A stretch of DNA of 64,000 bases from Acidimicrobiales bacterium (GCA_013003535.1 JABDIY010000052.1:1-64000), one strand, 5' to 3'. Shown: positions 1-64,000, counted from the first letter of the stretch. Made by a program: numbers and translations. Notes: generated by a model not told the origin, from the sequence alone.

Positions 1-1564
1 GGTTGAATCCGATATTCAATGTAAATGAAGTGGTCCCCATACTTGAAGTGCTCGGAGCTGGTATCGGAATTGGCGCCAGCGGCTGGGTCGGCGGCGGAGT
101 CGCCACTGTAGGCGCAGGGGTCGGAGCAACCGTAGGGGCCCTTGTGACCTGAGTGGGAGCAACCGTGGGGGCGGGAGTTGGTGCAACTGTTGGGGCCCTT
201 GTGACCTGAGTTGGGGCAACCGTGGCGAGTGGAGTCGTCTTAGGGGGGATGGCGGATCGAGATGTTCCGGTATTCGGTACGGGAGATGCTTGTGTCGCTG
301 GTGGACGCAGGACCTGCGTGGAATCAGTAGCTGTCGCCTCTCCGCTGCCCTCGGCACTGTCTGCGTCTGGTGCGGCTAGTTCATCACCGCCACTTACGCC
401 GTCATCAGCGGATTCCGGTTCTTCGCCCGTTTCTTCACTAGCCTCCCTCTCACTTTCGTCCTCATTGGTTGGGTTGTCCTGCGTGGCCCCCATGACGGCA
501 ATTTCGCCGTCTGGTTTGTCATCTCCGGTGAGGGCGAGTGCCCCTACCCCACCGGCTATCAGCACGAAGCCTGCGACCAAAGCCATCACAAGAGCCCTCC
601 GATTCGGGCCTCTGGTAACCCCGGGAGCCGACGAAATGACTTCAGGCTTCTGAGCTGCTCCTAGCACTGTTCGCGAGCCAACGGAGCCGACCACGATCGT
701 CTCCTCGGTACTGCCCATTACCGGCAGCGGCTCCGGGAGGGTAGACGGGGAGGCGACAGCTGCTTCCAGCGCCTTCTTGAACTCGGCCGCAGATGAGTAG
801 CGCTGCTCCGGAAGCTTGGCCATTGCACGGTCGATTACGCCCATCACCGCTGGCGGCGTGGTGTCAGAAGGAGTCTCGATCGAACTATTGGCCACCCGGT
901 TCATGATCTCGAGAACGTGGGGCGGGTTCTGTGGATCGGTGAACGGTGGGTGCCCGCGCAGGAGCGCCCAGAGCGTTGAACCAAGTCCGTAGACGTCGAC
1001 GGCGGCCGTCGCTTTGGCAGTTGTGAAGGCTTCAGGCGGACTATACGCAGGAGTGAAGGTGAGAGCGGAGGATTGCGAAGCCGTTTCAGACGAGGTCAAC
1101 CGAGAGATGCCAAAGTCCGCAACTCGAGGCTCACCCTCCGCCGTCAGGAGGATGTTGGCAGGCTTCAGGTCACGGTGAATGATCCCCTGCTCATGTGCGG
1201 CCGCCATAGTTTCAGCGACCTTGAGAACTATGGCTGTGGCCGCTTCCCACTGCATTCCGCCTGGGGTGAGTTCTGAATCGAGACTACCGGCGTAGAGCGG
1301 CATGATCAGGAACGGCTCCCCGTTCGCAGTCGTCCCCGTCTGGTGTATACCCACGATTCCTGGATGCTCGGACAGGCGCCCCATGGCCTTTCGCTCGCGA
1401 ACAAATCGGCGCTGCACGTCCTCATCCCATGCTGAACTCAGGACTTTTACGGCCACAACCCGGTCCAATTCGGTCTGCCGCGCACTGAAGACCCGAGCCG
1501 AACCCCCACGCCCAATCTCCTTAACATTGCCAATGCCCTCGATACCGAGGTTGATCTCATTCAT
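1..1564 (-). CDS. Membrane Ser/Thr protein kinase, C-terminus cut by window edge
   Basis: Reading the minus strand from an ATG at 1564 (GGAGAGG about 11 nt upstream) gives an open frame of 521 codons running off the window. The N-terminal 280 residues are a complete Hanks-type kinase: glycine loop GRGGSARVF near residue 18, lysine in VAVKVL near 36, HRDLKPANI near 126 and DFGISR soon after. A single transmembrane segment lies around residues 321-343. The outer part is acidic, then rich in Pro and Thr with a 19-residue repeat, and has no PASTA motif in the visible part. Such kinases phosphorylate cytoplasmic partners in response to an outside signal. A divergent membrane pseudokinase starts 77 bp away, so the two probably share a control region and may work together. 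The end of the protein is unknown. Confidence 0.93.
   Translation of the reverse strand, partial: MNEINLGIEGIGNVKEIGRGGSARVFSARQTELDRVVAVKVLSSAWDEDVQRRFVRERKAMGRLSEHPGIVGIHQTGTTANGEPFLIMPLYAGSLDSELTPGGMQWEAATAIVLKVAETMAAAHEQGIIHRDLKPANILLTAEGEPRVADFGISRLTSSETASQSSALTFTPAYSPPEAFTTAKATAAVDVYGLGSTLWALLRGHPPFTDPQNPPHVLEIMNRVANSSIETPSDTTPPAVMGVIDRAMAKLPEQRYSSAAEFKKALEAAVASPSTLPEPLPVMGSTEETIVVGSVGSRTVLGAAQKPEVISSAPGVTRGPNRRALVMALVAGFVLIAGGVGALALTGDDKPDGEIAVMGATQDNPTNEDESEREASEETGEEPESADDGVSGGDELAAPDADSAEGSGEATATDSTQVLRPPATQASPVPNTGTSRSAIPPKTTPLATVAPTQVTRAPTVAPTPAPTVAPTQVTRAPTVAPTPAPTVATPPPTQPLAPIPIPAPSTSSMGTTSFTLNIGFN
98..211. repeat. 57-bp direct repeat in kinase linker
   Basis: Two in-frame copies of a roughly 57-bp unit (98-154 and 155-211). 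Their last 20 bases are identical (135-154 and 192-211). They encode a Pro/Thr-rich segment (VAPT, RAPTVAPTPAPT) of the extracytoplasmic part of the kinase. The period of 19 codons keeps the frame, so copy number could vary without breaking the gene. Confidence 0.8.
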
Positions 1565-1641
1565 CTGGCTGCGCCTCTCCTGCTCCGACGTCCACTCTAA
1601 TTGCGAATACTGCGATTCACCAAAGTACTATCTGAGTCACT

Positions 1642-2472
1642 GTGCCCGATCAACGCACCACGAGGAATGGGGAGCACTCCCCCTTTCCGAGCCTTCAGGG
1701 TTACGGAGGAATCGAGCCCGCCCGGAACTCAACGCGGCTCGCCGCAGTTCACGAAGCGACGGGTGAACTAGTAGAGATCGCGAGGATTGACCTCGGACTC
1801 GATCCACTTGGCGTGCTACGAACGATTTGTCGGACTCGGGTCGAGTCTTCCCAGGGAGCCAGCGGCTTGGTGGAAATCCGGGAACTTGGACTAGTAGATC
1901 AACGAAACGCCTACGTTGTGACAGCCGGCGGGATGCGGAACCTCGAGGAACTCACGGCCAACGGAAACCACGCGCCGGCGGAGGCAGTAGTTCGCCAATT
2001 CGGTCCGGTCGCTCAGGCGCTGGCGTTCATCCACCGTCAAGATTTGGCCTTCGACGGCATAGGACTCAACGACCTAACCGTCACGAAGCGACGGCACATT
2101 CAGATCAATTTGTGCCATGCCCTCGAACAACACCCAACCGGTGAGAGTCTGCGATCGGCACAGAAGAAGGATGTCCATTCACTCATCGACGTAATGAGAG
2201 CAATCACCGCGTCACCGGACCGCAACCGGCTCGTCGGCGATGAAGTCAGCCAAGGTCACGGATTCCACAGTGCTGAAGCCCTTGCGCGGGCCTTGGTGAA
2301 CGGCCGACCGTCCGCAGTGAACGAGGGTTCGGACGGCCTCACGCCAGAGGCACTGCCAACGCCGTTGACTGAGCCAAAGTACCGCAGCCGCAGCCTTGCC
2401 CTCCCCGTTGCCGTGGCAACAGCAGCATTGGCACTGCTCGTGATAGTCCTAATCGTTGCTCTTGCTAACTAG
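1642..2472 (+). CDS. Membrane-anchored pseudokinase-like protein
   Basis: 276 residues from a GTG start. The layout follows a small Hanks kinase: a start resembling a beta-sheet lobe (TGELVEIARIDL), a helix like the one before the catalytic loop (QALAFIHRQDLAFDGIGL near residues 125-140), then a C-terminal transmembrane segment at about 252-275 with only a few residues after it. The catalytic elements are missing: no HRD, no DFG, no clear glycine loop, and no lysine where VAVK is expected. It is therefore probably catalytically dead and could be a partner or regulator of the divergent kinase upstream. The kinase relation is my reading of degraded motifs; the transmembrane tail and lack of catalytic residues are seen directly. 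Confidence 0.6.
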   Translation: MPDQRTTRNGEHSPFPSLQGYGGIEPARNSTRLAAVHEATGELVEIARIDLGLDPLGVLRTICRTRVESSQGASGLVEIRELGLVDQRNAYVVTAGGMRNLEELTANGNHAPAEAVVRQFGPVAQALAFIHRQDLAFDGIGLNDLTVTKRRHIQINLCHALEQHPTGESLRSAQKKDVHSLIDVMRAITASPDRNRLVGDEVSQGHGFHSAEALARALVNGRPSAVNEGSDGLTPEALPTPLTEPKYRSRSLALPVAVATAALALLVIVLIVALAN

Positions 2473-2565
2473 ATCTGCGGTTGTGTGCGTTAAGGAAATC
2501 GCCTGGGCTTGTCGGACACAGCTTCATGGATACCTCGAAGCTCAACTCCGTCTGTGAAGCAGACG

Positions 2566-5500
2566 TCAGCTGTAGGAGGCTCCGTTATCGAGGCCGTCCG
2601 GCTTTGGCAAGGTTCGTGCTATGAGATTGCGGACCTCTCGAGCGGCGACGAGCAGCACCGTGAGGTCGCTGGTAGTTGTGCGGATTTCCACCATGGTGCG
2701 CCGGAAGCGGTCAACGGCTAGACGATGGCGGCGCATCCAGGCATCAACACGAGCCTTTGCGTCGCCGTCACCGTTGCCGAGTGCCATCACCTGACTGGTG
2801 AGTTGTCGATGATCGGCGTAGAGATCGAGTCGCAGTGTCAGCCGGGCCAGCGTGGACCACTGTGAATCTCTCGGGAGTGCAAGAATTCGGTCGCGCAGCC
2901 ATGTGAGCTCAAGCCGATCAGCCACGGCAAAGTGCGTTGCCATCACATCCCGAACTGGTGCGCCGGTACTCGCAGCAACCTCTACGATGTCTAACGCCGC
3001 CAATGATGGTGACAGCCCCGCAAGTCGTCGGGCCAGGTCGACACCTGCTCCGCTGGCGGTGAGCTGAGCAACGTCGGACTCGAAGGCGGCCCGCTCGGTT
3101 CCCAGTAGATACTCATCGAGCCCAGCGACGGCTTCCGCAACAGGCTCGGCCAGGTCGGCGAACGCATCAGCCACACTGAAGGGGTTCGGGCGATTCCTGG
3201 TGAGTAGGCGAGCTGCCCGCTCTGCGAGTTGCTGGCAACTCAGATGCGCTTTGAGTTGGCGATCGATCGGCAACACTCCATCCAGTGCGTTGACCGCCGA
3301 CACCACATCCTCCAACTGGAAAATCTGCCAGGCTGCGAAATGGGCAGCGGCTATTTCGGGAGCGGGAGCGGATGTCTCGATCCCGAGGCGGTAGATCATG
3401 GAGACACCGGCTCGGTCGATCACCATGTTGGAAAGCACCGTGGCGACGATCTCCCGGCGGAGTTGATGGGCCTCGATCTGATCGACAAACCGAGAGCGAA
3501 GCTGACTCGGGAAGTACTCATGAAGCAGGATCGACAGCGCCGGGTCGTCCGGTATAGATGACGCCAGAAGGTCCGATTTCAGGATGTTCTTCGAATAGGC
3601 GTTGAGGACAGAAAGCTCCGGCACCGTCAAGCCTGTGCCTGCTAGTCGACGATCGGCCAGTTCCTCCGCATCTGGCAGCGCCTCGATGCGACGGTCGATG
3701 AGACCGCGCTGTTCGAGCTGCCCGATATACCGAGCATGAACGTCAAGCAGGCTTACCGCATCGACCCGGGCCGAGCTAAGTGCCAACGCTTGCTCGTAAT
3801 TGCTCCGCAGGACCAGCTGCGCTACCTCATCGGTCATCTCCCCCAGTAGCAGGTTGCGCTGCTTGGGAGTCATATCACCGTTTGCGACTACTCGATCGAG
3901 CAAGATTTTGATGTTGACTTCGTGGTCGGAACAGTTGACGCCACCAGCGTTGTCGATGGCGTCGGTGAAAATACGTCCCCCGGTACGAGCGAACTCCACC
4001 CTTCCCCGCTGGGTGACTCCGAGGTTTCCACCCTCGCCGATGACCAAACATCGCAAGTCTCGACCATCGACGCGGAGGTGATCGTTGGCCTTGTCCCCCA
4101 CCTCGGCGTGGCTTTCATTGGACGCCTTCACGTAGGTTCCGATACCGCCATTCCAGAAGAGCTGAACCGGTGCTCGAAGGATGGCGGACATCAGCTCCTC
4201 CGGGGTGAACTCGTCGGTATCGGTCTGCAGTACTTCCACCACCTCCGGTGAAACCGTAATGGACTTGGCCGATCGCTCATACACACCGCCCCCGACCGAG
4301 ATCAAATCAGGGTTGTAGTCGGCCCAGCTCGATCGAGGAAGGTTGAAAAGACGCTGCCGCTCGGCATAGGAGATGCTGGGGTCCGGATCAGGGTCGAGAA
4401 AGATATGTCGGTGGTCGAATGCGGCCACGAGCATGGTGAACGGCGACAGCAACATTCCGTTGCCAAAAACGTCGCCAGACATGTCACCGATTCCCACTGC
4501 AGTGAATGGTTCGCTCTGCACATCGGTTCCGAGTTCGCGGAAGTGCCGCTTGACAGACTCCCATGCGCCGCGAGCGGTAATCCCCATCGCCTTGTGGTCA
4601 TATCCGTTGGAGCCACCGGAGGCGAAGGCGTCGCCTAACCAGAACCCTCTACCCATTGAAAGCTCATTGGCGATATCAGAAAATGTTGCGGTGCCTTTGT
4701 CGGCGGCGACCACCAGATAGGTGTCGTCCCCGTCATGTCTGACTGTTTGAGGCGGCGGAACGGCGACTCCGTCCACGAGGTTGTCGGTGAGGTCCAGCAG
4801 CGCCGACACGAACAACTTGTAGCAGGCAACAACTTCTTCTCTTACCGCCGCCGGATCGTCGGGGCGTTGCTTCAGAACGAAACCACCCTTCGCTCCGCTG
4901 GGTACGATCACCGAGTTCTTAACCATTTGAGCTTTCACCAGCCCGAGCACTTCCGTACGGTAATCCTCGGTCCGGTCTGACCACCGCAACCCGCCACGAG
5001 CCACAGGTCCGCCACGCAGATGCACACCCTCAAATCGAGGCGAATAGACGAATATTTCGTGCTTCGGTCGAGGATTGGGCAGCTCCGCAAGAGCGGTGGG
5101 GTCCAGTTTGAATGCGATATAGGGCAAAGGATTGCCGTCGGCGTCACGCTGAGCCCATGTGGTTCGCACGGTCGCCATGATGAGGTTCCGGAAACGTCGC
5201 AGAATTCGGTCCTGGTCAAGACTCTCTACGGCAGTGATCTGTTCGTTCAGCCGACTTAGGATCGCCGGGGCGGCGTCAGGGTCATACGCCTCTGGGTCCA
5301 AACGAGCCGCAAACAGGTCCCAGAGAAGATTGGCGACATCGGGATGGGCTTCCAGAGTGTGTTCAACAAAGAGTCGTGAATAACTCAGACCGATCTGCCG
5401 CAAATAGCGGGCATAGGCCCTGAGCACAGACACATTGGCCACAGGCATGCCCGCGCAAAGAACGAGGCGGTTGAACCCATCGTCCTCAACCGCCCCGGAC

Positions 5501-7377
5501 CACACGGCGGTGAAGGCCTCTTCCACCAGGTCCGACGCCTTGGAGAAATCCAGCGTTGTGGCGTGATGTTCGAGCGAAAAGTCGTAGATCCAAACCGACT
5601 CGTGGTCCGCCGGGCGAATCTCATACGGCCGTTCGTCCAAGACGGTCACACCCAAGTTTGTAAGGCTCGGCATCACCGCCGTGAGTGAGACGCGTTCACC
5701 TCTCCGATAGAGCTTCAATTTGAATGCACTTTGGGCATGACCGGGCTCGCGATATGCGGCTATCCCGGGAGAGCCGCCATCACCCAGTTGCTCGATCTCT
5801 TGTATGTCGGCACTGGCAGTCCGAGGATCAAAAGCTCGCTGATAGTCCGGCCCGAACGCATCTCGATACGTGTGCTCCAACCGGAGTGATTCGGTATCGC
5901 CAAAGTCATGCACGATCGCTTCGCTGAGATCGTCGACCCACAGGTGAGTGAGGTGGTCTACCCGGGCTTCCAACTCCGGGTCCGGTGGCGGCACACGGTA
6001 TTGATCGACCTGGATGAAGAAGCGCAGCCTCGCAAGAACCGATTCCGACAGTTGCGCATCCCAGTCTGCCAACGATCCGCCGTACGCATCTAGGAGGATG
6101 TCCTCGATCCCCGTGCGGATCGACGTGTTGTACCGGTCTCGCGGGAGGTAGACCAACACGGTGACAAAACGACCGAAGAGTTCTCGGCGACTGAACAATC
6201 GGACCTTCCGACGCTCCTGGAGCCCTGCGATCGCAATTGCGATCTCAAACAACTCGTCTGCATCCATCTGGATCAAGTCATCGCGCGGATAGGTCTCCAG
6301 AATCGTCTTGAGACGTTTCTCGTCGTGGCCCCCCGGTGGGAACGCCGCCCGAGCCACCACCTCAGCCACGGTTCGGCGAGCGCGAGGCATTCGCTCAACG
6401 CTTCGGTTGTATACCTCGGACGTGAACAATCCGAGGAACCTTTGCTCCCCGGTCACGTCACCGTTGGAGTCAAACGTCTTGATTCCCACGTAGTCCAGAA
6501 ACGAGGCGCGATGAACTGTGGATCGAGAACTGGCCTTCGTCAGGTTCAAGAGCCGCCGCTCCTTCACACGTTCTCGGGCGGCAGGGGGAAGGTCGGACAA
6601 CGGACGACCGTGTCCCAGGTGAGACTCGCCAGACAAGATGCCCAGCCCAGACCCGGGAATGATCGACAGAACCTCCACCTCATTCTCAATTGTGATGGCG
6701 TAGTTTCGAGCCCCGAGGAAAATGAAGTGATCAGCCGCAAGCCAGTCGAGCAGTTCGCGCGCCTCGGCGACCTCGACGTCCTCAACCGGCAAATCGGCAG
6801 TCTCAAGTTGAGCCGAGATGCTTTGCATGCGTGCCCGCATTTTCAGCCAGTCATTCACCGAAGAACGAACATCGATCAGAACGCGCCGAAGATTCTCGGC
6901 AATGGACTCACGGTCTTCTTCGGTGGCCTGACGATCGATTTCGATCGACATGAGCGAGACCAAATCTTTCCCGTCCGGACACTCGTCCACATGCCCGTAG
7001 GTAGAGTCGCTACGCCGGTACATCACCGGATGGGTTACGAAATGGATGCCAATCCCAAGCCTGCTGAGCTCCATGGCGACCGAATCGACGAGGAATGGCA
7101 TGTCGTCGGTGACGATGCGGACCACCGTTTGATCGCACTCCCAGCCATCCACCTCAATCCGTGGGTTGGCCACTTCGATCGAGATCATTCCCGTCTGCCA
7201 TGCGTCGGCGAGTTGAAGGTGGTCGGCAGCAAGTCCGAACAAGTCAGGGACTCGACGGGTCGCCAGATCTTCCTCCGAGACATGAGCGAAATACGCCCGA
7301 AGCGGGCCTTCTAGATCAACCCCTCTCGGCAATGTTGCTGCGGCGTGCTCAACGATCTGATCGAGAATCGATTCCAT
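2566..7377 (-). CDS. gdh: NAD-specific glutamate dehydrogenase, large (180 kDa) type
   Basis: 1603 residues. This enzyme family converts L-glutamate and NAD+ to 2-oxoglutarate, ammonia and NADH in the cytoplasm, usually for glutamate catabolism. The long N-terminal regulatory part is followed by the catalytic core, with GGLRWSDRTEDYRTE near residue 790, the lysine-containing MVKNSVIVPSGAKGGF and the nucleotide-fold segment GGIGTYVKAS. The frame is open up to 7653, but ATG 7377 is chosen because it has GGGGAGA 7 nt upstream and because the extra 92 residues are basic and low in structure, unlike the family. The length fits the family (about 1600). It stands alone, divergent from the sigma-factor gene. 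Confidence 0.96.
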   Translation of the reverse strand: MESILDQIVEHAAATLPRGVDLEGPLRAYFAHVSEEDLATRRVPDLFGLAADHLQLADAWQTGMISIEVANPRIEVDGWECDQTVVRIVTDDMPFLVDSVAMELSRLGIGIHFVTHPVMYRRSDSTYGHVDECPDGKDLVSLMSIEIDRQATEEDRESIAENLRRVLIDVRSSVNDWLKMRARMQSISAQLETADLPVEDVEVAEARELLDWLAADHFIFLGARNYAITIENEVEVLSIIPGSGLGILSGESHLGHGRPLSDLPPAARERVKERRLLNLTKASSRSTVHRASFLDYVGIKTFDSNGDVTGEQRFLGLFTSEVYNRSVERMPRARRTVAEVVARAAFPPGGHDEKRLKTILETYPRDDLIQMDADELFEIAIAIAGLQERRKVRLFSRRELFGRFVTVLVYLPRDRYNTSIRTGIEDILLDAYGGSLADWDAQLSESVLARLRFFIQVDQYRVPPPDPELEARVDHLTHLWVDDLSEAIVHDFGDTESLRLEHTYRDAFGPDYQRAFDPRTASADIQEIEQLGDGGSPGIAAYREPGHAQSAFKLKLYRRGERVSLTAVMPSLTNLGVTVLDERPYEIRPADHESVWIYDFSLEHHATTLDFSKASDLVEEAFTAVWSGAVEDDGFNRLVLCAGMPVANVSVLRAYARYLRQIGLSYSRLFVEHTLEAHPDVANLLWDLFAARLDPEAYDPDAAPAILSRLNEQITAVESLDQDRILRRFRNLIMATVRTTWAQRDADGNPLPYIAFKLDPTALAELPNPRPKHEIFVYSPRFEGVHLRGGPVARGGLRWSDRTEDYRTEVLGLVKAQMVKNSVIVPSGAKGGFVLKQRPDDPAAVREEVVACYKLFVSALLDLTDNLVDGVAVPPPQTVRHDGDDTYLVVAADKGTATFSDIANELSMGRGFWLGDAFASGGSNGYDHKAMGITARGAWESVKRHFRELGTDVQSEPFTAVGIGDMSGDVFGNGMLLSPFTMLVAAFDHRHIFLDPDPDPSISYAERQRLFNLPRSSWADYNPDLISVGGGVYERSAKSITVSPEVVEVLQTDTDEFTPEELMSAILRAPVQLFWNGGIGTYVKASNESHAEVGDKANDHLRVDGRDLRCLVIGEGGNLGVTQRGRVEFARTGGRIFTDAIDNAGGVNCSDHEVNIKILLDRVVANGDMTPKQRNLLLGEMTDEVAQLVLRSNYEQALALSSARVDAVSLLDVHARYIGQLEQRGLIDRRIEALPDAEELADRRLAGTGLTVPELSVLNAYSKNILKSDLLASSIPDDPALSILLHEYFPSQLRSRFVDQIEAHQLRREIVATVLSNMVIDRAGVSMIYRLGIETSAPAPEIAAAHFAAWQIFQLEDVVSAVNALDGVLPIDRQLKAHLSCQQLAERAARLLTRNRPNPFSVADAFADLAEPVAEAVAGLDEYLLGTERAAFESDVAQLTASGAGVDLARRLAGLSPSLAALDIVEVAASTGAPVRDVMATHFAVADRLELTWLRDRILALPRDSQWSTLARLTLRLDLYADHRQLTSQVMALGNGDGDAKARVDAWMRRHRLAVDRFRRTMVEIRTTTSDLTVLLVAAREVRNLIARTLPKPDGLDNGASYS

Positions 7378-7758
7378 CAGTTTTCTCCCCGCGAGGCCAT
7401 CGCTCCCGACACTAATCGAACTTGTTTCCGGCGGCCTCCCGTTGGGGAGGGAAGTTTCACCCGCTCTCCGGGCTGGGACCATAGAGAACGGAGCAGAGAA
7501 GCAGAGTGTGAAATGCGACAGGGTTCTGAGTCTCGATGTCCGGCAGAAATTTCGGGGAGGTGTCACCCGCATGACCCTGGTTGCTCGTCTCATGAACAGG
7601 GAGGAAACTCCCAAGAGAAGAGAAGGAAACTCCTCATGAGACGGAGAGGGCACAGTGTGAGAGAATTTTGAGGGATCAGCCGTTAATGATCAGCTGCCTT
7701 GAAACCAAGACGATTTTCACCGGTGATCTAACCGGATCGCCCAAATCGAGGGGAGGAC
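7378..7758. other. Divergent intergenic region between gdh and ECF sigma gene
   Basis: 381 bp with no convincing coding frame; it must hold the promoters of both genes. A hairpin with CCTCCC/GGGAGG arms and a GTTG loop lies at 7435-7450, close to the gdh start, and an inverted-repeat element lies at 7586-7643 (listed separately). The sigma gene has the ribosome site GAGGGGAGG just before its ATG at 7759. I could not match the gdh leader to a known riboswitch. Confidence 0.6.
7586..7643. repeat. 10-bp inverted repeat enclosing two GGAAACTCC copies
   Basis: Perfect arms CGTCTCATGA (7586-7595) and TCATGAGACG (7634-7643) enclose 38 bp. Inside is a hairpin GGGAG-GAAA-CTCCC (7599-7612) and a second GGAAACTCC copy at 7625-7633. 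The arrangement could be a nested RNA structure in the gdh leader or a protein-binding site. Confidence 0.5.
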
Positions 7759-8289
7759 ATGACGATTGAGTGGTCGGACTCCGATGCAGTCATCGCCTCG
7801 ATGTATCGGGACCATGCGCATGCATTGGTGCGACTGGCGCGCCTCTTCGTTGACCACCGCGACGCCGCCGAGGATGTGGTGCAAGAAGCCTTTATCCGGT
7901 TGGCGCGATCATTGCACCGGATCGAGGACCCATCCAAAGCTGCTGCATATCTACGCTCGATCGTGCTGAACCTTGCGCGTGACCACAACCGTCGCGGCCT
8001 ACTCTCTCTACGACACTCGATGCCCGTCAACGACCTCGACCCGGTCGGGGTTGACGAGGTAGTGGCTCACCGGCACGATCATCGTCAAATAGTGGCGGCA
8101 CTGCGCACACTTCCCCGTCGCCAACGCGACTGCTTGGCTCTGCACTATCTCCTCGAGCTCTCGGTCGCCGAGATCGGCGAAACGCTCGCCTTGTCACCGA
8201 ACTCGGTGAAAACCCATCTGAAGCGAGGCTTGGCGGCATTGCGGCTGGACCCTGAACTCCCGGCGCAACTATGGGTGGAGGTGTCATGA
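7759..8289 (+). CDS. ECF-type RNA polymerase sigma factor
   Basis: 176 residues with the two-domain pattern of extracytoplasmic-function sigma factors. Region 2 contains HRDAAEDVVQEAFIRLARS (about residues 33-51). Region 4 has LPRRQRDCLALHYL followed by the helix-turn-helix LSPNSVKTHLKRGLAALR (about 115-165). It would direct RNA polymerase to a small stress or envelope regulon. A strong ribosome site (GAGGGGAGG) precedes the ATG. The next gene overlaps by 4 nt and encodes a membrane protein, the usual arrangement for a sigma/anti-sigma pair. Targets cannot be told from the sequence. Confidence 0.92.
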   Translation: MTIEWSDSDAVIASMYRDHAHALVRLARLFVDHRDAAEDVVQEAFIRLARSLHRIEDPSKAAAYLRSIVLNLARDHNRRGLLSLRHSMPVNDLDPVGVDEVVAHRHDHRQIVAALRTLPRRQRDCLALHYLLELSVAEIGETLALSPNSVKTHLKRGLAALRLDPELPAQLWVEVS

Positions 8290-8942
8290 GCAGGGTAGAA
8301 AACCTTTTGGCTGAGGCACTCCGTGACGCCGGCTCGATGGTTGAGCCTTCCGCCGATCTCTTCACCCGAATCCAGTCTGGCATCGACTCGGACCGGCGGC
8401 GACGCCAAACCCGGCGCCGAGTAGCGATCATCACCGGTCTCGGCTTGTTCATGCTCACCGCGCTATCCACAATTACGCTCTACCTGCAAGGAGAACCTCA
8501 TATGAACTGGTGGATCCTCGAACTGCTCATTTTTGGGCTACTCACTGCGATCGCATTGATCCTCGGACCGTTCATCAAGCGATTTGGACGCAGCTACGCG
8601 GCCGATGTCTTCAGATCGAACCCGTCAACGGGTAAGAGTTTCATCATCCTGACCGACTTCGCGTACTACCTGATTTTCAGTGCCTACATCCTCTTCAGCA
8701 CCACGATCGATCGGCCCCGGAACTGGTCCGAAACCGTGGGGGCTGAACAAATCGAGAATTCGATTATTCGCGTCGGCGGCATTCTTCTGATCATCGGCCT
8801 CCTGCACGGAGTCAACCTGCTCGTCCTTCCGATCATCGGGCGACTGCTCACGCTCAACCGACGATTGGATCAACAGATGCGAGAAGTCGCCGCCAGGGAT
8901 CTCGGTGACGGGGACTTCCTCCAACCTGACGGTGACGACTAG
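8286..8942 (+). CDS. Membrane protein, putative cognate anti-sigma or sensor
   Basis: 218 residues. The ATG at 8286 overlaps the sigma-factor stop (ATGA), and GGTGGAGGT lies just upstream, so translation is coupled. The first 45 residues are soluble and charged (VENLLAEALRDAGSMVEPS...), resembling the short N-terminal parts of anti-sigma proteins. About four hydrophobic segments follow (near 52-70, 80-97, 122-140 and 165-190), then an acidic tail. No zinc-binding HxxxCxxC anti-sigma motif is present. The anti-sigma role is inferred from gene position and topology only. Confidence 0.65.
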   Translation: MSRVENLLAEALRDAGSMVEPSADLFTRIQSGIDSDRRRRQTRRRVAIITGLGLFMLTALSTITLYLQGEPHMNWWILELLIFGLLTAIALILGPFIKRFGRSYAADVFRSNPSTGKSFIILTDFAYYLIFSAYILFSTTIDRPRNWSETVGAEQIENSIIRVGGILLIIGLLHGVNLLVLPIIGRLLTLNRRLDQQMREVAARDLGDGDFLQPDGDD

Positions 8943-8980
8943 CCGGATCGATCCAATCGCGTGTGGCAGGCGAGGATCGC

Positions 8981-9032
8981 GCCAGCGCCAACCTCAGCTG
9001 CCAGAACCGGCCAGCGCGAACCTCAGCTGCCA
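8981..9032. repeat. Tandem 23-bp near-identical repeat
   Basis: Copies at 8981-9003 and 9010-9032 differ at one base (gccagcgcCaacctcagctg versus gccagcgcGaacctcagctg, each followed by cca), starting 29 bp apart. They fill the gap between two convergent genes. Neither copy forms an obvious terminator hairpin by itself. Confidence 0.75.
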
Positions 9033-9037
9033 CGGGA

Positions 9038-9871
9038 TCAGGTCAGCGCCTGGACATCCCGCACGAGAGCAATCAAACCGGCGACGGCGATGGACAACCA
9101 GACGGCCCGAACCGTGAGAGCGATCACTTTCGGGGTGCGGTGCGGCGTGAGAAACCGGCGGACGGGCACCCAAACAATCAGAACTGCCAACGCGACACCG
9201 ACGATCGGCAGAACTGCGGGAAACGCCGCAACGGCCGCAATCGGGACCACCCAACGATGAAGGCGGTCGTCTGGCGGTGCTGCTGCTACCCGGTCTACTG
9301 CGGCCGCTATCGCTAGTCCAAAAGCGGCTGGAAGAAGTACGAACAGCCCGATCGCTAGCCACAACGGCGTGAGAACATGAAAATCGATGCCGTCGTCATG
9401 AACCAACATTGATCCCACCACCACGCCAGATGAAGCGGCCACCGTCACGCGGCGAAACCAGCCTGGACCCAGCAACCAGGGGGCCACAGCCCGATAGGCA
9501 GCGGCGCCGAGCACTCCCACGAAGGCCCCCAGGAGCAGGAGGCTATAGGTTCCACCCAGGGTGAACCGACCGATGACGAACCCGTCATCGCTGACTCGTC
9601 CGTGAACCGAAGACGGCGAGGTCAGCCGCAGAATCAGCATTGCCAATCGGCTGCCCGCCCCTGCCACGATGACACCGGTGAGGATCCCGGCAACGAGCAG
9701 GACTCGGAGTCGCTCCCCTACCTCGGACCGGGCCGGACGATCGTGCGCCCCAGAAGGGCCGACGATGGCTGGCGGACCAGTTGCGGCTCGCAGCACGCTC
9801 ACCACCGGCGAAACGCCCCAGGGACGCCTGGCATCCGCCAACGGTGTCGATGACGGATGCGACGAAGTCAT
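9038..9871 (-). CDS. Multi-pass membrane protein coupled to SodC-like gene
   Basis: 277 residues. The ATG at 9871 overlaps the stop of the upstream SodC-like gene (ATGA). A longer open frame exists to 10114, but that part is only the other-frame reading of the SodC-like gene. After a 50-residue soluble start the protein has about six hydrophobic segments (VLLVAGILTGVIVAGAG, LLLLGAFVGVLGAAAY, ALAVLIVWV and others). I do not recognise a family. The coupling suggests both products act together at the membrane. Confidence 0.75.
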   Translation of the reverse strand: MTSSHPSSTPLADARRPWGVSPVVSVLRAATGPPAIVGPSGAHDRPARSEVGERLRVLLVAGILTGVIVAGAGSRLAMLILRLTSPSSVHGRVSDDGFVIGRFTLGGTYSLLLLGAFVGVLGAAAYRAVAPWLLGPGWFRRVTVAASSGVVVGSMLVHDDGIDFHVLTPLWLAIGLFVLLPAAFGLAIAAAVDRVAAAPPDDRLHRWVVPIAAVAAFPAVLPIVGVALAVLIVWVPVRRFLTPHRTPKVIALTVRAVWLSIAVAGLIALVRDVQALT

Positions 9872-10392
9872 TGCAGATCTGCGCAGGCGATTCTGGCGCC
9901 ACGAGGAGGGGCATGAACGATGACCGAAAGGGCGTTGGTGGAGGGCGATGGGCTCGATGTGCGAGCAACCCACGGTGCGAAACCGTGGCCGTGGGCAACG
10001 CCGCCGTTGTTTGGTACGAGGTTTGCACCGTTGGTCGTGAGCCACAACTCGTTGGGCGGCGTGACCCATGGGCCGACCTCGTTCTGGTAATGGCCGCCAC
10101 CTCCGGATGCGCACGTTCCGTTGTGCAAATGCGATGTGTAGACGGTTGCAGGATCGAGCCCAGCTATGTTCACCTTGACCGCCGTATGAGTGGATCCGAC
10201 GGTCATCTTGGCCGAGCCGTGGATGTCATAGCCAAGATCGTGTCCGTCTGCGGTCTCGCTAAATGTTCCGTGGTAGGAACTCCCCGGTGCGGCGCTCACC
10301 GATACAGCCATCCCGAAAAGGGCAGCAGCAACAAAGGCCGTCCCGATCAACGCAAAGCGTCTAGGGAATCGTTTGTTGTAAAGATTCATCAT
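9868..10392 (-). CDS. Secreted Cu-only superoxide-dismutase-like protein
   Basis: 174 residues starting with a signal peptide (basic start, hydrophobic stretch, SVSAA cleavage region near residue 35). The SodC signature set is visible: HLH at residues 88-90, the disulfide cysteines C94 and C170, histidine H101 in GGHY, H160 in VIVH and arginine R167 in GARIAC, matching the Cu ligands, disulfide and active-site Arg of Cu/Zn SOD. The region that should bring the other zinc histidines and aspartate reads WVTPPNELWLTTNG and has none of them. It is probably a Cu-only enzyme outside the cell. The alternative is a non-enzymatic SodC or CHRD-like fold. AGGAAGGG precedes the start. Confidence 0.72.
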   Translation of the reverse strand: MMNLYNKRFPRRFALIGTAFVAAALFGMAVSVSAAPGSSYHGTFSETADGHDLGYDIHGSAKMTVGSTHTAVKVNIAGLDPATVYTSHLHNGTCASGGGGHYQNEVGPWVTPPNELWLTTNGANLVPNNGGVAHGHGFAPWVARTSSPSPSTNALSVIVHAPPRGARIACADLQ

Positions 10393-10531
10393 TATCCCTT
10401 CCTAAGTAGCGCTCGAGGGTCGAGCTGTCACCCGGCATCGGTGTGGGGACGCCAGGGTGCGTGGTAGTAGGACGGTTTGATGCACCAGACCGGGTGACCC
10501 CAACCGGTAAATTGTCGCCATTGATTTGATC

Positions 10532-10560
10532 TTGAACGTTCGTTCAAAAAGAGTTAGAGT
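10532..10560 (+). promoter_or_regulatory. Promoter with TetR-type operator over the -35 box
   Basis: A candidate promoter has -35 TTGAAC (10532-10537), a 17-bp spacer and -10 TAGAGT (10555-10560), 30 bp before the Rieske gene. The -35 box forms the left arm of a perfect inverted repeat TTGAACG-TT-CGTTCAA (10532-10547). This is a typical TetR-family operator layout, and a TetR gene is the fourth gene of the operon, so autorepression is likely. The promoter boxes are matched by eye. Confidence 0.72.
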
Positions 10561-10589
10561 TCTGGAAAGCGCCGAGAAGGGTTGAGGAG

Positions 10590-11741
10590 ATGAACAGGAA
10601 CGCAACGGGCTCACCGATCAGCGGCCAGGACATCTCCCAGGGCTACCACTCAGATCCGGCTCGATCGATGTCTCTCCACGCCGATGCCTACACCACTGCG
10701 GAGTGGTTCGAAGCCGACCAGCAGAAGATCATCGCCCGATCCTGGCAATGGTTGTGCCATACCGAGAAGCTTCGGGAGCCCGGTTCCTATGTTGCAGCCA
10801 CCGTGAACGGTCAGCCGGTCGCAGCGGTTCGTGATCGCCAGGGCGGCCTACGGGCGTTCTATAACGTCTGCAAACATCGGGCCCACCAGCTGCTCAGCGG
10901 TGAAGGATCCGTGTCTAATATCAGGTGCCCTTATCACGCCTGGACGTACCGACTGGACGGCTCGCTGGCCGCCGCTCGCCACACCAACCATCTCGTCGAT
11001 TTCAACACGTCCGACATCTGTCTGGAGCAGGTTTTAATCGAAGAGTTCGGCGGGTTCGTGTTCATCAATCTCGACACCACCGCCGCGTCACTGGCCCAAC
11101 AGGCCGGTGACCTTGCTGCCGAGATCGCCCTCTGGGCCCCCGATGTGGAGCGGCTCACCTTCGCTCGCCGCCTCACCTACAAAATCAACTCGAACTGGAA
11201 GAACGTGGTGGACAACTTCCTGGAGTGCTACCACTGCCACGTCGCCCACAAAGACTTTGTGTCTCTGGTGGACATGGATACCTACAAGGTGACCACGCAT
11301 GGCATCTACTCCAGCCATATAGCCGAGGCCGGCAAGAGCCAGAACACCGCATACGACGTGAGCGACGCCACGGTCACCGACCATGCCGTCTGGTGGCTCT
11401 GGCCAAACACCTGCATGATGAGATACCCCGGCCGAGGCAATTTCATCGTCCTCAACATCATCCCGATCGGGCCAAGCACAACACTGGAGACCTACGACTT
11501 CTTCCTCGAGACGGCTGAACCGAACGAGGCTGAACTGGAATCGATGCGGTACCTCGACCAGATCCTTCAGGTCGAAGACATCGCGCTGGTGGAGAGCGTG
11601 CAACGGGGGATGGAAAGCCCGGCCTTCACCCAAGGCCGGATCGTCACGGACCCGAACGGTTCCGGGCTGTCGGAGCATGCGCTCCATCATTTTCACGGCC
11701 TCGTGCTGGCTGCCTATACGTCAGAGCAGGAGACATCATGA
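10590..11741 (+). CDS. Rieske non-heme iron oxygenase alpha subunit, quaternary-amine type
   Basis: 383 residues. Rieske cluster ligands are C94, H96, C113 and H116 (VCKHRAH and RCPYHAW). The mononuclear iron site is in DNFLECYHCHVAH (H215, H220) with an acidic ligand in QVEDIAL near the end. The bridging residue that is Asp in aromatic-ring dioxygenases is Glu here (E212), three residues before the first histidine, as in carnitine oxygenase CntA. Enzymes of that branch hydroxylate or demethylate carnitine, gamma-butyrobetaine, glycine betaine or proline betaine. No reductase partner is encoded nearby, so one must come from elsewhere. First gene of the operon; the next gene overlaps it by 4 nt. 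Confidence 0.88.
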   Translation: MNRNATGSPISGQDISQGYHSDPARSMSLHADAYTTAEWFEADQQKIIARSWQWLCHTEKLREPGSYVAATVNGQPVAAVRDRQGGLRAFYNVCKHRAHQLLSGEGSVSNIRCPYHAWTYRLDGSLAAARHTNHLVDFNTSDICLEQVLIEEFGGFVFINLDTTAASLAQQAGDLAAEIALWAPDVERLTFARRLTYKINSNWKNVVDNFLECYHCHVAHKDFVSLVDMDTYKVTTHGIYSSHIAEAGKSQNTAYDVSDATVTDHAVWWLWPNTCMMRYPGRGNFIVLNIIPIGPSTTLETYDFFLETAEPNEAELESMRYLDQILQVEDIALVESVQRGMESPAFTQGRIVTDPNGSGLSEHALHHFHGLVLAAYTSEQETS

Positions 11742-12517
11742 CACGGGAACCCGCCGGGGCGTTGGCTGGACGTGTCGCCCTCGTCACTGGAGGTCGCGGT
11801 GGGGCGGGACGGGCTGTCTGCCAACGCTTCCTCACCGAAGGTGCCATCGTCTTCGCTGGCGACCTCGATGACGGTGGCTCGCTCGGAACTCCTGATGCGC
11901 CGGGCACGTTCCTCCGACTCGATGTGACCTCTGAGACCGAGGTACAGACCGCAATTGCTGCGATACGGGCTGAGCACGGTCGACTCGATGTGCTCGTCAA
12001 CGCCGCCGGAATAGAAATGGAATTGACGATCGAGGAAACGTCGCTAGAACAATGGAATCGCATCATGGCCGTCAACGTCACTGGCACGTTCCTGACCTCC
12101 AAATACGCGCTACCACTGTTGAGGATGTCGGACCATGCCTCCATCATCAACTTCGGCTCATACGACGGCTACATCGCGGACCCCAAGCTGGCCGCATACT
12201 GTGCCACCAAAGGCGCCGTTCATGCGCTGACGAGGGCGATGGCCTGCGACCATGGCCCCGAGGGCATTCGTGTCAATGCGATCTGTCCCGGTTATATCGA
12301 CACCCCCATGCTCCAACAGTTCTATCCCGAAGGGGTCAGCGCCGAAAATGGCCGGGCCGAGGCAGAGGCGGTGCACCCACTTCGGACTATTGGAACCCCA
12401 ACCGACATCGCAAATCTCGTCAACTGGCTTGCTTCGGATGAAGCCCGCTACGCCACCGGTCAGCTGTGGGTGCTCGACGGCGGACTGTCTGCACAAATCC
12501 AACAAATGAGGTTCTAG
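11738..12517 (+). CDS. SDR family oxidoreductase
   Basis: 259 residues, start overlapping the Rieske stop (ATGA). Classical short-chain dehydrogenase features are present: nucleotide loop TGGRGGAGRAV near residue 18, VNAAGIE near 87, catalytic Ser in INFGS and YCATKGA (Tyr-x3-Lys) near 151-157. It would oxidise a hydroxyl or reduce a carbonyl with NAD(P). Together with the neighbouring dehydrogenases it probably handles an alcohol made by the oxygenase. The substrate cannot be assigned from sequence alone. Confidence 0.9.
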   Translation: MTREPAGALAGRVALVTGGRGGAGRAVCQRFLTEGAIVFAGDLDDGGSLGTPDAPGTFLRLDVTSETEVQTAIAAIRAEHGRLDVLVNAAGIEMELTIEETSLEQWNRIMAVNVTGTFLTSKYALPLLRMSDHASIINFGSYDGYIADPKLAAYCATKGAVHALTRAMACDHGPEGIRVNAICPGYIDTPMLQQFYPEGVSAENGRAEAEAVHPLRTIGTPTDIANLVNWLASDEARYATGQLWVLDGGLSAQIQQMRF

Positions 12518-12519
12518 CC

Positions 12520-13461
12520 GTGAGCACAGGAACGACGACTTCAAAGCGGGTCTGCTCTCTGGGCGGGGGTGTGATCGGCGCCAGCTGGACCGCCCTCTTC
12601 CTTGCTGCCGGCCATCAGGTGGCGGTCCACGACCCCGACCCGCAGTGCGAAAGTGCGGTTCGTCGGTATATCGAAACGGCCTGGCCCACGCTCACCGCGC
12701 TCGGCCTCACCACCAACGGAAATCCGGATGCGGTCTCGTTTCACCACAGTGCTCGGCACGCCGTGGACGGGGCGAGCTTCGTGCAGGAAAGCGTGCCGGA
12801 GAGAATCGAAATCAAACGCGAAGTCTTCGCGGCGATCGAGCCCGCCCTGGGCCAGGAAACCATCGTGGCATCCTCGGCCTCCGGCCTCACCCTCACCGAG
12901 ATGCAAGCCGGGTGGCGGGCACCGTCCCGATTCGTACTCGGCCATCCGTTCAACCCACCCCATCTGATACCCCTGGTGGAGGTCCTGGGGAACGAGCTCA
13001 CCGGTGCCGCGGTGGTGGAGGAAAGCTGCCAGTTCTACGAGTCCATTGGAAAGGTAACGATCAAACTCCAACGGGAGGTTCCTGGTCACGTGGCAAACCG
13101 CCTCCAGGCGGCCCTCTGGCGGGAGGCCATCCATCTGATCAACGAAGGTGTTGCCACGGTTGAGGACGTTGATGCCGCAGTCTGGGCCGGCCCTGGCCTT
13201 CGTTGGGCGGCCATGGGACCAACCATGCTGTTTCACTTGGGAGCTGGCGAGGGCGGCCTCACCAGTTTCTGCCAGCGCTACACCGAAAGCTTCAACCGGT
13301 GGTGGGATGACCTTGGCGAGCTCCATCTGAATCCCGAAATCGCTTCGGCGCTGGTCGCCGGCGTTCAAGAAAGTACTGGCGAACGAACCACCACCCAGCT
13401 CAGCGCCGATCGGGACCAACTGCTGGTCGCAATCCTCAACGCAACCCGCCACCTCCGCTGA
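12520..13461 (+). CDS. 3-hydroxyacyl-CoA dehydrogenase family, carnitine/gulonate dehydrogenase-like
   Basis: 313 residues from GTG 12520, 2 nt after the previous stop, with GAGG about 9 nt upstream. N-terminal Rossmann motif GGGVIGASW (near residue 12), then SSASGLTLTEM and GHPFNPPHLIPLVEV, which are family landmarks. The C-terminal domain has WAGPGLRWAAMGPTML, the pattern of the short members that act on free beta-hydroxy acids, such as L-carnitine 3-dehydrogenase and L-gulonate 3-dehydrogenase, rather than CoA esters. Placed behind a CntA-like oxygenase, an L-carnitine-like substrate is attractive, but no beta-keto acid cleavage enzyme follows, as it does in the known carnitine pathway. 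Confidence 0.85.
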   Translation: MSTGTTTSKRVCSLGGGVIGASWTALFLAAGHQVAVHDPDPQCESAVRRYIETAWPTLTALGLTTNGNPDAVSFHHSARHAVDGASFVQESVPERIEIKREVFAAIEPALGQETIVASSASGLTLTEMQAGWRAPSRFVLGHPFNPPHLIPLVEVLGNELTGAAVVEESCQFYESIGKVTIKLQREVPGHVANRLQAALWREAIHLINEGVATVEDVDAAVWAGPGLRWAAMGPTMLFHLGAGEGGLTSFCQRYTESFNRWWDDLGELHLNPEIASALVAGVQESTGERTTTQLSADRDQLLVAILNATRHLR

Positions 13462-13468
13462 GGCCGTC

Positions 13469-14065
13469 GTGTCCTCACTCGGAGAGAAAGAAGCCGCCCA
13501 GTCAGACGAACGAATTCTTGATGCAGTGCTGACCGTGTTGGCGAGAGACGGCGTGGCCGGAGTGAGCATGCGGGCGGTCGCTCGAGAAGCAGGCGTTGCC
13601 GTGGGTCTGGCCAACTACCACTTCGACAACAAGACGGCCCTGATCGCCGCGGCGCTGGAGCGGATCGGTCGGCATGACAGCGAGCTGGTAGCGGCACTCC
13701 CCGGGGCCGATCCCGCGGAACGACTCCGCAATGCGTTGCGCCGGGTGCTCGATCCTGCCTTTCTTGCCACCGAGTACCTGGGGTTGAGGTTGCAGCTGTG
13801 GTCGCTGGCCGGGGTCGATCCCCGCTTCGCCAAGATCAACGAAGACGCTCAGCTCGCCTACCGGTCCGGGCTGGGCCAACTGATCGCCGCCGCTCGACCG
13901 GAACTGTTGCCCCACGAGGTCGACCAGAAAGCCACCGACATCCTGATAATCCAGAATGGCGTCTGGCTGACGTCACTTTTGATCGTGGACCATGACATCG
14001 TCCAGCGAAGCCTGCAACACTGCGAGGAGATCGCCTTCGATGGCGCGGCAGACCCCAAATCATGA
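13469..14065 (+). CDS. TetR family regulator, BetI-like
   Basis: 198 residues from a GTG 7 nt after the dehydrogenase stop. The N-terminal helix-turn-helix reads GVSMRAVAREAGVAVGLANYHF (about residues 31-52). The C-terminal ligand domain contains LQLWSLAGVDPRFAKINED, similar in layout to BetI, the choline-responsive repressor. As part of the operon it should bind the inverted repeat at 10532-10547 and release it when the substrate is present. BetI likeness is by eye and fits the quaternary-amine theme. Confidence 0.88.
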   Translation: MSSLGEKEAAQSDERILDAVLTVLARDGVAGVSMRAVAREAGVAVGLANYHFDNKTALIAAALERIGRHDSELVAALPGADPAERLRNALRRVLDPAFLATEYLGLRLQLWSLAGVDPRFAKINEDAQLAYRSGLGQLIAAARPELLPHEVDQKATDILIIQNGVWLTSLLIVDHDIVQRSLQHCEEIAFDGAADPKS

Positions 14066-14093
14066 CGACCGTGACCGAGATGGAAAGGATGAA

Positions 14094-14864
14094 ATGAGAA
14101 TCTCTCTGAAGGGGCGGCGAGCCTTTATCACCGCCGGCGGTGCCGGCATGGGTCGCTCCACCGCACTGGCGATGCAGGCGGTTGGGGCGACGGTGTTCAC
14201 GTGCGACATCGACGGGGCTGCGCTGGCCTCGCTTCCTGCGGGGATCACATCATGGGAATGCGATGTGAGCAAATCGGCCGAGCTCGATGCCATCTTCAGC
14301 GAAGTGCTCCCAGGTGGACTGGATTTCTTGATCAACAACGCCGGCGTTGCCGGACCCACCAAACTGGTGGAGGACGTCACAGACCACGAGTGGCGCCAAA
14401 CGATGGCCGTGTGCGTTGACGCACCCTTCTACTGCACTCGCCGAGTTACTCCGGTGTTCAAAGCCCAGAAGCATGGGGCGATCATCAATCTGATCTCAGC
14501 CGCCGGAATACTCGGATATCCGACCAGGGCCCCCTACGCGACAGCCAAATGGGCCGTCACCGGCCTAACGAAGACCCTGGCCATGGAACTGGGGCCCCAC
14601 AACATTCGGGTCAATGGCATTGTGCCCGGCAACGTGAACGGCGACCGCATGGATCGGGTGATTCAGGCTCACGCTGATGCCGAAGGCCTCACCGTGGACG
14701 AGGTTCGCCGCATGTACGCCATCGGAACCTCCATGCAGTGTTATGTCGATCCTGAGGAGATCGCCGATTTGATCGTTTTTCTTTGCAGTGAGTACGGCCG
14801 TCACATTTCGGGCCAAATCATTGGTGTTGACGGCAATACCGAGACCCTCTATCCCCGGAGCTGA
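14094..14864 (+). CDS. SDR family oxidoreductase, second in operon
   Basis: 256 residues. ATG 14094 is chosen because GGAAAGGA lies 6 nt upstream and MRISLKGRRAFITAGG gives a normal SDR start; the longer frame from 13992 overlaps the TetR gene. Motifs: TAGGAGMGRS cofactor loop, INNAGVAG, Ser in LISAAG and YATAKWAV (catalytic Tyr and Lys). The protein is only distantly similar to the first SDR of the operon, so the two probably act at different steps. Dehydrogenase or reductase; substrate unknown. Confidence 0.9.
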   Translation: MRISLKGRRAFITAGGAGMGRSTALAMQAVGATVFTCDIDGAALASLPAGITSWECDVSKSAELDAIFSEVLPGGLDFLINNAGVAGPTKLVEDVTDHEWRQTMAVCVDAPFYCTRRVTPVFKAQKHGAIINLISAAGILGYPTRAPYATAKWAVTGLTKTLAMELGPHNIRVNGIVPGNVNGDRMDRVIQAHADAEGLTVDEVRRMYAIGTSMQCYVDPEEIADLIVFLCSEYGRHISGQIIGVDGNTETLYPRS

Positions 14865-14875
14865 CGGGAATCGGC

Positions 14876-16126
14876 ATGATCACCCTGAGCCAGGACGAAG
14901 AACGATGGCTGTCCGGCGCGGCGGGACGGGCGATGCAGCTAGCGATGCGACTCATGCTGAGCGCGGCCGAAGCAACCAACGCAACTGAATTCGTGCCGAT
15001 CGAGTTCGCCCACATCAACTCCAGTTTCTATTCCGGTGAGATTTCCTTGGCATTCGTGGATTTCTTGCTAGCCGAAGGCGGTCACCTGGCCGTGCCCACC
15101 CATACCAACGCCAGTTTGATCTCGTGCACCACGCCCGAACTCCGACCCCTCGACCGAACTCCCGCCGAGGTCGCCGGTGCGGAACGTTTGATGCAGCGAT
15201 ACGAAGAACTCGGCTGCACGCCCATGTGGAGCTGCGCCCCCTATCTTCAACCCGAGGGGCGCCCCTCTCTCGGTCAACATGTGATCGGGTCCGAATCCAA
15301 CGCCGTCTCGTTCTTCAATTCCGTTTTGGGTGCCCGAACCAACAAGTACGGTGATTTTCTCGATGTGTGCGGCGCCATGATCGGACGGGTTCCTCATTCG
15401 GGTCTCCACACCGACGAGGGTCGTTTGGCGCGCCATGTGTTCCGGGTGGACGAGGCCGTCATCAATGCCTATTCCGCCAGATCCGACACGCTCGCGCACG
15501 TGCTCGGAATCATCTTGGGAAGCAGGAGCGGCGCCCTCGTTCCTGTCATCGATGGCCTACCAGCCGCCACCGAAGACGAGTTGAAGGCCATTGCCGCCGC
15601 CGGGGCGTCCTCAGGTGCGGTTGAGCTGTTCCACATCGTTGGCATAACACCAGAGGCACCAACCCTTGCGGATGCGCTCGGTGGACGCACTCCAGCGTTT
15701 GAGACGCTGGTGGACCTCAGCCTGGTGAACAGCACCCTCGCTTCATTGTCCACAACAACCGAAGGTGACGTTTCGGCGGTCTGCCTGGGTACGCCCCATT
15801 TTTCCATAGCGGAGTTCATCGACCTCCTCTCCTGCCTCGACGGGCGATCGGTCAGCGACCAAACCGTGTTGTTCGTAACCACCAGCCGGGCGGTCCTTAC
15901 CGAGCTGGAATTGCGCCGCCTGACGGGCCCCCTTCTGGCCGCCGGAATTCAGATCGTTCTCGACACGTGCACCTATTACACGCCGAAGCCATCCGGACTC
16001 GGAGAGCTGGTGATGACCAACTCCGCCAAGTGGGCGTACTACGCACCCGGGATCCTGGGCGTCGACGTGGTGTTCGGGGGCCTCTCGGACTGTGTGGAAG
16101 CTGCCGTGTCAGGTCACGTTCGATGA
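14876..16126 (+). CDS. Aconitase X large (catalytic) subunit
   Basis: 416 residues of the AcnX (DUF521) family. Recognisable blocks include HTNAS near residue 81, CTPMWSCAPYLQPEG near 113-127, SESNAVSFFNSVLGARTNKY near 140-160, DVCGAMIGRVP and DTCTYYTPK, with cysteines expected to hold the iron-sulfur cluster. Known AcnX enzymes dehydrate cis-3-hydroxy-L-proline (bacteria) or phosphomevalonate (archaea). The small swivelling subunit follows with a 4-nt overlap, so this is the two-subunit form. In this operon it is likely a hydroxy-acid dehydratase; a proline-derived substrate is possible. The start at 14876 has no strong ribosome site but is 11 nt after the previous stop. Confidence 0.9.
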   Translation: MITLSQDEERWLSGAAGRAMQLAMRLMLSAAEATNATEFVPIEFAHINSSFYSGEISLAFVDFLLAEGGHLAVPTHTNASLISCTTPELRPLDRTPAEVAGAERLMQRYEELGCTPMWSCAPYLQPEGRPSLGQHVIGSESNAVSFFNSVLGARTNKYGDFLDVCGAMIGRVPHSGLHTDEGRLARHVFRVDEAVINAYSARSDTLAHVLGIILGSRSGALVPVIDGLPAATEDELKAIAAAGASSGAVELFHIVGITPEAPTLADALGGRTPAFETLVDLSLVNSTLASLSTTTEGDVSAVCLGTPHFSIAEFIDLLSCLDGRSVSDQTVLFVTTSRAVLTELELRRLTGPLLAAGIQIVLDTCTYYTPKPSGLGELVMTNSAKWAYYAPGILGVDVVFGGLSDCVEAAVSGHVR

Positions 16127-16527
16127 TCGGGCATGGCCGAGTGCTTCATGCGGGACTCGCTACCGGACCGGTGATTCAGCTGGACGAACCGCTTTCTTTT
16201 TGGGGCGGGTTCGACCCGGTCACTGGCACGATCATCGATCGGGCGCATCCTCAGGTGGGCGCCAGCCTGGTGGGGTGCATCGTGGCCATGCCCGGTTCAC
16301 GCGGGTCCTCGGCCACGCCCGGAGCTCTGGGGGAAGCCCTTCGGCTGGGTACGGGCCCGGCGGGCCTACTAGTGACCAAACCCGATATCAACCTCGTGGC
16401 CGGTGCCATGGTGGCTGCCACGCTCTACAACTCGAGCTGCCCAGTGATTCTTGTGGACGAGGAAACGCGCCGCCAGATCCGTAGCGGGTCCGAACTCACG
16501 ATTTCCATTGATGGCCGCCTCACATAA
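16123..16527 (+). CDS. Aconitase X small (swivel) subunit
   Basis: 134 residues; the ATG at 16123 overlaps the large-subunit stop (ATGA). It matches the DUF126 swivel domain: GRVLHAGLATGPVIQLDEPL, FWGGFDPVTGTIID, the serine-rich loop PGSRGSSATPGALGEAL near residues 63-79 and a C-terminal VILVDEETRRQ. It closes the active site over the large subunit. The longer frame from 15967 is the wrong-frame reading of the preceding gene. Confidence 0.9.
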   Translation: MIGHGRVLHAGLATGPVIQLDEPLSFWGGFDPVTGTIIDRAHPQVGASLVGCIVAMPGSRGSSATPGALGEALRLGTGPAGLLVTKPDINLVAGAMVAATLYNSSCPVILVDEETRRQIRSGSELTISIDGRLT

Positions 16528-16540
16528 CGGACCGAATCCA

Positions 16541-17656
16541 ATGTCAACCCCACCCAAATCCACAACTCCCAAGACGATGCGAGCTTTCGTTCTCACCGGT
16601 CACGGCGGAATGGACAAGCTCCAATTCCACCGTGACTGGCCAACCCCGGTACCGGGGTCCGGCGAGGTTCTCATCCGGGTGCATGCCTGCGGCCTCAACA
16701 ACACCGACGTCAATACGCGAATCGGCTGGTATTCAAAGGCGATAACCAAACCGACGAGCGACACCGCCTACGGGACCGAGGCCGAAGCAGACCCGTCCTG
16801 GGGTGGCACTCCCCTGGCGTTTCCCCGAATCCAGGGGGGCGACGCCGTTGGCACCGTTGTCTCGGCAGTCGAGGCCGGCGATCAACACCTGGTGGGCAAG
16901 CGCGTTCTCGTCGAAACAATCCTCCGCGACTGGGATGACCCGACGAACCTGGACCGATGTGGCTATCTCGGGTCCGAGGCCGATGGTGGCTTCGCCGAGT
17001 ACATGACTGTTCACGCCCGCAACGCCCATCCAATCGAGACTGAGCTGAGCGACGCCGAACTGGCGACGTTCGCCATCGCCTATTCAACAGCCGAGAACAT
17101 GATGGATCGGGCGCGGGTCACCGCCGCCGACAGCGTCCTGATCCCGGGTGCTTCCGGTGGCGTCGGCGGCGCCCTGGTGCAGTTGGCGAAGCGTCGCGGC
17201 GCCACCGTCGTGGCGTTGGCTAGTGAAAGCAAACACGCCGCTGTATCCGCTCTAGGCCCCGACGTTCTCCTGCCCCGCTCACCCGACGACCTTGCGGAAG
17301 CGTTGCAGCTCGCAACCGGATCCAGGACCGTGAGCGTGGTAGCCGATGTGGTTGGCGGCGAGGACTTCGCCGCTCGACTGGATGCGCTGCAACGAGGTGG
17401 ACGCCTGGTGTGCTCGGGCGCCATTGCCGGTCCCGTGGTCCCGTTCGACCTGCGAACTCTTTATTTGGGTGACCTCTCGGTGTTCGGAGCCACGATCCTC
17501 TCGCCGCACATCTTCCCGGATCTGGTGAGCTACATCGAACGCCGCGAGATCACTCCGGTTCTGGCGGCAACGTATCCGCTCGAAGAACTCCGCCAGGCGC
17601 AGCAAGCCTTCATCGACAAGGAACATGTGGGCAATATCGTGGTCACGACCGCTTGA
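16541..17656 (+). CDS. MDR/zinc-type alcohol dehydrogenase family oxidoreductase
   Basis: 371 residues from ATG 16541; an in-frame ATG at 16511 would overlap the previous gene by 17 nt. GroES-like N-terminal domain (VHACGLNNTDVNTR) and NAD(P)-binding domain (GASGGVGGALVQLAKRRGA near residue 200). The ordinary structural-zinc four-cysteine lobe is absent and the catalytic-zinc set is not clear, so it resembles the quinone-oxidoreductase branch. It ends the operon; the next gene is convergent. It could reduce an enone formed by the dehydratase. That role is inference. Confidence 0.85.
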   Translation: MSTPPKSTTPKTMRAFVLTGHGGMDKLQFHRDWPTPVPGSGEVLIRVHACGLNNTDVNTRIGWYSKAITKPTSDTAYGTEAEADPSWGGTPLAFPRIQGGDAVGTVVSAVEAGDQHLVGKRVLVETILRDWDDPTNLDRCGYLGSEADGGFAEYMTVHARNAHPIETELSDAELATFAIAYSTAENMMDRARVTAADSVLIPGASGGVGGALVQLAKRRGATVVALASESKHAAVSALGPDVLLPRSPDDLAEALQLATGSRTVSVVADVVGGEDFAARLDALQRGGRLVCSGAIAGPVVPFDLRTLYLGDLSVFGATILSPHIFPDLVSYIERREITPVLAATYPLEELRQAQQAFIDKEHVGNIVVTTA

Positions 17657-17683
17657 TTTCGTCGCCTTCACCACTGAGGATCG

Positions 17684-18541
17684 TCAGCTGTTCCACACCC
17701 GCGGATACAGCGCGCCCTCGGGTCGGTCGCCCGGTTGAAGGCCCGCCGCGATCATCACCTCGGTGTGATCCGGGTCCATGCCGCATTCACGAAACTTGAC
17801 CCACACGTCATCTCCGAGCCATTTGGTGGTGAAGACCTCCAGACCCACATCGGATGGGAGCTTGCCGGACCCGCCATGCATCATGCGACTGTTGAAAGCG
17901 ATGCAGTCGCCGGGCTCCAAATCCCAACTCACGACACCCCACCTCTCTGGATCAGCGTCGATGTCAGGGAACGAGTCCTCGGCGAAACCGGTGAAGTCCA
18001 CTTGATCAACCCGCGTCTGCCCGTCCGGGTTGAGGATTCCGAAGTTGTATTGCGCCAACACCTTTGTGCCACGGTGCGATCCGGGAACGAACGAAAGGCA
18101 GTTCGCCGCCGATACCGGGACGAGCGGCATCCAAATGCTGCAAGTGTTATATCCCTCGACCGACCAATAGGGCTCGTCCTGATGCCATGGAGTCGAAAAC
18201 TGCGTACCCGGAGACCGGACGAAGACGGCGTCGAAGAAGAAATTGATCATCGATGACCGCATGAGTTCTGCGGCGATTCGCGCCGCCGGCGATTCGAAAA
18301 CGAATCTCCGATATTCATCAATCCTCTGCCACGCCTGACTGTCGTAGAACATGGTGTGTCCCGCTTCGTCTCGATCCCACACCCGCGCCCGTTCCGTGGG
18401 ATTATGCAGATTCCGGTTGAGTCCGGACTTGAGCAGCTCGATCCAACCCGGATCGAAGAGACCGGCGAGACGCACGACTCCCTCTCGATCAAAGATCTCG
18501 ACCTCGGCAGCTGTAATTGGGCGGAGAACATCTGAGTTCAT
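17684..18541 (-). CDS. Phytanoyl-CoA dioxygenase (PhyH) family protein
   Basis: 285 residues. Fe(II)/2-oxoglutarate dioxygenase of the PhyH family: iron ligands HQD in STPWHQDEPYW (near residue 120) and the distal histidine in SRMMHGGSGK (near 222), with FVPGSHRG between. Members hydroxylate many small molecules, including compatible solutes and lipids. It is convergent with the Rieske operon and divergent from the MFS gene (75-bp gap). Probable hydroxylase of the island's substrate or a relative. A second PhyH gene lies at 42928. Confidence 0.87.
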   Translation of the reverse strand: MNSDVLRPITAAEVEIFDREGVVRLAGLFDPGWIELLKSGLNRNLHNPTERARVWDRDEAGHTMFYDSQAWQRIDEYRRFVFESPAARIAAELMRSSMINFFFDAVFVRSPGTQFSTPWHQDEPYWSVEGYNTCSIWMPLVPVSAANCLSFVPGSHRGTKVLAQYNFGILNPDGQTRVDQVDFTGFAEDSFPDIDADPERWGVVSWDLEPGDCIAFNSRMMHGGSGKLPSDVGLEVFTTKWLGDDVWVKFRECGMDPDHTEVMIAAGLQPGDRPEGALYPRVWNS

Positions 18542-18616
18542 GTGGAGATCTTGCCAGGTTCATAGGTCACTGTCAGTTCCCATTACTCCCGGTCACCGTG
18601 TTGGGCGCTCGGCAAC

Positions 18617-19960
18617 ATGTGGAACACTGGGCGCGTGACTGGGGATCGAATCATCAAGACGTACATGTCCCTCGCCGGGATGTACACGTTGGCGGCTTCG
18701 CTGATCTGGAGTGTGAACACGCTTTTTCTACTCGAGGCTGGGCTTGCAATAGGCGAGGTCTTCATCGCAAATGCGTTGTTTTCGGCGGGAATGGTCCTGT
18801 TCGAGATTCCCACCGGGGTCGTTGCTGACACTCTGGGCCGACGAATCTCTTACCTCCTGAGCGTGGGGATACTGGCAGTGACCACCGTGTTGTATGTGGC
18901 CGCAGCCCAAGCCGCCGCCGGTGTCGTGGTCTTCAGCTTGATTTCCATCGCTATGGGACTGGGCTTCACGTTCTACTCAGGAGCTCTCGAGGCGTGGCTC
19001 GTGGATGCGCTAAGAACAGTTCAGGACGATCCGGATCTGGATCGGGTGTTCGCCAGGAGCCAGCAGGTCTCCGGCAGCGCCATGTTCCTTGGCACGATCG
19101 GCGGTGGTTTCCTGGGCCAGTGGGACCTGGCCGTTCCGTTTCTCGTTCGGGCGATTCTCTTGGTTGCAGTTTTCGTAATCGCCGGCAAGATGATGACCGA
19201 GATTGGCTTCACGCCACGGCCCATGGCCGTGGGAGACATCCCCATGGAGATGGGTCGCCAGGCCCGAGTCGGGATTGCCAGCGGGTGGGGCCACAGAGGG
19301 CTGCGGTTGCTGATGATCTCCGGCGCAGCCCGAGGCGTGTTTTTTGGGTGGGCCTTCTATGCAGCCCAGCCGTACTTCCTAGAGCTATTGGCACGCGATG
19401 CCGTCTGGATTGTGGGGCTCGTGACCGCCGCTGTCTCGCTGGCGACGATCGCAGGAAACCAGCTGGTTGAAATCATCAGCCGCCGCTGCGGACGACGCTC
19501 AACCCTGTTGGTAGGGGCGGCGTCGATCAGCTCAGTCGCCGCCGTAACGATCGGGGCGACCACAAGTTTCGCGGTAGCGGTCACAAGCCTGCTCATCGTG
19601 TCCGCTGCGATGGGCGTCATTACGCCGGTTCGGCAGGCCTACCTCCATCAAGTGACAGACAGCGAGCATCGAGCCACGGTGATCTCGTTCGACGCCATGG
19701 TCTCGTCGGTGGGCGGCGTTGGCGGTCAAGTCGGTCTGGGTGCGGTCTCGGATGCTCGGGGATTCAGTACCGGCTATGTGGTTGGTGGAGCCGTGACCGG
19801 CCTGGCGATCCCAACACTGTGGCTATTACGCCGGCTCGGTGGACCAGCCGATCACCTCGGCCCCACCACCGACGCCGGAGTTGAGGCGGCCTGCCCTGCC
19901 GGCCTTCCTCGAGAATCAGGACTCGAAGCCGTGCCCATTCCCGCTCTCACCGATGCCTGA
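18617..19960 (+). CDS. MFS transporter
   Basis: 447 residues, about 12 membrane segments. The loop after the second segment reads GVVADTLGRR, the conserved A-motif of the major facilitator superfamily. ATG 18617 is the first start, without a clear ribosome site; GTG 18635 or ATG 18665 are alternatives, and the first membrane segment begins right after. It diverges from the PhyH gene and sits inside the catabolic island, so it may import the substrate or export a product. Confidence 0.85.
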   Translation: MWNTGRVTGDRIIKTYMSLAGMYTLAASLIWSVNTLFLLEAGLAIGEVFIANALFSAGMVLFEIPTGVVADTLGRRISYLLSVGILAVTTVLYVAAAQAAAGVVVFSLISIAMGLGFTFYSGALEAWLVDALRTVQDDPDLDRVFARSQQVSGSAMFLGTIGGGFLGQWDLAVPFLVRAILLVAVFVIAGKMMTEIGFTPRPMAVGDIPMEMGRQARVGIASGWGHRGLRLLMISGAARGVFFGWAFYAAQPYFLELLARDAVWIVGLVTAAVSLATIAGNQLVEIISRRCGRRSTLLVGAASISSVAAVTIGATTSFAVAVTSLLIVSAAMGVITPVRQAYLHQVTDSEHRATVISFDAMVSSVGGVGGQVGLGAVSDARGFSTGYVVGGAVTGLAIPTLWLLRRLGGPADHLGPTTDAGVEAACPAGLPRESGLEAVPIPALTDA

Positions 19961-20041
19961 TGCCATGGTGGTCAACTCCGGCGCTTTTCTCTCAACGCTG
20001 ACGAGAACATATCCTGGCTGAATCCAACCGGGAGAACGCCA

Positions 20042-21271
20042 ATGCTCGAATCACTTCGGTCCGTAGTCAGTCTCAAGCCGATCGAACGTGACGCCACCAA
20101 ACGCCGCCTCGGTTCTGCCGCCAATATCGAGGATCTCCGGGCGATTGCCAAGAAACGGCTACCGGCCGGCGTGTTCGACTACATCGACGGGGCCGCCGAA
20201 GACGAATTGGCCATGGCCCGGAACGCCAGCCGGTTCTCGGACCGCACTCTGGTACCAAGAGTTCTTCGGGACGTCACGACCATCGACGCATCCGTGGAGA
20301 TCCTGGGCCGGCCGGCGCCGATGCCCCTCATCATCGCTCCCACCGGGTTTCCCCGCATCGCCCACCCCGAAGGTGAACTGGCAACGGCAAGAGCGGCCGC
20401 GGCTCACGGCATACCGTTCTCGCTGTCCACCATGGGCACCCGCTCTATCGAAGAAGTGGCCGACGTCAGCAATGGACCGAAGTGGTACCAGGTGTACGTC
20501 TGGCGTGACCGCGAGCTCACGAAAGACATGTTGGAGCGGTGCAAAGCGCGCGGCTACGAGGCGCTTTACATCACCGTCGACACCGCCGTACTCGGGCGTA
20601 GAGAACGAGATGTCCGACGCGGCATGACGTTGCCGCCGAAGATAGGACTGGACACGTTCATCGAAGGTGCGATGCGGCCGGCATGGGTCTGGGAATTCTT
20701 GCGGGCCGAGCCGATCGTGTTTTCGAATGTTGCGGTCAGCACCGCTCGACTCAACAAAGGCACCGAAGACGGAGCGTCGGCGGTGACACTGGCGGAATAC
20801 GTCAACTCCCAGTTCGATCCCGGCCTGTCATGGGACGACGTGGCCTGGATCCGTTCCCAGTGGGGCGGGCCTGTGATCCTGAAGGGAATTCAGTCAGTGG
20901 CCGACGCCAAGATCGCCGCCTCCGAGGGCATCGAGGCGATCGCGCTGTCCAACCACGGCGGTCGACAACTCGACGCGTCCCCGGCGATCATTGATCTGGT
21001 TGCCCCAGTTGCCGATGCGGTGGGCGGCCAAACAGAGATCTACTGCGATGGTGGGGTTCGCCGAGGCAGCGACGTTGTGAAAGCGATCGCTTTGGGCGCT
21101 ACCGCCTGCATGATCGGTCGGCCTCACCTCTATGCTCTCGCAGCAGGTGGAGAGGCTGGGGTGAACCACATGCTGGATTTTTTCCAGTCCGGCATCGAAC
21201 AAACTATGGCGCTCACGGGCGTCGCCGCCATCGCCGACATCGACCGGTCGGCGATCAACGACCCACACTGA
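20042..21271 (+). CDS. FMN-dependent alpha-hydroxy-acid dehydrogenase/oxidase
   Basis: 409 residues of the lactate/glycolate/mandelate family. FVFDY-like start (GVFDYIDGAAEDE near residue 43), APTGFPRIAHPEGE in the flavin pocket, catalytic His in SNHGGRQLD (near 304) and CDGGVRRGSDVVKA phosphate loop. It oxidises an (S)-2-hydroxy acid to the 2-oxo acid. GGGAGAACG precedes the ATG. It probably acts on a hydroxy acid made within the island. The last 17 nt overlap the convergent VOC gene. Confidence 0.93.
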   Translation: MLESLRSVVSLKPIERDATKRRLGSAANIEDLRAIAKKRLPAGVFDYIDGAAEDELAMARNASRFSDRTLVPRVLRDVTTIDASVEILGRPAPMPLIIAPTGFPRIAHPEGELATARAAAAHGIPFSLSTMGTRSIEEVADVSNGPKWYQVYVWRDRELTKDMLERCKARGYEALYITVDTAVLGRRERDVRRGMTLPPKIGLDTFIEGAMRPAWVWEFLRAEPIVFSNVAVSTARLNKGTEDGASAVTLAEYVNSQFDPGLSWDDVAWIRSQWGGPVILKGIQSVADAKIAASEGIEAIALSNHGGRQLDASPAIIDLVAPVADAVGGQTEIYCDGGVRRGSDVVKAIALGATACMIGRPHLYALAAGGEAGVNHMLDFFQSGIEQTMALTGVAAIADIDRSAINDPH

Positions 21272-21659
21272 GGGACCGTACCTCTTCTGTCTCGCCGCGG
21301 ATGTTGATTTCCACTCGAATCTGGTTGGGGTCCATCACGAAGATCTGCATCAGATCGAACTGCGGTGATTCGACCGCTGTGAACTCCACACCAAGATCGG
21401 TCAGTCGTGCACACATCTCCAAATAGCCCGACCCTTCGAATGCAATATGATGGATTGCACCGGTGGGTGCGGCGCGGTCACGGTCTACGAACATGATGTG
21501 AATTGCCGGATGGTCATCTACCAGGAGCCACGTTCCCGGCTCGGGAATCGCCGGTCGACGATCCGGCGCGTCAACACATCCCAACACGCCGCAATAGAAC
21601 TCAATCGTCTCTTCAGGGAGGACGGTTTCTATGTTGTAGTGGTCGAGTCTGTGCAGCAT
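21255..21659 (-). CDS. VOC (glyoxalase/dioxygenase) superfamily protein
   Basis: 134 residues in a beta-alpha-beta-beta-beta pattern repeated twice. Metal-site candidates are H7 in LDHYNI, H in GAIHHIAF (near 69) and Glu in VEINI (near 119), the usual VOC spacing. The fold supports isomerases, dioxygenases and lyases, so the reaction is open. Last gene of the leftward DUF808-MttB-hydrolase-VOC set, 27 nt from the hydrolase. Confidence 0.8.
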   Translation of the reverse strand: MLHRLDHYNIETVLPEETIEFYCGVLGCVDAPDRRPAIPEPGTWLLVDDHPAIHIMFVDRDRAAPTGAIHHIAFEGSGYLEMCARLTDLGVEFTAVESPQFDLMQIFVMDPNQIRVEINIRGETEEVRSLSVGR

Positions 21660-21686
21660 GTTCGATCCTTCCGGGCCGCGTTGCGG

Positions 21687-22559
21687 CTACTGCCTGCCGC
21701 TCCGGACAAAGGCCGAGATGAGTGCGGCGAGCGGTGCGGCCTGATCTTCTTGGAGGAAATGTTTGCCCGGTAGCCGGTGTATCGTCTGGACCCCAGCAGC
21801 TCGCCGGGCGGCCTCCCCGAACGTCTCGATTGACAGGGCAGGGTCGTGCTCACCCCAAATGACCTGCACCGGGTAGGGAACCTCGTTCAGTGTGGAAAGA
21901 TACAACGTTTGCTTGGCTTCGGTGGTCTCAAAGCCTTGCATGATTCGGAGAAAAGCTTTCCCGCCGTCGCCTCGCTTCAACAACGCCAGATAGGCACCGA
22001 GTTCGGCCTTCGACACAGCGGACATGTCGCCGATTCCTTGCAGCCTCATGAGGATTCTGAGCGCAGGACGGGACATGCCCTTCAACCAGGCCGATCCGAT
22101 CATGGGATACTGGAAGGGGCGCATGGGCCATGGCTTTTTGAAGGTGGACACCTCCACCAACGTGTTCAGGACCGTCAGCGACTGAATGCGCTCTGGCATC
22201 TGCGCCGCCAGCTCAAACCCCACCGGACCGCCGATGTCGTGGACCACCAGATGGAAACGCTGGAGGCCAAGCGAATCAACCGCGGCGGATGCGAACCTTC
22301 CTAATCCGGTCCAGGAGTAGTCGAACTCCTTCGGGCGGGCCGCAAAACCGAGACCGGGGAGGTCGAAAGCAATGCCTCGCAGCCCGCGGTCCGCCAACTC
22401 GGTCAGGACCTTGCGATAGAGAAAACTCGACGACGGGACGCCGTGGAGACACAACACGTTTGGACCATCTCCGCTTTCCCGCACGAAGCTCTCGACGCCG
22501 CCCGCTTGGAACATTCGGCCTGCCTCACGATGGCTGGCGATGACCTCTGCTTCGTCCAT
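21687..22559 (-). CDS. Alpha/beta hydrolase, dehalogenase/epoxide-hydrolase branch
   Basis: 290 residues. Oxyanion HGVPSSSFLYR (near residue 39), nucleophile elbow VVHDIGGPVG (near 104), acid in GEHDPAL (near 230) and base in GKHFLQED (near 260). The nucleophile is Asp rather than Ser, which defines haloalkane or haloacid dehalogenases and epoxide hydrolases, not esterases. HDxGG plus HGxP fits that branch. The MttB-like gene is 61 nt upstream. Substrate not assignable. Confidence 0.82.
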   Translation of the reverse strand: MDEAEVIASHREAGRMFQAGGVESFVRESGDGPNVLCLHGVPSSSFLYRKVLTELADRGLRGIAFDLPGLGFAARPKEFDYSWTGLGRFASAAVDSLGLQRFHLVVHDIGGPVGFELAAQMPERIQSLTVLNTLVEVSTFKKPWPMRPFQYPMIGSAWLKGMSRPALRILMRLQGIGDMSAVSKAELGAYLALLKRGDGGKAFLRIMQGFETTEAKQTLYLSTLNEVPYPVQVIWGEHDPALSIETFGEAARRAAGVQTIHRLPGKHFLQEDQAAPLAALISAFVRSGRQ

Positions 22560-22620
22560 CCACCAAGCCTAGATCATTGGCGACACGCCGGTTTGGGCCA
22601 GAACATCACCGGATCCGGCC

Positions 22621-24141
22621 TCAGTCTGGCAAAGCGCCGCCCTCGGCTGTGCGGCGGGCAACAAAGTCTTGCAACTCTTCGAGAATCGAATCGTCGAGCG
22701 AAGGTTGCTCGTAGGACTCGAGTGCGGTTCTCCATGTCACCTCGGCTCGTTGATCGGTCCGCCGAGATCCCTCCTCGGTCCACTGCTCGAAGTTGGTCCG
22801 TTCAAATACCAGCGGCCGATAGAACGCGGTCTCGTACCGATCCAACGTGTGCTGGGTACCGAAGAAGTGACCGCCAGGACCGACGTCGGTGATCGCGTCG
22901 AGTGCCAGCGTTGCCTCGCTTACCTCGATCGGTTGGAACCATTCTGCGATGATCTGACACATTTCAACGTCGACGATGAACTTCTCGAAGCTGGCCGAAA
23001 GCCCGCCTTCCTGCCAGCCAGCCGCATGCTGGATCCAGTTGGCGCCGCCCAGCAGCGCTCCGTAGGTGTTTGCCATGGTTTCGTACCCCGCCTGGGCGTC
23101 GACCGAATTGGAGGTGCTCGATCCCGACGACCTCCACGGAAGCCCCACGTGACGGGCCAGCTGACCGCTGGCGATGGCTCCCTTCATCGCTTCCGGTGTT
23201 CCGAAAGCTGGCGAACCGGATTTCATATCCACATTTGACGTAAATGCCCCATACAACACTGGCGCGCCGGGCCTGGTGAGTTGGGCCAGGGTGACGGCGG
23301 CCAAGACCTCCATGTGCTGGAGAACCAGGGCACCAGCCAGCGTTACCGGCGCCATGGCACCGGCCAACGTAAATGGCGTCATGATGCACGGCTGGTTCAT
23401 TCTGGCAAAATCGATAATGCCCATGGACATCGGAACATCGAGTTGACGGGGTGAGTTTGTGTTGATGTTGGTCCAGCAGCGCGCCGAACGCGTGAATTCA
23501 TCGTCCCCCGCGATCCCGTGCCGGATCTTCACCAAATCGAATCCGTCGCGAACCCGCTGACGCCCACGAGCGTAAAGAAACGGCACCTTGTCCGTAAGTG
23601 TGAGGGTGGACAGCATCGATTCCAGGTGTCGAACCGACAAATCTATGTCGTCGGGCTCCACACACGGGGAGGTAACCGCAAGGACGTCGTAGGTCTGAGT
23701 GAGGCGAAGGAAGTTCCGTTGGTCGGCGAGGGTCCCCGACCGACGGCCGCCGGATAGGTCCGAGGCAAAAGGAGGTCCGCCCACCGGAACGAGCGAAACA
23801 CTCCGGCCGCCGACGTCTACATTGCGCTCCGGGTTCGGTGCGGCGATCTCGAAAACGGATGGAGCGGAGTCGAGTGCGAAACGAATGCTGTCCGGATCGA
23901 GGCGGACCATCAGATCATCGGTGACGGCGGCCCCGCCGGCAGCGAAGACTCGTCGTGCCTCGTCAAACAGCACCCGGATGCCTTGGTCCGACAAATACTG
24001 AATGGCAGTCTGGTGGATGTGGGCAACATGGTCCTCGGACAGCACGCGAAGGGACTCGAAGGGGTTCTTTAGTCGACGCCGATGCTGCACGTCGATCGGC
24101 TGGCGTTGCCGGCTAGTGCGAGCGCGCCGTTGTCGTGTCAT
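22621..24141 (-). CDS. Trimethylamine methyltransferase (MttB) family protein, no pyrrolysine
   Basis: 506 residues of the MttB superfamily, with landmarks PFTLAGAMAPVTLAGALVLQ, GAPVLYGAFTSNVDMK and SSSTSNSVDAQAGYE. The frame has no in-frame amber codon, so it is the pyrrolysine-free branch, as in glycine-betaine methyltransferase MtgB, which moves a methyl group from a quaternary amine to a corrinoid protein. No corrinoid-binding protein or reactivase is in the window. The N-terminus is strongly basic. The ATG follows the DUF808 stop with no gap. It supports methylated-amine use in this island. Confidence 0.88.
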   Translation of the reverse strand: MTRQRRARTSRQRQPIDVQHRRRLKNPFESLRVLSEDHVAHIHQTAIQYLSDQGIRVLFDEARRVFAAGGAAVTDDLMVRLDPDSIRFALDSAPSVFEIAAPNPERNVDVGGRSVSLVPVGGPPFASDLSGGRRSGTLADQRNFLRLTQTYDVLAVTSPCVEPDDIDLSVRHLESMLSTLTLTDKVPFLYARGRQRVRDGFDLVKIRHGIAGDDEFTRSARCWTNINTNSPRQLDVPMSMGIIDFARMNQPCIMTPFTLAGAMAPVTLAGALVLQHMEVLAAVTLAQLTRPGAPVLYGAFTSNVDMKSGSPAFGTPEAMKGAIASGQLARHVGLPWRSSGSSTSNSVDAQAGYETMANTYGALLGGANWIQHAAGWQEGGLSASFEKFIVDVEMCQIIAEWFQPIEVSEATLALDAITDVGPGGHFFGTQHTLDRYETAFYRPLVFERTNFEQWTEEGSRRTDQRAEVTWRTALESYEQPSLDDSILEELQDFVARRTAEGGALPD

Positions 24142-25083
24142 TTAGGCGTGCAGCTCTTCTTTCGACCCAATAGGTAGCTGGCCTACGACCCCCACGACTA
24201 CAGCGCCCACTGCCACGCCGATGAGGGCGGATATTCCGGTGTTGATCAGCCAGCCGAGCAGTCCTCCGATGCCCGCAACATCGTGCACCGACTCTTCCAT
24301 GCGATGGACGAGGTCGTAGGGACCGTGCCATCCAAGCTCATCCGAGCCCACCAACATAATGTGGCCACCCACCCAAAGCATCGCTGCCGTCCCGATAACC
24401 GTTAGCGCCTGCAAGACCTTGGGCATCGCCGAAACAAGGCTCCGACCAAAGCCTGCTGACGACCCGCCTCGCTCCACCATCATCAGGCCGATGTCGTCCA
24501 TTTTCACGATCAGCGCCACAACGCCGTACACGATGGCGGTGATAAGGAATGCAACCACCAACATGATGACCGCTCGGGAAACGAATCCTTCATCGATGAC
24601 CTCCTTCAGAGCGATCACCATGATTTCCCCAGACAGGATGAAATCGGTACGGATGGCACCGGCGATTGTTTTCTCCTCGGCCTCCGGACCGATCGCCGCC
24701 GCCGGTAAATCGTGATCACCGCCATGACCGGTGAGCTTGTGGTGGATCTTCTCGACGCCCTCGAAGCAGAGGTAGGCCCCTCCCGCCATCAAGATAATCT
24801 CCACGAGAATCGGTACGAACTCGCTCAAAATCAGTGCCGCCGGCAAGATGAACAGCAATTTGTTTCGCAAGGATCCGACGGCGATTCGCTTGATGATCGG
24901 CAACTCTCGTTCCGCCGCCAACCCATGCACGTAGGTGGGAGTTACCGCGGTGTCGTCCACCACCACGCCTGCGGCTTTGGCGCTCGCTCGGCCAGCGGCC
25001 GCGCCAACGTCATCCACAGACGCTGCCGCCAACTTGGCTAGGGCAGCGATGTCATCCAACAAGCCAACTAATCCGCCAGCCAT
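24142..25083 (-). CDS. yedI: DUF808 family membrane protein
   Basis: 313 residues, recognisable as the YedI/DUF808 family from MAGGLVGLLDDIAALAKLAA and the downstream DDTAVTPTYVHG, IIKRIAVGSLRNK and LCFEGVEKI blocks. About six to seven membrane segments. Function is unknown in the family. It is first in the leftward group and its stop codon touches the MttB start (TAA then ATG, no gap), so the two are co-translated; this pairing is unusual. Confidence 0.9.
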   Translation of the reverse strand: MAGGLVGLLDDIAALAKLAAASVDDVGAAAGRASAKAAGVVVDDTAVTPTYVHGLAAERELPIIKRIAVGSLRNKLLFILPAALILSEFVPILVEIILMAGGAYLCFEGVEKIHHKLTGHGGDHDLPAAAIGPEAEEKTIAGAIRTDFILSGEIMVIALKEVIDEGFVSRAVIMLVVAFLITAIVYGVVALIVKMDDIGLMMVERGGSSAGFGRSLVSAMPKVLQALTVIGTAAMLWVGGHIMLVGSDELGWHGPYDLVHRMEESVHDVAGIGGLLGWLINTGISALIGVAVGAVVVGVVGQLPIGSKEELHA

Positions 25084-25205
25084 CTGGTCTCCTCCATTGA
25101 AACGATCATGAGGTACCAGACTATTCGCTACGACAGACGCACCGAGGCTTCAGCATCGCAATCTACGACGCAACCGGCGACCAATTAGGCGGTTGTCTAG
25201 CCCGA

Positions 25206-26570
25206 TCAGCGTTTGGCCCGACGGGTAGCCAGCATCGGTGCGCCACCGCTCGGGCGGTTCACAACCATCCCGACGGGTCGAGGCACCTTGGAAGTGTTTG
25301 GCACGAGGTTGAGCCGCTGAGCCATCCTTGCAATGATCAGCGTGAGTTCCATCTGGGCCAAAGCGAAACCAATGCAATTGCGAGCGCCCCCTCCAAAGGG
25401 CACCCAGGAACTGTTGGCGATTTCACGCTGTTCCGCAGTTAGATCCAGGAACCGGTCCGGGTTGAAGCTCAGCGGCTCGGTCCACGCCGTTTCGTTGCGG
25501 CCCGCGAGGTAGGCCGACCACAGAATGACGGTCCCCTTCGGAATCGAGTATCCGCCCACCACCACATCGACCGCAGCTTCGCGCGGGCTCACCACGCCGG
25601 CCGGATGAAGTCTCAATGTCTCCCGCATGACGCGATTCGCTAAGTCGAGGTGCGCCAACGTGATCGAATCCGATCCTCCGTCCTGATCACGGCCGAACAC
25701 GGCGTCGGCTTCGTCACCAAGGCGCGCCCACAGCCCTGGTTCCAGAGTGGCACGCCAGAGCATCCACGCCAGTGAGGCCGAGGTGGTGTCGTAACCAGCC
25801 CCGATGAGAGAATTTACTTGGTCTCGGATCTCCCCATCGGTCAGATCGCCCTGCGCCACGAGTGACGCCAGTACGTTGAGCGGATCATCGGTTGGCTCCG
25901 CTCGCAGATGTGCGATCTCTTCATCCACGATCGCATCGAACGCTCGCCGGTCCTGTCCAACGCGAGCTCGCGCTGTGAACGGCAGTCGATGGGGAATCTG
26001 ACGATATGCCGGTGCTTCGAGATAGTCCTGCGCCCGCTGGAACAGCTCGCCGAACTCCGCGGCATGCCCGGCCAGGCGCTCCCCGAACATCGCCCGCACG
26101 ACAATCTCGACGACGAGTAACCGGCCGACACGGTACATGTCGACCACCTCTCCAGCTGGGTCGACCGACGAAAGAACGTCGTCGATGGCGGAGTCGGTCT
26201 GCTCAACGATCATCGGGATCCAGCCGTTCAGCCGGCGACGCGAAAACGCCGACTGCACTGAGGAACGCCGCCGCTTGTGCTCCGCCCCGTCAGAGACAAT
26301 CATCGATCCAGGGCCGACAACCACCGCAAGCAGATTAAACCGATGGTTCCATCGAAACGAATCGTTTGGTTTGGCGAAAAGTTCCCGCAATACGGCTGGA
26401 TCGCCCACAATCGCGAGGCGCATCGGTCCGATGCCAAGACCACAAACAGGCCCGACGGACCGGGCCAGCTCGTCGAGGACCGGTTGAGGGTCCTTTAAAA
26501 TTCGCCGCAGAAGATCCAGTTGGGACAAGAGCTTCGGCGAGGGCAATCTCGCAGCATGGGCGGGACGCAT
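25206..26570 (-). CDS. Cytochrome P450
   Basis: 454 residues from ATG 26570. The frame stays open to 26720, but that start would overlap the divergent regulator and gives a non-P450 basic tail. I-helix AGYDTTS, K-helix ETLR and heme loop FGGGARNCIGFALAQ (Cys near residue 399) are all present, so it should be active. The heme thiolate activates O2 for hydroxylation; redox partners are not nearby. Layout resembles bacterial fatty-acid/terpenoid P450s, but the substrate is unknown. Divergent from the SARP/LuxR gene with about 140 bp between. Confidence 0.92.
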   Translation of the reverse strand: MRPAHAARLPSPKLLSQLDLLRRILKDPQPVLDELARSVGPVCGLGIGPMRLAIVGDPAVLRELFAKPNDSFRWNHRFNLLAVVVGPGSMIVSDGAEHKRRRSSVQSAFSRRRLNGWIPMIVEQTDSAIDDVLSSVDPAGEVVDMYRVGRLLVVEIVVRAMFGERLAGHAAEFGELFQRAQDYLEAPAYRQIPHRLPFTARARVGQDRRAFDAIVDEEIAHLRAEPTDDPLNVLASLVAQGDLTDGEIRDQVNSLIGAGYDTTSASLAWMLWRATLEPGLWARLGDEADAVFGRDQDGGSDSITLAHLDLANRVMRETLRLHPAGVVSPREAAVDVVVGGYSIPKGTVILWSAYLAGRNETAWTEPLSFNPDRFLDLTAEQREIANSSWVPFGGGARNCIGFALAQMELTLIIARMAQRLNLVPNTSKVPRPVGMVVNRPSGGAPMLATRRAKR

Positions 26571-26713
26571 GGCGATCGGGGCCTTTTTTGATTCGTTCAG
26601 CCGGCCGTGTAGTCGGTGAACATATCCTAAAGGATGTCCTCGCTGGGACGGAAGCGGTCGACCGGTCTGAACCCACCGTCGCATCGCTGCTCGTTGGGTC
26701 TCTCCTGTGACAG

Positions 26714-27964
26714 TTGACACCTTGGCATTCTCGGCCGCTATGGCTCATAGTCCTCGTAACGGAACTCTCTTGGAGGCAGTGGCACTTGAGGGAACAGTTG
26801 CTGGTCGATTCAGTCGGGCTGCGCATCGTCGACCCGCGCCTCGTCATAACGCTCTTGAACGGCTTTTCCGTGACCGTCGGGGGTGCGGCCGTTCCCGTCA
26901 CCGCCTGGCGCACACAGAAGAGTCGGAGTCTGATGAAGATCCTGGCCCTGGCGCCGGGCTACCAGCTCCATCGCGACCAGGTGATCGAGATGCTCTGGCC
27001 GGAGCTGGGGCATTCGTCGGCGACCAACAACTGGCGGTCGACACTGCATTCTGTGCGTGCCGCGCTAGAACCAGGCCGACCCGCAGGTTCCTCTACGTAC
27101 CTCGTTCTCGCAAACGGCATGCTCCGACTGGAGGCACCCGGCGGCATTTGGCTCGACGTCGATGCCTTCCGCGACGCATCCAGACGATGTCGCCAGCTCG
27201 GGTGTATCGATTCGTACGAGGCGGCGCTCGCGCTCTACTCGGGCGACCTCTTGCCGGAAGATCGATACGAAGATTGGGCCATGGCCACACGAGAGTCCCT
27301 GCGAGAATTGTGGCTGACGTTGATGGTGGAGCTCGGCGCTCTCTACGAGGCGGCTGGCGAATGGGCAGCCGGAGTAACGGTCCTCGAACGAGCCACCGCC
27401 GCGGCGCCGTCGCACGAGGATGCCCACTGTGGGCTGATGCGTATTCATGCACTTGGCGGTCGCCCGGGGCAGGCCATCCGTCAGTATGAGCGCCTGAAGG
27501 AAGCGCTGGCCCGCGAGCTCGAGGTGGACCCGATGCCCGGCACGCGCGAGCTTCGCGCCGCTATCGCCAGCGGTCGGTTTGGAACCTGCGGATGGAAGGC
27601 GGAGCCAGGCCGAAACCACGGAGTGCCGACACTACGCATGACCGTACCGACACCACTCGTCGAGAACGGCGGATTTCTGCCCGTCGAGGGTGCTTTCGAG
27701 TCCGGCAGTTCCCCGGAGTGGACGTCGATGTGCGGCGGGCCAGCGACCGTCGCCGAATCGAGACCGTTGACATGCCGGGAACGTCAGGTCGCTGAACTCA
27801 TCGCTTCAAACCTGACAAATGCTGCGATAGCCGGCCGACTCGGCATAGCCAGGCGGACCGTTGACACCCACGTGAACAAGGTCTTGCACAAGCTAGGAGT
27901 CTCGACGCGGCTCGACGTCGGTGCGGCACTGCTCCGTGTCAGCAGGTCGCGTACGTATACCTAG
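26714..27964 (+). CDS. SARP-like (BTAD) regulator with C-terminal LuxR helix-turn-helix
   Basis: 416 residues. A winged-helix plus BTAD region occupies about residues 45-280 (ITLLNGFSVTVGG, LWPELGHSSATNNWRSTLHS, ALYSGDLLPEDRYEDWA), and a LuxR-type HTH is at the end (LTCRERQVAELIASNLTNAA, then IARRTVDTHVNKVLHKLGV). SARP proteins normally bind DNA with the N-terminal winged helix, so this one has two candidate DNA-binding domains. It lies upstream of the copper-protein operon and is a plausible activator of it or of the divergent P450. The start is uncertain: the first 40 residues look unlike a SARP and no good ribosome site is seen. Confidence 0.82.
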   Translation: MTPWHSRPLWLIVLVTELSWRQWHLREQLLVDSVGLRIVDPRLVITLLNGFSVTVGGAAVPVTAWRTQKSRSLMKILALAPGYQLHRDQVIEMLWPELGHSSATNNWRSTLHSVRAALEPGRPAGSSTYLVLANGMLRLEAPGGIWLDVDAFRDASRRCRQLGCIDSYEAALALYSGDLLPEDRYEDWAMATRESLRELWLTLMVELGALYEAAGEWAAGVTVLERATAAAPSHEDAHCGLMRIHALGGRPGQAIRQYERLKEALARELEVDPMPGTRELRAAIASGRFGTCGWKAEPGRNHGVPTLRMTVPTPLVENGGFLPVEGAFESGSSPEWTSMCGGPATVAESRPLTCRERQVAELIASNLTNAAIAGRLGIARRTVDTHVNKVLHKLGVSTRLDVGAALLRVSRSRTYT

Positions 27965-28127
27965 CGACGGGGATGCTTATCGATTGACCCTTCGTTAATG
28001 GCGCCAGTTCAGCGTCGAGGTGCGAGCAACCAATGCAAGGGCGATCAGCCCATCACCGTCATACCGACCTCTGACACCCCCACACGCGGCTGGCACGCGA
28101 CCAACATCCCATCGAAGGAGAAGGCCC

Positions 28128-29444
28128 ATGATCAACCACCTGAATAGCATCCGTCGAGCCCGAAATTCCAGCGGCCGAACATCTGCGCGAAGAAGGCTGT
28201 TGTTCGTTTCTAGCGCGCTGGTGCTCCTGGTTGCAGCCTGTGGGAGTGGCGATGACAACTCTGCCGTCACGGTCGCCGGCCAAACCACCAGCGATGGATC
28301 GACCACAGAGTCGTCGCCTACAACGGAACCAACAACCGCACCAACGACCGCCCCACCGACGGCGGGGCCGATGGAGTACACCGTGCTGGTCGACGGACGC
28401 GTAGACGAGTTCAATGGTGCTTTCTTCGCCTACTTCCCCGACACAATCACCGTGCACCCTGGCGACACGATCATCTACAAGAGCGTCTTCTCCGGTGAAC
28501 CGCACTCTGTCACCTTCGGTAGCGTTGTGGAGACAGCGATCGCCGAGTTCGAGAAGCTGACCCCGGAGCAGTTGCAGAGCGAGGGACCACCACCTCCCGA
28601 ACTCGAAGCTGCCTTCGCAGCCATCCCGGCGATGCTGCCAGAGGGCCCGGGCGACGCCAACCAGAACAGCGTCAATCCGTGCTTCGTCGGAGAAGGGGAG
28701 CCCGTGCCGACTGATGTGACTTCGCAGTGCCCGGTGACCGAACCAAGCCCATTCACTGGGACGGAAACGTTCTACAACTCTGGTTTCCTTCCGGACGGTG
28801 AAATCTTCAGGCTGGAGATCGCCGAGGACATCGCACCCGGGACCTACCGGGCACTATGCACGCTGCACTTCACCGAAATGATTTCCGAGGTGACGGTTGT
28901 GCCTGCGGATGAGCCGGTTCTAACGCCCGACGAGGTGGCGGCACTGGCACAGGAACAGCTCGACGAATTCGCCGACCAAATGTTGCCAGCGGTCGAAGGT
29001 GCCAAGGCCGCTGCGACGCCCGGCAACGTGCTCGCCGGGCTCGGTTCCGAGGACGTACCGCAGGTGCTGGGCGTCGACTTCATTCCCGCCGATTCGACTG
29101 CCACAGCAGGCGAGACCGTCACATGGTCCATCATCGGGCCGCATACGGTCAGCTTCAATCCGCCGGAGAGTGCCAGGACAGTCCTCGTCAAGGGCGAAGA
29201 CGACGGCTACCACCTCGTGGAGGAGGCGCTCGCGCCCGCTGGATTCGAGCCACCGCCGCCGTCGGAGGGTGAGGGTGAAGGTCCACCGCCACCGGTGGAC
29301 GGCGGCACCTGGGACGGAACCGGCTTCTTCAGCTCCGGGCTGATGTTCGGTGGCGACTTCACCTTGGCGATCACTACGCCGGGGACCTATGACTACATCT
29401 GCCTGATCCACCCAGAGATGCAAGGCACGGTCACAATCGAATGA
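28128..29444 (+). CDS. Lipoprotein with two cupredoxin domains
   Basis: 438 residues from ATG 28128 (GAAGGAGAAGG upstream). Lipobox LLVAAC puts the lipidated Cys at residue 38, followed by a Thr/Pro linker. Two plastocyanin-like domains follow, each with a full type-1 copper set: EPHSVTF then CTLHFTEM in the first, GPHTVSF then CLIHPEMQG in the second, so it could carry two electrons. The second domain is interrupted by a Pro/Glu-rich loop. Its stop overlaps the start of the multicopper oxidase (ATGA). It is probably the membrane-held electron carrier of that oxidase. Partner role is inferred from the coupling. Confidence 0.85.
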   Translation: MINHLNSIRRARNSSGRTSARRRLLFVSSALVLLVAACGSGDDNSAVTVAGQTTSDGSTTESSPTTEPTTAPTTAPPTAGPMEYTVLVDGRVDEFNGAFFAYFPDTITVHPGDTIIYKSVFSGEPHSVTFGSVVETAIAEFEKLTPEQLQSEGPPPPELEAAFAAIPAMLPEGPGDANQNSVNPCFVGEGEPVPTDVTSQCPVTEPSPFTGTETFYNSGFLPDGEIFRLEIAEDIAPGTYRALCTLHFTEMISEVTVVPADEPVLTPDEVAALAQEQLDEFADQMLPAVEGAKAAATPGNVLAGLGSEDVPQVLGVDFIPADSTATAGETVTWSIIGPHTVSFNPPESARTVLVKGEDDGYHLVEEALAPAGFEPPPPSEGEGEGPPPPVDGGTWDGTGFFSSGLMFGGDFTLAITTPGTYDYICLIHPEMQGTVTIE

Positions 29445-32400
29445 TTCGCCGCGGGGCGCCCGTTCTGTGTTGTTTGATGGTCCTGGCTCTTCTAGGGGCC
29501 ATCGACAACACGACGGAGGGTGGCGAGGTTCATGTCCCTGGCACCACGACCGACGGTAGCCAGGTCCACGACCACGGCCACGATGACCACGCCGGGGACC
29601 ACGACCACGCAGGGGATCACCCCCACCAGATCGTTTCTCAAATCGGCGGTACATCCGAGGGTGAGCCGAGCGGTCACGAGCACGACGAGGGTCTCGTCCT
29701 GCGTCCGACCACCGAGGAAACGGTTGCTGGCGACGGTACGTGCCTCGATGGCGCCCCCACCAGGGACTACGACGTGGTGGCGCTGGCCGTCGACATCACG
29801 CTCAATCGCTACGGTGATCACGACCCCGATGGGCGGATGTATGCGCTGGCGGCCGACGTGGACGCGGTACGAGCTGCCGAGAAGGGTAGGGCAGACGCCG
29901 TTTCGCCAGGACTGCAGGGGGACGCCATCCAGCCGCTGGTCTTGCGGGTATTGCCCGGCGAGTGTCTTCGTATCTCACTGACCAATCAACTCTCCAGCGA
30001 GCCCGCGAGCATCCACATCCACGCGTCCTCGCTCGTGCTCAGTCCCGACGGGACACCGGCGACGGCGGCAAATCCGGCTGCGCTGGCGGAGCCCGGATCA
30101 TCCGTCATGTACGAGTGGATGGTGCCAGAGTCCGAACCGGAAGGAACCCACGTTTTCCATTCCCACGGCGACGCCCGCACGCAGTCCGGTCATGGTCTTT
30201 TCGGGGCGGTCATCGTGGAGCCATCCGGCTCGGAGTGGCGAGACCCGCGCACAGGCGCCATGACAACGCAATGGGATGCCGTGGTCGTTCCCGAAGACGG
30301 CGTGGCATTCCGCGAATTCGTCATCTTCTATCACGAGATTGGCGATGAGAACTACCTAGTACTCGATAGCGACGACCATCCACTCCCCGTCGTGGACCCC
30401 ACCACCAGCGCCTATCGCCCCGGTGCCCGAGCGCTGAACTATCGCAGCGAGCCGTTCATGAACCGCCTCGAGCTGGCGCAGGAGGAAACGGGAATCATCG
30501 ACGAGTCACTCGCGTACAGCTCGTACTCGTTCGGCGACCCGGCGACGCCGATTCAACGGACCTACATTGGCGACCCGGTGAAGGAGCGCGTGGTCCACGC
30601 CGGCCCCGAGGTGTTCCATGTGCACCATGTGCACGGCGGGTCGGTTCGGTGGCGACGGCAGCCCGGCGCGAGTCCGTCCGATGCCGAGCATGGTCTGGAG
30701 AAACACCCTGCGCTACTCCCGGGCCCTTCCGAACGAACCGATTCCCAGACACTCGGCCCCTCGGAAACCTTTGATGTCGACCACGAATGTGCAGCAGGCG
30801 GGTGCCAGCAAGGCGCCGGCGACTATCTCGTCCACTGTCATGTGGCGCACCACTACTTCGCAGGGATGTGGGGAATCTGGCGCGTCTACAACACCCTGCA
30901 AGACGGCACGGCATCGACCGACTCGCTCGCACCGCTGCCCTCCCTTCCGGATCGCCCGGACGCCGTCGCGCCGGCCGTCACCTCGGACCTGTTAGAGGAT
31001 GCGGCACTGGCGCGGGCGCAGGATTCGCTGCCTCCGGCCGGTGTTCCGAGGGGCTATGACGCCTCAGTGTTCGATTGGACCGAAGAGAACGACCGCATTG
31101 TCAATCAACCGGAGACCCTCGCCGAGTGGCCCGGCTATGCCTCGCCGACGCCGGGTATCCGCCCGCCGATCCTATTCGATGGCTCCACGGGCCGCCCGGC
31201 CTACCCGATGCTGCGACCACACCTGGGCGCACGGCCTCCATTCGCACCCGGTCATGGGCCCGCCGCGTACATCGACCGCCCACGCGCTGACGGCCTGCCG
31301 GCGCCGCCGGGCGCAGACGGACCCGAGTCTTTATGTCCTGCCGGGACAACGGTTCGATCATTCGCGCTCCGGGCCACTGAGTTACCGGTTCCGCTCAACC
31401 AGCGGCTTGGCATCGTCGACCCGTCCGGCGTCATCTTCGTGTTGGCGGAAGATGAGACCGCTCTTCTGGCGGACCCGGAGCTTCGCGCTCCTCTGGCCAT
31501 TCGAGCCAACGCCGGTCAAGACTGCGTCGACGTCACCTTGACCAATGCGGTGCCGGACAACGGCGACCATCCATTCAGCAAGATCAGCGCGCACGTCCAC
31601 TTCATGCAGTTCGATGTGCAGTCGAGCGACGGGGTGAACACCGGGTTCAACTACGAGCAGACGTTGCGACCTTTCGCAGAAGAAGGCGAGCGACTCGTTT
31701 CGGCGGTTCAGCCGGGTGACACCAGGATCCCGCTCGTCAACGCTGACCGTTTCAGCGTCGGCGCGTTCGTCGGCATCGGCATGGAGGACAGTGCCGGTTT
31801 CGAAACTCGACGCATCGTGGAGATAGATCCCGCCGGGTGGATCACGGTGGACCGCCCGTTGGTTCGCGCCCACCAAGCCGACGCGATTGTCAGCACAGAG
31901 TTTCTCCGGCAGCGCTGGTATCCCGACGCCCAGGTAGGCACGGCGTACTTTCACGATCACGTGAACGGCATCAGGACCTGGCAGCGTGGCCTGGTCGGTG
32001 CCGTGGTTGTCGAGCCGCCCGGTGCTACGTACCACGATCCGGTAACCGGCGAGGAGGTCACTAGTGGGGCACTCGTCGACGTGCACCTCGATGACGACGT
32101 GCCAGTCTCCGCCGACATTCGCGGCAGCTTCCGCGAGTTCGTAGCATTCATCCAGGACCCCAGTCGCTTTAGCAACGTCGATCGGTCTCCAGGGGCCAAT
32201 CTGAACCTGCGCGCCGAACCGCTCGATCGACGGGACGGGCCCGTCGAACAGGTTCTGTCCTCCATCGTCCACGGCGACCCAGCCACACCGCTGGTACGCG
32301 CCTACCTGGGTGATCCACTCGTCGTTCGGGCCACTGTCGGGGGAACCAACGAGATCCACACATGGCACCTCGACGGGCATTGGTTCCGTGAAGAGCCGTG

Positions 32401-33760
32401 GAGCACAGACTCACAGCCAATCAATACGACGCATATCGGGATCAGCGAGCGCAAAGATTTGTCGGTTCCTGCCGCCGGCGGACCCCAGCAGCGTCCCGGT
32501 GACTACCTTTATCAGGACGGTCGAGCGCTGAAGCTGCGCGAAGGTGCCTGGGGCTTGCTCCGGGTCTTCGGCGCACAGGATGCCGGGGGCCCACTCCCCC
32601 TGCCCGGCCATGACCCGCCGACCGGGCCGCCGCCGCCGATCTGCCCCGACGACGCTCCGATCCGTAGCTATGAGGTTGCGGCGGTCGAGGCGAAGCTCGC
32701 CATGCTCGATTCGGGCTCCGGCCAGGTATTCGTGGAGGCCTCGGCCGTGGCGGCCTTTCAGAGCGGCACGATCGTGCCAAGACCGCTGGTGTTGAGGGCG
32801 GCTGTGGGCGACTGCATCAAAGTCAGACTTACCAACCTCCTCCCGACGGGGTCGCTACCTGTTTCACTGCATGCCGACCGCCTTGCCTACGATCCCGCCG
32901 AATCCGGAGGGGTCGAGGTGGGCATGCAACCCGCGCAGTCGGTCGCCGTCGGCGCGACCCGTGCCTACACCTTCTACGCCCACCCCGAGTACGGCGTCGG
33001 AGCAGCGATGCTGCGCGATGGCGTTGACCTCGCCCACTCTGGAGCTCGCGGGCTCTACGGGGCGATCGTCGTCGCCCCCGCCGGCTCGACCTTCGCCGAC
33101 GCAACGGCTTGGTCCACGGCCGTTCGCGACGCAAACGGGCGAGCGTGGCGAGACGCGGTGCTGTTCATGCACGACACCGACGACGCGATCGGCTCACACA
33201 GAATGCCGTACACCACCGCGGTACGGGGCGCCGTCGGTCTGAATTACGGACGGGGCGCATCGGGTCCAGTGATCGAGGCGTTCACGGGGGACCCGCTTCG
33301 GATCCATGTCCTCGCCCCATGGAGCGAGCAGGTTCAAGTGTTCTCGCTAGAAGGCCACCGCTGGCCAATCGATCCTGCGATGGACGGCTCGACAAGAGTT
33401 GCATCGATTGCCATTGGCGGGCTCGAATCGATCGTCGTGATTCCGGAAGGGGGAGCGGGCGGTGAGCTGCAGCTCGCTGGCACGTACGAGTTCGGCGACC
33501 ATCGCGAGCCCTATCGAGAGGCTGGCCTTTTCGGCAGTCTCGTTGTGTACGACCGCTCAACGTCGGTCGACAGGATCGAGCCGCTCAGCGCAGTGTCGTC
33601 CGAGGAGCCGACAGCGCGACCGACCGACGCAGCTCTGGACACGTCCAACCGAAGTCTGCTCGTTCTCGGCTTCGCGGTGATCGCCGGTCTTCTGGCCATA
33701 ACTGCAACGGTCATTCGCCGAAGTCGCTGGTCACGAAGAAACTTGTCGAAGAGAACCTAG
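29441..33760 (+). CDS. Giant six-cupredoxin multicopper oxidase, secreted and membrane-anchored
   Basis: 1439 residues. Signal-type N-terminus, a His/Asp-rich stretch (residues about 37-62, many HDH), three homologous pairs of cupredoxin domains, and a C-terminal transmembrane segment near 1404-1426 with a basic tail. Copper motifs are complete in the first pair: SIHIHASS (near 189), HSHGD (240), HVHGGSVRW (394) and HCHVAHHYFAGMWG (464), the type-1/type-3 signature. The equivalent end of pair two reads DYLYQDGRALKLREGAWG and of pair three YEFGDHREPYREAGLFG, so those copper sites are lost. Size and layout recall Mn(II) oxidases such as MnxG/MofA, but metal specificity is not shown. Confidence 0.85.
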   Translation: MIRRGAPVLCCLMVLALLGAIDNTTEGGEVHVPGTTTDGSQVHDHGHDDHAGDHDHAGDHPHQIVSQIGGTSEGEPSGHEHDEGLVLRPTTEETVAGDGTCLDGAPTRDYDVVALAVDITLNRYGDHDPDGRMYALAADVDAVRAAEKGRADAVSPGLQGDAIQPLVLRVLPGECLRISLTNQLSSEPASIHIHASSLVLSPDGTPATAANPAALAEPGSSVMYEWMVPESEPEGTHVFHSHGDARTQSGHGLFGAVIVEPSGSEWRDPRTGAMTTQWDAVVVPEDGVAFREFVIFYHEIGDENYLVLDSDDHPLPVVDPTTSAYRPGARALNYRSEPFMNRLELAQEETGIIDESLAYSSYSFGDPATPIQRTYIGDPVKERVVHAGPEVFHVHHVHGGSVRWRRQPGASPSDAEHGLEKHPALLPGPSERTDSQTLGPSETFDVDHECAAGGCQQGAGDYLVHCHVAHHYFAGMWGIWRVYNTLQDGTASTDSLAPLPSLPDRPDAVAPAVTSDLLEDAALARAQDSLPPAGVPRGYDASVFDWTEENDRIVNQPETLAEWPGYASPTPGIRPPILFDGSTGRPAYPMLRPHLGARPPFAPGHGPAAYIDRPRADGLPAPPGADGPESLCPAGTTVRSFALRATELPVPLNQRLGIVDPSGVIFVLAEDETALLADPELRAPLAIRANAGQDCVDVTLTNAVPDNGDHPFSKISAHVHFMQFDVQSSDGVNTGFNYEQTLRPFAEEGERLVSAVQPGDTRIPLVNADRFSVGAFVGIGMEDSAGFETRRIVEIDPAGWITVDRPLVRAHQADAIVSTEFLRQRWYPDAQVGTAYFHDHVNGIRTWQRGLVGAVVVEPPGATYHDPVTGEEVTSGALVDVHLDDDVPVSADIRGSFREFVAFIQDPSRFSNVDRSPGANLNLRAEPLDRRDGPVEQVLSSIVHGDPATPLVRAYLGDPLVVRATVGGTNEIHTWHLDGHWFREEPWSTDSQPINTTHIGISERKDLSVPAAGGPQQRPGDYLYQDGRALKLREGAWGLLRVFGAQDAGGPLPLPGHDPPTGPPPPICPDDAPIRSYEVAAVEAKLAMLDSGSGQVFVEASAVAAFQSGTIVPRPLVLRAAVGDCIKVRLTNLLPTGSLPVSLHADRLAYDPAESGGVEVGMQPAQSVAVGATRAYTFYAHPEYGVGAAMLRDGVDLAHSGARGLYGAIVVAPAGSTFADATAWSTAVRDANGRAWRDAVLFMHDTDDAIGSHRMPYTTAVRGAVGLNYGRGASGPVIEAFTGDPLRIHVLAPWSEQVQVFSLEGHRWPIDPAMDGSTRVASIAIGGLESIVVIPEGGAGGELQLAGTYEFGDHREPYREAGLFGSLVVYDRSTSVDRIEPLSAVSSEEPTARPTDAALDTSNRSLLVLGFAVIAGLLAITATVIRRSRWSRRNLSKRT

Positions 33761-33784
33761 CGCACAACGGCGGGGAGCGTCAGA

Positions 33785-36364
33785 ATGATTTACATGCTCA
33801 CCGATCCAGGGGCTGTGGCGAATCAGGGGCAATCCAGGCACACGATCTTGACGCCCGATCAGCGGGTTCGGATATTCGTTTCATCCACCTTGGAGGAGCT
33901 CGCAGCCGAACGCGCCGCCGTCTGCGATGCGATTCGACGCCTCCGGCTCTCGCCGGTGCTGTTCGAATTGGGAGCGCGGTCCCATCCTCCGCGGAGCCTC
34001 TATCGTTCGTATCTTGAACAAAGCCATGTCTTCGTCGGGCTCTACTGGGAACGGTACGGATGGGTGGCACCAGGCATGGACGTGTCGGGTCTCGAAGACG
34101 AGTACCGCCTGGGCAGCACCAAGCCGATGTTGGTCTATGTAAAACGCCCTGCGCCCCGACGCGAAGAACGGCTGATCGGCCTGCTCGAGCGGATCCGGTC
34201 GGATGATGCAGTGTCGTACCGCGCGTTCACCAACGCCGAGGAGCTCGAAGCTTTGGTTTCCGATGATCTTTCGATGCTGTTGAGCGAAGCATTTCTGGAT
34301 CGGCCAGATCTCGGCGACACCACACCTCGGCGATTCACCTTGCCTAGCGACGCCACGCCGTTTATCGGCAGGGCTCACGAACTCGACGCTCTGACGGCCT
34401 TGGTGAATGATCCCAGTGTCCGGTTGGTCACCCTGACCGGGCCGGGGGGCATCGGCAAGACGCGACTCGCGTTGCGAGCTGCGACCCAGGCCGCGCCGGC
34501 CTTCGAGGAGGGTGCCGTGTTCGTTTCGCTGGCTTCGGTGACCGACAGCCGTCAGGTCGTCCAGCACATCGCATCGGCGATCGGCCTGCGAGACACCAGT
34601 GGCATCACGCTCGACGTACTCAAGAATGACCTCTCGAGAAGGTCGCTCCTGCTCGTCGTGGACAACTTCGAGCACGTCATGGCCGCAGCCGGGATCCTTA
34701 CCGAGCTGGTCGACGGCGCAACGAACCTCATGGTGTTGGTCACCAGCCGCGAAGCGCTCAGGGTGCGAGCCGAGCACGAGTTCCCCGTGCCTCCCCTCGA
34801 CGCGGAGGACAGCGCCCTCATGTTCGAGGACCGCGCCCTCGCCGTGCGACCCGATTTCATGATGGCGGGTCCAAATCGGGAGATCGTCGACCGCATCAGT
34901 CAGCGACTTGAAGGAGTGCCTCTGGCCATCGAGTTGGCGGCGGCGCGAGTGAGAGTACTCACTCCGGCGGTGATCCTCGATCGGCTCGATCGCCGTCTCG
35001 ACTTCCTCGTCGCCGGTCCTCGTGACCTTCCCGAACGCCAGCGGGCACTTCGCGACACGATCCGCTGGAGCTTCGACCTTCTCGACGAAACCGAGCGGCG
35101 CGTGTTCTCCGGGCTCGGTGTGTTCGTGGGCAGCTTCTCGCTCAGCGCCGTCGAGGCGATCGCTCCTGCCTTGGATGTGTCCAGCACCGACATTCTCGAC
35201 ACGCTGGCGGCTCTCGTCGACAAAAGCCTGGTGCGGGCCGAGGCCTCGGCCGGTGAGCCCCGGTTCCGGATGCTTCAGATGGTCGCCGATTTCGCGGGCG
35301 ATCGCTTGGCCGAACGAGCTGAGGAAACGACGGTCGGCGAACTCCACGCTATGCACTACCACCAGCTCGGATTGGACGTCGGAAGGGGCGTAGTCCACGG
35401 AGATCAGCGTCGGTGGCTGGCGGTGGTAGGGGACGACACCGAAGGCGAGGCCGGCAACCTGCGCGCCGCGCTGGACTGGTTGATGCACCATCGCCGCCTC
35501 GACGACCTGGCGTCGCTGGCATGGGCGCTGTGGGTCCCGACCTGGGTGAACGGCCAGATAGAGGAAGGACGACGCCTGGCGAAAGCCGCCCTCGCGGCCG
35601 ACGGCGAGCTCTCCGATCGCTCGCGCGCTCGCCTTCTCGTCGTGCTTGGAGTCTACGAAATGTGGACCGGCAACCATGACGATGCGATCGTCTCGTTGCA
35701 CGAAGGAGGTGAACTGGCTCGTGGTATCGGCGATGAGGACGCCGGCGCAGCAGCCATGCTGGCTGAATCCATGGTTGAGGGGCCCGGCGCAGGAGCACGG
35801 CGGGCAGAGGAACTGGCGCTCCAGACGTTGGAGACCTACCGCCGGCTTGGCGATACCTGGGGTGAAGCGGCGACCCTGAACGTGTTGGCCTGGATATACA
35901 CAGCAAACGAACGGTTCGGCGACGAAACCATCTTCGAGCAGGCGCTCTCGGTCTCGTTGGCAGCTGGGGACGAACAATTCACCGCACTCGCCGAGGTCAA
36001 CCTGGCCGAGTACTGGCTCCACCACGGTGACCTCGATGAGACGACCCGACTCCTCACCTCGTGTATCGACCGCCATCGGTCACTCCGGCTGATGTACTCC
36101 ATCGCATATTTGCTCGAGGGAACGGCTCGCCTGGCAGCACACTGTGGCGACACCCCGCGTGCGGCGCGTCTCCTCGGAGCGGCTTGGGAAATCCGTTCGA
36201 CGACGGGCGTTGCGATATGGGGAAGTCAGCGCGAGCGGCGCGACCGCTTCGCCGCCGAGCTGTCTCGGTCTCTGGGTACGGAGGTCTTTGCTGCGGCCGT
36301 GGACTCGGGACGAGCCCTTGATTACGCCAGCGCGGTCGATGAGGCATCCATCGACCTGCCCTAG
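33785..36364 (+). CDS. DUF4062-STAND ATPase with TPR-like C-terminus
   Basis: 859 residues, 24 nt after the oxidase. DUF4062 domain at about residues 27-110 (RVRIFVSSTLEELAAERAAV), then a NACHT/NB-ARC-type ATPase: FIGRAHELDAL near 193, Walker A GPGGIGKTR near 218, Walker B LLLVVDNFEH near 288 and TSREALRVRAEHEF near 320. The last 300 residues are helical repeats ending like COG3903 predicted ATPases (RAARLLGAAWEIR). STAND proteins are switches that assemble on ligand binding. DUF4062 is found at the N-terminus of signalling and conflict proteins. No HTH is present, so it is not itself a transcription factor. Either a sensor for the copper module or an immune-like gene. Confidence 0.86.
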   Translation: MIYMLTDPGAVANQGQSRHTILTPDQRVRIFVSSTLEELAAERAAVCDAIRRLRLSPVLFELGARSHPPRSLYRSYLEQSHVFVGLYWERYGWVAPGMDVSGLEDEYRLGSTKPMLVYVKRPAPRREERLIGLLERIRSDDAVSYRAFTNAEELEALVSDDLSMLLSEAFLDRPDLGDTTPRRFTLPSDATPFIGRAHELDALTALVNDPSVRLVTLTGPGGIGKTRLALRAATQAAPAFEEGAVFVSLASVTDSRQVVQHIASAIGLRDTSGITLDVLKNDLSRRSLLLVVDNFEHVMAAAGILTELVDGATNLMVLVTSREALRVRAEHEFPVPPLDAEDSALMFEDRALAVRPDFMMAGPNREIVDRISQRLEGVPLAIELAAARVRVLTPAVILDRLDRRLDFLVAGPRDLPERQRALRDTIRWSFDLLDETERRVFSGLGVFVGSFSLSAVEAIAPALDVSSTDILDTLAALVDKSLVRAEASAGEPRFRMLQMVADFAGDRLAERAEETTVGELHAMHYHQLGLDVGRGVVHGDQRRWLAVVGDDTEGEAGNLRAALDWLMHHRRLDDLASLAWALWVPTWVNGQIEEGRRLAKAALAADGELSDRSRARLLVVLGVYEMWTGNHDDAIVSLHEGGELARGIGDEDAGAAAMLAESMVEGPGAGARRAEELALQTLETYRRLGDTWGEAATLNVLAWIYTANERFGDETIFEQALSVSLAAGDEQFTALAEVNLAEYWLHHGDLDETTRLLTSCIDRHRSLRLMYSIAYLLEGTARLAAHCGDTPRAARLLGAAWEIRSTTGVAIWGSQRERRDRFAAELSRSLGTEVFAAAVDSGRALDYASAVDEASIDLP

Positions 36365-36624
36365 GACACGCCGCTGTCATGGTCCTCGTGCTTCACGCTC
36401 AGAACCGCCCAGACATCATCGGCCTTCATCGCAAGTCGATCATGATGAGTAAGGGCGCGGATCACCTCTCTCAGGCTGGTCTGCAGCCGCTCCGATTTGG
36501 CCAATGCCTCAGGGTGAATGTCACCCTCTTGGTCGTGGTCGACGGTGAGCATCGCCACAATGTCGTCGGCGTCGGCGGCGAGATGCTCCAAATGACTTGC
36601 CAGGGTTTTCGGGATAAGGGTCAC
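36361..36624 (-). CDS. Small hypothetical protein
   Basis: 87 residues from a GTG at 36624 with GAGGAG 9 nt upstream; a longer open frame to 36831 is Arg/Pro-rich and lacks coding character. Sequence VTLIPKTLASHLEHLAADAD... is helical and rich in His, Asp and Leu, with no signal peptide or cysteine. Its stop overlaps the convergent STAND gene by 4 nt. Family not recognised; confidence in being real comes from the ribosome site and amino-acid composition. Confidence 0.5.
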   Translation of the reverse strand: MTLIPKTLASHLEHLAADADDIVAMLTVDHDQEGDIHPEALAKSERLQTSLREVIRALTHHDRLAMKADDVWAVLSVKHEDHDSGVS

Positions 36625-36900
36625 GGACGGGCTCCTCTTCGATCGAAATTTGTAGGAGGCAATCTGCGGTGGGAGTTGGCGTCGGAACAACGGCTTTCGT
36701 AACGCCAATGGCAGTTCGCCCCGGGAACCCGACACTACCACCGACGCCCGCTGAGCTGCAGGGCGGGGGCGTTCCGGCTGAGCGGTCGCCCTAGGAGGCA
36801 CCGGATGCCGCGGATTTCCGCTTCTTGTCACCCGTTACCTGCAGCCGTTTCGTCTGTGTAAGTGACCGCCCATTCCCGCCAACAATCGAACAGAGGAACT

Positions 36901-37644
36901 ATGGGAGCAATTCTTCAGCCCAACAGAGACGTGATGGACCGCGTACCCTCCGAGACCGCTTTTTCACCAAACGCCGCCGCCCGGGAACCGAGTGCCCACG
37001 CGGGCGTATCTCTCTCCCGGACTTCCCCCGCAACGCATGTTTCATCGACCATCGCCTGGCCCCTTTTGGTGGGAGGCGGTCTCATCGCCGGGGCTGCGTG
37101 GGGCATCAACGCGCGGCTCTGGATGCGCTACATCACGACGGACCCCGAATTCTCCTGGGGTGGAACGCTGTTCATCGTCATCGGTTTTGCCATCGTCGGT
37201 TTGTCTCAGTCGGTCGCTTTTGTCGCCCGCCGACGTATCAGCACGCGTTGGAAGCTGACCCTCGTACGCATCGCAACCTTCGTCGGCCTGCTCCCGATCT
37301 TCGGTGCTGCCGGTGCCCTAATGGCGCCGACCGTTCTCCTCGGCGCTCTAGCAATGAGCCATTCCGACTGGCCCAAGTGGCTTCGCGGGATCTCGGGGAT
37401 CGGCGCGACCCTCCCCGTAGCGGCGGTGTCAGCGTCGGTATTTGCGGACTTCTCCGTGCTCCATGCGATGTTGGCCACCATATGGCTCATCGTCATCTAC
37501 GCAGTGGTTGTGGTCGCGGCCCAATTCACCCTTGCACCGCAGCTGGATGGTTGGCGCCCTCCGAAGCCCCTTCGTCTGGTTGGATTCGCTGCGGTACTAC
37601 CACTCTTGCTCGGCGCTGCCCTTACATTGTTCGCCGGGTTCTAG
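36901..37644 (+). CDS. Multi-pass membrane protein
   Basis: 247 residues from ATG 36901 (AGAGGAAC upstream); an earlier ATG at 36862 has no ribosome site. After a 50-residue soluble start there are about six hydrophobic segments (PLLVGGGLIAGAAWG, LFIVIGFAIVGLSQSVAF, IATFVGLLPIFGAAGAL, AMLATIWLIVIYAVVVVAA, GFAAVLPLLLGAALTLF). No family recognised and no catalytic motif. The LuxR-type regulator 93 bp downstream is on the same strand. Confidence 0.7.
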   Translation: MGAILQPNRDVMDRVPSETAFSPNAAAREPSAHAGVSLSRTSPATHVSSTIAWPLLVGGGLIAGAAWGINARLWMRYITTDPEFSWGGTLFIVIGFAIVGLSQSVAFVARRRISTRWKLTLVRIATFVGLLPIFGAAGALMAPTVLLGALAMSHSDWPKWLRGISGIGATLPVAAVSASVFADFSVLHAMLATIWLIVIYAVVVVAAQFTLAPQLDGWRPPKPLRLVGFAAVLPLLLGAALTLFAGF

Positions 37645-37737
37645 GGACATACGCGATCACCAGATGACGTCTTTGAAACTCGTGGCGGATAATCGGTCCG
37701 ACGGTTCCACGACCCAACGTGAGGATATTCTTAAGCC

Positions 37738-38307
37738 GTGAACGTCACGATGGTGGGATGTTCAGCACCCTACCGAGAAGCGGTTGCCCGTCGCCTGATG
37801 GAGCGCGGCTTGTCCAAATCGACCGTAGATGACGAGCCACAGGTAATCCTGATCCAATGTGATTCAGAAGAGCATTGGCGTCGGCTGGCGGTCGAGTCAA
37901 AACGCGATTCCGTAACTGTCGCGGTTCTGCCCACGGCGATCATGGAGAACTACATTCGGGCACTTGTGGTTGGAGCATCAGGGGTGGTGCCAGCGGATAC
38001 CTCCAGCGGCATGGTGGCAACGGTGATCGAGTCCGCCTCCCATGGCGAAGTCGTCCTCCCGCGGGCGACGGCATGCAGCCTCGCCGTCCGCGCCCAACGG
38101 ACCGAGCCCCCCAGTTCCTTGACCGCCAGCGACGCCGAGGTTCTGAAAGCTCTGGCCTCTGGGACGACGATCGTTGAAATCGCAAAGAAGCACTTTTTCA
38201 GCGAGCGAACTGCGCGCCGCCGCCTCCACACCCTCTACGGCAAGCTCGGTGTTCGTAATAGCGCTGAAGCCATTGCGGCCGCAGCTCGCATGGGGATCGT
38301 GGAGTGA
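37738..38307 (+). CDS. LuxR-type helix-turn-helix regulator
   Basis: 189 residues from a GTG start. The C-terminus is a LuxR HTH: LTASDAEVLKALASGTTIVE and ERTARRRLHTLYGKLGVRN (about residues 125-170). The first 110 residues resemble a degenerate response-regulator receiver (VTMVGCSAPYREAVARRLM, VVGASGVVPADTSSGMVATV) but no conserved phospho-accepting Asp is obvious. It may be an atypical regulator that senses without phosphorylation. Targets unknown. Confidence 0.8.
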   Translation: MNVTMVGCSAPYREAVARRLMERGLSKSTVDDEPQVILIQCDSEEHWRRLAVESKRDSVTVAVLPTAIMENYIRALVVGASGVVPADTSSGMVATVIESASHGEVVLPRATACSLAVRAQRTEPPSSLTASDAEVLKALASGTTIVEIAKKHFFSERTARRRLHTLYGKLGVRNSAEAIAAAARMGIVE

Positions 38308-38340
38308 GGACACCTTGCCAATTTGCCCGTTTGGTTCGTT

Positions 38341-40215
38341 CTAAATGCTCAAATGGGTACCAATATCAACACTGCGCTCGATCGGAAGTCCAAAGTGTGC
38401 CGAGGGATCGGCGGCGTTCCGGCTGAGCAGCGCGTAGAGGTGTTCTCTCCAGCTCGACATGCTGGGATCATCGATGACGCCAATTCGTTCGCGACCAAGA
38501 AAATAGGTGGTGTGATCGGGGTCGAAGGTCAGCCCGTCGATCAGCAATCCAGGAAGATCTGAGCCGAGATCGGGCTGGTCGAGGTATCCATAACGCATCT
38601 CCAGTTCGAAGAATCCGAGCGGGTGCTGCGTGACGCGATCCCGGGCTGCCGGAAGTACGTGAGGACGCTCGTCGGTGACGACCGACAGAAGGACCACCGT
38701 CTCGTGGAGACTGGCGTTGTGCCGAAGATTGGCCAGGAGGGCTGGCGGAACGAGGCCGCCCGTGCGATGAAGGTAGACACCGGTCCCAGGGTGTCGAGAG
38801 AAGCTGTTCTCGGAGAGGTCACTGAGAAATACCGAAACCGACAGGCCTCCCCGTTCCACGCGCTGAGCAACAAGCTGCCGGCCCGCACTCCAGGTCGTGA
38901 AGACGACAAACCCGACCATGCCAATCACCAGGGGGAACCAACCCCCCGAGGGGATCTTGAAGAGGTTGGCCGCGGCAAATGCCACGTCTACCAGCAACAG
39001 CGGGGTCACCACCACCGCCGTTCTCATGTTGGACCAGCCCCAATGGTTGACTGCAACCGCGGCGATCAGGCCGGTGGTCACCACCATCGTGATTGTTACC
39101 GCCACTCCGTAGGCCGCCGCGAGACGGGCCGAGGAGCCAAATGAAAAGACCAAGATCAAGCACGCCACCAGCAAGAACCAGTTGATCGCCGGAATGTAGA
39201 CCTGACCTTTCTGAGCTGCGGAGGTCTGAACAACCCGAATTCGTGGCAAAAAGTTCAGGTTGATCGCCTGAACCGTGAGGGAGAAAGCTCCGGTGATAAG
39301 CGCTTGCGAGGCAATGATCGTTGCAGCAGTTGCGAGAACGGTGAGCGGCAACTGCCCCCAGGAAGGGGCCAAGAGGAAGAACGGGCTCTCGATCGTGGTC
39401 TGATCGCTGAGCAGTAACGCTCCCTGCCCCAGATAGTTCAGCACCAAGGCTGGCAATGCGAGACAGAACCAGGCGATCTGAATCGGAAGCCGGCCAAAGT
39501 GCCCCATATCGGCATAGAGCGCTTCACCGCCGGTCACAACCAGGAAAACCGTTCCCAAAGTCAAGAACCCCTGCACCCCGTTGTCCGCGAAGAAACGGAT
39601 GGCGTAGACCGGATTGAGTGCCGTCAGGATTCCGGGCTCCCGTCCGATCTCCAACGCTCCGAGGAAACCGAGCACAAAAAACCAGACAATCATGATCGGA
39701 CCGAAGAATCGACCCATCGCCGCAGTACCGCGATGTTGGACGGAGAAAAGACCAATCAGGATCGCCGCGGCGATCGGCAAAACCCATCGATGGACCGACG
39801 GAAGCGCAACCTCGATTCCTTCAACTGCAGAAAGCACCGAAATCGCCGGCGTAATCATTCCGTCGCCATAGAGCAACGCTGTTCCAAACAACCCGACAAG
39901 GACGAAAAAGCGGCTACCGCGATCGCCACCTACCAACGCTACTAGCGCAAGGATCCCCCCCTCGCCGTCATTATCTGCTCGCATGACGAGCAGCAGATAC
40001 TTGACCGTGACCACGATGATCAACGACCAGAACATCAGCGATAACACGCCATACACGTTGCCCTCCACCACTGCGATCTGGCCCTCATCTGAGAGCGACT
40101 CCCGAAGTGCGTAGAGCGGGCTGGTGCCGATATCGCCGAAGACAACTCCTAGGGCACCTACGGAAAGAGGCAGCAGCGACGGCGGGGCGTTGAGTGAACT
40201 CTTGCTGGTATTCAA
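38341..40215 (-). CDS. kup: Kup-type potassium uptake transporter
   Basis: 624 residues, the normal Kup length. The N-terminal SVGALGVVFGDIGTSPLYAL is the family signature, followed by about 12 membrane segments and a soluble C-terminal domain of roughly 170 residues. It takes up K+, probably with protons. The start is a TTG at 40215; no ATG or GTG lies between it and the conserved core and no strong ribosome site is seen. The gene has a long leader (about 260 bp to the divergent ABC gene). Confidence 0.96.
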   Translation of the reverse strand: MNTSKSSLNAPPSLLPLSVGALGVVFGDIGTSPLYALRESLSDEGQIAVVEGNVYGVLSLMFWSLIIVVTVKYLLLVMRADNDGEGGILALVALVGGDRGSRFFVLVGLFGTALLYGDGMITPAISVLSAVEGIEVALPSVHRWVLPIAAAILIGLFSVQHRGTAAMGRFFGPIMIVWFFVLGFLGALEIGREPGILTALNPVYAIRFFADNGVQGFLTLGTVFLVVTGGEALYADMGHFGRLPIQIAWFCLALPALVLNYLGQGALLLSDQTTIESPFFLLAPSWGQLPLTVLATAATIIASQALITGAFSLTVQAINLNFLPRIRVVQTSAAQKGQVYIPAINWFLLVACLILVFSFGSSARLAAAYGVAVTITMVVTTGLIAAVAVNHWGWSNMRTAVVVTPLLLVDVAFAAANLFKIPSGGWFPLVIGMVGFVVFTTWSAGRQLVAQRVERGGLSVSVFLSDLSENSFSRHPGTGVYLHRTGGLVPPALLANLRHNASLHETVVLLSVVTDERPHVLPAARDRVTQHPLGFFELEMRYGYLDQPDLGSDLPGLLIDGLTFDPDHTTYFLGRERIGVIDDPSMSSWREHLYALLSRNAADPSAHFGLPIERSVDIGTHLSI

Positions 40216-40351
40216 CTTTGCTCGTTCGAAGTCCGCCCCACGCGGATCAGTTCACCTGATGGTCGGACGTTTGGGGATGTCACCGAAAGTCTCGCACGAG
40301 AAATCTGAAAGCGTCGGATTCTCACGGAAATCCCGCTGCCCTAGGAGCCAA

Positions 40352-40385
40352 CATGCCGGCTCGCTGCAGGGGGCGAGCCGGCATG
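40352..40385. other. 13-bp perfect hairpin in kup leader
   Basis: CATGCCGGCTCGC (40352-40364) and GCGAGCCGGCATG (40373-40385) can pair perfectly around an 8-nt loop. No T-run follows on either strand. On the minus strand it lies 137 nt before the kup start, followed by a second small hairpin (GGATT/AATCC). It could be part of a regulatory leader or a factor-dependent terminator. Confidence 0.6.
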
Positions 40386-40452
40386 CTGGCGGCGGAATCT
40401 TTTCAGTTGCTATCGGTTGTCTTGGATTGTGCCCGACGGTCGCTGACCCTAG

Positions 40453-40466
40453 CCTGACCAGTCAGG
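40453..40466. promoter_or_regulatory. Palindrome upstream of ABC operon
   Basis: CCTGAC-CA-GTCAGG is a 6-bp inverted repeat with a 2-bp spacer, 15 bp before the ABC ATPase start and overlapping where its promoter or leader should be. Candidate operator for an unidentified regulator; no regulator gene lies next to it. Confidence 0.4.
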
Positions 40467-40481
40467 TAGGAGTCAGGGTTC

Positions 40482-41519
40482 ATGTGTCGTACTTCAGGTA
40501 TGACAAACACGGTAATGCGAGACAATTTTGCAGCCGTCGATTCCCGTTTGATCGTACCCATTCTTGAAACAACTGGCCTGAAGGTCACGTACGGCTCGTT
40601 CACGGCCGCCGACGACATCTCGATTAGCGTCGGCGAAGGAGAGATCTACGGTCTACTCGGACCGAACGGGGCGGGCAAGACGTCGATCATCCGAGCGTTG
40701 ACAACCATCATTCCGATCGCCTCGGGCTCTGCCACGATCGCTGGCCACCCGCTGACGGATGCGGCTGCCGTTCGAGCTTCAATTGGCGTTCTACCTGAAT
40801 CGAACGGCTACCCCTCCGCCCAAACGGGGCGGTCGTACCTTCGGTTCTACGGCCAATTGTTCGGATTGTCCCGCGAGGCTGCTGACCTGCGGGCGGAGCG
40901 TCTCCTCCACCAACTAGGCCTTGGAAAGAACCACAGTCGGATTTCCACATTCTCTCGAGGCATGCGGCAACGACTCGGCCTGGCCCGAGCGCTCATCAAC
41001 GATCCCGCCGTGCTCTTTCTGGACGAACCGACTCTCGGCCTTGATCCGGCGGGCAAGGAAGACATCATGGCCCATCTCACCAAAACAGCGGTCGAAAGCG
41101 GAACCAGCGTCATTTTGTGCAGCCATCTCCTCGACGAAGTCGAACGGGTCTGCGACCGAATCGCAATCATGGACCGGGGCCGGATTGTGGCCGAAGGAAC
41201 AGTGGAGGAGGTAGTGGCCACTTCAGGCGCAGCCGGAACCGCCAGGGTTCGCATCGCCCCCGAAGACATTGGGAGAGCCGATGCCGCACTTCGTTCGTCG
41301 TTCCCCGACGCAACCATCGGATTCGACAACACCCGACCGGGCGAGTTGGATGTCCCGCTCACCACCGGGAAGGGAGCCCGTTCAGAACTGCTCCGGTGCT
41401 TACTCGCTGCCGGAGTTGATGTGCTCGCGCTCGACCTTCGAGGAGTCCGTCTCAGCGACGCGTTCCTCGGCCTCACCGACGCCACGGCACCGCAACGAGT
41501 AAGGAAAGAGTCGTCATGA
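40482..41519 (+). CDS. ABC transporter ATP-binding protein (ABC-2 type)
   Basis: 345 residues. Walker A GPNGAGKT (near residue 65), signature [16 protein letters not shown] (near 156), Walker [14 protein letters not shown] and switch His in [10 protein letters not shown]. The extra 100-residue C-terminus is typical of the NatA/DrrA branch of exporter ATPases. ATG 40482 is the first start; ATG 40500 is possible. Its stop overlaps the permease start (ATGA). Confidence 0.93.
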
Positions 41520-42319
41520 CAACCGCAATCCGGCCTCTCCCCCGGTCCGCCCGACGGTCAAACTGGATGGTCATCACAAAGCAGGAACTTGTAGACCTGT
41601 GGCTGAGCTCAAAAGGTCTTTCCGTGTTGTTCGGATTCACGTCACTGCTCGCAATCCTCGCATACCTGGCATCGGCCGACGCCGGCATCAACCTTCTCGA
41701 TGCCCGCGAGTCTGTTGGCGTGGTAGTCCAGACTGCGATCGGCCTCGGAACCCTCTCGGCCCTGGTGGTCAGCGCTGATGCAATCTCCGGCGAACGGGAA
41801 CGGGGCACGCTCGAGGCGCTCCTCGTGACGCCGGTCGCCCGTCTTGACATCGTGGCCGGCAAGCTTCTGGCCGCTACCACGATGTGGCTGGCCGCCTTGT
41901 TGGTAGCACTCCCCTTCGTTGCCGTCATGGCCGATGGACCGGGTGTGGCGTTCGACGCCGTCGCAGTTCTCGTCGTGGCCGGCACCCTGGTGGCGGCAGC
42001 TCTCACCGCTCTCGGCTTAGCAGTGAGTTCACTGGCGATGTCCAATCGTGTGAGCCTGGCCGCCTCGATCGCCCTCCTTCTCCTTTTGGCAACACCCAGT
42101 CAGCTGCCCGCCGTCAAGGCCAACGGGGCTCTTGGCCCCCTGCTCATTCAAGCCAACCCCGTCAGCGCTGGCCTGCAGCTTGCTACAAACGTCTTGGTCA
42201 AACAGGAGGCCTGGGCCGATCAGTGGGCCTACCTCATCTCCCCAATCGTCGCGGCGGTGGGTCTGACGGCGATCGCAATTGCTTTGTCCAGTCGCCTCGA
42301 ACTCGGAGGATCCAGATGA
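41516..42319 (+). CDS. ABC-2 type permease
   Basis: 267 residues with about six membrane segments and the ABC-2/NatB landmark [19 protein letters not shown] (near residues 91-109). Coupled to both neighbours by ATGA overlaps. With the ATPase it forms an exporter or membrane-remodelling complex; the substrate is unknown. Confidence 0.9.
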
Positions 42320-42879
42320 TTAGGCACCTGTTCTTTGCACTCGGCCTCGGTTGTGCTCTGCTGGCCCCCCTGGGTCAGGGCGCCGCCGCAGCAACACCGC
42401 TAGCCGAGACCATATCGATCTCAGTCGACCCCGCGAATGTCGACGTCGTTCTCGGTGAAAACTTCGACCTCACCGTCACGGTTTCGAACGACGGGACCGA
42501 GCCAACGCCAGCGCTTGTCGTTCACCTCGACATCACCGACCCAGAGCAGACCACGTCTGTGGACCCTGAGGACTGGACGCCAACGCTCAGCCAGACAATC
42601 GGCCCGGTTGGGGCGGGGGAATCGATCACGGTCAGCTGGAACCTTCAGCCGATCTCGCCGGGGAGCTTTGCCACCTACGCCGTTGCACTGTCGCCTGGAG
42701 TAGACACCATTGCTGCCTCAAACGTGTTGCAGGTCAACGTAAGCGATCAACGAACCCTCAACCCGGGTGGGATTCTCCCTGTTTCCCTCGCCGCTCCCTC
42801 AATCGTCGGTGTCCTCCTCCTCATGCAGATGCGGTTCGCCAGAAAAATCCGCAAGAGCGAAGCATCGCCGTTGGGGTAG
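42316..42879 (+). CDS. Secreted NEW3/CARDB-like protein with C-terminal membrane anchor
   Basis: 187 residues; the ATG at 42316 overlaps the permease stop. Signal peptide ([15 protein letters not shown], cleavage near AAAA), then one Ig-like beta domain ([47 protein letters not shown]) resembling the CARDB/NEW3 type found beside ABC-2 exporters, and a membrane segment near the end followed by basic residues. Probably an extracytoplasmic partner of the exporter. Family assignment is by fold pattern. Confidence 0.75.
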
Positions 42880-42927
42880 CCGGACTCTCGCCGAGTGGCG
42901 GGGCGTTGGCTGCTATCGGTTGACGAC

Positions 42928-43815
42928 TCAATTGCTCTGATGATCAGCGGCCTCATCGGCGAAAGCGTCCAGGACTTCGTTGTGCGGGGCGTATGCGTCG
43001 ATCCGGCCGGCCTTGGTGTTGGAACCGCGGAGGACGGCCAGCGGATCGAGCTGATCGCCGACGTAACCGAGCGAGAACGCTCCCTGTTGGTAACCCATCA
43101 TTCTCAAGAGGTCGTCGTCCAGGGTTCGCGCAATTTCCGTGGGGCAGGCCAAGAATTGGTTTTCTTCTTGCCGGACCCAGCCCACCCCGTAGGTGATGTT
43201 CACGCCTTGCCTCGGTCGGGTGCCGGTATTGGCACCGCCGCCGTGAAGGACTTTACCCTCGTAGAACAGGACGCTACCGCGTTCCATTTCGGCTTGAATT
43301 GGATCAATCTCCGCAGCTGCGGCGTCGGTAAGCCCCGATGAGCCGGGACAGATGTGAGTGGCGCCGTTTTCGGATGTGAAATCGGTTATGGCCCACATCG
43401 TGTTGCACTGGACGTGATAGTGGGGAGGAAATGGGTACAGATCAAACATCATCTGATCTCGATGCAGCTTCTGCCGTGTTTCCCCCGGTTCGATGGTGAT
43501 GAGCTGAGTAAGGAGCAGCTGGACGGCCGTGGCATGGCGGAGGAACCGCTCAACCGTGGCAATAGCCAGTGGATGCATCACCAACTCCCGTGACGTGGGA
43601 GATCGGGCGATGAGCGCCCCGGTTCGCTTGGTGAAGGCACCGTCGTACTGATCCTGCCCGACATCTGAGTTCCGAACGAATGGCTCGAGTTCGCTGGCCA
43701 ATCGATCCAGGAGTTGCGGACCAACCACCCGATCGACGATTGCGTAGCCACGATCCGCAAGGTGTTCTGCGACCTCCTGCGGGTTGACGGTGGGGGGAAA
43801 GTGGTGAAGGGCCAT
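42928..43815 (-). CDS. Phytanoyl-CoA dioxygenase (PhyH) family protein
   Basis: 295 residues from ATG 43815; the longer frame to 44424 is the wrong-frame reading of the aldehyde dehydrogenase. Iron ligands HRD in KLHRDQMMF (near residue 118) and the distal His in VLHGGGANTG (near 203), followed by an Arg that would hold 2-oxoglutarate. Fe(II)/2OG hydroxylase of unknown substrate. It lies 25 nt behind the aldehyde dehydrogenase, so the two probably form an operon: hydroxylation and aldehyde oxidation would fit a side-chain cleavage. Confidence 0.86.
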   Translation of the reverse strand: MALHHFPPTVNPQEVAEHLADRGYAIVDRVVGPQLLDRLASELEPFVRNSDVGQDQYDGAFTKRTGALIARSPTSRELVMHPLAIATVERFLRHATAVQLLLTQLITIEPGETRQKLHRDQMMFDLYPFPPHYHVQCNTMWAITDFTSENGATHICPGSSGLTDAAAAEIDPIQAEMERGSVLFYEGKVLHGGGANTGTRPRQGVNITYGVGWVRQEENQFLACPTEIARTLDDDLLRMMGYQQGAFSLGYVGDQLDPLAVLRGSNTKAGRIDAYAPHNEVLDAFADEAADHQSN

Positions 43816-43840
43816 GACGGCGTGGGCGCGAGCCTGGTAG

Positions 43841-45307
43841 CTATCCGTAGGGATTGGGCGTGCCCGGGTTGATGTAGACCGAGCGGGTTCGGGTGTGGAA
43901 GTCGTGAGCGGTGTCGCCCCGCTCCCGGGGGGCATGCCCGGACGATTGTTTCTCGCCGCCGAAGGGCACCTGGAGCTCGGACCCAGTGGTAGAGGCGTTG
44001 ATCTTGATGATCCCGGCCTCGAGCGTGTTGACCGCGCGATCGACTCGCCAGAGATCGGTGGTGAATACCGATGCGGATAGACCAAAGTCGGTGTTGTTCG
44101 CCATGGCAAATGCCTCATCGTCGGTATCGACTCGAACAACAGTGCTGATCGGACCGAAAACCTCCTCGGTCCAGATGTCGAGTTGTGGTGAACCGGTAAG
44201 GAGCGTGGGGGCGAAGAAACACTCGCTCGTGTCTGGGATTGACGCAGCGGCCACCACCTCGGCCCCCTGGGCAACCGCCTTGGCCAAAGCTTCGGCCACC
44301 TCAGCGCGAGCCCGAGGAGCCACGATGGGGCCGATCGCCACATCCGGGTCGAGACCATCACCGACACTAAGCGCGCTGACCGCATGAGAAAGCCGGTCGA
44401 CCAGTTCGTTGTAGACCGATCCAACTGCGATTATCCGGCGGGTCGCCGTGCATTTCTGCCCGGTGGAGCCCATGGCGCCGGCGACGATCAAAGGCACTGC
44501 AACGTCGAGATCGGCATCATCGAAAACGATCGCAGGGTTGTGTCCACCCAGTTCCAATTGCACTCGACCATTTCGAGCAGAGACGGTGTCACGAATTCCA
44601 AAGCCCACAGGAACCGATCCCGTGAACGTGACACCGTCGACTCGGGGGTCAGCCACCATGGCGCCACCCATCGACCCGGGGCCGAGAATCAAGTTGAGCA
44701 CACCGGGCGGTAGACCGGCGTCGTGGAACACGCGTGCTACAGCAACAGAAACCAGCGGTGTGTTGCTGGCGGTTTTCCATACCACCGAGTTACCTGCCGC
44801 GAGGGCAGGCGCAATCTTCCAGACGGGAATCAAGATCGGAAAGTTCCACGGTGTCACCACACCCACGACTCCGAGAGGTGCTCGCAACGTTCGGATTGTC
44901 TCACCGGGCTTGGCGGAGGGATACACCCGTTCGGTGGGCATCTTGATAATGGCGGCCTGGTACCGGCAGGTCTCAGCCGACAACATAGCCTCACCCCTCA
45001 TCTCGGCAAGCGTCTTTCCTTCCTCCAGCGTGCCGATCATGGCCAGCTCGTCAGCTCGTTCCTCGAACAGTACTGCAGCCTGTTCAAGGATCTCGGCCCG
45101 TCGCTTATACCCCAGCGCCCGCCACGGCTTTTGAGCGTCGCAGGCGGCCGATACCCCATCCGCGGCGGTAGAAGCGTCGCCCACCGGGTGTTCGCCCACG
45201 GGCTCGGTGGGACGAGCCGGATTGATACTTGTGCCCATGGCCTTCCCAGCGGAAATCCACTCCCCGCCAATGAGGTGGGCGCCCGGAGAAATCTCGACTA
45301 GCTGCAT
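43841..45307 (-). CDS. Aldehyde dehydrogenase family protein
   Basis: 488 residues from ATG 45307 (a GTG at 45316 is also possible). Catalytic Cys in TGQKCTATRR (near residue 285), general-base Glu in LELGGHNP (near 250), PWNFPILIPVWKIAPAL and FTGSVPVG in the cofactor pocket. Among ALDHs it resembles 2,5-dioxovalerate (ketoglutarate semialdehyde) dehydrogenases in the GQKCTA region, but substrate is not fixed. First gene of a small leftward group with the PhyH gene. Confidence 0.93.
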   Translation of the reverse strand: MQLVEISPGAHLIGGEWISAGKAMGTSINPARPTEPVGEHPVGDASTAADGVSAACDAQKPWRALGYKRRAEILEQAAVLFEERADELAMIGTLEEGKTLAEMRGEAMLSAETCRYQAAIIKMPTERVYPSAKPGETIRTLRAPLGVVGVVTPWNFPILIPVWKIAPALAAGNSVVWKTASNTPLVSVAVARVFHDAGLPPGVLNLILGPGSMGGAMVADPRVDGVTFTGSVPVGFGIRDTVSARNGRVQLELGGHNPAIVFDDADLDVAVPLIVAGAMGSTGQKCTATRRIIAVGSVYNELVDRLSHAVSALSVGDGLDPDVAIGPIVAPRARAEVAEALAKAVAQGAEVVAAASIPDTSECFFAPTLLTGSPQLDIWTEEVFGPISTVVRVDTDDEAFAMANNTDFGLSASVFTTDLWRVDRAVNTLEAGIIKINASTTGSELQVPFGGEKQSSGHAPRERGDTAHDFHTRTRSVYINPGTPNPYG

Positions 45308-45361
45308 GGTGCCCACACTACGGCAAAGTGAGCGGCCTCCATGAAGAGGCGGTACCGAGGC

Positions 45362-45745
45362 TCAACCACGCTTACGTTGCGTCAGCCCGAGGCGTTCCAA
45401 CGTTTCAGTTTCGAAGTCGAACTGAATAAGCACGACCTCCTCATCACCTTCAACCCAGGAGTCGTGACCTGCATCCACGGCGATGATCGCAGGAGCTTGA
45501 TAGTCAAAGGTGTCCCCGTCGGCGTAGGTTCCAGCGAAGCGACCCCGGGCGAGGAATCCCACGTGAGCATGCTCGCAGAACTCGGTGCCGACGATCGGTT
45601 TGACGCCTTTCGACCATCGGCTTCCAACTGGGAGAATCATTCGTTTGACTCGAGCGTCGCCAACTGCAAGAGAATCTATTTTGGCGCCGACAAAATCCTG
45701 TGTTTCGATTCCGGCTATTGGTGCGGTTAGCGGATCATGGTCCAT
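45362..45745 (-). CDS. Cupin-like protein
   Basis: 127 residues. Small beta-barrel pattern with HAHVGFLARGRFAGTY (near residues 58-73) and AGHDSWVEGDEEVVLIQFD (near 91-109), like the two cupin motifs, though the metal triad is incomplete. No signal peptide. Isolated between the aldehyde dehydrogenase and OsmC genes. Function unknown. Confidence 0.65.
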   Translation of the reverse strand: MDHDPLTAPIAGIETQDFVGAKIDSLAVGDARVKRMILPVGSRWSKGVKPIVGTEFCEHAHVGFLARGRFAGTYADGDTFDYQAPAIIAVDAGHDSWVEGDEEVVLIQFDFETETLERLGLTQRKRG

Positions 45746-45798
45746 AAACGAACAGTAGTCACCAGATGGTTTTCGCGCTATGGAATGGCGGCAGGCAG

Positions 45799-46227
45799 CT
45801 AGGCCTCAACCGCGTCCTCGTGGGTCAGTACCACCTCGAACGTGATGGTCGCATTCAAACTCGCCGCTACCGAGCAATATTTGTTCGTGGCAAGGTCAAC
45901 AAACCGCTCCGCCATCTTCTGCGCAAGCCCCGGAGCGTCTATGACGTGTCGAACGCGGATATCGGTGAAGTACGCCGGTATTCCATCGGCCCGGTCCCCC
46001 TCCAGTTCCAGCCGGTAACTCAGCAGATCCAGGCGGCGCTTCCGGATCATCTCCACCACGTCGAAGGCGGCACATGCCCCCAGCGCGTTCAAGAGGACTT
46101 CCATGGGGTTCATGCCCGTCTTGGCATGAGCCTCCCCATCGATCATGAGCTGCATACCGTCGGGAGTCACACCCAGGAAACGTTTCCCAACAAGATGATG
46201 AATCGTTGTGGTCTTGACCTGTGTCAT
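45799..46227 (-). CDS. OsmC family peroxide-stress protein
   Basis: 142 residues from ATG 46227 with GGGAGA 8 nt upstream; the longer frame to 46317 lacks a ribosome site. Two conserved cysteines, LLNALGACAAFDVVEMI (near residue 51) and NKYCSVAASL (near 124), match the peroxidatic and resolving cysteines of OsmC/Ohr. It would reduce organic or fatty-acid hydroperoxides in the cytoplasm. Closest to the YhfA/OsmC subgroup by the GMNPMEVLL start. Confidence 0.9.
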   Translation of the reverse strand: MTQVKTTTIHHLVGKRFLGVTPDGMQLMIDGEAHAKTGMNPMEVLLNALGACAAFDVVEMIRKRRLDLLSYRLELEGDRADGIPAYFTDIRVRHVIDAPGLAQKMAERFVDLATNKYCSVAASLNATITFEVVLTHEDAVEA

Positions 46228-46323
46228 CAGTTTTATCTCCCGGTTACCCAAACAAAGAATGGTCAAACCGTCGTGCTCGGTGGTGGGACGGACACGGTAG
46301 CCAAGGATCGAACGCAAAAACTA

Positions 46324-49300
46324 TTACCAGTCGGGCCCAATAGTCCATTCGACTCGCACGATCTCTCCGGTCCTTTCAAACAGCTCCTTGGACTCGCCGG
46401 CGGTGAGCTCCAGACCGTCTCGCTGATGCTGAGTGCCGTGCCGGCTGATGACTTTGACCTCGTCGGCTCCGCCCCGACTCAAGGTCATCGGCATCGCGCA
46501 ATAAGTGAATGATGCCGGACCTGAGCGATCCGATTCACCCTCTGCTGGAATGATCTCTGCCGAGTCCAGCAAGCCGGGTGACAGCGAGATGCGTCCGTCG
46601 CTGATCCGCATCCCCAGTTCGCCGAACCGTGTCAGTACCTCTTCCTTTACCTGACCGGTCATGCCGGGCTGCTGAGCCCCGGCGTGAGCTGGAGTATGGG
46701 AGTAGCAGTCGGTTGGAAATGCTCCGAACTCTGCAGGGCCCTTTCGAAACCCGAGTCCCGACCGGATCTGGGAGTACATCTCGGCAAGACCTCGAACAAC
46801 GTCTTCTTCCGCATGCTGGGTCCGGGCCGAGAAATAGGTCTCCTGAACAACGAGGAGGAGCTTGGCGACCATGTGCCAGTAGACCGAGCCAATGCCTTCG
46901 TACCCATACATACTGCCAGAGCGTCCGGTGAACGAACTGTGATGAAACACCTGTTCATAACTCTCGAAAATCGCGTCCCGTTCAGCCAGGGACAGTGAAG
47001 TGCGTTCTAGTTGTGTGGTCAGGACGCCCGCGTTGATGATCTCCGGGCGAAACCGCAACTGGCCATCCGTGTCGGCGGCGAGGATGCTTCGGAGCGAATC
47101 GCGGTCTCGACCGACGAGTTGCAGCAGCGTCGAAGCCGTTTGGGACGGCACGATGTTGCGGTGTAGGAAGGGCGGCAACTCGACCACCGGGTAGAGAACG
47201 AACGAGTTTTGATCCTGGCGATAGAGGTCCGATTCGAACAACGTTTTCGTGAGAGCGAGCGCTTCTTCCGGATTGAGCGCACCCGATGAAAGCACCGCCA
47301 CCTGTCCCTCCAGCATGGTTCCAAGGTGATGAACCCGGGCTGTTTCGTTGTTCGGGAACGACAGCCGGTTGTAGGAGTGGTACATCCCGTCATTTCGCCG
47401 ACCAACCTGGATCGACCGCTCCAAGGATGTGATCGCCAGCTCCAGCAGCCGCCGCAGGTCCGCAACCGGTACGCCGGTCTTAGAAGGATCAGTTGAAGTT
47501 CGGATTCGTCGACGGTGTTCGGTTCCGGCCATGCCGAGGGCGTCGACCATGGCGCGCCGTGCATGGTCATCGACGGGCTGGACTGGGAGCGAGAAGCGCT
47601 CGAAAACTTCGAGCAGATCCTGGAACCATCCCGCAACCGACGTAGTCATCGCTACGGTCTGATGGCCCCAATCGGCCAGCTGTGAGTTGAGAAAGTCCAG
47701 GTAGCGGCGAAGGTGATAGAGCGTGACCATGGACAGACCGCCACCAGCCAAGGCGTTGTTGGCGTCATTCCACTCCGGGCGTTGGGTATTGAGCCAGATC
47801 CCGCCCTCTGGCACGAAGCTCGTGAGCTTGGCCAGCGCCGGTACGAGCAGCTTCTCGAGCAGCCCAACTTGCATGAGAGCGCCGTACTCGTCCACGAGAA
47901 GCCGACCATCTGAGCCGAGCTTCAGTTCTCGCTGCTCGATCGCTTCGGCTCGGCGCTCGTCAAACGTGATCGTGTTCTTCGGATTCGCGACCATGGCATC
48001 ATGGTCTGCAATGAGGTAGGGAACGTCGGCGTACACGAAGACCGGCCGATCCAACCACTTCCCTATCGCCCCTGGCTCGTGACTCTCCCATGCCTCGAGA
48101 AGCCGCAGGAGATAGATGATTTGATGGTCACCCCAGTAGCCGATGTGGCTCCATGGATCGTCAGGGTCGGGAACTTCCCAATCGATGCCGTGCCGCGAGA
48201 TGCGATACGGGTTATGCCCGTCGATCGTGGATGCGTTGACGAACTTCGCCACCACATGCACGTGGTAGACCGGGAACGAACGCAGCAACGCTTCCCAGTT
48301 TTGGAAGATGTCTCGCCAATTGCCCTCATAGGACAGCAACTCATCGCCGTCATCATTTTGGACCTTGATCGAGAATTTGTTCCAGGGTCGGCTGGGATCG
48401 CCATGCCGACGGGAGAAGGTGAGCGGAAGGTACTCCAGGACGAGCCGGATCAAGTCGGCATCGCCAGTTGCCTGCGCGGCGTGAAGCAGATCGGTTACCG
48501 GTGTCCACGAATCGAGCTCGTCAAGCCAGGTATGCCAGCGCTGCGAGACATCATGATTCCGGATATGAACGAAGTCGGAGAGGTCGGATCTCGGCACCTT
48601 ATTGCCGTACGGAAAGACGCCTCCCCGCATTGAATTGAAGAGAACGTTTGACAGATGGTGCGCATCGGCGATGCCATCAGCGGTTGCTTGGAAGGCATCC
48701 GCGCCGGCGAGAAGCCCGCGAAGGCGCTCCGATCCCTTGGTTATGTCCTCCGTGACATGATTGACGGCGTGCAAATCCGAAACGGATCGGGAAAGGTCGA
48801 GCACTTGGGCATGAGTGAGACCGGTGTCTGCCACGAACTGCCACGAACTGGCCCCCGAGGATGGCACGGTGATCGGACCACGGAGCAGATATGCGCCGGA
48901 TCGACCTGTTACCAGTTGCTGGGATTCAGGTACAGGCCCCTCGATCATTGACGACACGTGATGACTGTTCAGATCGAGCTCGGCGCCAGTGAAGCCGGCG
49001 GACCAAACCGTGGTGGCAGTGAGCGACTCAGCAGGCTCGGCTTGGTCCGTGATGAGCGATTCGAGCGTGTAGACCGCCAGCGATCCCCATTGTCCGGTCT
49101 CAGAACGTTTGTACGAATCCACAAGGTTCGAACGCGTCTGCTCGGTGTGGGCATCAACACCGGCCGGCATCACATCGAGAAAACCATCCAGAACCTCCAG
49201 CTCGACCGATTGTTCGTTGCCGTTGGAGATCTCGACTGACCGAACCCAACCGAATCGGCTGGATGGCGCCCATGTAGAACGGAAGCGCAAATCCCATGCG

Positions 49301-49686
49301 CAGTTGTGCTCTTCGAACACCACTCGATCGCCGAGCACGCTCTTGGCGATGGACCTGGTGCAGTCTGAAGCTATGTCCGACGCAAACGGTCGCCACAACT
49401 CTCGGCGACCGTCAACGATTCTCGCAATCACCGTCACCGGGCCGGTCACGCCCGCTCGCTGGTGCAGTTTGTCATCGGTTTCATACGGGAACAGGACGTG
49501 ATCCGCATCCACGCGTCCGGCTGTCAAAGCACCCGTGCTCGAAACGAACATCCAGAGGTCAGAGTCAGATACAACCGTCATCAGGAATGGATGCATCTGC
49601 TCCACACCGTCGATGCGGTAATGGTCGATCCCGTCGACACTGCACAGCCCGCCCGTTGGCGCCTTGGCTCTTTCTTGCTCGCTCAT
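46324..49686 (-). CDS. Large glycoside phosphorylase-like enzyme, probably beta-1,3-oligoglucan type
   Basis: 1120 residues with no signal peptide, so cytoplasmic. N-terminal beta-sandwich, then an (alpha/alpha)6 barrel with GYWGDHQIIYLLRLLEAWE (near residue 512) and EWNDANNALAGGGLSMVTLY (near 639), a pattern related to GH94-type phosphorylases, where the Asp of WND is the general acid. Length near 1100 and the position behind a GH16 glucanase fit beta-1,3-oligoglucan phosphorylases (families GH149 or GH161), which would turn imported laminari-oligomers into glucose-1-phosphate. I cannot choose the family without alignment. It lies 61 nt downstream of the giant GH16 gene end, on the same strand reading leftwards. 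Confidence 0.72.
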   Translation of the reverse strand: MSEQERAKAPTGGLCSVDGIDHYRIDGVEQMHPFLMTVVSDSDLWMFVSSTGALTAGRVDADHVLFPYETDDKLHQRAGVTGPVTVIARIVDGRRELWRPFASDIASDCTRSIAKSVLGDRVVFEEHNCAWDLRFRSTWAPSSRFGWVRSVEISNGNEQSVELEVLDGFLDVMPAGVDAHTEQTRSNLVDSYKRSETGQWGSLAVYTLESLITDQAEPAESLTATTVWSAGFTGAELDLNSHHVSSMIEGPVPESQQLVTGRSGAYLLRGPITVPSSGASSWQFVADTGLTHAQVLDLSRSVSDLHAVNHVTEDITKGSERLRGLLAGADAFQATADGIADAHHLSNVLFNSMRGGVFPYGNKVPRSDLSDFVHIRNHDVSQRWHTWLDELDSWTPVTDLLHAAQATGDADLIRLVLEYLPLTFSRRHGDPSRPWNKFSIKVQNDDGDELLSYEGNWRDIFQNWEALLRSFPVYHVHVVAKFVNASTIDGHNPYRISRHGIDWEVPDPDDPWSHIGYWGDHQIIYLLRLLEAWESHEPGAIGKWLDRPVFVYADVPYLIADHDAMVANPKNTITFDERRAEAIEQRELKLGSDGRLLVDEYGALMQVGLLEKLLVPALAKLTSFVPEGGIWLNTQRPEWNDANNALAGGGLSMVTLYHLRRYLDFLNSQLADWGHQTVAMTTSVAGWFQDLLEVFERFSLPVQPVDDHARRAMVDALGMAGTEHRRRIRTSTDPSKTGVPVADLRRLLELAITSLERSIQVGRRNDGMYHSYNRLSFPNNETARVHHLGTMLEGQVAVLSSGALNPEEALALTKTLFESDLYRQDQNSFVLYPVVELPPFLHRNIVPSQTASTLLQLVGRDRDSLRSILAADTDGQLRFRPEIINAGVLTTQLERTSLSLAERDAIFESYEQVFHHSSFTGRSGSMYGYEGIGSVYWHMVAKLLLVVQETYFSARTQHAEEDVVRGLAEMYSQIRSGLGFRKGPAEFGAFPTDCYSHTPAHAGAQQPGMTGQVKEEVLTRFGELGMRISDGRISLSPGLLDSAEIIPAEGESDRSGPASFTYCAMPMTLSRGGADEVKVISRHGTQHQRDGLELTAGESKELFERTGEIVRVEWTIGPDW

Positions 49687-49708
49687 GGCGCTCCGTATGG
49701 GTTTCGTG

Positions 49709-49740
49709 GGGTGCGACCCGGGGACTTCCGGGCCGCACCC
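49709..49740. terminator. Hairpin between giant GH16 and phosphorylase genes
   Basis: GGGTGCG-a-CCCGG (49709-49721) pairs with CCGGG-c-CGCACCC (49728-49740) around a 6-nt loop, a 12-bp stem with one bulge pair. It starts 8 nt after the GH16 stop on the minus strand. There is no T-run, so it may slow or partly stop transcription, or protect the upstream mRNA, before the phosphorylase. Confidence 0.6.
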
Positions 49741-49747
49741 TTGCGTG

Positions 49748-52700
49748 TTAGGGAATTAGCTCCACGGCTCCAGCATCGCAGCCGGCACCCTGGGGGCGGG
49801 CGACGCCGCGCTGGTCCGTGGCCGAACAAGCTCCAACGGCGGCGTCGATGGCCGGACTACCGGGCAGCAAGGCGTGCGTCAGTGTGGGCCCGCCATTGTC
49901 GGCCAGCACGTCAACCAGTGCCCCACCGGGCCCGACGTCCTGGTCGGTACCGATCAGCGAGCACGAGGGGTCGGTGTTGACGTTTCCGCCGAGCGAGGTC
50001 AGCACGGCGGCGCCGCCGCCCTCGACCTGGCAATTGTAGGTGCCGTTGTCGGCGACGATCGAGTTCCGGATGGTCACGTTCACCGGTGCACCGAATGTGG
50101 CAACCATGATGCCGCCAGCGGTGCCGTCGAGGACGTCGTTGTTGACGATGGTTGACCCGGTGATCGAAGCGACGCCATCGGTGAGCCACAAACCACCGCC
50201 GTGGAACACTGCGGAGACGTTGCCACTGACCGTCGAGTCGGTGAGTGTGAGGTTGCCGAGCGACCGGACACCTCCGGCGACGTCGCCCGACGTGTTGCCC
50301 GAGATCGTCGATCGCGTGATGTTGACCGTGCTTCCGAAGAAGCCGTAGATCCCACCCGCAGGCTGGTTCACGCTCACGTTGTCGCTCACCGTCGAGTCGG
50401 TCAGGTTCAGCGTGGCTCCCTCGCCGTTGTAGATGCCGCCACCGCCGAGGTCGAACGCCGCCGGGCCGTCGGCATCCTGGATGTTGTCGCGGACCACCAC
50501 CCGGTCCAGGTTGAGCGTGCCGCGGTTCAGGATGCCGCCGCCCTGGGGCGCCGCCGCCCCGTCGGCAATGACAAGGTCGCTCATGCTGACCGTTGCGTTG
50601 GAGCCGATTTGAAACACCCGGGAAGTGTTGCCACCGCTCACCACAATGCCAGGTGCGGCGGAGGCATCGATCGTGACGCTCCGGTCAGCCACCAGCTGAC
50701 CCGAGGTGAGCGAGATCGTGTCACCGGCCAGACCGGGGTCGAAGGTGATCGTGCCGCCGTCGGCGATCAGACCGAGTGCTTCTCTCAATGAGCCCGGACC
50801 AAGGTCGTTGAGTGTGCTCACGACCAGCTCAGTGGGAGGTGGGATCGGAATCAGCTCGACGAGGTCAATACGGGCCTCGCCGCTGGCGGTGCCATTCGGG
50901 AAGCTGAGGCTGTAACCCCACACCTCGTCGAGGTTGAGACCGTCGTTCGGTGCGCCGGCTGGCTGGTCGGCACTGCGGGTGAAGGCACTGATCGGGATCG
51001 ACACTTGCTGCCACCCGGCTGTCGAGTCGGTGAAGGTGGTCTCGAACCGCTCAGCGGTGTCCGGCCCTTGGTAGACCCGGACATAGTCGATCGCATATTG
51101 CTGCGGGTAGACGTTTGTCGGGTCGATGGCACCACCGAAGTTTCCGCCGATGGCGAAGTTGAGCAGCAAGAAGAACGGCTTTTCGAACACCCACGGACCG
51201 GGTACGTCGGCCGGCGTCGCCTGGTGGTACTGGATACCGTCGACGTACCAAGTTATGAGGTCCGGCTCCCATTCGACGACGAAGGTGTGGTAGTCGTCTG
51301 AGACCGGTTCTCCGAAGTCGTAGATGCCGCCGAAGCTGCCGCCACCGCTGTAGCCGGGGCCGTGGATGGTGCCGAAGATCTCGTTGGGGAGTCGGCTGAC
51401 GTACTCCATGAAGTCGATTTCGCCTGCGCCGGGCCACGGGTTGTATGTAATGTCCGTGCCGAGGCTCCAGAATGCGGGCCATAGCCCGGGGCCACCGTCA
51501 GGCACCTGGAGCCGTGACTCGATCCGCCCATAGGCGAACTCGGCTTTGTTCTGCGTGAGCAGACGGGCTGATTCGAACTCGCACGGACCGTAGTAACACT
51601 CCTGGGTGCCGTCGGCCTCGTCGAGGGTGATCACGAGGTTGCCGTTGCCATCGGTCGCCGCATTGGCCGGATCGTCGGTGTAGTACTGCAATTCCTCGTT
51701 GCCCCAACCGTTCTTGCCGTCGGGGGTGGTGTCTCCCAGCTCGTAGGCCCAGTTGGCCGGGTTCGGTGGCGTACCGGCCGGCTCGTTGAACTCGTCGGCC
51801 CACGCCAGCGTCCAGCCCGACGGGCCGGGGTCCGCAACTCGGTTGTTCTTCAACCCCACGGTGACCTCCTCGCCGCCACCGGCTCCGTAGTACCAGAAAT
51901 CGAGAGTTTCGGTTCCGGTCCAGTCCTGATCGATCGGAAAGTCGCGCACGACCGCGGCGTCGGAGCCGCCGGCCGTGATGGGCTGGCCGTCGAGGGTCGT
52001 ACCGTTGAAGGAGACCGAATCGCCGCAGGGCACGGCGATGTCCTTGCCCCGAAAGTGGAACACGAGGTCATCGAGGCCGTCATTGTTGACGTCGTCGACG
52101 TGGCGTTGCGCAACGCCGGTCTTCTTGTTGACGTGCATCTCTGTTGCGGTACCGAACGTGACGGTGGTGTGGTCCACGGAGGTAGCGTCGAAGTCGGGCG
52201 TGCTCAAGAGATGCACCGGCACAACGCCGTTACCTGTGGTGCACACGTTGCCTTGCACGGAGATGTCGACGCTCCGCGGTACAACCGCCACGCCCACGTT
52301 CTCGACCGCATCTTGCCCGGGGCGAGCACCGGGGTCAGTGGCCTCAGTCCGGACAGCGTCGAGCGAGGCCGGCCCCTCGGTGTCCCACAGGAACGCACCC
52401 TGTTCGAAGTCGTCGACCAGCTTGGGATCGAACGGATCGTTGTCGTCGATCAGCACCGAACCCTGGAACAGCGCCCCGCGCTCGACGTCGACCGGGTTGG
52501 TGAGCCGAATGACCACTTGCAGATCGCCGGTGAACTTGGTGTCGTCAAAAGTCTCCACAGGGAACGACAACTCGCTCGGGCCGCCGTTAACGAAGGTCAG
52601 CGTGCCGGAGGTGGGGGTGAAGTCCTCGCCGGGTACAGCGTTGGAGCGTTCGGTGGCGTAATCGATGCTGACCTGGGCCGGATCATCCGGACCCATCGGC

Positions 52701-54082
52701 CGCGTGAGTTTGACACCCACCTCACCGGTGGTGCCCTCCTCGATAAAGGTGTTTTGGACTGAGAATTGCGCGGCCAGGGCGGGCGGTTCGGCGACGCCGT
52801 ACAGGGAAACCTGATCAAAGTAGAACTCTTGCGGTCCGCCGGTGCCGAGTGCACCGAAGGCGTAGCCGTGCATCTCGAACAAACCGAGCCCGTCGTTGGG
52901 TGCACCGTTGCCGATCTCCTTGCGGGTGAAGCTGGAGAACGGAAGCTCGTACAGCTTCCAGCCGTCGAAGTCGTCGGTGAACTCGACGGTCCAGCGCTCG
53001 GCGTCATCGGTCGTGGATCCCGCAGTGCGGTTGTCGAGGATGTCGATGAACATTCCGGAACCGGAGTTGTTGCCATCGAACCAGAACGAGATGCCCTCGC
53101 TGGTCGACCAGTCTTGGGGCACCCACGTATCAACAGCCGCGTTCTCGAAGGCGTGGATGTACCCCGCAAATGACGTGGAGTCGATGTTCATCAGCAGCAC
53201 ATTGTTCGGCGTGCCGACGGCGGGAAGTTCGGGCGCGGGCGGGGTCGACTGCGTGGAGATCGCGATGCCGCTGCCGGCGCCCTGGAAGGTGTAGAAACCA
53301 AGCGGTGCACCATCGCCGTCGGAGCCGGAGGGCAGTCCGCTCTCGAAGTCATCGATTACGATCGAGGAGTTCACGACGAGCGGCCCCGACGAAAACGCCC
53401 AGTAGTCGGTGCGGAAGTTTACGTCGGAGCCTGTGCCGATGACCGCAATCACAATATTTATCAGTTCGCCGTCGGCCGGCGTCGCGTCGAGTACGCCGTT
53501 GCCACCGATGAAGAACGAGTTGTCGTCGAAAAAGTCGCCGAGCGGGATCGACACGAGCTGCCAGCCGCCGCCCGCGATTGCGCAGGGCCCCGCTGCACCG
53601 ATGACACAGTTGAACTGAAACTCGTCGTCGTCTAATGCGTTCGCGGCGCCGTCGGAATTGTCATCCTCTTGGAGGTTGATCTCCAGGGTGTAGTCCTGGC
53701 CGGCGTTGGGGTTGATCCAGAAATTGAAGTGATCGGTGCCCGACAGGTCGGTCGGGCTCGTCCGCCCGAATCCGCCGTAGAACCCCGACGCGCCGCCCGA
53801 GCCCCAGCCGAACTCGAGCGAGAAGGAACCGCCCAGCGCTGGTGGCAGGTCCGCTGGGTTGGCGCTGATGCCGCCACCGCCGACCGAGCCGTTGAACGTA
53901 AACCACCCGTTGCCGAACGGATCGCCATGCTCCAGGTCATCGAATACAACCTCGTCGCCGGGCGCTGCGCCCGAAGTCACCGGTGCAACCACGACGCTCG
54001 CCAACGCCATGGCCATGAAGATCAGCAAAGACAGGAGCCGTCTCCGGCCCGGCCTTTGTTCCGATGTGAGTCCGCTTTTCAT
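49748..54082 (-). CDS. Giant secreted GH16 beta-glucanase with nested domains and beta-helix tail
   Basis: 1444 residues, ATG 54082 with AGGAAGGG upstream, signal peptide to about residue 40. Order: two CIA30/CBM11-like binding domains (45-235 and 241-430), a Calx-beta domain (438-547), then a third binding domain (555-1080) split by a 100-residue insert (603-706) and by the whole GH16 catalytic domain (757-1006). The catalytic motif EIDFME is at E888, D890 and E893, typical of beta-1,3-glucanases (laminarinases). After 1085 come right-handed beta-helix repeats ending in a choice-of-anchor-like tail (NGGPTLTHALLPGSPAIDAA). No sortase motif. It should cut a beta-glucan outside the cell. Controlled by the tandem operator just upstream. 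Confidence 0.9.
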   Translation of the reverse strand: MKSGLTSEQRPGRRRLLSLLIFMAMALASVVVAPVTSGAAPGDEVVFDDLEHGDPFGNGWFTFNGSVGGGGISANPADLPPALGGSFSLEFGWGSGGASGFYGGFGRTSPTDLSGTDHFNFWINPNAGQDYTLEINLQEDDNSDGAANALDDDEFQFNCVIGAAGPCAIAGGGWQLVSIPLGDFFDDNSFFIGGNGVLDATPADGELINIVIAVIGTGSDVNFRTDYWAFSSGPLVVNSSIVIDDFESGLPSGSDGDGAPLGFYTFQGAGSGIAISTQSTPPAPELPAVGTPNNVLLMNIDSTSFAGYIHAFENAAVDTWVPQDWSTSEGISFWFDGNNSGSGMFIDILDNRTAGSTTDDAERWTVEFTDDFDGWKLYELPFSSFTRKEIGNGAPNDGLGLFEMHGYAFGALGTGGPQEFYFDQVSLYGVAEPPALAAQFSVQNTFIEEGTTGEVGVKLTRPMGPDDPAQVSIDYATERSNAVPGEDFTPTSGTLTFVNGGPSELSFPVETFDDTKFTGDLQVVIRLTNPVDVERGALFQGSVLIDDNDPFDPKLVDDFEQGAFLWDTEGPASLDAVRTEATDPGARPGQDAVENVGVAVVPRSVDISVQGNVCTTGNGVVPVHLLSTPDFDATSVDHTTVTFGTATEMHVNKKTGVAQRHVDDVNNDGLDDLVFHFRGKDIAVPCGDSVSFNGTTLDGQPITAGGSDAAVVRDFPIDQDWTGTETLDFWYYGAGGGEEVTVGLKNNRVADPGPSGWTLAWADEFNEPAGTPPNPANWAYELGDTTPDGKNGWGNEELQYYTDDPANAATDGNGNLVITLDEADGTQECYYGPCEFESARLLTQNKAEFAYGRIESRLQVPDGGPGLWPAFWSLGTDITYNPWPGAGEIDFMEYVSRLPNEIFGTIHGPGYSGGGSFGGIYDFGEPVSDDYHTFVVEWEPDLITWYVDGIQYHQATPADVPGPWVFEKPFFLLLNFAIGGNFGGAIDPTNVYPQQYAIDYVRVYQGPDTAERFETTFTDSTAGWQQVSIPISAFTRSADQPAGAPNDGLNLDEVWGYSLSFPNGTASGEARIDLVELIPIPPPTELVVSTLNDLGPGSLREALGLIADGGTITFDPGLAGDTISLTSGQLVADRSVTIDASAAPGIVVSGGNTSRVFQIGSNATVSMSDLVIADGAAAPQGGGILNRGTLNLDRVVVRDNIQDADGPAAFDLGGGGIYNGEGATLNLTDSTVSDNVSVNQPAGGIYGFFGSTVNITRSTISGNTSGDVAGGVRSLGNLTLTDSTVSGNVSAVFHGGGLWLTDGVASITGSTIVNNDVLDGTAGGIMVATFGAPVNVTIRNSIVADNGTYNCQVEGGGAAVLTSLGGNVNTDPSCSLIGTDQDVGPGGALVDVLADNGGPTLTHALLPGSPAIDAAVGACSATDQRGVARPQGAGCDAGAVELIP

Positions 54083-54174
54083 TGTGTTCCCTTCCTAGAA
54101 CAAGACTTCCGAATTCGATTTCTCGAGGCTCCGAAGGATTCGACGCCCCTACATCCCCGCCGGGGAATGGTCTT

Positions 54175-54199
54175 GAGAGCGCTCCTGGGAGCGCTCCCA
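54175..54199. promoter_or_regulatory. Tandem LacI-type operator upstream of giant GH16
   Basis: A perfect palindrome TGGGAGCGCTCCCA (54186-54199) has a second, imperfect copy (GAGAGCGCTCCT, 54175-54186) whose centre is 12 bp away. The same pair with the same 12-bp spacing lies before the binding-protein gene at 59833-59858. The LacI gene is next door (54279-55310), so it is the likely binder. The site sits just downstream of the -10 box. Confidence 0.85.
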
Positions 54200-54202
54200 G
54201 GC

Positions 54203-54232
54203 ACCATAGATGGACCGAATCAACCGGGTCAA
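54203..54232 (-). promoter_or_regulatory. Promoter of giant GH16 gene
   Basis: On the minus strand: -35 TTGACC (54227-54232), 18-bp spacer, -10 TATGGT (54203-54208). The operator palindrome begins 3 bp after the -10 box, so repressor binding would block transcription start. Confidence 0.65.
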
Positions 54233-54278
54233 GCCGAACTACTTATAAAAGCTTGAGCAGACCGCAACTCACCTCTGA

Positions 54279-55310
54279 TCAGCGGTTATGCAGGAAATCG
54301 CTCGCACCACACGATCCACCGATTCGCAAGGAGGTCGGCAAAATGATTGGTTCCGTACTTGGACTGTCGTTTGCCAATAGAGCCACCGCCATTCGCCCCA
54401 CCTCGGTTACCGGCTGCACCACGGTGGTAAGCGAGGGCTCCAGTTGCGGCCCCCGATCGAGGCCGTCGAAACCAACGATCGCAACGTCGTGGGGGATCCG
54501 AACACCCCGCTCGGTAAGCGAGCGGAAGACTCCAACGGCCATAGGATCCGTTGCCACGTGAATGGCGTCAACATCCCCTGGAAGGATGGTGGAGGCTGCT
54601 CGATAGCCGCCCTCGGTAGTGGGGTCCTCAAAACGGATCAGAACGTCGTCAACCTCGCGCCCAGCAGCCGCAAGAGCATCTTTGTAGCCATCAAATCGCT
54701 CCGTGCCGTATAGATACTCGGCGCTCGGACCAATGAAACCGACGCGAGACCGGCCGAGGTCCAAGAGATGCTTGACAGCCGTTGCACTTCCTGCGCGGTT
54801 CTCAACGTCCACACGCAACACATCGACGTCGTCGACCGGGTGCCCCACGACCACCAGCCTCTTGTTGCGGGCTCGGAGTCTCGAAACGAGCCGATCGCTG
54901 CGCGGTCCGGCCGTGACGATCACGCCATCAATGAATCCTTGGGCAATTTGGGTGGTGAGGACATCGGAGGGACCCTCCGGGCCGTGGACTGGAAAGATCG
55001 AGAAGATCAGCCCGTGGTCTAAACAGCCCAGCTGAATTCCCTTCACAAGTGCGGAGTAATAGGGATCTCCAAAGAGTTCATCCACCTCGGTGAGCATGAC
55101 CAGACCGATAAGGCCAGTCCGGCTGGATACCAATGCTCGCGCTGCCTGATTCGGCATGTAACCCGTGTCTTCGATCACGGCCTTTACACGAGCCCGCACT
55201 TCGCTTCGAACATCCGGGTGATCATTGAGCACACGAGACACCGTGGAGCGAGATACGCCAGCCTGCTTGCCGATTTGCTCTAACGTCAGATCAGTCGAAT
55301 TTTGGGTCAT
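54279..55310 (-). CDS. LacI family transcriptional regulator
   Basis: 343 residues from ATG 55310 with GAGGTG 9 nt upstream; a GTG at 55322 is an alternative. N-terminal HTH TLEQIGKQAGVSRSTVSRVL (near residue 10) and hinge NQAARALVSSRTGLIGLV, then a periplasmic-binding-protein-like effector domain (DGVIVTAGPRSDRLVSRL, VGFDGLDRG). It is flanked by two GH16 genes and lies between two copies of the same operator, so it most likely represses both the giant GH16 gene and the importer until a sugar is bound. No such palindrome is visible before its own start. Confidence 0.92.
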   Translation of the reverse strand: MTQNSTDLTLEQIGKQAGVSRSTVSRVLNDHPDVRSEVRARVKAVIEDTGYMPNQAARALVSSRTGLIGLVMLTEVDELFGDPYYSALVKGIQLGCLDHGLIFSIFPVHGPEGPSDVLTTQIAQGFIDGVIVTAGPRSDRLVSRLRARNKRLVVVGHPVDDVDVLRVDVENRAGSATAVKHLLDLGRSRVGFIGPSAEYLYGTERFDGYKDALAAAGREVDDVLIRFEDPTTEGGYRAASTILPGDVDAIHVATDPMAVGVFRSLTERGVRIPHDVAIVGFDGLDRGPQLEPSLTTVVQPVTEVGRMAVALLANDSPSTEPIILPTSLRIGGSCGASDFLHNR

Positions 55311-55443
55311 CGTTGGTCGCACCTCAATTCAGGTATTCCGAGCACAGGCCCGAGACCATGATTGTCAGATACTCATAGTAGGCGGACAGCTTGCCCTGGC
55401 TCTGCAAACGCCTGCGAGGTAGGCCGACAAGCGAGAACACCAG

Positions 55444-56415
55444 CTAGGACTCAATCGCCTGGTACACGCGCACGTAGTCAGCATGCAGATGCACCGGGAA
55501 GTTCAGATCCGGTGCCACCAGACCGCCCAGGGTCCCTCCGATGGCGAGATTGAGGATGATGAAGAACTCCCGATCAAAGACCCACTCGCCCCTCGGGCCG
55601 AGCGAATCCGGAGTCTGGTTTGCATAGAGTTCGTTGTCGAAGAACCAGCGAATCCCATCTGCGTCCCACTCGATGGCATAGATGTGCCAATCCTCCGAGA
55701 CGTCGAAGTCCTGGCGGAACCACGTGCTTTTCCCGCCGGCACCGGAATACCCCGGTCCGTGGATGGTGCCGAGGATCAGATCCGGTTCACGGCCAACCCA
55801 CTCCATGATGTCGATTTCACCGACGTTGGGCCATCGGTTGGCTTCGTCGGCAGCGTCTTCTTCGAAATTGGCCCCGAGCATCCAGAAGGCGGGCCACATT
55901 CCTTCTCCGGCCGGCACCTTGATGCGAGCCTCGATCCGACCGTACTGAAACTCCTGAAGTCCCTGAGTTTTAAGCCGGGCCGATGTGTAGAAGCTGTCCT
56001 CGAACTTCTCCTGCCTGGCTTCTATGGTGAGCATGCCGTTTTCCAGCCGGGCGTTTTCGGTGCGGTCGGTGTAGTACTGGACCTCACCGTTACCCCATCC
56101 CCAGCCACCGATGTCGTAGGTCCAGTTCTCCTGGTTCACTTCGTCGCCATCGAACTCATCACTCCACACCAACTCCCAACCCTCGGCCGGATCCGGTTGG
56201 ATCTCCTCGGGGGCAGCGATGGTGGTGCGCGGTGGCTGGGTGGTCGTTGAAGCGGTGGTTGTTGTGGTCGTTTCGGGCGCTGCCGCTGTGGTTTCGGGCG
56301 CTGCCGCTGTGGTGGTGGTCTCTGCGATGACCGAAGCAGCATCATCGGAGCTGCCGCACGCGCTGGCCGTCATGGCGACGGCCAGCAGGACTGCCATCCA
56401 CCGCGTGTTGTACAT
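55444..56415 (-). CDS. GH16 beta-glucanase lipoprotein
   Basis: 323 residues. Lipobox MTASAC places the lipid Cys near residue 20; a Thr/Pro-rich linker runs to about 75; the GH16 domain follows (GWELVWSDEFDG at 78, EIDIMEWVG with catalytic Glu/Asp/Glu near 203-208, TIHGPGYSG). A short membrane-bound beta-1,3-glucanase that would trim the fragments made by the giant GH16 enzyme. It is the last gene of the importer operon, 6 nt after MalG. Confidence 0.93.
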   Translation of the reverse strand: MYNTRWMAVLLAVAMTASACGSSDDAASVIAETTTTAAAPETTAAAPETTTTTTASTTTQPPRTTIAAPEEIQPDPAEGWELVWSDEFDGDEVNQENWTYDIGGWGWGNGEVQYYTDRTENARLENGMLTIEARQEKFEDSFYTSARLKTQGLQEFQYGRIEARIKVPAGEGMWPAFWMLGANFEEDAADEANRWPNVGEIDIMEWVGREPDLILGTIHGPGYSGAGGKSTWFRQDFDVSEDWHIYAIEWDADGIRWFFDNELYANQTPDSLGPRGEWVFDREFFIILNLAIGGTLGGLVAPDLNFPVHLHADYVRVYQAIES

Positions 56416-56421
56416 CGGCGA

Positions 56422-57294
56422 CTAGCCCTTGACCGCACCAGAGGTGAGGCCCGAGATGATGTAGCGCTGGAGGAACATGTACAGAACGAGCATTGGGAAC
56501 ATCAGCATCAGAACTGCTGCGGCGAGTTTGGGCCAGTCGCTGCCGTAGACACCCTCGAAGACGATCAGGCCACGCGTGATCGGGTAGAGATCGTCGTTGG
56601 TCAGATAGACCGTCGCAAGGATCAGCTCGTTCCAGATACCGATGGCGTGGAGCACCGTCACCGTGGCGATCGCTGGTCGAATCAACGGTATGAGGATGGA
56701 CCACACGAACCGGAAGTAGCCGCATCCGTCCATTACTGCCGACTCGTCAAGCTCCCGCGGGATCGACTTGATGTAGTTCACCAGGATGATCAGTCCGATC
56801 GGGTTGATGAGGAACAGCAGGATATAGCCGGTTCGGGTGTTGAAGAGGCCGAGGTTCAGTATCAGCTGGAACTGGGGGATCAGCGCCGGTGGCAGGAAAA
56901 GCGCAACCACGTACAAGGTGAGCAGGGCCGCCGAGCCCTTCACGTATCCGCGAGCGATCGGGAAGGCAACGAAGACCGACATGATCACGAACAACGTCGT
57001 GGCCACAACCGTGTAGATCAGCGAGTTCATCAGGTAGCCCGGGAAGTTGGCGAGCCCCCAGGCTTCGGTGAAGTTGTCGAGGCTGAGGCTTTCGGGGAGG
57101 CCGGTCGGATCCCTGAAGAACTCCGGAAGCGTCTTCATGGACGCGAAGATCAGGATGAGCAACGGGCCGGTGTAGAAAGCCGCTAGAAGCAGCAACATCC
57201 CGTAGGAGGCGATCCTCGTTCGGACCCCACGCCGCCTCCTTCCCCCGTCGTTGCGGATTACGACCAACGGCGCTGGTTCAGTAACAGCGGTCAT
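56422..57294 (-). CDS. Carbohydrate ABC transporter permease (MalG type)
   Basis: 290 residues, about six membrane segments, with the EAA-like loop ELDESAVMDGCGYFRFVWSI (near residues 184-203) that docks the ATPase. The start overlaps the MalF stop (ATGA). No ATPase gene is in the window, so a shared MsiK-like ATPase elsewhere probably powers it, as is common in Actinobacteria. Confidence 0.93.
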   Translation of the reverse strand: MTAVTEPAPLVVIRNDGGRRRRGVRTRIASYGMLLLLAAFYTGPLLILIFASMKTLPEFFRDPTGLPESLSLDNFTEAWGLANFPGYLMNSLIYTVVATTLFVIMSVFVAFPIARGYVKGSAALLTLYVVALFLPPALIPQFQLILNLGLFNTRTGYILLFLINPIGLIILVNYIKSIPRELDESAVMDGCGYFRFVWSILIPLIRPAIATVTVLHAIGIWNELILATVYLTNDDLYPITRGLIVFEGVYGSDWPKLAAAVLMLMFPMLVLYMFLQRYIISGLTSGAVKG

Positions 57295-58217
57295 GACATG
57301 TACTTCCTTTCACGCCGAGCGACCACCGCATTTGCTGCCATCCCGAGTGCAAGCACGAGGAGGAACAACACGATGGAGGCGGCAGCGGCATAACCCTGAC
57401 GGAACGAGCTGGCAGAGGTCTGGCCGAACGCCTCGGCGTAGACGACGTAACCAAGCACATTGGTCCCATTCCTGTATCCGGTAAGCACCAGGAACAGCAT
57501 CCACGCCTGAAGCGATCCCACGATGTTCAAGAGGAAGTTGGTGTTGACCGCCGGCGTTAGCTGAGGCCAGGTGACGTTCCTGAATAGTTGCCAGCCGACG
57601 GCCCCGTCGACCGACGCCGCCTCATAGAGGTCGGCGGGAACGGTCTGCATCCCCGCCAAGAAGATGACCATCGTGAACCCGGCATTGGCCCAGATCTGCA
57701 CGACGATGACCCAGTAGAACGCATTTGGGCCACCGAGAAACTGCGATTCGAGGCCGAAGAGACTGAAGATCTCATGCATCGGTCCCCCGCCGGGCCGCAG
57801 AAACAGCTTCCACATCAAACCCTGGACGGCGACGCCGAGGATAACGGGAACGAAGAAGAGCGTGCGAAAAACCAGACGCCCCCGAAGCTTCTGGTTGACC
57901 AGCAGTGCCATCACCAGGCCGAGGCCGAACTGGACAATTGTCACGAGGGCCATGAAGATCAGGGTCCGCTGAAGGGCGTCGATGTTGTCTCGTGACCGGG
58001 CACCCCGGAAGATGAACTCGTCGTAGTTGTCCCAACCGACCCAACTGATCGGGAGGCCACGGATCCCCGTTGCGTCGGTGAAGGAATACACGGCTGTCGC
58101 TAATGAGGGACCGACCCCGATCAGAAGATAGAAGCCGAGTCCCGGAAACAGGAGCAGCCACGGATAGAGGCGTTGTCTTCCTCCCCCGAAGAGATGTTGC
58201 TGTTGTGATGCTGCCAT
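57291..58217 (-). CDS. Carbohydrate ABC transporter permease (MalF type)
   Basis: 308 residues from ATG 58217 with GGGGGAAC just upstream; a longer frame to 58289 crosses the hairpin and is not used. Six membrane segments and EAA-type loop ADLYEAASVDGAVGWQLFRN. Partner of MalG and of the binding protein; together they import oligosaccharides, here probably from beta-1,3-glucan. Confidence 0.92.
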   Translation of the reverse strand: MAASQQQHLFGGGRQRLYPWLLLFPGLGFYLLIGVGPSLATAVYSFTDATGIRGLPISWVGWDNYDEFIFRGARSRDNIDALQRTLIFMALVTIVQFGLGLVMALLVNQKLRGRLVFRTLFFVPVILGVAVQGLMWKLFLRPGGGPMHEIFSLFGLESQFLGGPNAFYWVIVVQIWANAGFTMVIFLAGMQTVPADLYEAASVDGAVGWQLFRNVTWPQLTPAVNTNFLLNIVGSLQAWMLFLVLTGYRNGTNVLGYVVYAEAFGQTSASSFRQGYAAAASIVLFLLVLALGMAANAVVARRERKYMS

Positions 58218-58256
58218 TCGTTCCCCCGTGAATCGTCTTGAAGTTCTGCCGAATGT

Positions 58257-58290
58257 GGTGCGGGCCCGCCGGGACCGGCGGCCCCGCACC
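58257..58290. terminator. 16-bp intergenic hairpin after binding-protein gene
   Basis: Left arm 58257-58272 and right arm 58275-58290 pair over 16 bp with one mismatch and a 2-nt loop, just after the binding-protein stop and before MalF on the minus strand. Such hairpins usually stabilise the upstream mRNA or partly stop reading, giving more binding protein than permease. Confidence 0.75.
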
Positions 58291-58325
58291 AGATAACTCA
58301 GATAACCAATCTGAAGTTTGGCTTG

Positions 58326-59753
58326 TCAGCCTGCCAGACCAGCTTCGAGGTCCGCCTGGGCTTGTTCGGCCGCTACGGCCGGGTCGGTGAAGTCACCGTT
58401 GTACATCCACAGCGCACCGTCCTTGGCGTTGTGCCACTGGCCAGCGCCCTTCGGCTGGACGAAGAGTTGCTCGAAGCCGATAGCGAAGTTCCCCGCTTGG
58501 AGGATCGGCGCGATCGACGTGCCGAGTGCACTCTCCAGCGCAGCGGTCGGCTGGGTCGGCAGGTAGTTGGTAGCATTGGCGAAGGCGTTGTAGTTGTCCG
58601 GCTCCGAGAAGGCAGCCAGGTATGCGTGCGCAATATCGGGCACCGGAGTGTCCGCGGCGACTGCGAAGCTCATGTCGTCCTTACCGAACAGGGTTTGGTT
58701 GTCTGCTGCGTCGTCGCTACCGGGGAACGGGATGTACTCCCACTCGAACCCGGCGTTGTCGGCGACGGCGCCGGCATTCCAGGCGCCCATGGGACCGAAG
58801 GCAACATCGCCGGCCGCATATCGCTGAGCCGCGGAGTCGCCGGTGAGTCCGGCCGATTCGGCGTCGAGCATGTCGTTTGCGTAGTAGTCGTAGCGTTCGA
58901 ACAACTTGATGCCCTGCTCATCGTCCCACTTGACCGAACCATCCCACAGGCCCTCGACGAGAGCCTGTTGATCGGGATAGAGCGAACCGAGAAGTCCGTA
59001 GGTGCCCACGAAGACCGGCCAAGCATCCTGACCGCCAGCGACGGCACACTTGAAACCGGCGTCCTTGACCGCTTCACAGGCGGAAACGAGTTCATCCCAG
59101 GTGGTCGGAATGTCCACGCCGACTTCTGCAAGTATGTCTTCATTCACGAACATACCGCTGTAGGACGTTCGGCCGAGACTGAGAGCGTAGACCCCTCCAT
59201 CGAAGCTTGACCCGTCGATCGCGGCCTGATCGTAGTTAGCGAGATACGGCTGACCGGAGAGGTCCATCAGCAGGCCCGCCTCGATAAGTTGTTGCCAGTA
59301 GGGAGAATCGGCGCCGGTCATGTACGGCTGCACGGCGTTCGCGAAGCCAGTGACGCTGATCGTGGTGACGTCGATGTCCTTGGCGTTCAAACGGGTCTGG
59401 TTGACGGTCGGGATGTCGTCGGCGTTCACCACCGTCATGTCGATCGAGACGCCGGGATTGGCTGCTTCGAACTCGGAATTGAAGTTCTCCATGAACTCCA
59501 CCCCTGGTGGATTCTGGTGGATCAGCACCCGAAGGGTGCCCTCAAGCCCGCTATTGGTTGAGGAGTCGTCCGCCGCCCCATCGTCGGCGGAGCCATCGTC
59601 GGTGGAGCCATCGTCGGTGGAGCCATCGTCGGCTGCGGTGTCTGTTGCATCACTGGTGCCATCCGATGCAGCATCGTCGCTGCCACCGCAGGCGGCAGCG
59701 AGCATCGCCATTATGGCGAGCAACGCCAAGAGTTTCATTCTTGTTGACCTCAT
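58326..59753 (-). CDS. Sugar ABC transporter substrate-binding lipoprotein
   Basis: 475 residues. Lipobox LAAAC (Cys near 22), Asp/Ser/Thr-rich linker with a DDGST repeat to about residue 65, then a family-1-type binding protein (EGTLRVLIHQNPPGVEFMEN, GGVYALSLGR, YAAGDVAFGPMGAWN). It captures sugars outside the membrane for MalFG. ATG 59753 or 59738 both have a possible ribosome site. First gene after a promoter with the tandem LacI operator. Confidence 0.93.
   Translation of the reverse strand: MRSTRMKLLALLAIMAMLAAACGGSDDAASDGTSDATDTAADDGSTDDGSTDDGSADDGAADDSSTNSGLEGTLRVLIHQNPPGVEFMENFNSEFEAANPGVSIDMTVVNADDIPTVNQTRLNAKDIDVTTISVTGFANAVQPYMTGADSPYWQQLIEAGLLMDLSGQPYLANYDQAAIDGSSFDGGVYALSLGRTSYSGMFVNEDILAEVGVDIPTTWDELVSACEAVKDAGFKCAVAGGQDAWPVFVGTYGLLGSLYPDQQALVEGLWDGSVKWDDEQGIKLFERYDYYANDMLDAESAGLTGDSAAQRYAAGDVAFGPMGAWNAGAVADNAGFEWEYIPFPGSDDAADNQTLFGKDDMSFAVAADTPVPDIAHAYLAAFSEPDNYNAFANATNYLPTQPTAALESALGTSIAPILQAGNFAIGFEQLFVQPKGAGQWHNAKDGALWMYNGDFTDPAVAAEQAQADLEAGLAG
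59578..59637. repeat. 15-bp tandem repeat in binding-protein linker
   Basis: Four in-frame 15-bp units (CCATCGTCGG starts at 59578, 59593, 59608 and 59623) encode the DDGST/A linker repeats of the lipoprotein. The number of units could vary by slippage without a frameshift. Confidence 0.85.
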
Positions 59754-59832
59754 CTAATTTGTTCTCCCTCTAGGTGGATTTGGGTAATCCTGTTTCTTGA
59801 TTTGCACTACTCGCCTCTTCGCCAGATTGCTC

Positions 59833-59858
59833 TGGGAGCGCTCCTGGGAGCGCTCCCA
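59833..59858. promoter_or_regulatory. Tandem LacI-type operator upstream of importer operon
   Basis: TGGGAGCGCTCCTG (59833-59846) and the perfect palindrome TGGGAGCGCTCCCA (59845-59858), centres 12 bp apart, matching the pair before the giant GH16 gene. Lies immediately downstream of the -10 box. Confidence 0.87.
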
Positions 59859-59860
59859 GG

Positions 59861-59889
59861 AATATAGATCGGATCCTGAACGAGGTCAA
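59861..59889 (-). promoter_or_regulatory. Promoter of importer operon
   Basis: On the minus strand: -35 TTGACC (59884-59889), 17-bp spacer and -10 TATATT (59861-59866), a good sigma-70-type match. The operator begins 2 bp after the -10 box, as at the giant GH16 promoter. Confidence 0.75.
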
Positions 59890-59922
59890 GACAAATGTCA
59901 CAAGAGCGAGCGATGCTCGACG

Positions 59923-60963
59923 TCAGCGGATCACCGAGGCATCTCCACCGGAGGCCAAACGTTGAACGTCCTCCAGATCCACCGTGGATGTGTCCCCGGG
60001 AGTTGTCATCACCAACGCCCCATGCGCTATGCCCAACTCCAGGGCATCCACCAGCGAGCGAGCGTCCAGAAGGCCGTAGATGAGACCCGAGGCGAAGCCG
60101 TCTCCTCCGCCGACGCGATCCAAAATGGCGAGATTGGGGTAGCGAGTTCCTTCGGTTGTGCCACCGGACCGAGACCAGGCAACGCCGCTCCAATCGTGTA
60201 TCGATGCTGAGCGGACAACCCGGCGAGTTGCTGCTATCACCGACGGGCTTGGACCCGTTGCCACCAGCTGGTCGACCTCCTCGCCGAAGTCGGCACCGTC
60301 GACACCGAAAAGGACATCGACCGTATTGAGCAGTTCACTCGTCATGCGTTGGGCTGACTCAGCACCGCCCGCTGCGCTCCACAAGCTGGGACGGTAGTTG
60401 ATGTCATAAGAAACGACGGTGCCGTGCCGGTGCGCCGCCCTCATCGCCGTTCGGGCGACTTCGAATGTGGAATCGGAGAGCCCAGCAAAGATGCCGCCGG
60501 TATGGAACCAGCGAACGCCCAGATCACCAAACAGGTGATTCCAATCGACGTCATCGGGGACCAGGGCAGCGGTGGCCGAATTTGCGCGGTCGTACACGCC
60601 GCGAGGATTTCGCACACCAAATCCACGCTCGGTGAAGTTCAGCGGATTCCGATGCTGTCGGCCAACATCGTCGGCCGCCTTCCATACAACGTGGTCGAGA
60701 TTCATTCCACCCTGGAGCAAGAAGTCCTCGAGGAGCCGCCCTACCTCATTGTCACCGATCGCGGTGACCAGTGCAGCCCGCTGACCGAAGCAGCGGCGCA
60801 ACGCTCGGCCAACGTTGTACTCCCCTCCCCCCTCCGAAACGGTGAATGATCGTGCCGTTCGGACTCGCTCCTCCCCTGGGTCGAAGCGCAGCATCACCTC
60901 ACCGAGAGTCAGCACGTCGAACCGACACTCCGCGGCCGGTCGGATCGGCAGGTCGCCGCTCAC
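59923..60963 (-). CDS. kdgK: PfkB family kinase, probable 2-keto-3-deoxygluconate kinase
   Basis: 346 residues from GTG 60963, overlapping the aldolase stop by 4 nt. PfkB features: GGGEYNVGRALRR near residue 45, VSYDINYRPSLW near 185 and the catalytic DRVGGGDGFASGL near 280. The GGGD form of the usual GAGD is common in KDG kinases. It would phosphorylate 2-keto-3-deoxygluconate to KDPG, which the coupled aldolase cleaves. Specificity rests on context. Confidence 0.85.
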   Translation of the reverse strand: MSGDLPIRPAAECRFDVLTLGEVMLRFDPGEERVRTARSFTVSEGGGEYNVGRALRRCFGQRAALVTAIGDNEVGRLLEDFLLQGGMNLDHVVWKAADDVGRQHRNPLNFTERGFGVRNPRGVYDRANSATAALVPDDVDWNHLFGDLGVRWFHTGGIFAGLSDSTFEVARTAMRAAHRHGTVVSYDINYRPSLWSAAGGAESAQRMTSELLNTVDVLFGVDGADFGEEVDQLVATGPSPSVIAATRRVVRSASIHDWSGVAWSRSGGTTEGTRYPNLAILDRVGGGDGFASGLIYGLLDARSLVDALELGIAHGALVMTTPGDTSTVDLEDVQRLASGGDASVIR

Positions 60964-61631
60964 GGAAGCTCCCTGGTGAGTTCAAGTGCCGTCACGGCCG
61001 ACGCCGTAATGGAGGCCCAGTCGCCGGTGCCCACTGCAGACGAGGAAACCATCCATGATCCTCCGACTGCCAGGACTTGCGGGAGAGTGAAGTAGTTCCG
61101 GGCGTTGGTGGCAGAAATTCCGCCGGTCGGCATGAAGCGAACGTCGGGCCAAACCGCTGACAACGCCGAGATCATGGCGGGTCCTCCCACGACCTCGGCC
61201 GGAAACAGCTTGACCACATCAACGCCAAGTGCGATTGCGTGAAGTAGCTCGCTTGCGGTTGCGATACCAGGGATCACCGCTACACCACGGTCCAGGCATG
61301 CAGTAATGACGCCTTCGTCCAGCCCGGGCGAGACGATGAACTGGGCGCCGGCATCGATAGCGATGCCGACGGCGCTTGAAGAGGTCACCGAACCGGCTCC
61401 GACCACTGCGTCCGCAACTTCGTTGGCCGCACGCTGGATTGCTTGGAGAGCTGCCGGTGTCCGAAGGGTGACCTCCACCACCCGGAGGCCTCCGGCTACC
61501 AATGCGGAGACGAGGTTGGGCGCAGACTCGGCATCCTCGATCGTGAGCACCGGCACCACACGCACCTTGCCCATCGCCGCGATCACATCGGAAGCTGGCG
61601 ACAGTGACTTCAAGCTGCTCTCGTTGGTCAT
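60960..61631 (-). CDS. eda: KDPG/KHG aldolase
   Basis: 223 residues from ATG 61631, overlapping the upstream dehydratase stop (ATGA). Class I aldolase signature: Glu in VVEVTLRTP (near residue 50), VGAGSVTS, and Schiff-base Lys in VVKLFPAEVVGG (near 139), then FMPTGGIS. Cleaves KDPG to pyruvate and glyceraldehyde-3-phosphate. Fourth gene of a coupled sugar-acid operon. Confidence 0.93.
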   Translation of the reverse strand: MTNESSLKSLSPASDVIAAMGKVRVVPVLTIEDAESAPNLVSALVAGGLRVVEVTLRTPAALQAIQRAANEVADAVVGAGSVTSSSAVGIAIDAGAQFIVSPGLDEGVITACLDRGVAVIPGIATASELLHAIALGVDVVKLFPAEVVGGPAMISALSAVWPDVRFMPTGGISATNARNYFTLPQVLAVGGSWMVSSSAVGTGDWASITASAVTALELTRELP

Positions 61632-62833
61632 GGTCGCGCCGGTGACCCGTCGGGCAATCGGGCTTGGGTCCATTTTTCCACCACGTCTTGCACGGGATGC
61701 AGCCGAGCAAGTTTCTCATCTAGGTCGATCCCCAGACCCGGCTGGGCATTGGCATACAGGTAGCCATTGCGGACCTCGGGGAGCCCGGGGAACATCTCGT
61801 ACTCCAGTTCTGAAGGTCGATACCATTCTTGGACTCCGAATGCGGGCGACCACAGATCGAGGTGGAGATTGGCGGCATGCCCAACCGGCGAGGTGTCCCC
61901 CGGTCCGTGCCAGGCTGTTCGGATCCCATGGCCGTGGGCCATGTCTGCCGCCTTACGGGCCGGAGTAATCCCTCCCATCTGGCTTACGTGCATCCTGATG
62001 AAGTCCACGAGTCGCCGCTCGATGAGGGTTCGCCATTCGAGTGGATGATTGAAGAGCTCTCCCATCGCCAGCGGCGTGGAACTTTGGGATCGAACTCGCT
62101 CGAACCACGCCAGATCTTCTGGGGCCAACAGGTCCTCGAGAAAAAACAGCCGAAACTGCTCCACGTCCTGGGCGAACAACACCGCATCGGCTGGCGCAAG
62201 TCGTTCGTGGACATCGTGGAGCAACTCGACGTCAGGGCCTACCGCACTCCGAACGTGCTCCATCATGGCAAGCGTGTCCCGCCGGTAGGCCTTGGGGTCG
62301 AAGTATGCGCCTTCCGGTGATCCTTCCGGCCTGGGAACGCTGTTCGCTTTGCCACCGTAGAGACCCTGCTGGATCCGGATATAGCGGTAGCCCTCATCGA
62401 GGAACTCCTGGACGCGATTGGTGACATCTTCGGGGGTGGGACCGTCGGCGTGAACATACAGATTGGCACCTTCACGGCACTTTCCGCCCAGAAGGTCATA
62501 GACAGGCATGCTGGCCTGTTTTCCCTTGATGTCCCACAGTGCCTGATCAACACCAGAGATGGCGTTGTTCAAAACCGGCCCGTTGCGCCAGTAGCCATGG
62601 ACCATCGACATCTGCCAGATCTCCTCGATACGCGAAACGTCGCGTCCGATCAAGAACGGTTTGAGGTGATGTTCTACTGCGGCGGCCACAGCATGGATCC
62701 GCTGGGTGAATGTTGCGCAGCCGAGACCATGAAGCCCGGGCTCGGAGGTCAGAACCTTGACAACAGCGAGTCGAGACCCTCCGGGCTGGGTGAGGATGAC
62801 CTGCACGTCTTCGATGGTCGTTGCGGTTGCCAT
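61628..62833 (-). CDS. Enolase-superfamily sugar-acid dehydratase, ManD branch
   Basis: 401 residues. Mandelate-racemase-like barrel with LHDVHERLAP (near residue 208), FLEDLLAPED, AMGELFNHP and WHGPGDTSPVGHAANLHLD (near 312), the hallmark of the ManD/RspA group. Active members dehydrate D-mannonate or D-gluconate to 2-keto-3-deoxygluconate, the substrate of the kinase in this operon; others in the family are inactive or use other acids. Gluconate or mannonate is the best guess. Confidence 0.88.
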   Translation of the reverse strand: MATATTIEDVQVILTQPGGSRLAVVKVLTSEPGLHGLGCATFTQRIHAVAAAVEHHLKPFLIGRDVSRIEEIWQMSMVHGYWRNGPVLNNAISGVDQALWDIKGKQASMPVYDLLGGKCREGANLYVHADGPTPEDVTNRVQEFLDEGYRYIRIQQGLYGGKANSVPRPEGSPEGAYFDPKAYRRDTLAMMEHVRSAVGPDVELLHDVHERLAPADAVLFAQDVEQFRLFFLEDLLAPEDLAWFERVRSQSSTPLAMGELFNHPLEWRTLIERRLVDFIRMHVSQMGGITPARKAADMAHGHGIRTAWHGPGDTSPVGHAANLHLDLWSPAFGVQEWYRPSELEYEMFPGLPEVRNGYLYANAQPGLGIDLDEKLARLHPVQDVVEKWTQARLPDGSPARP

Positions 62834-62863
62834 GAGTTTGGGTTCCTTCTGTGCAGACCGAGC

Positions 62864-63727
62864 CTAGGCACGGCCTTTAGAGCGATAGTCAGCGCTGGGC
62901 TTCCAGCCGGTTTCTTCTGTGATCTTGGAAACATCGATGAGATCGGGCAGTGATGGGGGGACGGAGGGATAGTGGGTTCGAAGAAGATCGGGGATCGCCA
63001 GCGTCCGATGCCGATGGCTGGTGCCCGGCATGTAAACCCGGTATCCCGGCAGATCCGCCCGAAGGACGGCGAGGAAGAGGTCAGCAGCGTCGCGGTAGGT
63101 CAGACCGGAGAAGCCCTCGAGGATGTCGGTATAGCACTCCTCTCCCGAAGCCACCGCCACGCTGGTCTCGTTGTTGTGCAGGAGAGGGAAGCGGAGCGCC
63201 ACGCAATCAATACCGCACCGGGTGGCGTAGTAGCGAAGCATGACCTCACTCACGGTTTTGCTGAGTGCGTAGAGGTTGGAGGGGTCCGGGACAGTCTCGC
63301 CATCGAGAGGATAATTGGGCAGGGCCGGTCTGTTGAGCACCGTCCGTTCGTCGATGTGGGAGCCGACCAGCTGGAGGGTGCTGGCGAATACGATTCGCTC
63401 AACTCCGCCCTCCGCGGCTCCCTGAAACATGTTCGCGTTGATCGAGGTGTTCTCGTTGAAGACCACCTGCGGCGGGCGCTCGCCGAAGCCTGGGTGGTTT
63501 CCGAGGTGCACCAACACGTCGATCCCCTCAAGTAGCCCAAGCGCAACCTCGTGATCGAGAAGGTCGGCCTGCCGGAATGCATACGAAACGTCGCCGGCGT
63601 CCACGATGTCGGTAGCGGCAACGTTGTATCCCTCGCGATGCAAGAGCGAAGACACGGTGCGGCCCAGCCGTCCCGCCGCACCGGTCACCAGCACCGCTGT
63701 CTGTGCGGACACACCTCCCCCGCTCAC
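62864..63727 (-). CDS. NAD-dependent epimerase/dehydratase family, uronate-dehydrogenase-like
   Basis: 287 residues from GTG 63727, overlapping the lactonase stop by 4 nt. Extended-SDR motifs: VTGAAGRLGRTV (near residue 14), DVLVHLGNHPG and YALSKTVSE (catalytic Tyr and Lys near 152). VHLGNH and the ASTLQLVG block resemble uronate dehydrogenases, which oxidise uronates to aldarolactones. Next to a lactonase this fits well; a sugar dehydrogenase acting on aldoses is the alternative. Confidence 0.8.
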   Translation of the reverse strand: MSGGGVSAQTAVLVTGAAGRLGRTVSSLLHREGYNVAATDIVDAGDVSYAFRQADLLDHEVALGLLEGIDVLVHLGNHPGFGERPPQVVFNENTSINANMFQGAAEGGVERIVFASTLQLVGSHIDERTVLNRPALPNYPLDGETVPDPSNLYALSKTVSEVMLRYYATRCGIDCVALRFPLLHNNETSVAVASGEECYTDILEGFSGLTYRDAADLFLAVLRADLPGYRVYMPGTSHRHRTLAIPDLLRTHYPSVPPSLPDLIDVSKITEETGWKPSADYRSKGRA

Positions 63728-64000
63728 GGTTCCATCTCGACAAACGTCAGGAATACCGGCTGGGATGCGGCGGAAGAAACACCGTGTTGTTGGGGGATCC
63801 CTGAATGGGCCTCGATCGTGAAGGGAACGATGGTGTCGCTGTCCTGGTTGGCCACAATCAGAGACCGACCAAAGGGATGCACAGCGAAACTCCGTGGTGT
63901 GTGGCCAGCACTGGGTACATGGCCGAGAGATTCGAGGGGCTCACCGAACCCATGGAAACGGAAGACCGCAATGCTGTCGTGGCCTCGATTGGACACATAC
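63724..64000 (-). CDS. Lactonase, 7-bladed beta-propeller family, C-terminal part
   Basis: The visible 91 residues, which run off the window, read YVSNRGHDSIAVFRF, HPFGRSLIVANQDSDTI and PVFLTFVE, matching the end of the 6-phosphogluconolactonase/YbhE propeller family. It would open a sugar lactone. First known gene of the operon and coupled by GTGA to the dehydrogenase, consistent with oxidation to a lactone, hydrolysis, dehydration, phosphorylation and aldol cleavage. The N-terminus lies outside. Confidence 0.82.
   Translation of the reverse strand, partial: YVSNRGHDSIAVFRFHGFGEPLESLGHVPSAGHTPRSFAVHPFGRSLIVANQDSDTIVPFTIEAHSGIPQQHGVSSAASQPVFLTFVEMEP

Follow-up and report, generated by a model that had tools for sequence, protein, structure and literature searches.

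A six-cupredoxin multicopper oxidase of the MnxG superfamily is encoded in the genome of an Acidimicrobiales bacterium immediately after, and overlapping with, a gene for a lipoprotein built of two cupredoxins. That the oxidase is a variant of this superfamily is well supported, and its conserved lipoprotein partner is unusual. With a probability of about 0.55, the oxidase is a cell-surface metallo-oxidase that reduces O2 and has a dedicated, membrane-tethered dicupredoxin partner, Mn(II) being the likeliest substrate and Fe(II) the second. Detailed knowledge of Mn oxidation by copper enzymes comes mainly from Bacillus and Pseudomonas. The present oxidase belongs to a distinct and rare branch whose partner protein is a different one and whose members come from Acidimicrobiia, other Actinomycetota and Chloroflexota.

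Organization of the gene pair and its surroundings

The whole stretch of DNA that was analysed, 64,000 nucleotides in length, is referred to as the window, and the features of the gene pair within it are collected in Table 1. As stated in the preliminary description, the open reading frames of the lipoprotein (438 aa) and the oxidase (1439 aa) overlap, the stop codon of the former and the start codon of the latter sharing the tetranucleotide ATGA. A promoter scan of the locus returned nothing, and no Mn-specific marker is located near the oxidase. The neighbourhood contains catabolic genes for a P450, a Rieske oxygenase and an FMN dehydrogenase. On the same strand, a DUF4062/NB-ARC gene (33785-36364) begins 24 bp past the oxidase, and its product looks like a STAND-type regulator. 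The regulator, the P450 and the catabolic neighbours were considered as members of the system and set aside, none of them being conserved in relatives. Antisense to the DUF4062 gene lies an ORF of 731 aa (33881-36076, minus strand), probably a shadow ORF of high-GC DNA. A gene for an MttB-family methyltransferase (22621-25083, minus strand), adjoining a DUF808 membrane protein, is read through without an in-frame stop and is therefore not of the pyrrolysine type.

Table 1. Positions of the two genes and of their domains and motifs, counted from the first nucleotide of the window
Feature	Position	Strand	Evidence or remarks
Two-cupredoxin lipoprotein gene (438 aa), upstream partner	28128..29444	+	ORF; homologue adjacent to oxidase in 9/9 clade members
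Lipobox VAAC, lipidated Cys38	28230..28241	+	
Cupredoxin 1, type-1 set H126, C244, H247, M251	28371..28898	+	Motif and model
Long helix joining the cupredoxins, residues 267-295	28926..29012	+	AlphaFold2 model, mean pLDDT 78
Cupredoxin 2, type-1 set H339, C425, H428, M431 (CLIHPEM 29400-29420)	29025..29441	+	
Six-cupredoxin multicopper oxidase gene, MnxG superfamily (1439 aa)	29441..33760	+	ORF, homology and fold match
His/Asp-rich N-terminal stretch after signal segment	29525..29695	+	Composition; not strongly conserved in relatives
Domain 1	29756..30292	+	Four His: HIH 30014-30022, HSH 30158-30166; 9/9 in clade, incomplete in outgroups
Domain 2	30293..30910	+	Predicted type-1 site and half of trinuclear site; motifs 30617-30634, 30833-30868
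Domain 3	31334..32095	+	Predicted other trinuclear half: H718/H720 (31592-31600), H838/H840 (31952-31960)
Domain 4	32096..32590	+	No type-1 Cys; clade-conserved HTWHxDGH (H973, H976, D978; 32357-32374)
Domain 5	32633..33115	+	No HxH pair; clade-conserved D1146, D1193
Domain 6	33116..33595	+	No type-1 Cys or trinuclear His set; E1304 (33350-33352) clade-conserved
C-terminal TM anchor	33653..33715	+	Hydropathy

Domain architecture of the oxidase

Six cupredoxin domains, grouped as three homologous pairs, make up the oxidase, each pair aligning to a pair of the MnxG of the Bacillus Mnx complex (PDB 9bxa). Domain 6 is assigned from sequence, the AlphaFold2 model spanning domains 1-5 with moderate quality (pLDDT 64, pTM 0.60). 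Three motifs, reported earlier at the ends of the pairs, are present and align both mutually and with the ends of the three pairs in Bacillus MnxG. The N-terminus starts with a hydrophobic stretch, followed by 11 His and 13 Asp/Glu within residues 29-85, and a strong transmembrane segment is located by hydropathy at about residues 1405-1425. Export, a His/Asp-rich start and a C-terminal membrane anchor, all proposed beforehand, were thus recovered in the 1439-residue protein. Most relatives possess the anchor, which L007 and L008 lack. At L026, the C-terminal region of an oxidase is followed by long glycine/aspartate-rich (RTX-like) repeats, which fit the expectation for a secreted surface protein.

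Two local features may be mentioned here. Between both HxH motifs of domain 3 there is an insert of approximately 75 residues (about 745-819; 31673-31897), which is conserved in the clade of lipoprotein-linked oxidases and in L032/L009 and absent from Priestia MnxG. Just ahead of the HCH motif of domain 2, the segment ECAAGGC (residues 449-455; 30785-30805) provides a Cys-x4-Cys pair that the clade and L015/L016 conserve and MnxG lacks; it possibly forms a disulfide near the type-1 site.

Copper ligands of the oxidase

A type-1 set (H393, C466, H471, and M476) is found in domain 2 only, the Cys being absent from domains 4 and 6. The trinuclear cluster is predicted to be held by H396, H398, H465, and H467 of domain 2, within the motifs HxxHxH and HCH, together with H718, H720, H838, and H840 of domain 3, within HVH and HDH. 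In 19 homologues, MnxG among them, these 12 ligands never vary where the residue can be read, and all 12 are identical in Priestia MnxG; H471 aligns to an Ala of the 9bxa sequence, which is that of the H340A mutant. In bacterial six-domain oxidases, the trinuclear site lies between domains 2 and 3 and a mononuclear site is present in domain 2 only (PMC3600357), and the layout predicted from the present sequence is the same. Judged by its residues, the O2-reducing ligand set is complete. The earlier view that copper sites are kept only in the first pair therefore holds for the type-1 Cys/His/Met set of domain 2 and fails for the trinuclear His, since domain 3 keeps both HxH pairs. Inability to form a trinuclear cluster had been named as evidence against an oxidase; all eight His of the ligand set are in place. 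Two other locations were rejected: a cluster within the first pair, formed by domains 1 and 2, because clusters in such rings form between pairs (PMC3600357), and a ceruloplasmin-like cluster of domains 1 and 6, because domain 6 lacks the His and presents Q1299, S1302, E1304, G1352, and H1354 at the ligand positions.

Relationship to MnxG and choice of substrate

In the oxidase, Pfam recovers only generic Cu-oxidase domains. In a sequence search of the PDB, 9bxa was the best match by far (E=8e-109), as it was for each of the three pairs searched separately, and a fold search with the model of domains 1-5 again placed it at the top (E=2.9e-61), with six-domain factor V and ceruloplasmin as the next matches. 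The resemblance to MnxG, previously noted from size, is accordingly one of true homology, and both proteins display six cupredoxins, one type-1 set in domain 2 and eight His over domains 2 and 3. Assignment as an MnxG equivalog is ruled out, since the NCBIfam model NF041487 (1894 positions, compared with 1439 residues here) matches in nine stretches with E=4e-42 and reaches 143 bits, below its cutoff of 3100. Identity to the Priestia form is about 34%. In contrast to MnxG, the present oxidase has a signal segment, a His-rich start, a TM anchor and the domain 3 insert, keeps four His in domain 1, and is partnered by a dicupredoxin lipoprotein. Bacillus Mnx activity requires MnxE/MnxF (PMC5622069), and on a Priestia plasmid two small genes, placed as mnxE/mnxF would be, precede the MnxG-like gene; tblastn with the Priestia queries, which are short and of limited sensitivity, gave no MnxE/MnxF match at E<=1 in the window and the fetched loci.

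The six-domain ring fold of ceruloplasmin and hephaestin is among the top structural matches. In ceruloplasmin, domains 1 and 6 hold the trinuclear site and domains 2, 4, and 6 a type-1 site each, whereas the oxidase has a predicted domain 2/3 site and a single type-1 set, so that the ceruloplasmin-type pattern is absent. Algal six-domain ferroxidases also place the trinuclear site between domains 2 and 3 (PMC3600357). The likeness to algal Fox1 is drawn from this published layout, and the extra mononuclear sites of Fox-type proteins in domains 4 and 6 (PMC3600357) are missing here. Because the domain 2/3 site is shared with these ferroxidases, the architecture does not single out Mn, and Fe(II) instead of Mn(II) could be the physiological substrate, as in Fox1 or ceruloplasmin-type six-domain oxidases. 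Such a role would also suit the carboxylates conserved beside the His sets of domains 4-6. However, the closest solved relative is a Mn oxidase, and the neighbours scanned around the pair included neither an iron permease nor a siderophore gene; a ferroxidase is regarded as unlikely, though not remote.

Oxidation of Cu(I) for copper detoxification, with the lipoprotein as copper-binding partner, would be compatible with two cupredoxins and an invariant copper loop in that partner, as well as with the CopC and YcnI genes near a distant Streptomyces relative and CopC/CopD at the Priestia MnxG locus. Yet no copper-resistance gene adjoins the pair in the window, and the CueO and CopA models show only weak similarity to the oxidase, leaving this function improbable. 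A laccase-like enzyme that attacks phenolics, for which the lipoprotein would act as electron shuttle, is suggested by weak matches of domains 1-2 to two-domain laccases and by the catabolic genes nearby. It too is very doubtful: no other match comes close to the six-domain MnxG fold, and those catabolic genes are not kept beside the oxidase in relatives.

Conservation of the gene pair

The clade of lipoprotein-linked oxidases has nine members. Besides the window, these comprise a groundwater Chloroflexi MAG, two Dehalococcoidia MAGs and, from other Actinomycetota, five MAGs, one of them an Acidimicrobiia MAG (contig G042) of the same order as the window genome; L055 and L005 are one contig, counted once. 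In all nine, the oxidase gene is directly adjoined by a gene for a relative of the lipoprotein, located upstream on the same strand in seven (one with two tandem copies), downstream in one and convergent in one. It is split by an apparent frameshift in two of the MAGs. Since the pairing is kept at nine independent loci, chance is excluded. These oxidases form a single group in the tree (support 87/95). No lipoprotein gene stands beside the outgroup oxidases (0/10 loci), nor was a copy detected genome-wide at E<=1e-8 in nine genomes with outgroup or distant oxidases.

The distribution of the oxidase is rare and patchy, another strong match (E<1e-100) being present in 5 of 99 relatives' genomes; across the phylum, it occurs in 3 of 397 genomes, the window genome included. 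The lipoprotein family is found in 14 of the same 397, mostly without the oxidase. In a genome of the same genus (G001) that lacks the lipoprotein, two large oxidase-type genes are arranged in tandem (L046, 1638-10339).

The lipoprotein family

Both type-1 copper sites that had been attributed to the lipoprotein were borne out by motif and model (Table 1), each domain showing the ligand set in a cupredoxin fold. The C-terminal domain additionally matches PF00127 (plastocyanin/azurin), as well as cupredoxin tails of copper nitrite reductases (NirK-type), from all of which the lipoprotein differs in its two cupredoxins, long-helix joint and lipid anchor. The protein stays below the cutoff of every NCBIfam model. 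Homology to MnxE/MnxF was rejected, neither a resemblance among its matches nor a tblastn match in the window and the fetched loci having been found. All 27 sequences of the family that were checked contain the C-terminal Cys-His-Met loop; two clade members (L005 and L008) have lost the N-terminal type-1 set, and the N-terminal copper loop is incomplete in several kinase-linked relatives.

In 10 of 18 fetched loci, the lipoprotein gene directly precedes multi-TM proteins, mostly HisKA_3 sensor kinases, an arrangement observed in other Actinomycetota (L080-L091). None of these 10 loci has an adjacent MnxG-type oxidase. Lipoprotein and multi-TM kinase possibly constitute a copper or redox sensing system, and a literature search returned nothing on cupredoxin lipoproteins with kinases in Actinobacteria. 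By extension, the lipoprotein of the oxidase pair could be a module that senses redox state or copper and reports on the oxidase or the metal, rather than an electron carrier or copper donor. The kinase-linked loci invite this idea, but no sensor kinase adjoins the present pair, and in the tree the lipoproteins linked to kinases branch apart from those linked to oxidases (90/92), which means that their roles may differ; a sensor here is therefore considered unlikely, though not far-fetched. Because the family also adjoins sensor kinases without an oxidase, the lipoprotein appears to be a general, reusable surface copper module. The earlier proposal that electrons are fed through it found no direct support, the oxidase having its own complete set and the family occurring beside sensor kinases as well; such a role of the protein is a guess.

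Proposed mechanism

Oxidation of a metal at the cell surface, as the preliminary description had suggested, is the best reading of a complete predicted O2-reducing ligand set on a surface-anchored, MnxG-type ring, and Mn(II) is favoured by the nearest homology, that to MnxG. While the domain pairs, the ligand sets, the homology and the conserved pairing of the genes are established by the present analysis, we infer the following course for the metal substrate, the electron path and the role of the lipoprotein. A metal ion in its reduced form, most probably Mn(II) and secondly Fe(II), would give single electrons to the type-1 copper of domain 2, from where the Cys466-His465/His467 bridge would lead them on to the trinuclear cluster shared by domains 2 and 3. 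There O2 would be reduced to water, while the oxidised metal would stay outside the membrane. The other four domains would serve as scaffold and probable substrate-handling surface. As constant partner, the lipoprotein would replace MnxE/MnxF; its invariant C-terminal cupredoxin would most likely serve for binding or supplying copper, or else for electron exchange close to the type-1 site. The host is aerobic, with several COX1-type oxidase genes. RuBisCO is absent from it, so metal-driven autotrophy is unsupported by that route. The low identity to Priestia MnxG, the equivalog score far under its cutoff, the failure to find MnxE/MnxF, the lack of a Mn-specific marker nearby, the rarity of the oxidase and the moderate model all speak against this interpretation.

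Candidate second metal site

Residues specific to the clade may bear on substrate handling. H192, H194, H240, and H242 of domain 1 are present in all nine members, and the complete set is found in no outgroup. E1304, H973/H976/D978, and D1146 are also invariant in the clade, most of them differing in MnxG, and H1354 of domain 6 is kept in seven of the nine. According to the pseudo-threefold layout, these residues would be placed at the positions of lost trinuclear sites, where residual ligands have already been noted (PMC3600357). It should be noted that His conservation is high throughout the clade, 27 of 45 core His being invariant, for which reason a second metal site is a hypothesis only; the argument for the domain 1 His is founded on their incompleteness outside the clade and not on conservation within it. 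A His/carboxylate site that binds the substrate metal (Mn/Fe) instead of copper can be imagined where ceruloplasmin has its trinuclear site, formed by the four His of domain 1 opposite E1304 and often H1354 of domain 6, along with a His/Asp site (H973, H976, D978, and D1146) between domains 4 and 5. The ring would then combine one O2-reducing cluster with one or two substrate sites derived from decayed clusters, served by the copper/redox module of the lipoprotein, which other bacteria couple to sensor kinases. Such an arrangement is speculative and rather unlikely.

Implications

If the oxidase does oxidise Mn(II), MnxE/MnxF would not be essential to the chemistry, and metagenomic surveys would gain a new marker. 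Encountered beside the oxidase and beside sensor kinases alike, the lipoprotein seems to represent a surface copper module not described so far and merits characterisation of its own.
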